Virus record (IMG/VR): IMGVR_UViG_3300031857_000808
Span: 1 to 32,582 of that record
DNA length: 32,582 nucleotides
DNA from: a virus
Reading direction: 5' to 3' (one strand)
Shown here piece after piece: positions 1-32,582 of this stretch; position 1 is the stretch's first letter; every line of letters begins with the position of its first letter. The notes under the pieces are model-generated. The model was not told where the DNA came from. It saw nothing but the letters and a program-made list of their open reading frames with translations, and did no database searches. The translations under genes and the position numbers were made by a program.

Positions 1-126
1 GAATTGAAGTAAGTAATTAAGAAAGATTCTCCTGAAATTACCTTGGCTGATGTCCGATCGCGTGATGTTAAAAACTTATTTGCATAAGTAGTGATAGGAT
101 TGCGGAAAGGATCAAGCGAAAAGTTC
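1..126. repeat. Terminal repeat, left copy (contig circularity)
   Basis: Bases 1-126 are identical to 32456-32581. The overlap is in frame within one coding gene, so it marks closure of a circular or circularly permuted molecule (unit 32455 bp) and not a biological repeat between genes. The final base of the window (32582, a) disagrees with the matching base 127 (c). Confidence 0.9.
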
Positions 127-479
127 CAGCCCTTATAAGTTCCTGAAGTTAAATTCGGATACGTTACTCCGTTGTATTCTTCCCCGTAGCGGATAGAGTA
201 ATCGACAGATAAGGAGTTGCTTGCATTGCGGACAAATCCTGAGCCGTCCTCGATAAGTTGGCGATTAAAGTAGTTTCTGACAATAGGTCCGAAATCGATG
301 ATCCCCAAATTGTTAGCGTCTGGATAGACTTTGAAGCTTGCGACGGTTGCAAGATTAATTTGTATGTCAAATACATATTTAAAATTGGTTAGTCCTACAT
401 TGTTGGAAGTTACCACAAACCAGAGCGCGTCATGGGCTGATGAGTAACTAGGGGGAACGCTGTTGATAGTAATAGCCAT
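1..479 (-). CDS. Virion structural protein, N-terminal part (gene crosses the contig ends)
   Basis: The ATG is at 479-477 and the frame stays open through position 1. Because 1-126 equals 32456-32581, it continues without a break at 32455 and ends at 31783, giving a 383-residue protein. The start overlaps the stop of the upstream gene (TAATG), which fits translational coupling. The N-terminal part is rich in beta-prone and aromatic residues, as in tail or baseplate components. It lies between a putative minor tail protein and a 720-residue tail protein, upstream of the tape measure, so a distal-tail or baseplate role is likely. I do not recognise a named family. The apparent truncation is only where the circle was cut. 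Confidence 0.8.
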   Translation of the reverse strand, partial: MAITINSVPPSYSSAHDALWFVVTSNNVGLTNFKYVFDIQINLATVASFKVYPDANNLGIIDFGPIVRNYFNRQLIEDGSGFVRNASNSLSVDYSIRYGEEYNGVTYPNLTSGTYKGWNFSLDPFRNPITTYANKFLTSRDRTSAKVISGESFLITYFN

Positions 480-1174
480 TAGCTAAAAGTTTGTTTAATG
501 TTTAATGCAATATCTTGCCCTAATGCTTGAGCTAGTTTAGCCTGGAACTCAGGACCGAAAGCGATGTCTATATTATCCTCAAAAAATCCAGTCCTTGATA
601 TACCTTTTCGCTTTATGTTTCTAGCTGTTGCAATCGCTAGATTTCTAAGTTTCTCTGTCTGATTTACAACATTTCCAAGAGTTCTTCTTCTCTGTTGTAA
701 GCCAGTCAAATTTCTACGCTGGTCCTCATTACGGATGTAAGATTTATGGCGCAAATACCAGCGTGTAATCGAATCGATAAACCCACTAGATAAGCGTAAA
801 TTCTTAAAGCTATAAGGACTATTTGTAGGCTCATGGAAACCAGGAGGAAGTTTTCCTTTAAAGCCTCCTATTCCTTTTACCCCTTTGTCATTGAAATCGT
901 AATACTTAGACGCTGGATTGCTTTTGTCGTATCCAATAGTCAAAGAGTATTTAGTTCCGTTTTGAGTCACAGAGGAAACGACAATATCGGATAAATTACC
1001 GGTGTCGATTTTCTTTCTTTCTGTTAATCTCTTTTTAGCAAGTTCAATAAATTCTAAAGCAGCCTGCGCCATGATAGCCTCGACTGAATCTAGTTTGACC
1101 TCGCCACCTCTGGCGATTCCACCAAAATCAAAATCTGATCCTAAAGATGCCTGAGCCTGACTAATGCTTGCCAT
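479..1174 (-). CDS. Putative minor tail / tail-completion protein
   Basis: This is a 231-residue protein. Its ATG overlaps the end of the long tail-chaperone frame by 14 nt, and its stop overlaps the next ATG (TAATG). The N-terminal half has a helix with an LAKKRLTERKKIDTGNLSD segment, which resembles the start of HK97 gp10-like neck/tail proteins where a basic helix precedes a 'TGxL' strand. The middle is glycine-rich (GVKGIGGFKGKLPPG) and the C-terminal half is very basic. It sits between the chaperone-like gene and large tail genes. Assignment as a tail-completion or minor tail protein rests on context and this weak resemblance. Confidence 0.55.
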   Translation of the reverse strand: MASISQAQASLGSDFDFGGIARGGEVKLDSVEAIMAQAALEFIELAKKRLTERKKIDTGNLSDIVVSSVTQNGTKYSLTIGYDKSNPASKYYDFNDKGVKGIGGFKGKLPPGFHEPTNSPYSFKNLRLSSGFIDSITRWYLRHKSYIRNEDQRRNLTGLQQRRRTLGNVVNQTEKLRNLAIATARNIKRKGISRTGFFEDNIDIAFGPEFQAKLAQALGQDIALNIKQTFS

Positions 1175-1942
1175 GTATTTTTTTTATTTGCTCGCGATCA
1201 TGCGCGTTTTTACTCTTTAAATAGGACAAATCATTCAAGGCTTGAATTGTTGGAAGCTCGTAAACCTCAGACAGTTTTATCCTTTCGTGCTCTGCGATGA
1301 GTGTAGCTTGGTAAATCCATCCAAAGCGCTGCATAAATCCTGAACCATTGTCTCGGCCTGCTCTTCCGTCATCCCTGCCTTCATCGATTCCGTCTTGAAA
1401 TAGTCCGATAAACTCCTTATCGAGTCGTTGAATACTCGACAAAAAAAAACAATCGAACCGTAAACCTGCTCAAATGGCGCTTCCAAAATATCCTCAGCGT
1501 ATTCCTCATGCTTAGCTGAATCGTACTTAGCTACCTTCCAACCTCGCCAGGTTTTCTTCATTGGCATTACCATAGACGCCGCGATCTTATGGATATTTAA
1601 AGCTACATCCGCCCCGAAAAACTTCGTCTCTAGGTAGCGTGCATAAGGGATATTTCTAATATCATAGATGCACCGATACTTCCTACCAGGCGTCTTAATA
1701 AAGTCCACCGGCTTAGGCTCTGGGAGCGTGTCAGTGATAAACTTTATTTTTAATAATTGCTTATTTAGATCCTTTACAGATAAAGAGTCTATTTGGTTTT
1801 CTGTTTGGTAGGACAGAATTGCCAAAGATTTTACAGCGACGTCTAGCTCTGTCAGCCCTTCAGTTTTCTGAAGTAGATTCTGAAGCTGGATCCACTGCCA
1901 TACGGTTACATCTTTCCAAGTCATATCGTTATTAAATAGCAT
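1161..1942 (-). CDS. Tail assembly chaperone-like protein, predicted -1 frameshift form
   Basis: After F167 of the 221-residue frame, a slip of one base back on T TTT TTT continues at 1442 with LSSIQRLDKEF and stays open for 93 residues to a stop at 1161, giving a product of about 260 residues. The -1 frame has no clear ATG of its own until 1334 (MQRFGWIYQ); its longer form could only begin at TTG 1442. Its last 57 residues look like real protein (IAEHERIKLSEVYELPTIQ). Known gpG/gpGT pairs use the same -1 direction. Alternatives are an independent 57-residue ORF from 1334, or a homopolymer length error joining the two frames. Confidence 0.5.
1277..1942 (-). CDS. Tail assembly chaperone-like protein, short (0-frame) form
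   Basis: This 221-residue protein starts directly after the terminase stop. It is mixed helical and ends with a charged helix (KAGMTEEQAETMV). Its position after the terminase, before the tail genes and ahead of the tape measure, and its overlap with a second open frame displaced by -1, match the gpG/gpGT arrangement of lambda-like tails, where two forms of one chaperone coat the tape measure. The codons for V165-F166-F167-C168 contain nine T in a row, a potential slip site. The sequence itself is not obviously lambda G-like, so the name rests on architecture and context. Confidence 0.55.
   Translation of the reverse strand: MLFNNDMTWKDVTVWQWIQLQNLLQKTEGLTELDVAVKSLAILSYQTENQIDSLSVKDLNKQLLKIKFITDTLPEPKPVDFIKTPGRKYRCIYDIRNIPYARYLETKFFGADVALNIHKIAASMVMPMKKTWRGWKVAKYDSAKHEEYAEDILEAPFEQVYGSIVFFCRVFNDSIRSLSDYFKTESMKAGMTEEQAETMVQDLCSALDGFTKLHSSQSTKG
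1441..1449 (-). promoter_or_regulatory. T9 slippery site for -1 frameshifting
   Basis: On the coding strand the run G-T9-G is read GTT TTT TTT TGT in the 0 frame, so T TTT TTT is a perfect X XXY YYZ heptamer. The -1 frame is open from here to 1161. I did not identify a convincing downstream stem or pseudoknot by eye. Confidence 0.5.
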
Positions 1943-3115
1943 TTAAACAAAATTGTATTTACCGGTTCCTGCTTTGAAGTCTAGCTTGCGCCAGGCTAAA
2001 GCTAAAGCCATTACACAGTCATCGTGAAAACCGCTAGGCGCTGAGTATTTAACGCCATTAGCAGAGTACTGATATTCAAAGATTTCTAATTCCTCCTGAA
2101 TCATTCCAGCAGGATAGTGAATCTTCTCTTGATGGATTGCCACCTGCAAGCCTAGCATTAGCTCTTGTTTAGATTGGCTTGTAAACTTGAAGCCCTCTAT
2201 TGCTAATCCTTCGCGCTGTAGCTGTTCCACCACCGGATCACCTACGCCAGTGCTATCCACTAACATGGGAACCTTTGGAAGCATTCTGATTTTATTCTGT
2301 GTGCTAGCCCAGTCGTTTTGGAAGCGTTCAAAGTAAGCCACATTTCCATTCATGTCTAGCCCTATGATCACAGTCCAGTCGCTTGATTTAGCTAAGTCAA
2401 TTCCAAAGACTTTGACCGGTTCTGAAGACATCGCAGAGATGCAATTTGAAAGCGCTTTAGATCCAAATGGATTGGCACTATTCTCCGCTGGGTTAGCCAT
2501 GTATTCCTGCTCGAATACCACTTCAGGCAGAGCCATTCTAGCGCTGTCGATTTCATCGTCTGAGATGTGTGGATTATCATAAGAGCTAAACTTAAACGAC
2601 TCCCATTCTGGTGATGGATCGACGCCCTTTAAATAAAGCGAATAAAAGAAGTTCTTCCCTTTAGGTGTTGATAAGAATATCGCCTTCCCTTGGAAGTCTG
2701 TGAGCGTTGGACGAATGGCATTGTTCCAGCCCTCTTCCAGGTTAGGTATGAAGGACGCCTCATCGATAATCACATAGTGAAATTTTAAACCTCTGAGATT
2801 ATCTAGGCGTTCGCCCGTGAAGAATCTAATCGATCCTCCAGTGATTAGCTTAAAGGTCAGATCCGATCGGTTTGGGATTGCTACATTAGCCGGCATCAAT
2901 AAGGCAAGCTCATCAAAGAATGCCTTCGCTAATAAGTATGTTGGCGTGATGTACGCGACGCGCTTCCCTTGCATGGATTCCAGACAAGTGATTACTTGAC
3001 AGATCAAGGACTTCCCCCAGCGTCTGCCTGACATTAACACCTTGAACCTTGCTTTTGAATTTAAGACCTTCGCTTGGTTAGTGTGTGGTCTAGGAAGTGT
3101 GATCTTCGTTTGCAA
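1943..3115 (-). CDS. terL: Terminase large subunit
   Basis: This 390-residue packaging motor ATPase and nuclease is of typical length. Walker A SGRRWGKS lies at residues 29-36 and Walker B VIIDEA at 115-120, followed by the coupling region around FLSTPKG (148-153). The C-terminal RNase H-like nuclease shows the expected acidic residues in FGIDLAKSSDW (D240), LVDSTG (D287) and FHDD (D365/D366). It cuts and translocates phage DNA into the prohead through the portal. The start overlaps the end of TerS by 26 nt, and the next gene begins right after the stop, so the three genes form one operon. All catalytic motifs appear intact. Confidence 0.95.
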   Translation of the reverse strand: MQTKITLPRPHTNQAKVLNSKARFKVLMSGRRWGKSLICQVITCLESMQGKRVAYITPTYLLAKAFFDELALLMPANVAIPNRSDLTFKLITGGSIRFFTGERLDNLRGLKFHYVIIDEASFIPNLEEGWNNAIRPTLTDFQGKAIFLSTPKGKNFFYSLYLKGVDPSPEWESFKFSSYDNPHISDDEIDSARMALPEVVFEQEYMANPAENSANPFGSKALSNCISAMSSEPVKVFGIDLAKSSDWTVIIGLDMNGNVAYFERFQNDWASTQNKIRMLPKVPMLVDSTGVGDPVVEQLQREGLAIEGFKFTSQSKQELMLGLQVAIHQEKIHYPAGMIQEELEIFEYQYSANGVKYSAPSGFHDDCVMALALAWRKLDFKAGTGKYNFV

Positions 3116-3533
3116 AGCTTATGATTACTTCTTGTTTTTCTTCGTTCTTAGCTCTATCCGTCCACCCTAAGAGATTCTTAGCGTAGAAGATACCCTTTCC
3201 TTCATTGGCTACAATATCGGCCGCTAGAGCGCGAAACATTTCGTCTATCTCTTTGACCTCCTTGTGCAAAGGATGCTCTGATTTAGCTAGTACATTGTAC
3301 CAATTAGATCGCTTGTAAAATTCTGCACCTTGTCTAGGTAGCCATATCAAAAGAAAGTAGCTAATTGTTGGCAGGTGTCGCTCTCTAATGATACGAACTC
3401 CTGCACCAGTTGCGACTTCCTTGGTAGAATCAAGGCAATAGTCGATATATTTATTCGCCCACTCCATGATTAAATCAGAATCTCTAATTTTTTCGACTGG
3501 CTTATTAGCTTTCACTGGTTTTTTCTCTTTCAT
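3090..3533 (-). CDS. terS: Terminase small subunit
   Basis: This is a 147-residue protein starting at the ATG at 3533, which overlaps the upstream stop (ATGA). A further in-frame ATG at 3554 lies inside the previous gene and is less likely. It has a basic N-terminus, a helical core around YFLLIWLPRQG, and a C-terminal EGKGIFYAKNLLGWTDR segment, typical of small terminases whose last helix-rich part ends 'FWLKNRLGW'-like. It would recognise packaging sites and load TerL. It is directly upstream of and overlaps terL. The call rests on this motif and position. Confidence 0.75.
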   Translation of the reverse strand: MKEKKPVKANKPVEKIRDSDLIMEWANKYIDYCLDSTKEVATGAGVRIIRERHLPTISYFLLIWLPRQGAEFYKRSNWYNVLAKSEHPLHKEVKEIDEMFRALAADIVANEGKGIFYAKNLLGWTDRAKNEEKQEVIISFANEDHTS

Positions 3534-4066
3534 TTCTTGAATAATAAGGACCAATCTGTAGGTATTGTCAGGCGTTTCTCTAAGCTATATCCGTATTCCG
3601 ACATAAACTCGATCCATTGATCAGTCGATTTTATGTTGATGTGCCCCCACCAGGCATCGAAATATGGTGTGGTAGTGTAAGGAGTCGATGAAAGTAGCAG
3701 ATATTTAGCCTCGATGTTCTCTAAATAGTCATTAATCTGCTCATCTGTTAGGTGTTCAAACACCTCAATCGTCACAATTAGATCGCATTGGTTTGGATAA
3801 TTCTTTAAACCGTGCAATAATTGCCCCCTCTTTTTAGCAAAAGCTTTGTGATACCTATTTGGCTCGATGCCGTAATAGTTTATTTTGAGCTTCGATAAGC
3901 ATTCACCTAGCGTTCCCATTCCTGCACCGATCTCGATGACGCTCTTAGGATCGTATTGCTCAATAATTTCAGCCGTAGCCTTCATAAGATTCCAGTATTC
4001 AGGATTCTCAGGAGTCACTCCAATGCTAATCTCATGATCAAAAAATTCTTTAGCCGTTGCTTGCAT
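3530..4066 (-). CDS. Class I SAM-dependent methyltransferase
   Basis: This is a 178-residue Rossmann methyltransferase. Motif I VIEIGAGMGTLGECL lies near residue 40, followed by an acidic strand end (YGIEPN) and a post-I motif DLIVTIEVFEHL, the 'D..-EHL' signature of small-molecule or glycan methyltransferases. It lacks DPPY or PCQ motifs, so it is probably not a standard DNA methylase. It overlaps the upstream conserved small gene (17 nt) and terS (ATGA), and lies two genes after a glycosyltransferase. Methylation of a sugar on the virion or host surface is an inference from this context. Confidence 0.8.
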   Translation of the reverse strand: MQATAKEFFDHEISIGVTPENPEYWNLMKATAEIIEQYDPKSVIEIGAGMGTLGECLSKLKINYYGIEPNRYHKAFAKKRGQLLHGLKNYPNQCDLIVTIEVFEHLTDEQINDYLENIEAKYLLLSSTPYTTTPYFDAWWGHINIKSTDQWIEFMSEYGYSLEKRLTIPTDWSLLFKK

Positions 4067-4481
4067 TATCTATCTGTTCTAATTTTCTAATCGCCCACTC
4101 TATCCCTTCAGTTCCTCCCCAGGCATCCCACATCAAACCGCCACAGCCTTCGCCATAGGGAACGTCTTTATTCTGCTGGTGTCTTTTGAAGCTTGCCATT
4201 CTTGCAATCGTATCGCGTGATATTGGCTCCTTGTTTGCTAGCTGATTAGCTCTTGCCTTTCCTACAGCAGTACCGCAAGATCCCCAGCCATTTTCCTCAG
4301 CGTACTTAAGTGCTCGCTTAGCGTTATTAGTCGCGCTCTCTGGATAGTCATTATAAGATTCAGCAAAAGCGCCACCTGCTAAGATAGCCTGATAGACTTC
4401 GATTGCTTTCTCTTCAGTATCGTAGATGCAAGCACCTGATCCTATTCTATATTTTCCGTTTGAGCATTTAATGACCGGCAT
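4050..4481 (-). CDS. Conserved phage protein with a GWGSCG...GLMWDAWGG domain
   Basis: This is a 143-residue protein. An N-terminal module (MPVIKCSNGKYRIGSGACIY) resembles a short nucleic-acid or zinc-type lead-in with two cysteines. The second module contains NAKRALKYAEENGWGSCGT, REPIS-like KEPISRDTIARMASF and GGLMWDAWGG, which I recall as a domain found free or fused to head-morphogenesis proteins in many phages. Its biochemical role is unknown to me. It starts one base after the glycosyltransferase stop and overlaps the methyltransferase, so all three are co-expressed with the terminase genes. Confidence 0.6.
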   Translation of the reverse strand: MPVIKCSNGKYRIGSGACIYDTEEKAIEVYQAILAGGAFAESYNDYPESATNNAKRALKYAEENGWGSCGTAVGKARANQLANKEPISRDTIARMASFKRHQQNKDVPYGEGCGGLMWDAWGGTEGIEWAIRKLEQIDNASNG

Positions 4482-4482
4482 A

Positions 4483-5505
4483 TTATTGGATTAGTTTACT
4501 ATAAATAGCAAATCGAGCCTCATTAATTTTGAAGATGTCGTAGTGCTCCCGGACGTATTCTCCATTCCGATAGCCAAAGTCATCTCGCATCTGCTTGCTG
4601 AATGCCATTCGTTTAATGTCACGCTCCCAGTTATCCACTTCGAAAATCGTCGGAATGTCATCATAAGGCGCACGCTTGTAGGTTAGGATTGGAATATTCT
4701 TAGCCCCTGCCTCTAGCGCCTTTAGGTTTGATTTTAGTCTGTTGAATTTGTTATCCAATAAGGGAACCAAAAGCATATCAGCCTCCAGGTAAAAATTCAT
4801 GTAAAGATCCACCGGCAAGGATTCAATGATTTTGTATTCAAGCTTCTCATTAGCAGTGTATAGATTTCCCATCTGATTCCAGTGCCATTTATTAAACTCA
4901 TTCCAACCGCAAAGAAGCATCCTAGTATTTTCTCTAAATACCCTAGACTTTGCCAGCTCCTCGATCGGTCTCTTTAATTGCTGAATGTCCGGATAGTGAG
5001 TAATCGATCCGGTGTGTGCAATCGTCACTTTCTCATTCTCCTTGCGGACCGTAGTGAATTGGTCCTTGTCAAATGGCAAAGCATTAGGCAGGATTTCACA
5101 GTTTTTATTTATCTGGATTATTTCTAAATAAAGACGATTGTGTGTTGTGGTTACCAGGTCAGCGTATCGGATGTAATCCTTTATAATCCTTGTAATCCCT
5201 AGGCGTCTATAGGTTCCAGCGCTCAGGTGCTTATCGAATAGACTCCAATAATCGTCAATGTCTACCACTAATTTAAAGCCAAACTTCTGGCGCCATTCTA
5301 GTAGCTGAAGCAAAGGCGTGGATTCTAGGAACCGATTAATGACTACCACATTGAAATTCTTTTCTTTCAATAGGTCCTCTGTAATCGTGTCAGTGATCAG
5401 GCAGTATTCCTTTTCCATGATCGACAAAGGAAGCGCCAGTCTGTGGTAGGTTACTCCACTATTTTGACTTCCTACCGCGAGGATTCTTAGCTTGGATTTT
5501 GTCAT
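4483..5505 (-). CDS. Glycosyltransferase, GT-B fold (GT4-like)
   Basis: This 340-residue enzyme would transfer a nucleotide-activated sugar. The N-terminal part starts with a glycosyltransferase-type strand and glycine-rich turn (ILAVGSQNSGVTYHRL) and has VVDIDDYW. The C-terminal half has VTIAHTGS, LLCGW and the donor-binding region with FNRLKSNLKALEAGA, where the usual E-x7-E helix of GT4 enzymes is expected. The ATG at 5505 follows the leader AACCAAACAA and overlaps the preceding gene by 47 nt. The acceptor could be a virion protein, a host glycan or modified DNA. Its operon with a methyltransferase just before the terminase favours virion or surface decoration (inference). Confidence 0.8.
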   Translation of the reverse strand: MTKSKLRILAVGSQNSGVTYHRLALPLSIMEKEYCLITDTITEDLLKEKNFNVVVINRFLESTPLLQLLEWRQKFGFKLVVDIDDYWSLFDKHLSAGTYRRLGITRIIKDYIRYADLVTTTHNRLYLEIIQINKNCEILPNALPFDKDQFTTVRKENEKVTIAHTGSITHYPDIQQLKRPIEELAKSRVFRENTRMLLCGWNEFNKWHWNQMGNLYTANEKLEYKIIESLPVDLYMNFYLEADMLLVPLLDNKFNRLKSNLKALEAGAKNIPILTYKRAPYDDIPTIFEVDNWERDIKRMAFSKQMRDDFGYRNGEYVREHYDIFKINEARFAIYSKLIQ

Positions 5506-5764
5506 TTGTTTGGTTAGTTTGGTTTACTGCCTCCGCTTGTTTAGCTGACATGACGTTCTCGTAGTGATGGCTTAGTCGCTTAAGCATATCGAATACACAG
5601 CCACCACACCAGGAATTTAGCACATAGCTAGGATCTAGCGAACGCTTATAGATTTCATGATACTCATTGAGGACCGCGTGGTCTAGGTTTCGGGTAAACC
5701 CTAGGGCTACGCTTTCGAAGTTAATGATATTTTCCTGGATGAATTTGATGTCTTGGTCTGTCAT
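5459..5764 (-). CDS. Small protein with a WCGGC motif
   Basis: This is a 101-residue protein starting at the ATG that overlaps the upstream stop (TAATG). It contains SWCGGCVFDMLKRLSHHYENV, a CxxC followed by an amphipathic helix, and ends in a basic tail (RGRKSK). I associate this type of protein with Bacteroidota phages, but its function is not known to me. The CxxC could bind metal or be redox-active. It lies between a small membrane protein and the glycosyltransferase, whose start it overlaps. Confidence 0.6.
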   Translation of the reverse strand: MTDQDIKFIQENIINFESVALGFTRNLDHAVLNEYHEIYKRSLDPSYVLNSWCGGCVFDMLKRLSHHYENVMSAKQAEAVNQTNQTNDKIQAKNPRGRKSK

Positions 5765-6003
5765 TATAATTTCATTAATAGTCTGTAAATAATGGCGCAC
5801 TTCACACCTGCCCCGAACGTGATAGCTATAACCTCACAGAGTTCCACTGGCGCCCAGATCAATGCAAGAGCAGTCCAGAATCCTAGGCATGGCGCGCAGT
5901 TGAATGGCTTAAAGTTTAGGCTAAGGCTGTGGTGCAGATTGTTCATCTGGAAGAACGTGACAAAAGCCACAGAGGCTAATAGCTGTATCATTAGTCCATC
6001 CAT
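5764..6003 (-). CDS. Small membrane protein with a CxxC-GFW motif
   Basis: This 79-residue protein is very hydrophobic, with two to three predicted membrane segments (about 4-19, 40-55 and 57-75). Between them is a FNCAPCLGFWTAL motif. It overlaps the end of the preceding 38-residue ORF and its stop overlaps the next ATG. The CxxC next to a membrane segment may bind metal or form a disulphide. No function can be assigned, though it resembles small integral membrane proteins with a 'C..C.gfW' motif. Confidence 0.6.
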   Translation of the reverse strand: MDGLMIQLLASVAFVTFFQMNNLHHSLSLNFKPFNCAPCLGFWTALALIWAPVELCEVIAITFGAGVKCAIIYRLLMKL

Positions 6004-6107
6004 TTGCCATGATTAAACAAATGCCAGGTTCTATGTTTTAGAACCTCAATGATCAAGGAGAACAAAGAATCTGCTTCGTACTCTCCAGCTTCTACGATTA
6101 ACTTCAT
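5991..6107 (-). CDS. 38-residue small ORF
   Basis: This short frame begins MKLIVEAGEYEADSLF and ends GKWMD. Its ATG overlaps the upstream stop (ATGA at 6107-6104), and its stop lies inside the start of the next gene. It exactly fills what would otherwise be a 100-nt gap in a tightly packed operon. The overlaps at both ends are the main support. Its function is unknown. Confidence 0.5.
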   Translation of the reverse strand: MKLIVEAGEYEADSLFSLIIEVLKHRTWHLFNHGKWMD

Positions 6108-6295
6108 ACGATCTCAATTTTGTAGAGGGCTTCTTGCACCTCCAGGTGATAGCACTTATCGTCCATCCTTTGGTGATATTCGATAAACTTTGTACAGATA
6201 TACAGAGCGCACTCTCGCGCCATTAGTTTCGATCCGGTAAAGTAAAGGCAATTATTAAATAAATCCTTTGCAAATTCATCAGGCTTCTTATTCAT
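6104..6295 (-). CDS. Small YW-E family-like protein (divergent paralogue)
   Basis: This is a 63-residue helical protein with PDEFAKDLFNNCL at the start, ARECALYICTKFIE in the middle and YHLEVQEALYKIEI at the end. The order of features matches the tandem family at 12600-13424 (KxxAxxL, then A-A helix, then YWxEVRxxI), with YW replaced by YH. It overlaps the sigma-like gene by 8 nt. It is probably a separated, diverged member of that family. Its function is unknown. Confidence 0.6.
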   Translation of the reverse strand: MNKKPDEFAKDLFNNCLYFTGSKLMARECALYICTKFIEYHQRMDDKCYHLEVQEALYKIEIV

Positions 6296-6791
6296 CCTTG
6301 AGTTTCTTTTTGATTAATGCGATAGTTTTAACGATCGACGGATACGGGATCTTAGTCTTTCTGTGGACGTCCATCTGGTTAAATCCTGATTCGACGTATT
6401 GATCCAGCAGTCTGTCTTCATACCAGCACAGTGTCTTTCTTTTACTATCTAGCAAATCAAAGAGAATCTCCTTCTGGTCCTTCGAGTTATCGATGTGATC
6501 CTCTAGGTTTTCAATTTCCTCAATCGACTCAAATTTAGCTCTGAAGTTTCTGAAGAATGGCTGATTCATCCCGGTGCTTCTGATCATGTTTAGCATGGCT
6601 CTGACCAGGTAAAACTTCAGCGCGTTATTCTCGTAAAGGTTCCAGAACTTTTCATCGCTTAGAGTGCAAAGTGAGATGAACATCTCTTGCCTAAGATCGT
6701 CGCGGAGGCTAGCCGGTTGCATCTTGCGAAGCGCCTGGCTTATATCCTTGGAAAGGTAAAGCTCCTCGATTATCTCGTTTCTGCTCTTCAC
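6288..6791 (-). CDS. Putative phage sigma-like transcription factor
   Basis: This is a 167-residue all-helical protein. Residues 25-75 (SLRDDLRQEMFISLC, then FYLVRAMLNMIRS) resemble a sigma region 2 with a DLxQExFxxL-type helix. The C-terminal 45 residues (QYVESGFNQMDVHRKTKIPYPSIVKTI) look like the helix-turn-helix of region 4. Length fits small phage sigma or late-activator proteins. It is near the end of the replication region and shortly upstream of the packaging and structural genes, where a late-transcription switch would be useful. No experimental function is implied, and it could be another HTH regulator. Confidence 0.55.
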   Translation of the reverse strand: MKSRNEIIEELYLSKDISQALRKMQPASLRDDLRQEMFISLCTLSDEKFWNLYENNALKFYLVRAMLNMIRSTGMNQPFFRNFRAKFESIEEIENLEDHIDNSKDQKEILFDLLDSKRKTLCWYEDRLLDQYVESGFNQMDVHRKTKIPYPSIVKTIALIKKKLKDE

Positions 6792-7060
6792 TATAAGTCC
6801 TCCGGTAGATTTGCAATGTAAGCTTCGACTTCCTTGACTATTCGCTTTGTATTCTCGATTTCGAATTTCAAGTATTCCATTGCTTTCTCTAGGTCCTTAA
6901 GCCGGTCATCTTTCTTGCCTGCTCTTAGGACATATTTTACGACGTTACCTAGGGAGAACCCAAGCCCAAAAGCCTCGATCACATCGATCGCCTGGAGTCC
7001 TCCCTTTCCTTGATAGTGATCAGGCTTGACCACTTGTTCAGCGTTACTATTCATTTTCAT
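6791..7060 (-). CDS. DUF3310-family protein
   Basis: This is an 89-residue protein with the family signature in order: KPDHY near residue 13, IEAFGLGFSLGNVVKYVLRAGKK, then DLEKAMEYLKFEIE. DUF3310 proteins are common in phage replication regions, and their role is unclear. It starts at 7060 or 7054; the leader AACCAAACGAA directly precedes 7060, which favours that start. Its stop touches the start of the sigma-like gene. Confidence 0.8.
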   Translation of the reverse strand: MKMNSNAEQVVKPDHYQGKGGLQAIDVIEAFGLGFSLGNVVKYVLRAGKKDDRLKDLEKAMEYLKFEIENTKRIVKEVEAYIANLPEDL

Positions 7061-7094
7061 TTCGTTTGGTTATGCAAAGCTTAAAAAATCTTTT

Positions 7095-7439
7095 TTAAAA
7101 TTCCAAATTTACACCGTAGTTTTTTAGTAATATATTCAGCTGAGTGTTAAGCCCTTCGCTCTTAGTCTCTGACATTTCAGTCATCTCCATTCCTAAGCGG
7201 AAGAATAACAGCATGAGCTTCCCTGCATCCAAGTACTGATCAGTAACCTCTCCAGTCGGATCGCCTTTGTAAATCTCCTGCTCTAGCTTGAGCAGTTCAT
7301 CCAGAACGCTCTTGGATTTCATCTTCAGCGATTGGCGATTAAATATGGACGGACGGAAGTCTGCCTCGATGTGATCAATCAGCGCGTTGATTAGTCCGGC
7401 GTAGATGATGATCGTTTCTTTTTCTTTTAGCTTTGCCAT
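7095..7439 (-). CDS. Hypothetical helical protein
   Basis: This 114-residue protein starts one base after the adenine methyltransferase stop. It is mostly alpha-helical with several charged heptad-like stretches (LDELLKLEQEIYKG and GLNTQLNILLKNYG) and no cysteines or membrane segment. I do not recognise the family. Its position implies expression with the DNA-modification and recombination genes. Confidence 0.55.
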   Translation of the reverse strand: MAKLKEKETIIIYAGLINALIDHIEADFRPSIFNRQSLKMKSKSVLDELLKLEQEIYKGDPTGEVTDQYLDAGKLMLLFFRLGMEMTEMSETKSEGLNTQLNILLKNYGVNLEF

Positions 7440-7440
7440 T

Positions 7441-8088
7441 TTAGAATAGTGTTAATTGGTCTGTGTGTTGTTTAAATCGTTTCTCTGATGCCTTGAAATA
7501 ATCCTCGTCTAGCTCGAAGCCAGTGAACTCAAAGCCTAAGTCATAGGCTGCAATCCTTGAGCTTCCAGATCCTAAGTGAGTGTCTAGGATCTTATCGCCT
7601 TCTTTGGCGTAGTTTGTTAATATCCACTTATAAAGCTTAATTGGCTTTTGTGTCGGATGTATTTTATTAGTTTGATTATGCTGATGTATAGAATAAGTAA
7701 ATAATTTAGCAGGCTTTTTTAATCCCATTGAAACCCAAGCATATTCTAAGGTTGCAAAATTTGGCATCGCTTGCTCTTTATTCCAGCAAAGAAAATACTC
7801 GCTTGGAGGAAGTACAAAATTATTAGCTCCCCAAATTATTTGATTTTTACTTACTCTAAATAATTCTTTAAAATATAAATCGTCCGGCTTTGTATTATTA
7901 AACTGAGCTGCTTTCAAAAATTTATTTGCAAATACATCCTTTGTATTTATGTCATTATTCTCCTTTACTTTTTTAAATCTTTCAATCCCATAAGGCGGAT
8001 CTACAATAGCCAGCTCAAAGTGATTGTCAGGATACTGCTTCATTCCCTCGATGCAATCCATATTGAATACTTCTGTTTTTGTTTTCAT
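7441..8088 (-). CDS. DNA methyltransferase, beta-class N6-adenine type
   Basis: This is a 215-residue amino-methyltransferase. Catalytic motif IV is DPPYG at 30-34, HPTQKP is at 144-149, and the SAM-binding motif I (ILDTHLGSGSS) lies at 167-177. That order (IV before I) marks the beta class, and DPPY favours N6-adenine over N4-cytosine. It probably protects phage DNA from host restriction. The protein ends with QLTLF, which closely matches the beta-sliding-clamp binding motif QL(S/D)LF. The target site cannot be read from the sequence. It overlaps the upstream small gene by 4 nt. Confidence 0.88.
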   Translation of the reverse strand: MKTKTEVFNMDCIEGMKQYPDNHFELAIVDPPYGIERFKKVKENNDINTKDVFANKFLKAAQFNNTKPDDLYFKELFRVSKNQIIWGANNFVLPPSEYFLCWNKEQAMPNFATLEYAWVSMGLKKPAKLFTYSIHQHNQTNKIHPTQKPIKLYKWILTNYAKEGDKILDTHLGSGSSRIAAYDLGFEFTGFELDEDYFKASEKRFKQHTDQLTLF

Positions 8089-8315
8089 TTGTTTTTATTT
8101 AGATAGTCCTTTATTCTTTTGGTCCGAAGGAACGCAGCCCTTCGCTCCGCTCCTTGATTATTTAAAATTCTCAATAGATTGATTCTAAGCGAATGATTTA
8201 CGTCATTGATAACAAAACCAGGCAAGGTGATCGATCGCGTCTCTCGTGTCAATTCTGACTCGATCCAGGCGATGCACTGCTTATAATTGTCCGGCAGATT
8301 TTTATTAGTGTCCAA
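8085..8315 (-). CDS. Hypothetical small basic protein
   Basis: This is a 76-residue protein whose start overlaps the previous ORF by 11 nt and whose stop overlaps the methyltransferase start (ATGA-type). It contains NYKQCIAWIESELTRETRS and a basic C-terminal helix (GAERRAAFLRTKRIKDYLNK). The basic helix could bind nucleic acid. I do not recognise a family. Confidence 0.55.
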   Translation of the reverse strand: MDTNKNLPDNYKQCIAWIESELTRETRSITLPGFVINDVNHSLRINLLRILNNQGAERRAAFLRTKRIKDYLNKNK

Positions 8316-8550
8316 AGTTTTCCTTGTAGTATTGTTCTGCTTGTGTGCTTGCTGGTAGTTCTAAAGAATAAATTAGTCCAGTCAAATGTGCATTGACTAT
8401 CTGCTCCTTTTCGATTTGCATAGCTTTCTCTTTAAATTCTTTTAGATACTCGTCTGCTTTAGATCGACTAATTTCGTCTCTGACTAATAGCCACTGAATC
8501 ATGATAAATTTATCCGCTAAAAATTCTACTGCTGTAAGTTTATTTGCCAT
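8305..8550 (-). CDS. EKEQI/AEQYY small protein, copy 2
   Basis: This 81-residue protein starts at the ATG at 8550 (MANKLTAVEFL). A longer frame from 8634 would run deep into the previous gene and is rejected. It shares an order of motifs with the adjacent gene: TAVEFL, a helix ending MQIEKEQIVNA, and a terminal AEQYYKENFG. Related proteins are common in Bacteroidota phages, with no function known to me. It arose by tandem duplication with 8540-8785. Confidence 0.65.
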   Translation of the reverse strand: MANKLTAVEFLADKFIMIQWLLVRDEISRSKADEYLKEFKEKAMQIEKEQIVNAHLTGLIYSLELPASTQAEQYYKENFGH

Positions 8551-8785
8551 AAGTTTCGTTGTAATATTGTTCTGCTGACTGAAATTTAGGATTCCCGTCC
8601 ATATACGCTTGACCATCGTTAAAACCAAATCCACATGCTTCCATTATCTGCTCTTTCTCCATTTGTTTGGCTTTATTGTAAGCATCTATCATAAGTAAAT
8701 TTTGAAAAGCATCTGTATTTACAATCCCAATTATATCGCTCATTTCTTTTAAAAAGAAATCTACTGCCGTCTTTTTATTTTCCAT
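8540..8785 (-). CDS. EKEQI/AEQYY small protein, copy 1
   Basis: This is an 81-residue paralogue of the next gene. Matching parts are TAVDFF near the N-terminus, KQMEKEQIMEA in the middle and AEQYYNETYG at the end; the spacer before AEQYY differs (GFGFNDGQAYMDGN). It starts one base after the RusA stop and overlaps its paralogue by 11 nt. Its function is unknown. Confidence 0.65.
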   Translation of the reverse strand: MENKKTAVDFFLKEMSDIIGIVNTDAFQNLLMIDAYNKAKQMEKEQIMEACGFGFNDGQAYMDGNPKFQSAEQYYNETYGK

Positions 8786-8786
8786 T

Positions 8787-9134
8787 TTATTTTTCGTTTA
8801 TCGGTTTAATCTCAAACTCAATTCTAGGATTAAGTTTATCGATGTGCTTCCTCATTACCAGGACCGAGCACAGTCGATCGTTCTGGATCACGCCACAATT
8901 CTGGAGGCAGTCCAGAATAACCTTTGCCGAATTGTCTAGGTCAGATCGATTAGACTGAAAGTAAACATCTATCCAGATTTCAAAGGGAACGCTTATCGTT
9001 TCGCCTTTGTGCTTTCTGATCTGCCACTCGAAGCTCACTTCGTATTCCTTTAGATCAACCGTCTTATAAAGGCGATTGCCTCCTATTCGGTATCCGTTTG
9101 ACTTGCTAGGCACCTGGCCTTTGATAGTTATCAT
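8787..9134 (-). CDS. rusA: RusA-like Holliday junction resolvase
   Basis: This is a 115-residue protein of the usual RusA length. The active-site region RSDLDNSAKVILDCL supplies D65 and D67, and GVIQNDR supplies D86, matching the three essential aspartates of the family. RusA dimers cut four-way junctions and resolve branched replication or recombination intermediates before packaging. Its ATG overlaps the C5-methyltransferase stop by 4 nt, in a block of DNA metabolism genes. Confidence 0.85.
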   Translation of the reverse strand: MITIKGQVPSKSNGYRIGGNRLYKTVDLKEYEVSFEWQIRKHKGETISVPFEIWIDVYFQSNRSDLDNSAKVILDCLQNCGVIQNDRLCSVLVMRKHIDKLNPRIEFEIKPINEK

Positions 9135-10186
9135 TTCATGTATTTAAAAAAGTGAGCGATTACATCCACTGTCCATCCATTGCCTAGCATCTTATAACGC
9201 TGAGAGTCTGAGACATGATTAGTGTAATTGTCTTTTACAGTCTGAAGGCGCTCGCATTCGATAGGAGTAAGTCTTCTAATATCACCAAAATACTCCACTG
9301 CATTTGATTGTCCCGTATCTAAACAGTAAGTTTTTCCATCTGTTCTAGTAAGATGCCCAGTTCCTCCTTTGGTAGGATCCCCAGAACGTGGCTGCATATT
9401 GTGGATAACTAATTTCATTCCCGAGTGCATATCAGAGTTTCCTCTAGCTGTTAGACATCCATTTTTTCTATAATTAGTTTCAATATCTTCTAAAGGATTT
9501 TGTTGAGCTTTCCATTTTCGTATTTTATCTATAGATTCATTACTTAAAAAGTACTTTGAATCGACTTCAGTCTCTAAAATATCCTTCAATAAAACACCTT
9601 TATCTTTAGGTTGCTCTATAATAGTTTCTAAATCTCCAAACAAACCACTAGGCTCTAGCCCGATATTAGTCCAATATAAACGCTGGCGATTCTGAGCTGA
9701 AATTAAAGCGGAATTTATCATGATTGGCTTGACTCCAATAGCCTTGGATAAAACCTTTTCCCACTTCTCGCCCATCATTACGTTTTCTAATAGAAAGTAT
9801 TTAGGCTTAGTCTCATTTAAAAGTCTCATGTATTCCCAAAATAGATAAGACTGCCCTTCAAATTCAAATCCCTCTGCTTTTAATTGCAAGTAATGCTCAA
9901 GCGTTAAGATTTCCTGCTCGTCCTTTGTACTCATTCCTTTGCGCTTACCTGCAAAGCTAAAGGACTGGCAAGGCGATCCGCCTATAAGCAGGTCAATCTT
10001 TGGCAAAGAATATCCATCGACATTTACTACGCTTCCAAGTTGCTTCGTATTTGGATAGTTTGCCATTGTAACCTGAATAGCATACTTATCGATTTCAGAT
10101 GCAAAATAATTATCTACTTTAAATCCTGCTCTTTCCAGCGCTTGCTGTCCGCATGACATTCCATCAAATAAACTAAGTACATTCAT
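9131..10186 (-). CDS. C5-cytosine DNA methyltransferase
   Basis: This is a 351-residue enzyme with all main motifs: I (LSLFDGMSCGQQAL, from 4), IV with catalytic cysteine C73 in GGSPCQSF, VI (LLENV), VIII (QNRQRLYWTNI), IX (RRLTPIECERLQ) and X (MLGNGWTVDVIAHFF). It methylates cytosine at C5, probably to block host restriction. The target-recognition region is roughly residues 190-300, and its specificity cannot be inferred. It lies three bases after dnaB and overlaps rusA. Confidence 0.92.
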   Translation of the reverse strand: MNVLSLFDGMSCGQQALERAGFKVDNYFASEIDKYAIQVTMANYPNTKQLGSVVNVDGYSLPKIDLLIGGSPCQSFSFAGKRKGMSTKDEQEILTLEHYLQLKAEGFEFEGQSYLFWEYMRLLNETKPKYFLLENVMMGEKWEKVLSKAIGVKPIMINSALISAQNRQRLYWTNIGLEPSGLFGDLETIIEQPKDKGVLLKDILETEVDSKYFLSNESIDKIRKWKAQQNPLEDIETNYRKNGCLTARGNSDMHSGMKLVIHNMQPRSGDPTKGGTGHLTRTDGKTYCLDTGQSNAVEYFGDIRRLTPIECERLQTVKDNYTNHVSDSQRYKMLGNGWTVDVIAHFFKYMK

Positions 10187-10189
10187 CTC

Positions 10190-11599
10190 TTAAAATTTTG
10201 CCTCCTCAAAGGTGTTATTAATTGTATTTAAAGCCGTCTCTTTAATTAAACCCTGATAAGCCCTAAGCTCATCATAAGAATCAGCGATTCGATTGGTAGT
10301 GACATCCACATATCGATCAATCGTGCAAGTCTCCCCGTCTCTATTTTTAAGGATCACATAGTTCAGGATATTATCGTCCGGTCCTTTGGGGGTATTGTTA
10401 GACCTGGCGTCTGTGTACTTGTAGTAATCGTCGCGATATAATCCGATCACAGCAATGGCATCCTGCTCGACATTCCCAGAGCTTCTAATGTCTGATAGCT
10501 GTGGAAGTCTTGAGGACCTTCCCTCGATTCCCCTGGATAGCTGAGACAAAGCTATGATCGGAATCTTTAGCTTCCTTGTTAGCTTCTGAATCTTATTGGA
10601 TACGGAAGAAACCTGAGCAAAATCTGATTGATCCTTTAGCTGATTGTCTCGGATCAGTTGCAGATAGTCGATGACTACGATGTCAATCTTATTCCGTTTA
10701 GCCTCTGAGGTTAGGATCATAGACAGATAGTTTATGTCTCTATTATCCGAGTCATAAAAGAAGATAGGCAAGGATTTAAGAATCGAAGCGTTTGAGTTCC
10801 TGATTTTTAGAATGTCATCTGGCTTAACTCGGTTAGCTTTTAGATCACTGTATTTGTAGTCGAAATTCTCTGAGCTGATAAGTCGAAACATTAGTGACTC
10901 CTTTGGCATCTCTAGTGATAAGAATAAAACTCGCTTGCCTGATTTCGCTGCACTCTTAGCGTGTTGTAATCCTGCAATAGTCTTGCCCATACCTGGACGC
11001 CCAGCGATTACTGTCATTCCTTCCTGGAATCCTCCTAGGATATAGTTCAAATCCCTAGATCCGGTGTCGATCCCTGAGAATTTAATCTTCCCAGCGTTGG
11101 CTTCTAGCTTATCGATGACTTGATCATAGACTGAGGCGATGTCAAAGACCTCAGATGATTCGATTGATCGCTCTAGACTATCCATCTCCTTGGTAATTAT
11201 CGTCTGTAAGTCAGAGACTTCCTTGTTATCTAGGATTGCAGTCTGAATCTTAAAGGCTAAATCGTGGAATCTTCTTTTTCCTTCTGTCTCTTTTAGCTGA
11301 TAGCAGGATTCTTCTAAGTTGATCAATCGGTCTGGCATTAGTTTCAGGACCAATTCAGCCGAAATTCCTTTTTCTTTTTCTTTGCTTTTAAGGACTCTAA
11401 ATATATCTGCCCTAGTGATTCTCTTATCTTCTAGTGAAAGTTCCTTAAATGCAAGGAATGACGCCTTAAATAAAGCGTCTGTGAAAGATTCTTCACTGAC
11501 TAATTTATTAGCTTCACTAAATAGGTGAGGATAAGCTAGTAAGTGTGATACGATGTCACGCTCTAGGTGCACATCGTTTAGATTTAGTTTTACTGCCAT
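10190..11599 (-). CDS. dnaB: Replicative DNA helicase, DnaB family
   Basis: This 469-residue helicase has the DnaB layout. A helical N-terminal domain (about 1-110) begins DVHLERDIVSHLL. A linker follows, then a RecA-like motor with Walker A GRPGMGKT (200-207), SLEMPKES, and Walker B IVVIDYLQL (307-315). SQLSRGIEGR and the arginine-finger region follow, as expected, and KNRDGE lies near the C-terminus. It unwinds the replication fork as a hexamer. It overlaps the Lin1244-like gene by 10 nt, suggesting that protein recruits or loads it. No phage primase or polymerase was seen, so host enzymes must complete the fork. Confidence 0.93.
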   Translation of the reverse strand: MAVKLNLNDVHLERDIVSHLLAYPHLFSEANKLVSEESFTDALFKASFLAFKELSLEDKRITRADIFRVLKSKEKEKGISAELVLKLMPDRLINLEESCYQLKETEGKRRFHDLAFKIQTAILDNKEVSDLQTIITKEMDSLERSIESSEVFDIASVYDQVIDKLEANAGKIKFSGIDTGSRDLNYILGGFQEGMTVIAGRPGMGKTIAGLQHAKSAAKSGKRVLFLSLEMPKESLMFRLISSENFDYKYSDLKANRVKPDDILKIRNSNASILKSLPIFFYDSDNRDINYLSMILTSEAKRNKIDIVVIDYLQLIRDNQLKDQSDFAQVSSVSNKIQKLTRKLKIPIIALSQLSRGIEGRSSRLPQLSDIRSSGNVEQDAIAVIGLYRDDYYKYTDARSNNTPKGPDDNILNYVILKNRDGETCTIDRYVDVTTNRIADSYDELRAYQGLIKETALNTINNTFEEAKF

Positions 11600-12279
11600 A
11601 TTTTAGGTATTATAGGTTTGTCGTTCAAAGCTACTTGATTAACTGGACTTTTCAAATTTTGAATTTCGTCGTTGAAACATTTGCCATTTAAGTAGGTAAG
11701 CGGATTCTTTCTATACTGCAAGTCTGGATTAGCTTGGACGTAAAATTTTACGTTTGCTAGAATCTTCTGAACCTCCTGATCTGTTAGTTTACTCCAGACC
11801 TTTTCAGTCTTTGCTCTATCCACTTTCTTGTTATACTCATTCCAGAAAATTTCAAACTCATCTTTGTATTTTATTTCATTTACTTTACTTTCCTTTACTT
11901 TAGGAGTGTTACGAACGTGTTCCGAACGCGTTACATTTTCGCTAAGTTGCTGATTTTCACGCCATTCTAAAATTCGTTTTGCATTTTTTTCTTTTTTAAT
12001 TTGATACTTTTCACTAAAGTTTAGTAATTGTTTGTTAAAAGTCTCACCATTATTCGAAGAAATCAGATCTATTTGCTCCATAAATGACCAGCATTTTTCT
12101 AATTTTTTACCTACGTTTAGCTGGTGCTTTAGAATGTTAGTCTTGATTGGTTTCTCTTGCAAGGCTAGCTTTTCTAGGATCGTGTAAAATAATCCAAGAC
12201 CTTCGTATCCAAACTCGAGATAAAGCTCTGTGATCTTCTCATCATTGAATGAGTTGGAATCATGTAAAAAGTATTTCAT
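11590..12279 (-). CDS. Replication initiation protein, Lin1244/DnaD-like
   Basis: This is a 229-residue protein from the ATG at 12279 (MKYFLHDSNSFNDEKI). An in-frame extension to 12384 would be read across the upstream RNA element and promoter, so I reject it. Residues 1-90 have the Lin1244/Lin1753 N-terminal pattern (FNDEKITELYLEFGYEGLGLFY, then a winged-helix-like region). The C-terminal part is basic and includes FEIFWNEYNKKVDRAKTEKVW, a segment common in phage replication proteins. It probably binds the origin and helps load DnaB, encoded immediately downstream. An intrinsic terminator sits 8 bases before its ATG, implying control by read-through. Confidence 0.75.
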   Translation of the reverse strand: MKYFLHDSNSFNDEKITELYLEFGYEGLGLFYTILEKLALQEKPIKTNILKHQLNVGKKLEKCWSFMEQIDLISSNNGETFNKQLLNFSEKYQIKKEKNAKRILEWRENQQLSENVTRSEHVRNTPKVKESKVNEIKYKDEFEIFWNEYNKKVDRAKTEKVWSKLTDQEVQKILANVKFYVQANPDLQYRKNPLTYLNGKCFNDEIQNLKSPVNQVALNDKPIIPKIWQ

Positions 12280-12287
12280 TTTAAAAT

Positions 12288-12379
12288 AAAAAAAAGCCAG
12301 TCTGCGTAGGAGTGCAAATCTGGCTCTGGTTTTTAAACCGGTAAACAACCCAAGAACTCCTACCCTCTTGGCTTGTTGT
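12288..12379 (-). ncRNA. Two-hairpin leader RNA with complementary loops, ending in a terminator
   Basis: Read on the minus strand from about 12379, hairpin 1 has stems GTTGT/ACAAC (12375-12379 with 12345-12349) and CCAAGA/TCTTGG (12366-12371 with 12350-12355) around a 10-nt loop containing GTAGGAGT. Hairpin 2 has stems AGCCAG/CTGGCT (12320-12325 with 12295-12300) and TGC/GCA around the loop ACTCCTAC, followed by eight T. The two loops are perfectly complementary over 8 nt. A second pairing, 12369-12374 with 12294-12299 together with the loops, would break the terminator stem. This could be an attenuator for the replication operon or a free RNA of about 90 nt. Confidence 0.65.
12294..12325 (-). 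terminator. Intrinsic terminator upstream of the replication gene
   Basis: Stem AGCCAG/CTGGCT with an inner TGC/GCA pair is followed on the minus strand by a run of eight T (12295-12288), just before the ATG at 12279. It is the second hairpin of the leader RNA, and would end transcripts starting at the promoter near 12384 unless antiterminated. Confidence 0.7.
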
Positions 12380-12406
12380 GTCACAAATATATCTAAATTC
12401 GTGACA
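12379..12406. promoter_or_regulatory. Operator-like dyad overlapping the promoter
   Basis: TGTCAC and GTGACA form a perfect inverted repeat, and AAT/ATT extend it inward after one mismatch (28 bp overall). It covers the -7 box, so a dimeric repressor binding here would block the replication promoter. No cognate repressor gene was identified. Confidence 0.5.
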
Positions 12407-12415
12407 TCCTACAAA
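12384..12415 (-). promoter_or_regulatory. Bacteroidota-type promoter for the replication operon
   Basis: On the minus strand TTTG (12415-12412) is followed after 20 nt by TATATTTG (12391-12384), a full match to the -33 TTTG and -7 TAnnTTTG elements. The predicted start, near 12379, coincides with the first base of hairpin 1. This is the best promoter in the window. Confidence 0.65.
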
Positions 12416-12603
12416 TCATTTAAAAGATTTTCTAGCCTCATGATTTCCGCCTCAGCTTCGCTGATCTTATCCAGGATCAAATCAAACGCTTTGACCTCTG
12501 GATTATAGTACTTCATGATCTGGCTGTATTCGTTTAGATCGATTTTACGGTGCGCTATCTGGACGTTCACCACTGCAAGAAAGCATCTGTCTTCTAGTGT
12601 CAT
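12409..12603 (-). CDS. Hypothetical small coiled-coil protein
   Basis: This 64-residue protein overlaps the preceding paralogue by 4 nt and ends at the edge of the replication promoter. The C-terminal half (FDLILDKISEAEAEIMRLENLLNDL in part) forms a strong leucine/isoleucine heptad pattern consistent with a short coiled coil. Unlike its neighbours it lacks the YW-E motif. Its function is unknown. Confidence 0.55.
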   Translation of the reverse strand: MTLEDRCFLAVVNVQIAHRKIDLNEYSQIMKYYNPEVKAFDLILDKISEAEAEIMRLENLLNDL

Positions 12604-12800
12604 TGTCTTTCCTTAATGTGACTAACAACCTCGCGCCAATAGGTGCAATCTAGGCCGTCGATTATTCTGTTTTTAATAATCAGCCTGGAGTTTTCTAATG
12701 CCTCCTCTAGGACGCTCTTCATGTGAATCTTACCGTATTGCTTTAGGTGTGTGCCTGCAATGTAGTCGATTATATCGTCTGCCTTTTCCTTCGCTGTCAT
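12600..12800 (-). CDS. YW-E small protein family, copy 4
   Basis: This is a 66-residue member of the tandem family. It begins MTAKEKADDIIDYI and ends YWREVVSHIKERQ, giving the KxKA...YWxEV frame common to all four. The middle (KSVLEEALENSRLII) is diverged, without the A-A helix typical of copies 1-3. It overlaps both neighbours by 4 nt. Its function is unknown. Confidence 0.65.
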   Translation of the reverse strand: MTAKEKADDIIDYIAGTHLKQYGKIHMKSVLEEALENSRLIIKNRIIDGLDCTYWREVVSHIKERQ

Positions 12801-12985
12801 ATCATTCCTAGGGCATAGACTTCATATCGTACCTCTTGCCAATAGGCAGAGTCCTCCTCGTAGTCAGTTTTCTCATCTATGATTTCATAGACTGCAATCC
12901 CGGCGCACTGCTTAGCGATGTCAAAATCTCCGGTAGCCTGGTAAAATCTGCGGACTAGGTCCTTTGCTTTTTCTTTCGGTTTCAT
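12797..12985 (-). CDS. YW-E small protein family, copy 3
   Basis: This is a 62-residue helical protein with MKPKEKAKDLVRRFY, then AKQCAGIAVYEII, then YWQEVRYEV. This is the form closest to the version I recall from other Bacteroidota phages ('MTPKEKAxELVxxF...AxxCAxIAVDEI...YWQEVKxEI'). It starts two bases after copy 2 begins to end. No enzymatic motif is visible. Confidence 0.7.
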   Translation of the reverse strand: MKPKEKAKDLVRRFYQATGDFDIAKQCAGIAVYEIIDEKTDYEEDSAYWQEVRYEVYALGMI

Positions 12986-12986
12986 G

Positions 12987-13229
12987 TTAATAAAGGTCTT
13001 CGTTAAATCTGTCTGCTCTTGCTTCGTGTCTTCCGCTTCTCATATCCATTATAATATCCCGGACTTCGTGCCAATAATCAAAGGCTTGTTTGCTATTGAC
13101 ATTTGGAGACATGAAATTTAGTATTTCGTCAATACATAAGCAAGCGCAAAGTCTTGTCTGATCAAAGTCCATTGTAAAATCCAATGTATACTTCCTAATT
13201 AGCTGGTCTGCTTTCTGTTGTGGTGTCAT
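12987..13229 (-). CDS. YW-E small protein family, copy 2
   Basis: This is an 80-residue member with MTPQQKADQLIRKY, then RLCACLCIDEIL, then YWHEVRDIIMDM, and an extra basic/acidic tail (RSGRHEARADRF). The middle helix carries three cysteines. The tail is unique to this copy. Its function is unknown. Confidence 0.7.
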   Translation of the reverse strand: MTPQQKADQLIRKYTLDFTMDFDQTRLCACLCIDEILNFMSPNVNSKQAFDYWHEVRDIIMDMRSGRHEARADRFNEDLY

Positions 13230-13232
13230 GGC

Positions 13233-13424
13233 TTATAGGTTAATTATGTCCTCTCTTAATTCTGCCCAATAGCTGAGGTCTAAGTCTCCAGCGTGTATCG
13301 CTTCCATGACGATCTCCGCGCCTAGGATAGCTGAGGCAATGGCCTCCTCTTTGTTTTTCTTGATCTGTGGATGCGCTTCCTGGAAACGCTTCACTAGAGT
13401 GCTTGCAAATTGTTTTCTTGTCAT
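13233..13424 (-). CDS. YW-E small protein family, copy 1
   Basis: This 63-residue first member of the tandem set has MTRKQFASTLVKRFQ, then EEAIASAILGAEIVME, then YWAELREDIINL. It follows a possible promoter and a perfect hairpin in the 54-nt gap upstream, so it may head its own transcript. Its start is preceded by AACCAAGTA, a variant of the common leader. Its function is unknown. Confidence 0.65.
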   Translation of the reverse strand: MTRKQFASTLVKRFQEAHPQIKKNKEEAIASAILGAEIVMEAIHAGDLDLSYWAELREDIINL

Positions 13425-13439
13425 TACTTGGTTAGATTT

Positions 13440-13462
13440 GGGCTAGCCTTTTTGACTAGCCC
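13440..13462 (-). other. Perfect 7-bp hairpin in the leader of the small-gene array
   Basis: GGGCTAG (13440-13446) and CTAGCCC (13456-13462) flank a 9-nt loop. No T-run follows on the minus strand, so it is not a standard terminator. It would be at the 5' end of an mRNA started at the box at 13470-13477, and could protect that end or act as a protein site. Confidence 0.4.
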
Positions 13463-13469
13463 TGGTTTA

Positions 13470-13477
13470 CAAATTTA
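13470..13477 (-). promoter_or_regulatory. Possible -7 box (TAAATTTG)
   Basis: The minus strand reads TAAATTTG, matching TAnnTTTG, in a true intergenic gap. No TTTG is present about 20 nt upstream, so promoter strength is doubtful. Confidence 0.3.
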
Positions 13478-13478
13478 A

Positions 13479-13745
13479 CTAATTTTTTATTCTCCTAGCT
13501 CTGTGGTAAAAAATTCCTTCTAGGTAAGGGAAGTCTGATTCGAATTTGTAGGCATAGTCCACAGTAAAATTATTATTAACCTTGTAGCGTTCTGTCTTTT
13601 CGATCATTGACTCCCAGCGGATCCGCTCAAATACTTGCTTGGATCCTATTTTCTTGTGACCTCTATTGATCAGCAAAAAGGCGAAGCGCTTGAACTCTTC
13701 GTATATCTGAGGATTGCGCTCGTGATACTGTTGAAATGTTAGCAT
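13479..13745 (-). CDS. Conserved phage protein (ERIRWE motif)
   Basis: This is an 88-residue protein from the ATG at 13745 (MLTFQQYHERNP). The frame extends to 13805 but the extension does not look like the family. It contains EEFKRFAFLLINRG, FERIRWE, NNFTVDYAYKF and a terminal FYHRARR. I recall this order in many phage and prophage proteins of unknown function ('FERIRWE..., NNN..YYAR'). It may be a small nucleic-acid or host-interaction protein. Confidence 0.7.
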   Translation of the reverse strand: MLTFQQYHERNPQIYEEFKRFAFLLINRGHKKIGSKQVFERIRWESMIEKTERYKVNNNFTVDYAYKFESDFPYLEGIFYHRARRIKN

Positions 13746-13848
13746 CGTTTTGATATTTAGATGAATAGTAAAGTTTTCGATAGTCTGCCTGGAGCTGGTT
13801 AGCAATGTGATCCATCCAGTCGTTAAAATTAATCTTCTGCTGTTTCAT
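13663..13848 (-). CDS. Possible small ORF overlapping its neighbour
   Basis: This is a 61-residue frame with a protein-like N-terminus (INFNDWMDHIANQLQADYRKL) before position 13745. The last 27 codons overlap the ERIRWE gene in another frame, and the start overlaps the previous gene by 20 nt. The upstream part fills a gap better than the alternative 5' extension of the neighbour. An 83-nt overlap is large, so the C-terminal end may be dispensable or the gene may not be real. Confidence 0.4.
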   Translation of the reverse strand: MKQQKINFNDWMDHIANQLQADYRKLYYSSKYQNDANISTVSRAQSSDIRRVQALRLFADQ

Positions 13849-14224
13849 GTGGATTCTCTGTAGTAAGGTAAATAAATCCTTCTATATTTTCATCGTTGTT
13901 AGTATGCGAACAAAAATACTTGTGATTTAAACTTGTATTCATATTAACGAAATGAGAGATTTGCCAGTCTCTATATTCAGAGTCACGAACCCAAACTATT
14001 TGGCCTTCCTTAGGTTTCACTTCTGGACGCTCTCGAGAGATTCCTTCAATGTTATACTCAGTGAATGATAAAAGATTTCTTATCTCTCCGTTAATAAATC
14101 TGCTTTGATTAATAACGTGAAAATAAATTTTATAATCATATTCGTTTACTATTTCAATTATACCCCATCCTATAGGATATAAATAAACACTATCCCCTAC
14201 TTTAAATTTTGATTCCGTGCTCAT
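13829..14224 (-). CDS. Conserved protein with two SH3/KOW-like segments
   Basis: This is a 131-residue beta-rich protein. The first segment (FKVGDSVYLYPIGWGIIEIV) and the second (PKEGQIVWVRDSEYRDWQIS) each look like a small SH3-type barrel start, where a 'GD/GQ' turn precedes alternating hydrophobics. It ends TTENPHETAED. Similar proteins are widespread in phages of this type. The function is unknown, possibly RNA or protein binding. The start overlaps the preceding gene by 23 nt. Confidence 0.6.
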   Translation of the reverse strand: MSTESKFKVGDSVYLYPIGWGIIEIVNEYDYKIYFHVINQSRFINGEIRNLLSFTEYNIEGISRERPEVKPKEGQIVWVRDSEYRDWQISHFVNMNTSLNHKYFCSHTNNDENIEGFIYLTTENPHETAED

Positions 14225-14375
14225 TATAAATCGATTTAATTTCCTCTAAAACTTCTGGATAATTTAACTTTCCATAGACAGTCTGCTGGACTATTCCTAT
14301 GTTCCACTCCCTAGCGCTAAAGGGTTTAATCCCCTTAGCATTTAGGCGCTCAGCACATTGCTGGTATACATTCAT
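14202..14375 (-). CDS. Small HTH-like protein
   Basis: This is a 57-residue protein from ATG 14375 (MNVYQQCAERLN), four bases after the upstream stop; the alternative ATG 14393 would overlap that gene. Residues 5-45 could form two to three helices (FSAREWNIGIVQQTVYGKL) resembling a short DNA-binding HTH. It is the only small candidate DNA-binding protein in this stretch, but nothing shows it acts as a repressor. Confidence 0.5.
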   Translation of the reverse strand: MNVYQQCAERLNAKGIKPFSAREWNIGIVQQTVYGKLNYPEVLEEIKSIYNEHGIKI

Positions 14376-14379
14376 TTTC

Positions 14380-14577
14380 TTAATCCTGATCATCTTGATT
14401 CTGCTTTAATTTTTCGTATGGAGTTGATCCAATTACTTTGTATCCTGACATCATTTGCCAGTCCACATATTTGACGTATTCTTCACTCGAAGCGAATCGC
14501 TCTATAACTGTGAAATAGTTTCCGAATTGGCTCTTCATATCTAATCGAAGAACCTGAGGGTATGTCTCGACTACCAT
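14380..14577 (-). CDS. Hypothetical small protein
   Basis: This 65-residue protein has an ATG inside the last codons of the ssDNA-binding-like gene (7-nt overlap). It has QFGNYFTVIERF, GYKVIGSTPYEKL and an acidic end (NQDDQD), suggesting a small alpha/beta fold. I do not recognise it. Coupling to the upstream gene suggests a role in replication or early takeover. Confidence 0.5.
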   Translation of the reverse strand: MVVETYPQVLRLDMKSQFGNYFTVIERFASSEEYVKYVDWQMMSGYKVIGSTPYEKLKQNQDDQD

Positions 14578-15221
14578 GGCAGATCGTCCTCCTCCACTTC
14601 CATAATTGGCTCCTCTACTGCTGGAGCTATTGGCTTGGTGTTTTGCTTTAACGCTTTGTATTCATTCGAGGATTCAATCTTCTCCTTGATAAAATCAGGG
14701 AAGGAATCAAAAGCCACCTGGTCAAAGTTGCTCACCGAAAAAACCATTTGCGGATTCATCAAAGCAGGCACCTCCATACCTTTCATGACGCCACCAATGG
14801 AGCCAATCTCAGCGTAAACCTTACCGCTTACCTTGGACGTCTTGTGAATAATCGACAAGGTGCAAGCCTTGCCAGCTAGGACCGTAATATCGAACGCCTT
14901 GCATTCCTCTTCTGTTAGTGCCTTGCCTCTCCAGGAGTTTAAGAAAGCGCGAAGGTTTGACTTCTCACCTAGTGACAAAGTAAACTCTTTCGAAATTACT
15001 TGAGGCTGTTCTCCGTTCTCCTCCTTGAATACTTTTAGTTCAGTTGGAAGCTCGAAGGTAAGGCGCACCTTATTAACGAATTTTTCTTCGCCCATGTAGG
15101 ACTCCTTTACTGTTCCCAAGTGAATCATGGAATAGCAACGTGCAACGTAAGTACCTGCCTGGATCGGCTCGTAGTTTGAGCCTCCAGTCGAAGAGGCAAT
15201 AATTTGTGTTTTGGTAGACAT
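14571..15221 (-). CDS. Putative ssDNA-binding protein
   Basis: This is a 216-residue protein from ATG 15221 (MSTKTQIIASS); a frame extending to 15290 overlaps the small membrane ORF and is not needed. The core has AGTYVARCYSMIHLGTV, VRLTFELPTE, FTLSLGEKSNLRAFLNSWRGKAL and CTLSIIHKT, a pattern seen in a common phage family that I associate with OB-fold ssDNA binding. The C-terminal tail EVEEDDLPW mimics the acidic SSB tip (DDDIPF), which docks replication and repair proteins. It is among the first genes of the early region. The SSB role is inference from the fold pattern and tail. Confidence 0.65.
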   Translation of the reverse strand: MSTKTQIIASSTGGSNYEPIQAGTYVARCYSMIHLGTVKESYMGEEKFVNKVRLTFELPTELKVFKEENGEQPQVISKEFTLSLGEKSNLRAFLNSWRGKALTEEECKAFDITVLAGKACTLSIIHKTSKVSGKVYAEIGSIGGVMKGMEVPALMNPQMVFSVSNFDQVAFDSFPDFIKEKIESSNEYKALKQNTKPIAPAVEEPIMEVEEDDLPW

Positions 15222-15232
15222 GATAAAAAAAA

Positions 15233-15343
15233 TTAAAGGTTTGAAATGATTGTGATAATTGATAAAATTCCGATGATAACTAAAGTCCATACAGTGGCCT
15301 CAGCTACTTCGCTACGCGTTAGATTTTTAAGTGATTCTCTCAT
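15233..15343 (-). CDS. 36-residue membrane peptide
   Basis: This small ORF encodes MRESLKNLTRSEVAEATVW followed by a hydrophobic segment (TLVIIGILSIITIISN) able to span a membrane once. It starts right after leader-like sequence CATCTATCCAA, similar to that of the gene upstream. It occupies a gap between two recognised genes. A role at the host membrane is possible. No homologue is known to me. Confidence 0.5.
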   Translation of the reverse strand: MRESLKNLTRSEVAEATVWTLVIIGILSIITIISNL

Positions 15344-15364
15344 TTGGATAGATGTTTAAAAGTT

Positions 15365-15382
15365 GCCAGGAATCCGCCTGGC
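15365..15382 (-). other. Hairpin GCCAGG-N6-CCTGGC
   Basis: A perfect 6-bp stem with a 6-nt loop lies between the 70-residue gene and the membrane peptide. On the minus strand AACTTTT follows, a weak U-tract, so it may be a partial terminator or mRNA-stabilising hairpin. Confidence 0.4.
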
Positions 15383-15396
15383 TCGGTGTATTTATT

Positions 15397-15609
15397 TTAT
15401 GATAATTTAAAAATTTGATTATTATTTTTAAATGAAACATAAAAACTTTTAGATGTTCCATTTAATGATGATGCAGTTCCATAAATACCTACACCATTCC
15501 AAAAATTTGCGATTAAAATTAATTCTTGTTTTTTGTTTGATGCAACCAAACTTGTAAAGTTTGAACCTTTAATAAATTTGTTTGCCATTGAGATTGCTAA
15601 ATTTTCCAT
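15397..15609 (-). CDS. First early gene, hypothetical 70-residue protein
   Basis: This small protein (MENLAISMANKFIKGSN) has no membrane segment or known motif; it looks beta-rich with many Asn, Ser and Phe. It is the first gene after the late terminator and directly downstream of a TACCTTTG -7 box, so it is probably among the earliest expressed and may act on the host. I do not recognise it. Confidence 0.5.
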   Translation of the reverse strand: MENLAISMANKFIKGSNFTSLVASNKKQELILIANFWNGVGIYGTASSLNGTSKSFYVSFKNNNQIFKLS

Positions 15610-15652
15610 TTGTTTAGATGATTTTATCTTAGCTTCGTTGCTTTCGATATGT

Positions 15653-15684
15653 CAAAGGTACACAAAGATTCTGTATTAAAAAAT
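15653..15684 (-). promoter_or_regulatory. Probable early promoter
   Basis: The minus strand has TACCTTTG (15660-15653), a full TAnnTTTG match, with a T-rich TTTT about 18-20 nt upstream instead of TTTG. The surrounding 15610-15734 stretch is intergenic and very AT-rich. It lies between the late terminator and the first early gene. Confidence 0.45.
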
Positions 15685-15734
15685 TATTTTAAATTTATTT
15701 TTATTATTTAGTGAATTATTTATCTAACGGTAAC

Positions 15735-15767
15735 AAAAAAGCCCAGAGACATTATCCCGGGGCTTTT
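15735..15767 (-). terminator. Intrinsic terminator of the late operon
   Basis: AAAAGCCC (15737-15744) pairs with GGGCTTTT (15760-15767), and the minus strand continues with a T-run. It is 57 nt after the phosphoesterase stop and separates late from early transcription. Confidence 0.7.
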
Positions 15768-15823
15768 CATTAATCATCTAAACCTACAAAACACTATGAA
15801 AACAATTAATTTACCTTACAAAT

Positions 15824-16819
15824 CTACACAATTTTTCCGTCTTTTATAGCAAGTAATTTAACATTTGTTTTTCCTTCATCAATAGTTACTAAAGCAAACC
15901 CTTGTGAATGTTGATTGAACGGCATGTACTTAGGAGCTAATGAAGTCAAACATCCAGTAGAATGCGTTTGTATAACCTGACCAAATCCGGTTTTCTTTGT
16001 AGTTGTGGTCTGTCTGTGAACGTGCCCCATCAAAGTATTGCAGTACATCTTATTAAATAGGGACTGACTTGGATTGATTCCACCTACACCAAAACCTTCA
16101 TGCCCATGGATCACAAGTAAATCTCCCATAAACATCCCTTGCCAGTCAGGTACATATTTAATATCTAATACATCCAATCTAAAAAATTGTTCAAATTGCA
16201 ATTCTTGGAGCTGTGCAAATTCTTCTGCTTGTTGATTTAAATATCTTTGATGTCTGTTCTCATGATTCCCTGCCTTAAAGTAGATCGGTATCGTGGGGAA
16301 TATATCTCGGAGCTTCTGAAGGAAGTTTCTAGCCATCTCTATTTCACGCGGAAAGTCTCTAAGGTCCTTCTCCTTCTCATGCCTAGAGATAGAATAGAAA
16401 TCGAATGTATCTCCGTTCAAATAAAGGCAGTCGATCTCTTGCTCTCTTAGATATTTAATAGCGCAGGTAAGCGCTTCTAAGGAATGAAAAGGAACGTGGA
16501 TGTCAGATAGTATTCCGATCTTTTTTAAGTGCTCAGGAAGGCGCGCACTGGTGTATTCCTTGCCGATGCCTGGCTCTATTCCAAAGCTATCCACTTCGTC
16601 TAAGTTAAATGATTCGATCTTCGCGCTTGGTCTGGTCTTCTTAAAATATTCTGATCGATCCTTCACAGAGATCCCATATCTAGTCATCTGCCGATGAAAG
16701 GAAGATAAATCTGCATATCCGTAATTCTCCCAGTTTTCCCTTTCGAAATCTGCTCGAGTCATATTAGTCGAGTAGAAATGCTTTTTAATTGCCTCCGCCT
16801 TAGCGTTTTCTTTGCTCAT
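15824..16819 (-). CDS. Calcineurin-like metallophosphoesterase
   Basis: This is a 331-residue protein. The N-terminal 60 residues look helix-turn-helix-like (TRADFERENW, then SSFHRQMTRYG). The catalytic domain from 100 carries all metal ligands: LSDIHVP (D106, H108), NGDTFD (D137), GNHEN (N185, H186), VIHGHE (H238) and MGHVHR (H266, H268). It hydrolyses phosphodiesters or phosphomonoesters; the substrate is unknown. It is the last late gene, after the lysis set. The HTH-like extension suggests nucleic acid as partner. A role in DNA processing or degrading host signalling nucleotides is speculation. Confidence 0.85.
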   Translation of the reverse strand: MSKENAKAEAIKKHFYSTNMTRADFERENWENYGYADLSSFHRQMTRYGISVKDRSEYFKKTRPSAKIESFNLDEVDSFGIEPGIGKEYTSARLPEHLKKIGILSDIHVPFHSLEALTCAIKYLREQEIDCLYLNGDTFDFYSISRHEKEKDLRDFPREIEMARNFLQKLRDIFPTIPIYFKAGNHENRHQRYLNQQAEEFAQLQELQFEQFFRLDVLDIKYVPDWQGMFMGDLLVIHGHEGFGVGGINPSQSLFNKMYCNTLMGHVHRQTTTTKKTGFGQVIQTHSTGCLTSLAPKYMPFNQHSQGFALVTIDEGKTNVKLLAIKDGKIV

Positions 16820-17003
16820 ATTCTTCCATTAGCTGGTCCACAAGGAACTCAATGTTATTTAATAGCTTCATTCGAAGAACGAAGCCAGCGTCATCAATAT
16901 GCTCTATTGACTCCATGACTTCGATCATTTTATCAAGCGTTTCCGTGGTAGGATTTCTAGGATTTTCGATCGGTTCTATATCTATTTTATACACGAAGCC
17001 CAA
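16800..17003 (-). CDS. Hypothetical small protein in the lysis-to-phosphoesterase gap
   Basis: This 67-residue protein is mostly helical and acidic (EVMESIEHIDDAG, LVDQLMEEYEQRKR). It overlaps the spanin-like gene by 17 nt and the phosphoesterase by 20 nt. No membrane segment is present. Its function is unknown. Confidence 0.55.
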   Translation of the reverse strand: MGFVYKIDIEPIENPRNPTTETLDKMIEVMESIEHIDDAGFVLRMKLLNNIEFLVDQLMEEYEQRKR

Positions 17004-17436
17004 ATTTAACGTATAGCCATGCCACTAACATAATCGCCTGACCGAATAGCAACATTACCACCCAAGTAGGAACCCGGTATTTAATGATTTCTCTGTCTCT
17101 GTATTCGATTGTTTTATTCTGAGAGTTTCGATAAATGTTCTCGATTTCCTGGCGTATAGAATCAATATCGATTGTGGCTCTAATTTGCCCCTTGTCTGAC
17201 TTGATTGTCACTGATCCATTAGGAAGGACCAGGCGTGAATAGAACGTCGATAGTAAGCCAGAAGAGTCGCAAGGATTCGTGATTACTAAAGTGTCATGCA
17301 CAGCTCTGAACTTCTCGATAATTTTCTCCGACTTTATTGTGTCGATTCTAAGCGTTTCTTTATACTCAGTTAGAGTCTTTGTCCGCTTGCAAGAAACAAA
17401 CGCAACACAAGCCAAAAAAATGATAAATTTTTGCAT
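16987..17436 (-). CDS. Candidate unimolecular spanin (lipoprotein plus C-terminal TM)
   Basis: This 149-residue protein begins with a signal peptide (FIIFLACVAFVSC), with the lipobox cysteine at 16. It has a long charged periplasmic-type stretch with helical parts, and ends with a transmembrane helix at about 124-143 (TWVVMLLFGQAIMLVAWLYV). A lipoprotein anchor in the outer membrane plus a C-terminal inner-membrane helix is the layout of u-spanins such as T1 gp11, which fuse the two membranes in the last step of lysis. It lies one gene after the holin-like protein and directly after the lysozyme. This fits a Gram-negative host. Confidence 0.7.
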   Translation of the reverse strand: MQKFIIFLACVAFVSCKRTKTLTEYKETLRIDTIKSEKIIEKFRAVHDTLVITNPCDSSGLLSTFYSRLVLPNGSVTIKSDKGQIRATIDIDSIRQEIENIYRNSQNKTIEYRDREIIKYRVPTWVVMLLFGQAIMLVAWLYVKFGLRV

Positions 17437-17438
17437 GA

Positions 17439-17897
17439 TTATGAGAAGTATAGATCAGCCTCCGCCTGGCGTCTCCTGGTTAGTCCAAGTAAAACCTTTC
17501 CGCCTCCCTTATTCCACTTCATAAACTCAGCCCTGATCGAAGGATCATTCGGGTTTTTGTTTACTTTTTTGATCAAGGTAGACTTTTGCAAGTTCCCCAC
17601 ACCTACGTTATAGGCGAAGGATGTAAGCGCATCGAATTGATTTTGATTAATGTCATCCCGGCAGAAAGAATCGACGCCTTTCTCATAGGATGTAAGAAGG
17701 AATTTAAGAAGCTCCTCCGCTTTCTCTTTAGTGATTGCCGGATCGGTTAGTTTGACTTTGGCTCCTGAAGGATAATAAGTATTTCCGTAGCCGATTGTTG
17801 GAATCGAAGCCGGACAGTTGTATGGCTTTAATTTAAGCCCCTCAAATCTTTTTATTAACTCGAGTCCTTTTTGGCTTGCTTTCGTTACTTTCATCAA
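17439..17897 (-). CDS. Endolysin, GH24 (T4-type) lysozyme
   Basis: This 152-residue muramidase cleaves the glycan backbone of peptidoglycan. The catalytic layout matches T4 lysozyme: E19 in KRFEG, C28 in place of the usual D, and T34 in IPTIGYGNT, with the same 9- and 6-residue spacing. A C at the middle position is common in the family. NQNQFDALTSFAYNVG and the C-terminal GLTRRRQAEADLYF are typical. There is no signal peptide, so export must come from a holin. The start (ATG 17897 or 17894) overlaps the holin-like gene by about 56 nt, so the two may be co-translated. Confidence 0.93.
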   Translation of the reverse strand: MMKVTKASQKGLELIKRFEGLKLKPYNCPASIPTIGYGNTYYPSGAKVKLTDPAITKEKAEELLKFLLTSYEKGVDSFCRDDINQNQFDALTSFAYNVGVGNLQKSTLIKKVNKNPNDPSIRAEFMKWNKGGGKVLLGLTRRRQAEADLYFS

Positions 17898-18162
17898 TTA
17901 TGCCTAGTTTGGTTTTCAGATTTGAATTCTCGGATTTCAGTGAGTGAACCTCCTCGGTAAGGATGTCGATCTTGTCGCTTAGTTCCTTTACCTTATCAGA
18001 CATTTCTTGAGCCATCTGTCTCCAGATTTCAATCGCTTTGGTAGTTTGATCCAGCTCAGTCGTTGTGATCTCAGCCTGCTCTTTTCGTCTACCTACCAGC
18101 CATCCAATGAAGGCTGCTATTGCACCCGTCACAGATTGCCCAAGAATGTCATTAATCTCCAT
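17842..18162 (-). CDS. Putative holin or holin-like membrane protein
   Basis: This is a 106-residue protein with one N-terminal membrane segment (about 8-24, TGAIAAFIGWLVG), a positive cap (RRK), then a long coiled coil (DKVKELSDKIDILTEEVHSLKSEN) and a basic tail. The single-TM plus coiled-coil form is seen in Bacteroidota phages just upstream of the lysozyme. It is the only candidate to release the leaderless lysozyme. A pure coiled-coil scaffold role is also possible. Confidence 0.6.
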   Translation of the reverse strand: MEINDILGQSVTGAIAAFIGWLVGRRKEQAEITTTELDQTTKAIEIWRQMAQEMSDKVKELSDKIDILTEEVHSLKSENSNLKTKLGIIDESNESKPKRTRVNKKI

Positions 18163-18165
18163 TAA

Positions 18166-18435
18166 TTAGTCTTTTTTCAAAACTTGTAATAATTGCGCTT
18201 TTGCTAGGATAGTGAAACCTTCAGAATCCTTAATAAAGTTTTTGATTGTTTCTTGGTCAGACGAGTCTAAGTCAAGAACTTCTCCCTTGTTTAAGCTTAC
18301 CGCCCAATCCCAGAACTTTAAGGCATCGCCTTTTGATCCCTGAGCTAAAGCATTAGCTAATAATTTACCTGCATTTGCCCCCTCGATAGGTTGCTGATCT
18401 AACCCTAATAGGTCAAAATTGAAATCTAATTTCAT
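18166..18435 (-). CDS. Conserved Bacteroidota-phage small protein
   Basis: This is an 89-residue protein with MKLDFNFDLLGLD, NAGKLLANALAQGSKGDALKFWDWA and SDQETIKNFIKDSEGFTILAKAQLLQVL. This order is familiar from many Bacteroidota phages, where it sits next to tail-fibre and lysis genes. Its function is unknown. The start is directly after AACCAAACG, the clearest form of the shared leader. Confidence 0.65.
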   Translation of the reverse strand: MKLDFNFDLLGLDQQPIEGANAGKLLANALAQGSKGDALKFWDWAVSLNKGEVLDLDSSDQETIKNFIKDSEGFTILAKAQLLQVLKKD

Positions 18436-18482
18436 CGTTTGGTTTGTTTAATTTATTAATCTATAAATAGATAGCAAAAGTC

Positions 18483-18821
18483 CTAGATTTTTGCAGGATC
18501 CGACCAAGGCAATGCATAAGCCACCAGGGGAGGATTCAAAAAGTTTTCTATTTGTGCATCTAAGTTCGCCTCGATTGTTTCCGTATCCAATGAATCAGCT
18601 AACCAGCCTTCGACCATTTCTTTCGTGACTTCATCGTAAGGAGTGAAGCTCGCTTCGTGTGGTGCATCGACTGCTAAAGCTCCGTAGGTGTCAGCCGTGA
18701 AGTGAATCACATCTTCTTCGTATTGCTTCTGTGCTCTGTAATGAATTACGCTAATTACTTTGTCCATCCCGTCAAGGGAAGGGATAGAGTCTAATTGAGA
18801 TATTACCCAAGTGAATGCCAT
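18483..18821 (-). CDS. Tail-fibre-associated small conserved protein
   Basis: This 112-residue protein has MAFTWVISQLDSIP at the start and NPPLVAYALPW at the end, with a helix (EGWLADSLDTETIEANLDAQIENF) between. Similar proteins with a terminal 'NPP...LPW' follow tail fibre genes in several phage groups. It starts one base after the fibre stop. It may be a fibre assembly factor or cap. No enzymatic motif is seen. Confidence 0.65.
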   Translation of the reverse strand: MAFTWVISQLDSIPSLDGMDKVISVIHYRAQKQYEEDVIHFTADTYGALAVDAPHEASFTPYDEVTKEMVEGWLADSLDTETIEANLDAQIENFLNPPLVAYALPWSDPAKI

Positions 18822-18822
18822 A

Positions 18823-21336
18823 TTATTTATTTTTTAATGTATCTAATTCTGCTTTTAATTCTTGAATTGCTTTTACTAACATAGGTACTAATTCTGCTTT
18901 TGATAGTCCCCAGTTTTCGCTTTCGATTTTTGGTTTATAAACGTATTCTGGTAGAATCTCGTATAGCTCCTGAGCAATTAAACCATAAGCCTCATTAATA
19001 TCATTTTCAATCCATTTATAACTTCTTACTTTAATTTTATTTATTAAAGAAAGAACGCTTTGTGAATCTGATATATTAGTTTTTAATCGGCTATCTGAGG
19101 TTGCAGTATAAGCTCCAGTGCTTCTATTAATGTTTGCCCTAGAAGTGCCATCAAATCTAAAATGTAAATCTCCAGAGTTTACTATTCTATTTACATTTAT
19201 AAAACCTACATTGTCGTCATGTCCAAGTTGAGTCCAATTGTCAGCTGATAGACCAGCACTACTTGAATATAAAGATAAAGCTCTTAAATTTCCATTTACT
19301 CTTAACTTTTCGCCAGCGTTTGTCGTTGTACCTAATAATAAGTTTCCATCGCTAGTAATCCGCATACGTTCGGCGTTATTAGTATATAATTGTAATGCTA
19401 AAGCAGTTCCAGTATATATATATGGACCGGTTTCATTAATTCCAAATAACGCATTTCCTCCAGTATTTTGTACTTGCAAATAAGCATCTGCATTATTACC
19501 GGTATTATTAATTCTAATTGTATTTACTCCAGCTTTTACTACGTCTAGCATATAACTAGGCGCCGTCGTTCCGATGCCGACGTTGCCGCCGTTGGTAATT
19601 GTAAATAAATCTGCTAAATCTGTATTATTTGTAATTCTTAAACTATCTGAATTAGCACCTAATTTAATATAAGAGTTTGAAGCTCCAGAAGAATAGCGAC
19701 CAATTTCTAGTTTAGCGTTGTTATCATTTTTAATAGATAAACCTCCAAATACTGAAAGTGCACCATAAGTTCCAGTTGGCGCTCCACCTACTCCAACACT
19801 ACTCGAAAACGTGGCGGCGCCTGTGGAGGCTAGAGTTAGAGCTACATTATTATTAGGCGCACTTCTAACTCCAAGCAATAAACTAGAGCCACTATTTGAA
19901 GACCAAATATAAGCATCTCCAGAAGTTGTATTAAAGCCAGTCCGTATACCTCCAGTCCCATTAGAAGGTCTAAAAATTGTTACTTGTTCAACCGTTGCAC
20001 CTCCTACGGTTGTAGTGTCAGAAGCATTACCAGAAACATCTAAGCGTAAAACTGGGCTACTGCCTCCAACATGAACGCTACCGCTAAACGTAGCACTTGT
20101 ACCGCTTAAAGCTCCGGTAAGTGTTGCGCCTGCGGCTGAAATTGTACTTGTAAACGTAGCTGCTCCAGTCGTTCCGTCAATAGTTAGGCGTTTAGTCGCA
20201 TTAGTTCCAAACTCTAAATTTGTACTTCCTAATCCAGTCGTTAAAACAGTAGCGTATGCCGTAGCGTTAGTCATTAAACCGCTTGCAGTTGAACGATTTA
20301 CTCCTAAATAAAATCTACCTCCTGTATTTGTAAAATCTATGTAAGCATTTCCAGTCGTTTCATCGTAAGAACGTATTTTTAAACCACCACCTCCAGATCC
20401 ATAATTACCCGTTATATCTAAACCGTTTAAGGTAGATAATCCCATCCCTTCAACATAAGTAATGTTACTAGTAGTTTGAATAAAGCCGTCAGAAATAACT
20501 CGGCTACCAGTAAATCTAGCGTAATATCCAGTCGCTCCAGAGCCACTAACATAAGCCGTAGAATCTACCGAGCCGTCCGCTTTTAAGAATTGTGAAGACG
20601 TACCGCCAGAGCGAATGATTTGACCTACCGTTAAATTACCTCCAAAAGTTCCGTTTCCAGTTGTACCTATTGTAAATCTAGAAGTCGAATTAGTTACATC
20701 GTAAACCGTAAAGGTTCCGTCTGTATTCGAAATAAAATAATCCGGATTATTATCTGAATCCGTAAGGTAAAAACGTGGATTAGTTCCGGTAAGTGTTAAG
20801 TCTCCGCTAAAGTTTGCACTGGTTCCGTTTAGCGCACCCGTCAAAGTTCCACCAGCTAAAGCTAGGTAAGTCGAAGCTGCGGCGCTGGTAGTTAAATAAG
20901 TGCTATTATCATAGCTGATTGTAGTTCCCGAAATTTTAACGAATCCAGTTCCAGAAAGCGCCGTTTGTTTAGCGTTAAATGTAGTCCAGTCTGTGCTAGT
21001 TAAATAGCCGTTCTGTGAGCTTGTAGCCGCCGGAATACTAAATACCCCAGTGCCACTATTATAAGCCAAAGGAGACGAAGCAGAAACCGCCGCTCTCGCT
21101 CTAGTATCTGTGAACCATCTATTAGTAGGACTAGCTAGCTCTTGAATGTCATCCGTATCCAAGACCACAGCACCCACTAAGGTATTAACAGAGGAAACCC
21201 CCGAACCGATAGCCGTTCCAAGATCCGAAATTGTAGTCTTGTAAAGCTGTCCAGTTGTCGGATCCGCAATAGGGAATAAATCAGTGACTAAGACTGAAGG
21301 CTTGGATACTAATTGAGAGACTTTTTTATTTGCCAT
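18823..21336 (-). CDS. Tail fibre/spike protein with S74 autocleaving chaperone
   Basis: This is an 837-residue receptor-binding protein. The first roughly 90 residues form the virion-attachment end. The shaft holds many repeats such as LTGALNGTSANFSGDLTL and ATFSSSVGVGG, typical of trimeric beta-rich fibres. The C-terminal 91 residues are a Peptidase_S74 intramolecular chaperone: SDSRLK (747-752) supplies the S747/K752 pair, then YGLIAQELYEILP and a final coiled coil. The chaperone folds the trimer and cuts itself off. The start overlaps the upstream stop by one base. This is the most likely host-range determinant. Confidence 0.88.
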   Translation of the reverse strand: MANKKVSQLVSKPSVLVTDLFPIADPTTGQLYKTTISDLGTAIGSGVSSVNTLVGAVVLDTDDIQELASPTNRWFTDTRARAAVSASSPLAYNSGTGVFSIPAATSSQNGYLTSTDWTTFNAKQTALSGTGFVKISGTTISYDNSTYLTTSAAASTYLALAGGTLTGALNGTSANFSGDLTLTGTNPRFYLTDSDNNPDYFISNTDGTFTVYDVTNSTSRFTIGTTGNGTFGGNLTVGQIIRSGGTSSQFLKADGSVDSTAYVSGSGATGYYARFTGSRVISDGFIQTTSNITYVEGMGLSTLNGLDITGNYGSGGGGLKIRSYDETTGNAYIDFTNTGGRFYLGVNRSTASGLMTNATAYATVLTTGLGSTNLEFGTNATKRLTIDGTTGAATFTSTISAAGATLTGALSGTSATFSGSVHVGGSSPVLRLDVSGNASDTTTVGGATVEQVTIFRPSNGTGGIRTGFNTTSGDAYIWSSNSGSSLLLGVRSAPNNNVALTLASTGAATFSSSVGVGGAPTGTYGALSVFGGLSIKNDNNAKLEIGRYSSGASNSYIKLGANSDSLRITNNTDLADLFTITNGGNVGIGTTAPSYMLDVVKAGVNTIRINNTGNNADAYLQVQNTGGNALFGINETGPYIYTGTALALQLYTNNAERMRITSDGNLLLGTTTNAGEKLRVNGNLRALSLYSSSAGLSADNWTQLGHDDNVGFINVNRIVNSGDLHFRFDGTSRANINRSTGAYTATSDSRLKTNISDSQSVLSLINKIKVRSYKWIENDINEAYGLIAQELYEILPEYVYKPKIESENWGLSKAELVPMLVKAIQELKAELDTLKNK

Positions 21337-21794
21337 TAGGAAGGATAATTAAAATTTGTGGGAACTTGACAGCGATCCGATAACATCGGGAAGGAGACAG
21401 TCACGTCCGCCTTTACACCAGCCAAATAGTCCTCTTCTTTCTCTGTGAAAAATTCTAGGGTAACATTATCAGCTATATCCCAGTCAAATTTAGGGTATCG
21501 CATCATTGATACAATATCCTGAGCGATCAATAGCTGATCTGATAGGACATCATTCTCATTGGATTCGTCCTGGAGCTGGCGATCTAAGAAATAAAGTGAG
21601 AAGTTTAGGCTCAATTCCTTGCCTGCGATCGAGGATCCAGTCAAAGAAAAGAACATAGCTGGATAAGTATTATCCGTTTGACTTAGAAACTCCCATACAT
21701 CACCGAAATAAACAGTGTTTATCTGGTCATGAGCGGAGGCTAAATCACTTATTAGCTTGATCGTTTGATTTAATGTCAGCTGTCTTGGTGCCAT
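21336..21794 (-). CDS. Putative tail terminator/completion protein
   Basis: This 152-residue protein begins with LNQTIKLISDLASAHDQINTV and contains NTYPAMFFSLTG, the 'YPal' strand common in gpU/gp10-like tail-completion proteins, and a long middle helix. It lies between the connector and the fibre. The assignment is from size, pattern and location. The start follows ACCCAAACGA. Confidence 0.5.
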   Translation of the reverse strand: MAPRQLTLNQTIKLISDLASAHDQINTVYFGDVWEFLSQTDNTYPAMFFSLTGSSIAGKELSLNFSLYFLDRQLQDESNENDVLSDQLLIAQDIVSMMRYPKFDWDIADNVTLEFFTEKEEDYLAGVKADVTVSFPMLSDRCQVPTNFNYPS

Positions 21795-21806
21795 TCGTTT
21801 GGGTAG

Positions 21807-21828
21807 CCAGGTAAACCTGGAGTTTTTT
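21807..21828 (+). terminator. Plus-strand terminator-like hairpin
   Basis: CCAGG-TAAA-CCTGG, followed on the plus strand by AG and six T. No plus-strand gene exists here. It may limit antisense transcription, or be chance in the short gap. Confidence 0.25.
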
Positions 21829-21869
21829 GATATTCTTTGTACTGTATGCTTTAGGCATCTTGTTTATAT

Positions 21870-22451
21870 TTAGCAAATTCCGTTTTCGCCTTGGTATCTT
21901 TCCTCAAAACTCATAGGCTTGCAGTCATAGTCATCCCCTAACCAGATAGAAGCCTGGTAAGCGTCACGCTCTGGCTTGATTATATCTACACCGGTCCCAT
22001 AATTAACGTATTCCTGGAACTTGTCGCTAGTTGAAGACACCTGCTTAAGGTGCTTGATTAATCGCTGAGTGTAAAACTCCGCGCGCGTTCTGTATCTTGA
22101 GGCTACATCGATCAGGTCCTGCATCTGAGGCGTCTCTGTGTTCTCGCTATTCTTGCGCACTAAGCCTTTATTATAGAACTGATAAGACAATCCCACTGGA
22201 AGCTCTGAAAGCGTGTAATAAACTAAAGGATTCGTGATGAAATTATCTAATAAGTCCACCTCATCCGCGTTAAGATTATTGTTCTCAATCCCGTCCTGCA
22301 ATCGATTGTATAAAGCAGTTCCCAAAGCAGGAAGTAAATACATATCCTGAGCAGTCAATATCTCTGGAAGGATCAATTTGTCATCCACATTGGTATGCAG
22401 AGCGCTTCTTTCCTTGATCGTGTTTACGTTTATAAAGCAGATATTTTTCAT
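21870..22451 (-). CDS. Putative head-tail connector protein
   Basis: This is a 193-residue mainly helical protein: ILPEILTAQDMYLLPALGTALYNRL, then ITNPLVYYTLSELPVGLSYQFYNKG, then VASRYRTRAEFYTQRLIKHL. The pattern of helices with an 'L.pA.G..LY..L' segment resembles the head-tail adaptor family found in Bacteroidota phages. It starts just after the portal gene. It would attach to the portal ring and seal the head. Confidence 0.65.
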   Translation of the reverse strand: MKNICFINVNTIKERSALHTNVDDKLILPEILTAQDMYLLPALGTALYNRLQDGIENNNLNADEVDLLDNFITNPLVYYTLSELPVGLSYQFYNKGLVRKNSENTETPQMQDLIDVASRYRTRAEFYTQRLIKHLKQVSSTSDKFQEYVNYGTGVDIIKPERDAYQASIWLGDDYDCKPMSFEERYQGENGIC

Positions 22452-22454
22452 TCC

Positions 22455-24434
22455 TTAGTCTTTTTTAATTACTACCTGAGAAGCCCAGACGTGACGGCAA
22501 GAAGGAGAGTGTTCTCCGTCTGGCATTGTCCACCATCCACCTCTGCGATCAAAAACTGAATAGCCTAATCTTAAGCTGATCGCTTCGATCTCTGCTCTTG
22601 TATAAAGTCTATCTAATTCCATAAGACGCGCACAGAATTGACGCGATGGATGCTCAGCAGAATTGCGCTGACCTACCGGAATCGATGAGCGCCACTCGTA
22701 AGAATAGCGGACCATAAAGCTTCTTGTCGATGGCTTAGTGTCAGTGATTTCAGATAGGGGAGAAGTCAAAATTCTTTCAACAGTTCCTCGCACGTTTGTG
22801 GACTTAATTAGTCCGCGCTCCTGCAAGCTATCCATGACCTTGTTAATGATTCCTAGATCTGTCTTGATAGTTCCAGCGATAATCTCTGGAGTGATTCGCT
22901 TATCCTTCTGGATTAAGTCTAGGACGTTAGCCTCTAGGCGTGTCAGTTCTTGCTCTGCGAAGTCCAAATTCATTGCCTCCTCTAAGTCATTAGGTGAAGC
23001 TGAGAACGTGTCTCTGGTGCGAAATATGGAGTAATTGCTTTTGCTCTCTCCGAACTGCGCGAATATGTCAAGGACATCGTCCTCGCTGAATCTTAGATTA
23101 GTAGCAGAAGGAGCGGCGATTTCTGGCTCTCCGCCTCCTTGCTCTTGTGTCAAGCCCACTAGTGATCTGATCTCGTTTTGAGTCATTGATTCTAGCACCT
23201 TGTTAGCTACTAATGGGGATAAGCTATTGATAGCATTGATTACATCTTGAGCTGATCCGGTTGTATTTGGTTCTAGCTTAGGCGCTCCAAGCTTCTCGCG
23301 GATCTCGTCTTTAGTTAAGTTCTGTGCGATTGTAGCTTCAGAGAACTCCATGCCAATCGGCTCGACTGGGATTATTTGTAGCCCATCGACAGCACCGCGT
23401 AATTTGGCAAGTAAACTGAATACTTGTTCCTGATATATTTGCTTATCATTGACGTATGTGTTTTTAAATATCTCATAAGAATCGCGCATTTGTTGGCGTG
23501 ATCCTAATTGTCCAGGTGTAGCAATACCGAATAAATCAGGAGACGTGATCTGGTGTCCAGCGTACACATTCTTCTCGATGATCTTATCAACATTAGCAAA
23601 GTCCTCCTTCGTAATGTCAGAAGCTCCAAGGTCCTCAATGATTGGCTTTCTTGAAGCGTCATTCACAAAGGAAAGAATAAACTTCTTGCCATCGGATCCT
23701 GAGAATCGATCAGTGAACTTTCTTTCTACCTGACGCTTCTCTTCATCTTGTGGTTCACCATTTGGAAGCGTGATTAATTTAGAAGCACTGAAGCCAGTCT
23801 GTGCATTTCCTAGGACGTGCTTAGAGACTTCGATGTCTGACTCAATATAATTCAAGGCGCCCATGTAACCAGGCAAAGAATAAGCCGATAGGTTAGGACG
23901 GTATTCTTTTAAGTAAAGAATCTGAGTGCCGACTGGAAGCTTATCATTAAATGCGTTATAAATATCGCGCTTGTATTTGTTGTCACCCCAGTTTTCAGAA
24001 TACCAAAACTGTGTATTATCGTCGTTTGTGCGGACCTTAGTATAATCTAAGTGATAAATCTCTGAAATCTGACCAGCTACCTGGCTCCAAATAACTTGAA
24101 GATAAGCGCCTCCGAATAATTCGACGTCTGTAGAAACCTTCTTTAGAATATCATTAAGAGATTCGAATGGATTAGGCTTGTCAATGAACTGCTTTGCAAC
24201 CTCATCGGCTTCGTCTATTGGCTTAAATCCGTTACCGGTGATATAATTTACCTTGCTTTTAATGATCGCATTGTGCTTAGCTGATTTAGTAAACAGATCG
24301 ACCAGGTAATTAGGGTAATCATTCTTCTTTCCGAACTCAATGTATCCACCATTCTCGCCTTTTTTCTCTGTATATTCTGGCTGTCTGGCCTCCGCAAAGG
24401 TTAGAACGTTCAAGAAATTCGTTGTATTGCTCAT
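22455..24434 (-). CDS. Portal protein with C-terminal extension
   Basis: This is a 659-residue protein. Residues 1-430 match an HK97/SPP1-style portal: KKNDYPNYLVDLFTKSAKHNAII, then the wing and stem around LFGGAYLQVIW, and an ITSPDLFGI loop. After an acidic linker, residues about 500-560 form a winged-helix-like unit (ELTRLEANVLDLI...LQERGLIKS). The last roughly 90 residues contain EHPSRQFCARLMELDRLYT, FDRRGGWWTMPDG and SPSCRHVW, resembling the end of Mu gpF/SPP1 gp7 minor head proteins. It forms the dodecameric DNA channel and binds TerL. Its start overlaps the previous stop (ATGA). Confidence 0.85.
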   Translation of the reverse strand: MSNTTNFLNVLTFAEARQPEYTEKKGENGGYIEFGKKNDYPNYLVDLFTKSAKHNAIIKSKVNYITGNGFKPIDEADEVAKQFIDKPNPFESLNDILKKVSTDVELFGGAYLQVIWSQVAGQISEIYHLDYTKVRTNDDNTQFWYSENWGDNKYKRDIYNAFNDKLPVGTQILYLKEYRPNLSAYSLPGYMGALNYIESDIEVSKHVLGNAQTGFSASKLITLPNGEPQDEEKRQVERKFTDRFSGSDGKKFILSFVNDASRKPIIEDLGASDITKEDFANVDKIIEKNVYAGHQITSPDLFGIATPGQLGSRQQMRDSYEIFKNTYVNDKQIYQEQVFSLLAKLRGAVDGLQIIPVEPIGMEFSEATIAQNLTKDEIREKLGAPKLEPNTTGSAQDVINAINSLSPLVANKVLESMTQNEIRSLVGLTQEQGGGEPEIAAPSATNLRFSEDDVLDIFAQFGESKSNYSIFRTRDTFSASPNDLEEAMNLDFAEQELTRLEANVLDLIQKDKRITPEIIAGTIKTDLGIINKVMDSLQERGLIKSTNVRGTVERILTSPLSEITDTKPSTRSFMVRYSYEWRSSIPVGQRNSAEHPSRQFCARLMELDRLYTRAEIEAISLRLGYSVFDRRGGWWTMPDGEHSPSCRHVWASQVVIKKD

Positions 24435-24817
24435 ATATCGCGCACTATAAAGGTATTATTCGTTTGGTTGTAAGTAGTGAACTCAAATTCTGTCGCATTT
24501 TTAAGCGACATTTGCCCCACTTCTAGCAGGTTTGTAGCTAAAGCAGGATTCAAATTAGAGCTTGATGTCTGCTCATAGATAGCATAAGTGTATTCTCCGC
24601 TGTCATAGTTAGAGAAATAGCTATTTGTCACTATATTAAAAGCGTTAAATCTGTCTTTATAATTGGACAAATCAGCATTGTTTAAAATGACAAATGCCCT
24701 TGTGTTATCTGTAGCCCTGGATGTAAAGTAGAATAAGTAATTAGGCGCTGAAAGAGTTTGCTTCTCTTTAAGCGTCACCACTACCTTAGTCGTTTGTCCT
24801 TTAATAAAGTGAATCAT
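24431..24817 (-). CDS. Small structural protein
   Basis: This is a 128-residue protein from ATG 24817 (MIHFIKGQTTKVV). An upstream in-frame extension to 24895 would start inside the terminator and is rejected. It has a beta-rich pattern (YLFYFTSRATDNTRAFVI, YTYAIYEQTS, QMSLKNATEFEFTTYN). Similar small proteins occur in Bacteroidota phage structural regions, perhaps a head decoration or neck protein. It has its own -7 box and overlaps the portal start. Confidence 0.6.
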   Translation of the reverse strand: MIHFIKGQTTKVVVTLKEKQTLSAPNYLFYFTSRATDNTRAFVILNNADLSNYKDRFNAFNIVTNSYFSNYDSGEYTYAIYEQTSSSNLNPALATNLLEVGQMSLKNATEFEFTTYNQTNNTFIVRDI

Positions 24818-24835
24818 CTTTAATAAATAGCAAAG

Positions 24836-24843
24836 CAAAGTTA
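24836..24843 (-). promoter_or_regulatory. Possible -7 box for the portal operon
   Basis: TAACTTTG on the minus strand matches TAnnTTTG, 18 nt before the ATG at 24817 and just after the terminator. A clear TTTG at -33 is missing (the region is a T-run). Confidence 0.4.
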
Positions 24844-24854
24844 TTTTATAAAAC

Positions 24855-24882
24855 AAAAAAAAGAGGAGGCTTTCGCCCCCTC
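24855..24882 (-). terminator. Strong intrinsic terminator after the capsid block
   Basis: On the minus strand an 8-bp stem with a GAAA tetraloop (24863-24882) is followed by eight T. It should end most transcripts carrying the major capsid and next genes. Confidence 0.8.
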
Positions 24883-24907
24883 CCCGTCTAACCAAACGAC
24901 TGACTAA

Positions 24908-25420
24908 TTAGGTTGTTAAACCTGCAATAATTCCGCTTGCTACTTCTGGAGCCAAAGCCTTTTCAGAAGCTGAGAAAGTCAAAGTATATCCAGAACGATC
25001 TCCGTTAGCCGTACCGGTTGCACCGTTACCGCCTGACATATTGATGCCAGAAACCTTACCAAGATACCAATACTTTCCATTGTTATCGCCTACAACAGCG
25101 ACTAAAGTATTCTGTGCTAATAAAAGAATTTCGTTTCTTGTATTTGCTTGCAATTTGTTCAGAATGATAGACAATTCTTGAGCGTAGAATACAGTACCGT
25201 TCTGCACGTTAGCGTTTACGTTTTCAGTCAAAGAAGAAGTTCCAGGAACTAATTCATATTTTCTAAAAACTTTACCGCTTGCCTTAGTAATAGCAGTGAT
25301 CACACCGCTCGCCTCAGTCGTGCTAGATACGTTACCTTTTTCGATGAAGTAAACTTCAGTTATTCCGCCTAATGAATCTCTACAATCTAGGGTATATCCC
25401 TGAGTTAAAGCACATGGCAT
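24908..25420 (-). CDS. Conserved virion protein, possibly tail tube or head accessory
   Basis: This is a 170-residue protein from ATG 25420 (MPCALTQGYTLDCRDSLGG); a longer frame to 25459 crosses a hairpin. It contains ITEVYFIEKGNV, NGTVFYAQELSIILNKLQ, NTRNEILLLAQN and GDRSGYTLTFSASEKALAPEV. I recognise this family as frequent in Bacteroidota phages next to the capsid gene. A major tail tube role is my best guess, since the fold is beta-rich and it lies among high-expression genes; a head accessory is the alternative. Confidence 0.6.
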   Translation of the reverse strand: MPCALTQGYTLDCRDSLGGITEVYFIEKGNVSSTTEASGVITAITKASGKVFRKYELVPGTSSLTENVNANVQNGTVFYAQELSIILNKLQANTRNEILLLAQNTLVAVVGDNNGKYWYLGKVSGINMSGGNGATGTANGDRSGYTLTFSASEKALAPEVASGIIAGLTT

Positions 25421-25448
25421 AATTTTGAATTTTAAAAGGTTAAAATTA

Positions 25449-25476
25449 GGGGAGTCCAATCCAATGGAATCTCCCC
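25449..25476 (-). terminator. Attenuating hairpin between the capsid gene and the next
   Basis: GGGGAG (25449-25454) pairs with CTCCCC (25471-25476), with an inner TCCA/TGGA stem; the minus strand continues TAATTTT. It likely lets only part of the transcripts pass beyond the major capsid gene. Confidence 0.55.
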
Positions 25477-25493
25477 GAACTTATTGGTAAGAA

Positions 25494-26456
25494 TTAAGCT
25501 AAGATGAAATCAACCATTTCAGCAGGGAAAGCGATTTGAACGCCAGCCTTGAACTCAGCTACGAAGCGAACTTGATCAGCTTCTTTAGCGAAGAACAATT
25601 CGAAACGCTCTTGCTCATCTAATAAGTCAGTACCGAAATACATATTAGAAACGCGACCACCGTAGATCTTAGAAGTTCCATTCAAACCTTGAACTGCGAT
25701 AACTTTCACAGTTGTACCTGGAAGCATCAATTCAGAATCAGCCTTGCCATCAAAGTTGTAAGCGAATAAATTCGCGTTCTTTAATGCGATTGTGTATGTA
25801 CGGAATACGTCCATTCCTACGAAGATAGAAACATCATCCTTAGCTACGATCTCAGCAGGTAATGCCTTGTAAACTGCATCGATTACGTTGATTACGTTAG
25901 ATGTAGTGATACCAGCAGAAGCAGCTAATGGAGTACCGTAGAAAGTAGTCGTGTTAGCGTGGATAACTGAAGCAGAAGCAGCAGCTACTAACTTAGCGAA
26001 TCCGTCAAACTTGTTTAAGTTTCCGTTTGCTGAAGCTGTATCTCCTTGCCATGCAGCGATTTCTAATTGAGAAGCGATCTTATCAGCCTTACGTTGTGAG
26101 TACTCAGCAGCGAAGATGATTGAATCATAAGAAGAACCAGCAGGTAAAGCCTTCTGTAAATACTTAGACTCTAAATCTTTCGGGCATAAAGCCTCGTTTA
26201 CCTTAATCTTTCCAACAGTCAATGTGCGCTGTGTGAAAGTTGTTGTGCCAGAAGCATTGAATCCGCAAGAAGAACCATCTTGGAAGAACGCGTCTGTATC
26301 CATGATGTTAACTGTCTCAGCGGATTTAACGCCTAACATTACGTTACCTTGATCCTTGATCAAAGAGATTGTTTTTGCTCCTAATACTGAAGATGCTACT
26401 AATTGGGTAGCGTTCTCTTCTGTATAGTTAGCCAATGAAGAAACTACAAATGCCAT
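25494..26456 (-). CDS. Major capsid protein
   Basis: This is a 320-residue protein with HK97-fold character: an N-terminal region MAFVVSSLANYTEENATQL, E-loop-like sequence around SCGFNASGTTTF, and a C-terminal half with NVIDAVYKALPAEIVAKDDV, VFRTYTIALKNANLFAYNF and IAVQGLNGTSKIYGG, followed by LFFAKEADQVRFVAEFKAGVQI in parts. Length, position between scaffold and virion genes and the ordered alanine-rich helices fit the capsid. It follows a leader TAACAAACAAGAAA. It has no proteolysis site that I can place. Confidence 0.85.
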   Translation of the reverse strand: MAFVVSSLANYTEENATQLVASSVLGAKTISLIKDQGNVMLGVKSAETVNIMDTDAFFQDGSSCGFNASGTTTFTQRTLTVGKIKVNEALCPKDLESKYLQKALPAGSSYDSIIFAAEYSQRKADKIASQLEIAAWQGDTASANGNLNKFDGFAKLVAAASASVIHANTTTFYGTPLAASAGITTSNVINVIDAVYKALPAEIVAKDDVSIFVGMDVFRTYTIALKNANLFAYNFDGKADSELMLPGTTVKVIAVQGLNGTSKIYGGRVSNMYFGTDLLDEQERFELFFAKEADQVRFVAEFKAGVQIAFPAEMVDFILA

Positions 26457-26475
26457 TTTCTTGTTTGTTAAATTG

Positions 26476-27078
26476 TTATTTTAAATTTTTTACTTTGTTT
26501 AAAAATCTTTCGATTTTATCTTCTCTTTTCTCTACTTGAGAGAAAGAATTTTTAGGAGCTTGGATAGGACTAGCGCTAGGAGTTGAAGCCAAACCTAAAA
26601 CTACATCAGATAAATCGTTGATTGCTTGAGAGAACTTACCCTCGATTGATGCAATCTTAGCTTTTAAAGCTTCGTTCTCTGACTTTAAGTTTTCGATAGT
26701 GCCATCAATTTCGTTGAACTTATCTTCCTTATCGTCTCCCATTGGAATTTCTTCCACCACTTCTTCAATCGGTTCCATTTCTGCTTGAGGTGTCTCAATG
26801 CCTTCCACTTTACCGCCTACAGTTGTCACCATAGTACCGTCTACTAGCTCATGCTCACCGTCTGGAGCAGGAGAAGCGTTTCCGCTTTCATCTACTAGCA
26901 TAGCCTCAGCGCCAATCTCCAAACCACTTAAGTCAATCTTCGATCCGTCTTTAAGATCGTAGGTTTCAAAAGATAGTTGTGTGACCGGTGCAGATTCCTC
27001 GCTAGTCTCCACTTGTACCTCTTCGTTTTCTGAAGCTAGCATCAAGCGGATTTTTTCGATTCCTTCTTTTACTGTCAT
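26476..27078 (-). CDS. Scaffolding protein
   Basis: This 200-residue protein is acidic and low-complexity (EEVVEEIPMGDDKEDKF), with a strong coiled coil near residues 120-155 (IDGTIENLKSENEALKAKI) and a basic C-terminal helix (RFLNKVKNL). Acidic linker, coiled coil and basic tail are usual for capsid scaffolds that bind the coat through the tail. It sits between the protease and the capsid gene. It is probably removed by the protease during maturation. Confidence 0.75.
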   Translation of the reverse strand: MTVKEGIEKIRLMLASENEEVQVETSEESAPVTQLSFETYDLKDGSKIDLSGLEIGAEAMLVDESGNASPAPDGEHELVDGTMVTTVGGKVEGIETPQAEMEPIEEVVEEIPMGDDKEDKFNEIDGTIENLKSENEALKAKIASIEGKFSQAINDLSDVVLGLASTPSASPIQAPKNSFSQVEKREDKIERFLNKVKNLK

Positions 27079-27134
27079 GTTTGTTTGTTTTTTTACTACG
27101 TTTATAAATAACTAATTACTAAATACTTTATACT

Positions 27135-27731
27135 TTAAAGATTACAATCTTGTAAAATCTGAGCGATGTCAGCCCAAAGTTTCTCTTCCTTAGTCATCTC
27201 TCCAGGTTGCTTTTTGTAATTGAATAACCCTTCGACGCTGAAGCCTTTAAATTCTCCTAACTTAACCTTTCCCCAGACGTCATCATTATCGATTGAATAA
27301 GAGGCAAAAGCGGAGCCGTCAGGTGCATCTTCAAATCCCTTCATTGGTTTGATTCCTCTCGACTCATCTGTAATCCAGATTTCAAACATCGTCACGCCAT
27401 CGACTACCTGATTAGGATCGTGCATTAAATTGACGTTTGAAGTATATCCCTTCTGGAACATCTTTTTAACGATCTTATAAATCGTATCTTTAGGAAAGGA
27501 AACAAAGTACTCCTGGCCATTGTCGTTTCTATAGATAGGCGTATCTGCTAGCATGATAGGACCAGAGATGATGCGACGCTCTTCGTCTTGAATCTCAAAG
27601 TTCATCCGATCCTCTTTGAAGCGAAGGAAGTTTCTCTCGATTGCTGGCTTGTCTACCAATGCAACAAAGTCCACCTCGGATCCGTCCATTAGGTCCTCAT
27701 TAATTTCTAGTAAATAAATAGGTAAATTCAT
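27135..27731 (-). CDS. Prohead protease, XkdF-like
   Basis: This is a 198-residue protein with the order of XkdF-type putative phage serine proteases: ISGPIMLADTPIYR, VSFPKDTIYKIVKKMFQKGY, NVNLMHDPNQVVDGVTMFEIW, then FASYSIDNDDVWGKVKLGEF and GFSVEGLF. The conserved H in NLMHD and the S in GFSVEG are likely active-site residues by analogy with S78 proteases. It would cleave the scaffold before DNA entry. It directly precedes scaffold and capsid genes. Confidence 0.85.
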   Translation of the reverse strand: MNLPIYLLEINEDLMDGSEVDFVALVDKPAIERNFLRFKEDRMNFEIQDEERRIISGPIMLADTPIYRNDNGQEYFVSFPKDTIYKIVKKMFQKGYTSNVNLMHDPNQVVDGVTMFEIWITDESRGIKPMKGFEDAPDGSAFASYSIDNDDVWGKVKLGEFKGFSVEGLFNYKKQPGEMTKEEKLWADIAQILQDCNL

Positions 27732-27746
27732 TCTATATTTTTTAGT

Positions 27747-29621
27747 TTAAAATCTTGCCGCTTTCTCTAAGCGTGATATTCTTTGTTGCGATCCGCTGAT
27801 GTCACTCTCGACTACATAGGCGCGCGTAGTAACGTTTGAAATAGTATTTAAAGACGCCTGGTCTAATGAAGTCGGAATCGTTTCCTGGCCTCTAGGTGCA
27901 ATAGGTGCGCCTGCTCCTGCGCTTGGTGCTGATCCTAAGCTAGGAGCTGAGCCTCCACCACCTTGACCTGGAACTTGAACAGCTAAGATATTCTGAATTG
28001 ATTTATATCCAGAAGCTAAAGCAAGTCCGGCATTGATAGGAGCTAGCACTGGTCCAACAAATGGAATACCAATCGTAGACTCATAAGCTTTCTGAGCTGA
28101 TAAGATTGCGGATATTGTAGCACTTGCCACCGCTGCCGCCTTTCCTGCTGCCGTCTCCTGACCTAATAGATTGGAAAGATTTGCTAGTGTGTCGGCAGTT
28201 GTTTGAGCCGCTAAAATCTTAGCCTTCTTTTCCTCTTCAGTTAATTTAACTCTTGCTTTAGTTTGAGCCTCTAAGTTTTTAGTATTCTGCTCTTCGCCTT
28301 GCTTAATGATTTGGACAGTCTCGTCTGTAGTCGCTGTAATTTGCTCTAGTTCAGCTTGATCATATTTCTTCTGTATTTCTAAAAGCGCCTCATTTCTAGC
28401 GTCCTCTATTTCTGCCTCATCGCCTCCGAATTTAATCCGGTCCTCTAATTGCTTTGTATATTTAGCATTAACAGCTTCAATCTCTTTCTCTTGATCAGTC
28501 AAGAATTTATCAGCGTTTCTGTTAGCGATTGCCTCATCTTCTGCTGCTATTCTTTGCTGATTCTTTTTAAGCTCAGCAGCTGCCTCCTCTGCTTTCTTTT
28601 TCTCCTCCTCTTTACGTTTATTTGCTTCAGCTATTTGCTTGTCTCTAGCTTCTTTGTTTTGCTTAGCTATCTCCTCATTTCTTTTTTGATTCGCGTCTGC
28701 TATTGACTTATTATACTTGGTATCAATTACGACTAAATCGGTTTTAAGCTCGCGGAATTTTTTAATTTCCTCTTCGCTTAATTTACCGGTAGTCTTGAGC
28801 TTCTCTCTTAGTACATTTAAGTCATTAACGACTAACTGCTTCCTCTTATCAGAAAGAACTTTCTCGCTAGCGCCTGAAGCTTCTAATATTTTGATTTCCC
28901 CTTCTAATGTTTCCTTTCGTCTCTCAGCCGTCTTCGTGAATTTTTCCAAAGATCTCTCTGCTTCGTTTGTAATCCCTACAAAGTCAGTGACTTTAGTAAC
29001 TATTTCGCCAAAGATTTTACCTACATTCCCTAGGCCAGGGATTAATCGAAGCGCCGCAGCCTTGATAGCATCAAAGTTTGTGACAATTAAACCCAATGCA
29101 ACAGCAAAAGCACCGATACCTGTGGCAATTAAAGCCCCTCGCATAGTGGTAAATGCAGTCACAGCGGCCGCTCTGATCGCAGTAAAGCCAGCCACCACAT
29201 TAGTCTTGAGTACTAAAGCTAAGTTTTTGAATCCATCAACAGAGGCAAGAACCGTATTTAGTCCTTCAGATAGTGCAAGAGCTGACTGCACTTTTAAGAG
29301 TTGCTTCTCTACCTCAGCAGATTCCACACCCACTAAGGCTAAAGCCCCTTGAGTTGCAGCGAATGCTCCAGCTACGCCTTGAATAGATTGTCCAAATGCT
29401 TTAAATTTAGCATCCGGATCGAACGCCTCGATAGTTGCTTTAGCATCACCGATTCTATCCTTTAATTCGGCAGCTCTCGAAGCCGCTGCTGCAATCTCTG
29501 CCCCAGTTGCTCCGGCTGTATTTTGAAGTCTAGCTAGTTCCTGGACAGCCTCTCGAAGTTGTCCTCTGAGGCTCTTGGTGTCTGCGACTAGGTTAATCCC
29601 TACTGTTTCATTTACTGCCAT
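27747..29621 (-). CDS. Tail tape measure protein
   Basis: This is a 624-residue protein. The N-terminal helices (SLRGQLREAVQELARLQNTAGA) lead into a hydrophobic segment near 150-185 (ALIATGIGAFAVALGLIV). A long charged coiled coil follows, very rich in Lys and Glu, then a second hydrophobic part (SATISAILSAQKAY...GLALASGYKSI) and a Gly/Ala-rich C-terminus. This is the classic tape-measure form that sets tail length; at about 0.15 nm per residue it predicts a tail near 90-95 nm. The start overlaps the previous stop by one base. Confidence 0.85.
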   Translation of the reverse strand: MAVNETVGINLVADTKSLRGQLREAVQELARLQNTAGATGAEIAAAASRAAELKDRIGDAKATIEAFDPDAKFKAFGQSIQGVAGAFAATQGALALVGVESAEVEKQLLKVQSALALSEGLNTVLASVDGFKNLALVLKTNVVAGFTAIRAAAVTAFTTMRGALIATGIGAFAVALGLIVTNFDAIKAAALRLIPGLGNVGKIFGEIVTKVTDFVGITNEAERSLEKFTKTAERRKETLEGEIKILEASGASEKVLSDKRKQLVVNDLNVLREKLKTTGKLSEEEIKKFRELKTDLVVIDTKYNKSIADANQKRNEEIAKQNKEARDKQIAEANKRKEEEKKKAEEAAAELKKNQQRIAAEDEAIANRNADKFLTDQEKEIEAVNAKYTKQLEDRIKFGGDEAEIEDARNEALLEIQKKYDQAELEQITATTDETVQIIKQGEEQNTKNLEAQTKARVKLTEEEKKAKILAAQTTADTLANLSNLLGQETAAGKAAAVASATISAILSAQKAYESTIGIPFVGPVLAPINAGLALASGYKSIQNILAVQVPGQGGGGSAPSLGSAPSAGAGAPIAPRGQETIPTSLDQASLNTISNVTTRAYVVESDISGSQQRISRLEKAARF

Positions 29622-31783
29622 TACGCGTATGTTAGTTCAATTACTCTTAATAATTCTACTTGTGTAGTCTTTGGAACGCTAGGATTAAAGTCATTGACTT
29701 TGTTTAATCTCCACAGAGCGCCATCGATTAGGACTAGCTTTGCAAAGTCTAGCGAATAGATGTCTTGCAAGTCTAGATATAAATAGCAAGTAAGGAGCTT
29801 ACTATCCTTAGCAATAATCTCCGCCAAATAATCACCCCAGAATGAAGTGAATAAATTTGCTGAAGGATACTGAACCGATAGGCTAAATAATAATTCCTTA
29901 GGCACCCCGAAATTAATGTCCTTTGTAGGCAATGTCGGATGATCTAAATGACCTGCATACCCGTAGGTAGTAATCTGTGGTCCTAGATTATTATTCGAAG
30001 GATATAAATCCTTGATGTGATAAGATGTCACTCCAGTAATTTTCTGGAATTGCATGATTCTGATATTAGAGTCACGTCTCTCTTCTACATCGTCAGAGCG
30101 ATCGAATATCGAAGCACAAAGCTTGTCATCATTAACTCTTTTAACTAAGACAGATGGGCTAAAAATAATATCTATGTTTGTTCTGTCCTTTGTAAACTCA
30201 AAGCCGGTATCCTCTTTGCGATCGCCATAGCTTTCGCTGTACTTCTTATTGTATCGCTCATTGTAATAGTCATCGTCCTCCGTATATTGGAAGTCATAGA
30301 AGCGCGCATTTAGCTCACTCATTGGCTTGATGCTTATTTCCTGAGAATAGTCTACCTTATCAGTCCAATCAATAGCGTTAGATACCGGATCCTCTAATAG
30401 TACCAGACCAGTGTTATCTCCTGGCTCGCCATGAAGCAACAGATTGCCAAAGTCATCTAGCTTTATAAAGCCTCCACCTATCTGATAGAAGTCAATGAAT
30501 GGCTCTATAATGATGTGCTTATCCAATGTCTTATCCTCGTAAACATAAAGATTAAACATCCTACAAATTGACATAAAAAAGTCTTTTTGAAGAATGCCTT
30601 TAGGCAATAGATTAGGCATTGATAGGCTACCGTTATAAGTAGCTGGCAATGGAATTAAGCTCTCAGATTCAAAGCTAAAAGTAAACAAATCAGATACCCA
30701 GGTAAAATCCGGGCTTGTGCTTGTCGCTGTCCTGATGTTTATTTTTACTGTATCGCCATTTGTTAATTCAGCTTGTATGCTTTGATTTAATGCAAAATAA
30801 GTTTCTTGGTTATTGTTAGCGCCTAGAATGTAGGTTCCTATTATTGTGGCGTTTTTGTACACCTCAATAAATACCTGCTGCATCGTCGAAATCTTTCCAT
30901 AACCTACAAGCTTAAAAGTTCCTAGCGTTCCAGATGTACCAGTGAAGGTAAATATATTAGATGCAACCGTGAACTGATTTAGGTTTGTTGAGTTAAAGCT
31001 CAGTAAATCATTAGATCCTACAATCGTCACATTGGTAGACGTCGCATTTAATAGATTAGAAACTACCTGCTCTAGGGTTGCATAATTATTAGGAATAATT
31101 AAGGACCTAAAGAAGCTAGTATTTATAAAATCAGAGCTATAAGTATAGCCAGAATAATCGATTATCTTATCCATTAATTCATGGACAAAAAAAGCAGGAC
31201 GGAAAGCGTCTAAGTGATAGGCGTTACCCGTTCCATTTTCTGGATGCTTACAATTCCCGTAATCAATTAGCGGATAAACAATCCCAGTGCCTGAAGCATC
31301 CCAGGAATTTATAACGTTTGTCTCATTCCAAGCTTCGTCATATTGCTGGAAGTGATTAGCTAGCTCAGTATCCTCTAGTAATTTATTAGCAATCGCGGAG
31401 GCAAAACCTCCAAGCTCACCAAACACCGCACACTCGTATTCGATTATTCCATTATTAATCTTAATTTCAAGCAAGCGAAGAACGCCTTTAAATACTTGTA
31501 TTTTGTTTACAAATATCTTCGCATTCGTTTGCTTAGTCGGATCGAAATTATAACCAACAGATGGAAGATCTGTATTAACCCCGTAATTATTAGAACTAGT
31601 AAGGCTATAAATATGCCCAAAAATTTTATTATTGTTAGCATTGCCTGGAACTGTAATTGTTTTTGAATACGTTGTATTCCTTGAGCTAAAGTCCTTGATG
31701 TCATCAATCGCCAAATTTAATTCCAAGCCAATATCTTCGTAAATATCAAGCCTGCTATTCTCTAAAATTATTTCTGTAATCAT
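29621..31783 (-). CDS. Large tail/baseplate protein
   Basis: This is a 720-residue protein with an N-terminal strand-rich domain (MITEIILENSRLDIYEDIGLELNL, FSSRNTTYSKTITVPG), long mixed regions and a C-terminal domain including LFTSFWGDYLAEIIAKDSKLL and ALWRLNKVNDFNPSVPKTTQVEL. The opening segment resembles large tail proteins of Bacteroidota phages that form part of the baseplate hub. It overlaps both neighbours by one base (TAATG). No enzymatic motif is visible. The role is inferred from size and place. Confidence 0.65.
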   Translation of the reverse strand: MITEIILENSRLDIYEDIGLELNLAIDDIKDFSSRNTTYSKTITVPGNANNNKIFGHIYSLTSSNNYGVNTDLPSVGYNFDPTKQTNAKIFVNKIQVFKGVLRLLEIKINNGIIEYECAVFGELGGFASAIANKLLEDTELANHFQQYDEAWNETNVINSWDASGTGIVYPLIDYGNCKHPENGTGNAYHLDAFRPAFFVHELMDKIIDYSGYTYSSDFINTSFFRSLIIPNNYATLEQVVSNLLNATSTNVTIVGSNDLLSFNSTNLNQFTVASNIFTFTGTSGTLGTFKLVGYGKISTMQQVFIEVYKNATIIGTYILGANNNQETYFALNQSIQAELTNGDTVKINIRTATSTSPDFTWVSDLFTFSFESESLIPLPATYNGSLSMPNLLPKGILQKDFFMSICRMFNLYVYEDKTLDKHIIIEPFIDFYQIGGGFIKLDDFGNLLLHGEPGDNTGLVLLEDPVSNAIDWTDKVDYSQEISIKPMSELNARFYDFQYTEDDDYYNERYNKKYSESYGDRKEDTGFEFTKDRTNIDIIFSPSVLVKRVNDDKLCASIFDRSDDVEERRDSNIRIMQFQKITGVTSYHIKDLYPSNNNLGPQITTYGYAGHLDHPTLPTKDINFGVPKELLFSLSVQYPSANLFTSFWGDYLAEIIAKDSKLLTCYLYLDLQDIYSLDFAKLVLIDGALWRLNKVNDFNPSVPKTTQVELLRVIELTYA

Positions 31784-32582
31784 TATTTAAATTGGCTAAA
31801 CTGTTTGATACCTAAATCGAAGTTCAATTCGTAGTTAAATATCTTATCTGAGCTATTATTCTTTTCCTGCCATGTAGTGCCCGTAAATACAATCGGATAA
31901 TAGTTACCACCAAACTGGAAATAAATCTCGTTAGAAGCCAAAAGCTGAGATCCTAGATTGTAGTCATCCACAGTCAGATAGTCACTAATTACAAGGTAAG
32001 AATAATCGATGCCAGTCGTGAAGCTTCTTGAGCCACCATAAAATACATTAGACGAATTTTTAAAATCCATCGTTTTTGTTTCGACGTTAATTTCATATCC
32101 TGAACGTGTGTAAGTTTTACGATCCATTTTTTTATTCTGTCTCGATAGCAATCTGAAAGCGAACTGATCGTATCCTCCAAACTGATTTTGGAATACTATC
32201 TGGACCGGTGTAAATCTAGGCGCGCAGGTTTGAGTGATAGTTATCGAATCAGAGCCAATCGAAACGCGATAGGCATAAGTGCTAGCCGTAATCTTTGTCG
32301 TGCCTAGGTAGGCGTTTATCGAAGCCGGAGACAAATCCAAAAGAACGCTATTAACTGCCGAGCCTATAAAGTTAGATCCCGTCGATGCGCTTCCGTTATT
32401 ACTTCCGTCCTCATTTAGATTCTGGATTGTAGCAGTTAGCGAATTGGCTAAGTCTGAATTGAAGTAAGTAATTAAGAAAGATTCTCCTGAAATTACCTTG
32501 GCTGATGTCCGATCGCGTGATGTTAAAAACTTATTTGCATAAGTAGTGATAGGATTGCGGAAAGGATCAAGCGAAAAGTTCA
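31783..32582 (-). CDS. Virion structural protein, C-terminal part (continues at 479..1)
   Basis: This is the rest of the 383-residue structural protein whose ATG is at 479. The frame is continuous over the contig junction, and bases 32456-32582 duplicate 1-126 plus one base. The C-terminal part has FGGYDQFAFRLLSRQNKKMDRKTYTRSG, FTTGIDYSYLVISDYL and IYFQFGGNYYPIVFTG, all strand-rich. An apparent start at 32340 (TTG) is only an interior codon. The stop overlaps the next ATG. This fits a distal-tail protein. Confidence 0.75.
   Translation of the reverse strand, partial: NFSLDPFRNPITTYANKFLTSRDRTSAKVISGESFLITYFNSDLANSLTATIQNLNEDGSNNGSASTGSNFIGSAVNSVLLDLSPASINAYLGTTKITASTYAYRVSIGSDSITITQTCAPRFTPVQIVFQNQFGGYDQFAFRLLSRQNKKMDRKTYTRSGYEINVETKTMDFKNSSNVFYGGSRSFTTGIDYSYLVISDYLTVDDYNLGSQLLASNEIYFQFGGNYYPIVFTGTTWQEKNNSSDKIFNYELNFDLGIKQFSQFK
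32456..32581. repeat. Terminal repeat, right copy
   Basis: The same 126 bases as 1-126. It should be removed before analysing the genome. The final base 32582 does not match base 127. Confidence 0.9.

Follow-up and report, generated by a model that had tools for sequence, protein, structure and literature searches.

Directly downstream of the terminase large subunit gene, the window (the whole 32,582-nt stretch of viral DNA that was analysed) carries a 221-aa open reading frame on its minus strand together with a second frame, shifted by -1, whose open stretch begins slightly ahead of a run of nine Ts (T9) and ends with a stop at 1163-1161 (Table 1). Fused at the run, the two frames would share the joint F167-L168 and amount to 167 + 93 = 260 aa, which bears out a preliminary description of this DNA that had proposed a -1-direction fusion at the T run into about 260 residues. 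Its estimate of about 165 nt open in both frames agrees with the 54 codons (162 nt) after the run, and the heptamer T TTT TTT it pointed to does lie in frame (1448-1442), but within a T9 run and not just a T7. The -1 peptide GRDDGRAGRDNGSG, which had been considered weak-looking, turned out to belong to a fast-evolving G/D/S/N-rich linker between two conserved blocks of the -1 frame. When the 0-frame protein was held fixed and synonymous codons were drawn according to the codon usage of the window, the -1 frame stayed open across the overlap after the run in 0.06% of draws; the two-frame arrangement is real and far from chance. The T9 is the sole A/T run of nine in the 32.6 kb window, which has four runs of eight and none longer than nine.

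Table 1 Features of the dual-frame gene and its neighbourhood in the window.
Feature	Position	Strand	Remarks
Terminase large subunit	1943..3115	minus	directly upstream; phrog_2 E 2.8e-42, Pfam Terminase_6N/6C
Short product, 221-aa 0-frame ORF	1942..1280, stop 1279-1277 (feature 1277..1942)	minus	gpG-like; purifying selection before run; model pLDDT 82.5
T9 run, candidate slippage site	1441..1449 (read 1449-1441)	minus	T9 in 267, T10 in 11 of 278 contexts
In-frame heptamer T_TTT_TTT	1442..1448	minus	T2-T8 of the run; wobble positions T2, T5, T8 with 0 changes on tree
-1 frame extension	1161..1442	minus	93 codons from L168 + stop; would form the T-like part of the 260-aa fusion; strong constraint at codons 37-46, 61-90
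Dual-coded overlap	1280..1441	minus	54 0-frame codons (162 nt); both frames constrained in first 15 -1 codons
Fast-evolving G/D/S/N-rich linker, -1 codons 16-36	1335..1397	minus	between two conserved -1 blocks
In-frame ATG of -1 frame, codon 37	1332..1334	minus	ATG in 28/30 representatives, CTT in L074/L078
Next gene, possible neck	479..1174	minus	weak Neck1/tail-completion phrog_5 E 0.035; start overlaps -1 frame end by 14 nt
Tape-measure-like gene	27747..29621	minus	phrog_9483 E 4.3e-9 and others; downstream of the chaperone-like gene on the circular map

The genes are arranged in the order terminase, frameshift gene, possible neck gene, two structural-like genes and tape measure, the last about 4 kb downstream of the frameshift gene. 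As the window ends (1-130 and 32450-32582) overlap, the contig is circular or terminally redundant; both ends encode the peptide FSLDPFRNPITTYANKFLTSRDRTSAKVISGESFLITYFNS, and one structural gene spans the join.

Searching the phage records with both products by tblastn returned nothing, and a cultured relative surfaced via the fold search, where gp38 of Nonlabens phage P12024S is among the matches of the 0-frame model; its gene likewise follows the terminase and has a T9 run and an open -1 frame. Like the window, P12024S and P12024L have homologous 0 and -1 frames (gp38-gp39) with T9 at the same aligned place, whereas their 0-frame tail is shorter (75 nt after the heptamer) and the pair is annotated as two unrelated hypothetical genes. 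In P12024S (L316 23136-23830), gp39 corresponds to the tail of the -1 frame, with its start placed too late; the T9 of gp38 occupies 23578-23586 of NC_018271. A scan of genome contigs found no relative and thus no prophage or host link. Two other phage proteins were rejected: R9VW65 of Flavobacterium phage 6H, a weak fold match (E 0.019), has TTTTTTC near its end with a -1 frame that stops at once, and Cellulophaga phi46:1 gp16 lies at the same place without a T9.

The arrangement is conserved far beyond the window. An IMG/VR scan gave 80 relatives of 44-100% identity and scans with other members added more, so that the run could be examined at 314 loci, of which 309 have it in frame (T9 285, T10 24); the exceptions are four contigs that end before the site, a match placed elsewhere (L159), one locus that loses the frame after the run (L274) and L033/L152. 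A search based on gp38 yielded 63 further loci, all T9 or T10 where the site was read through, and a profile of the gp38-derived set another 80 (77 T9, two T10 and one contig that stops inside the run). Overall, about 450 related IMG/VR loci were covered, and only a few of them depart from the arrangement. The 448 usable loci represent 278 distinct 127-nt contexts, falling into 70 clusters below 80% and 24 below 65% identity, and a run of seven, eight or more than ten Ts was never seen. Among 35 representatives below 70% identity the nine Ts are constant and the flanking bases on both sides variable, and protein identity among relatives goes down to about 20%. Both frames are homologous between the window set and the P12024S-type set, with hhalign E values of 1.3e-16 for the 0 frame, in an alignment that runs up to the two Phe (FF) of the slip site, and of 2.8e-9 for the -1 frame. 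The preliminary description had proposed an alignment of homologues as a check and had named two patterns that would speak against a frameshift. Relatives do keep the T run and both frames; only one contig shows a single continuous frame, and loss of the run with both ORFs retained is seen in none of the homologues.

Some loci deviate from this general picture. L033 and L152 are one contig (3300009155_000835), in which T10 gives a single continuous fused frame, reflecting either an error or a natural fused variant. The 243-aa BFVD entry A0A6J7WJY4, a phage protein predicted as one continuous chain, is hit by the models of both the 0-frame product (E 3.5e-6) and the -1 domain (E 1.1e-4), so there may be a relative that is naturally fused or mis-sequenced. 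Two contigs of 50 and 63 kb contain two gene copies each, about 31-33 kb apart (L242 + L244; L257 + L279), pointing to assembled dimers or a join between two related genomes.

Investigating selection on the two frames, we classed substitutions by their effect in each frame on a tree of 30 representatives, using reconstruction by parsimony and a simple model of mutation. Constraint is limited to the 0 frame ahead of the run (observed/expected 2.43 for S,N vs 0.40 for N,S) and extends to both frames in the first 15 codons of the -1 frame (N,S 1.34; S,N 1.05; S,S 4.87; N,N 0.71). Within the linker it is stronger in the 0 frame, and from FMxxYGW onward in the -1 frame; the 0-frame C-terminus is conserved past the T run. 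As purifying selection acts on both frames, translation of both products is very probable, the stretch being dual-coded. Within the run, the silent positions T2, T5 and T8 show no change at all, compared with a mean of 6.9 at the third positions of other invariant residues in the 30 representatives.

Taken at the level of DNA sequence, a programmed change of frame at the T run is almost certain. One start would thus give two proteins, with most transcripts yielding the 221-aa product; at T9 a fraction would shift by -1 and add 93 residues in the -1 frame, so that the 260-aa product would end in a conserved helical domain attached through a flexible linker. We lean towards RNA polymerase as the main slipping agent, a reading to which we give somewhat better than even chances: the enzyme would slip where the nine-T run forms a weak rU:dA hybrid and produce a U10 mRNA that is then read normally. 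Slippage of the ribosome on U_UUU_UUU would lead to the identical protein and may contribute. Tail-chaperone frameshifts are textbook ribosomal recoding, and every experimentally known one is, to our knowledge, ribosomal.

The strongest competitor, somewhat less probable than polymerase slippage yet a serious one, is classical -1 programmed ribosomal frameshifting, in which two tRNA-Phe would slip in tandem on U_UUU_UUU and the surplus Ts would be fixed by the needs of the protein. Signatures of both machines are present at the site, namely an A/T homopolymer of at least nine that is conserved as a run (T9/T10 only, 278 contexts), as is typical of transcriptional slippage, and an in-frame X_XXY_YYZ motif conserved at silent positions (T_TTT_TTT), as is typical of a ribosomal site. 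The heptamer is perfect and in frame in all intact copies, ribosomal slippage is the known mechanism of tail chaperones (reviewed in PMC5009743), and U_UUU_UUY is among the efficient E. coli motifs (PMC4066793), all of which suits the ribosome. T1 and T9 are also not silent, as they contribute to the hydrophobic codon before FF and to Leu/Phe in the -1 frame. As amino-acid needs also explain T1 and T9, it is mainly the last base of the heptamer that separates the two machines. With Leu as the next -1 codon, a C at this base would leave both proteins unchanged (TTC Phe; CTR Leu), and efficient E. coli ribosomal motifs include H_HH.U_UU.Y, so that ...UUC also works (PMC4066793). The base is nevertheless always T: the -1 Leu after the site is TTA/TTG in 263 of 263 cases, although CTN makes up about half of the Leu codons in the window.

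The length of the run points in the same direction, as it is never seven or eight and its nine Ts are two more than a ribosome needs. Bacterial RNA polymerase slips efficiently at nine A/T, with a hybrid of 9-10 bp (PMC5009743), and A/T runs become avoided from length nine in the coding regions of many bacteria (PMC1088944). Moreover, a conserved stimulatory structure, as might accompany ribosomal frameshifting, was not found in a search that covered local structure and covariation: local RNA structure near the site gave no signal over control (mean z 0.03 upstream and -0.22 downstream vs -0.40 in a control stretch), and no covarying pair was detected near the site. In every locus the +1 frame hits a stop after 0-15 codons. 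Such closure would be expected if some mRNAs were shortened at the run as well, though it can be a by-product of dual coding. Polymerase slippage is hence favoured because of the invariant last T of the heptamer, where a silent C would work in E. coli ribosomes, and the nine-base minimum, with the qualification that the ribosomes or RNA polymerase of the host may be unlike those of E. coli. Of the ribosomal -1 frameshift assumed in the preliminary description, the programmed change in the -1 direction stands; the choice of the ribosome sits less well with two Ts beyond ribosomal need and no stimulator found.

Two product lengths made by transcriptional slippage have been described for genes of type III and type VI secretion (PMC5009743, PMC4256274). 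As would be the case in the window, Shigella mxiE (a run of Us) and Citrobacter tssM1 (A11) combine a homopolymer of about nine or more with two product lengths, an extra mRNA base fusing two frames (PMC4256274, PMC1088944). Unlike these, the window gene, a candidate for such slippage, is a phage morphogenesis gene whose run is kept over very wide divergence. A second nine-base homopolymer at a possible chaperone gene occurs in Flavobacterium phage 11b (L382 18173), where A9 joins the 0 frame of gp38 to the -1 frame of gp39, with the long gene gp40 following closely; in contrast to the window, it belongs to another family, has A instead of T and would slip near the 0-frame stop. The distance from the slip to the 0-frame stop is 148-262 nt in most copies and about 50-80 nt in the P12024S group, compared with 26 nt on average in the chaperones of SEA-PHAGES (PMC10885494). 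The literature searched, with most subscription journals outside its scope, describes no tail chaperone with a T9 or with slippage at transcription.

The genomic context might give a hint to the function, and a tail-chaperone-like role is likely, given the layout and the two-length product. Like lambda gpG/gpGT and the tail-assembly chaperones of siphophages, the window gene has one start, short and long products, a shift in the -1 direction, an extension in the -1 frame and a place in the tail gene region, the short and the frame-shifted long product from one gene being seen here at the sequence level. It differs from gpG/gpGT in its T9 slip site, its location after the terminase gene and the lack of detectable sequence homology. 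The match in genome position that had been claimed with gpG/gpGT holds for the general layout and only loosely for the place, as the gene follows the terminase, lies about 4 kb before the tape measure and is not in the slot between major tail protein and tape measure genes. It is this location, together with the lack of any confident chaperone match, that speaks for a real frame change in a product of another kind, e.g., some other morphogenesis or neck factor, which we consider unlikely. PHROGs and Pfam gave no informative match with either product, Foldseek and VIA searches of the PDB returned chance-level rows only and no convincing solved structure, and a BFVD match named 'Tail assembly chaperone' has an E value of 1.0 over 52 columns only; the model of the 0-frame product is matched by 31 predicted viral proteins at E <= 0.001. 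Against a non-chaperone function are the two-length layout, the size and the largely helical fold, a weak match to phrog_166 'tail protein' (E 0.0032, 4/11 relatives) and the tape-measure gene about 4 kb downstream in all five related genomes where one was found (distances from locus coordinates). Together, the gene would work like gpG/gpGT, and we do not file it as a member of that family because it has no confident chaperone homology and does not directly precede the tape measure.

That the -1 frame is a separate gene with an internal start, either TTG at the run or the ATG at 1334, is very improbable, even though that ATG is present in most representatives (Table 1) and gp39 of P12024S is annotated as a gene of its own. 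No start codon position common to all lineages was found, several groups have TTA at the run, and L031, L046 and L071 have conserved -1 residues upstream of any start. The start at 1334, which the preliminary description had kept in play, is not general, as L074/L078 have CTT in its place and the conserved -1 block LDKxFxGLF / LSFRxRL precedes it; a separate gene would also leave the invariant T run unexplained. A homopolymer sequencing or assembly error that splits one gene, as the continuous T10 frame of the contig L033/L152 might suggest, can practically be dismissed and is refuted by the homologues, with T9 in the same phase in hundreds of contigs and an isolate, selection in both frames and a 0-frame C-terminus conserved beyond the run.

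In conclusion, the element conserved at this locus, down to about 20% protein identity, is a homopolymer long enough for RNA polymerase to slip on. It is about an even call that polymerase slippage at a fixed T9, in place of ribosomal frameshifting, sets the ratio of the two tail-chaperone forms in a large group of tailed phages that is mostly uncultivated and has the Flavobacteriia phage P12024S as cultured member; the dual-coded stretch behind the run would reach up to about 260 nt. If polymerase slippage is true, the same regulatory need would be met at a different step of gene expression. Furthermore, the T9 offers a simple marker by which the gene can be found and named in phage contigs, hundreds of them or more, that currently have it split or annotated as hypothetical.
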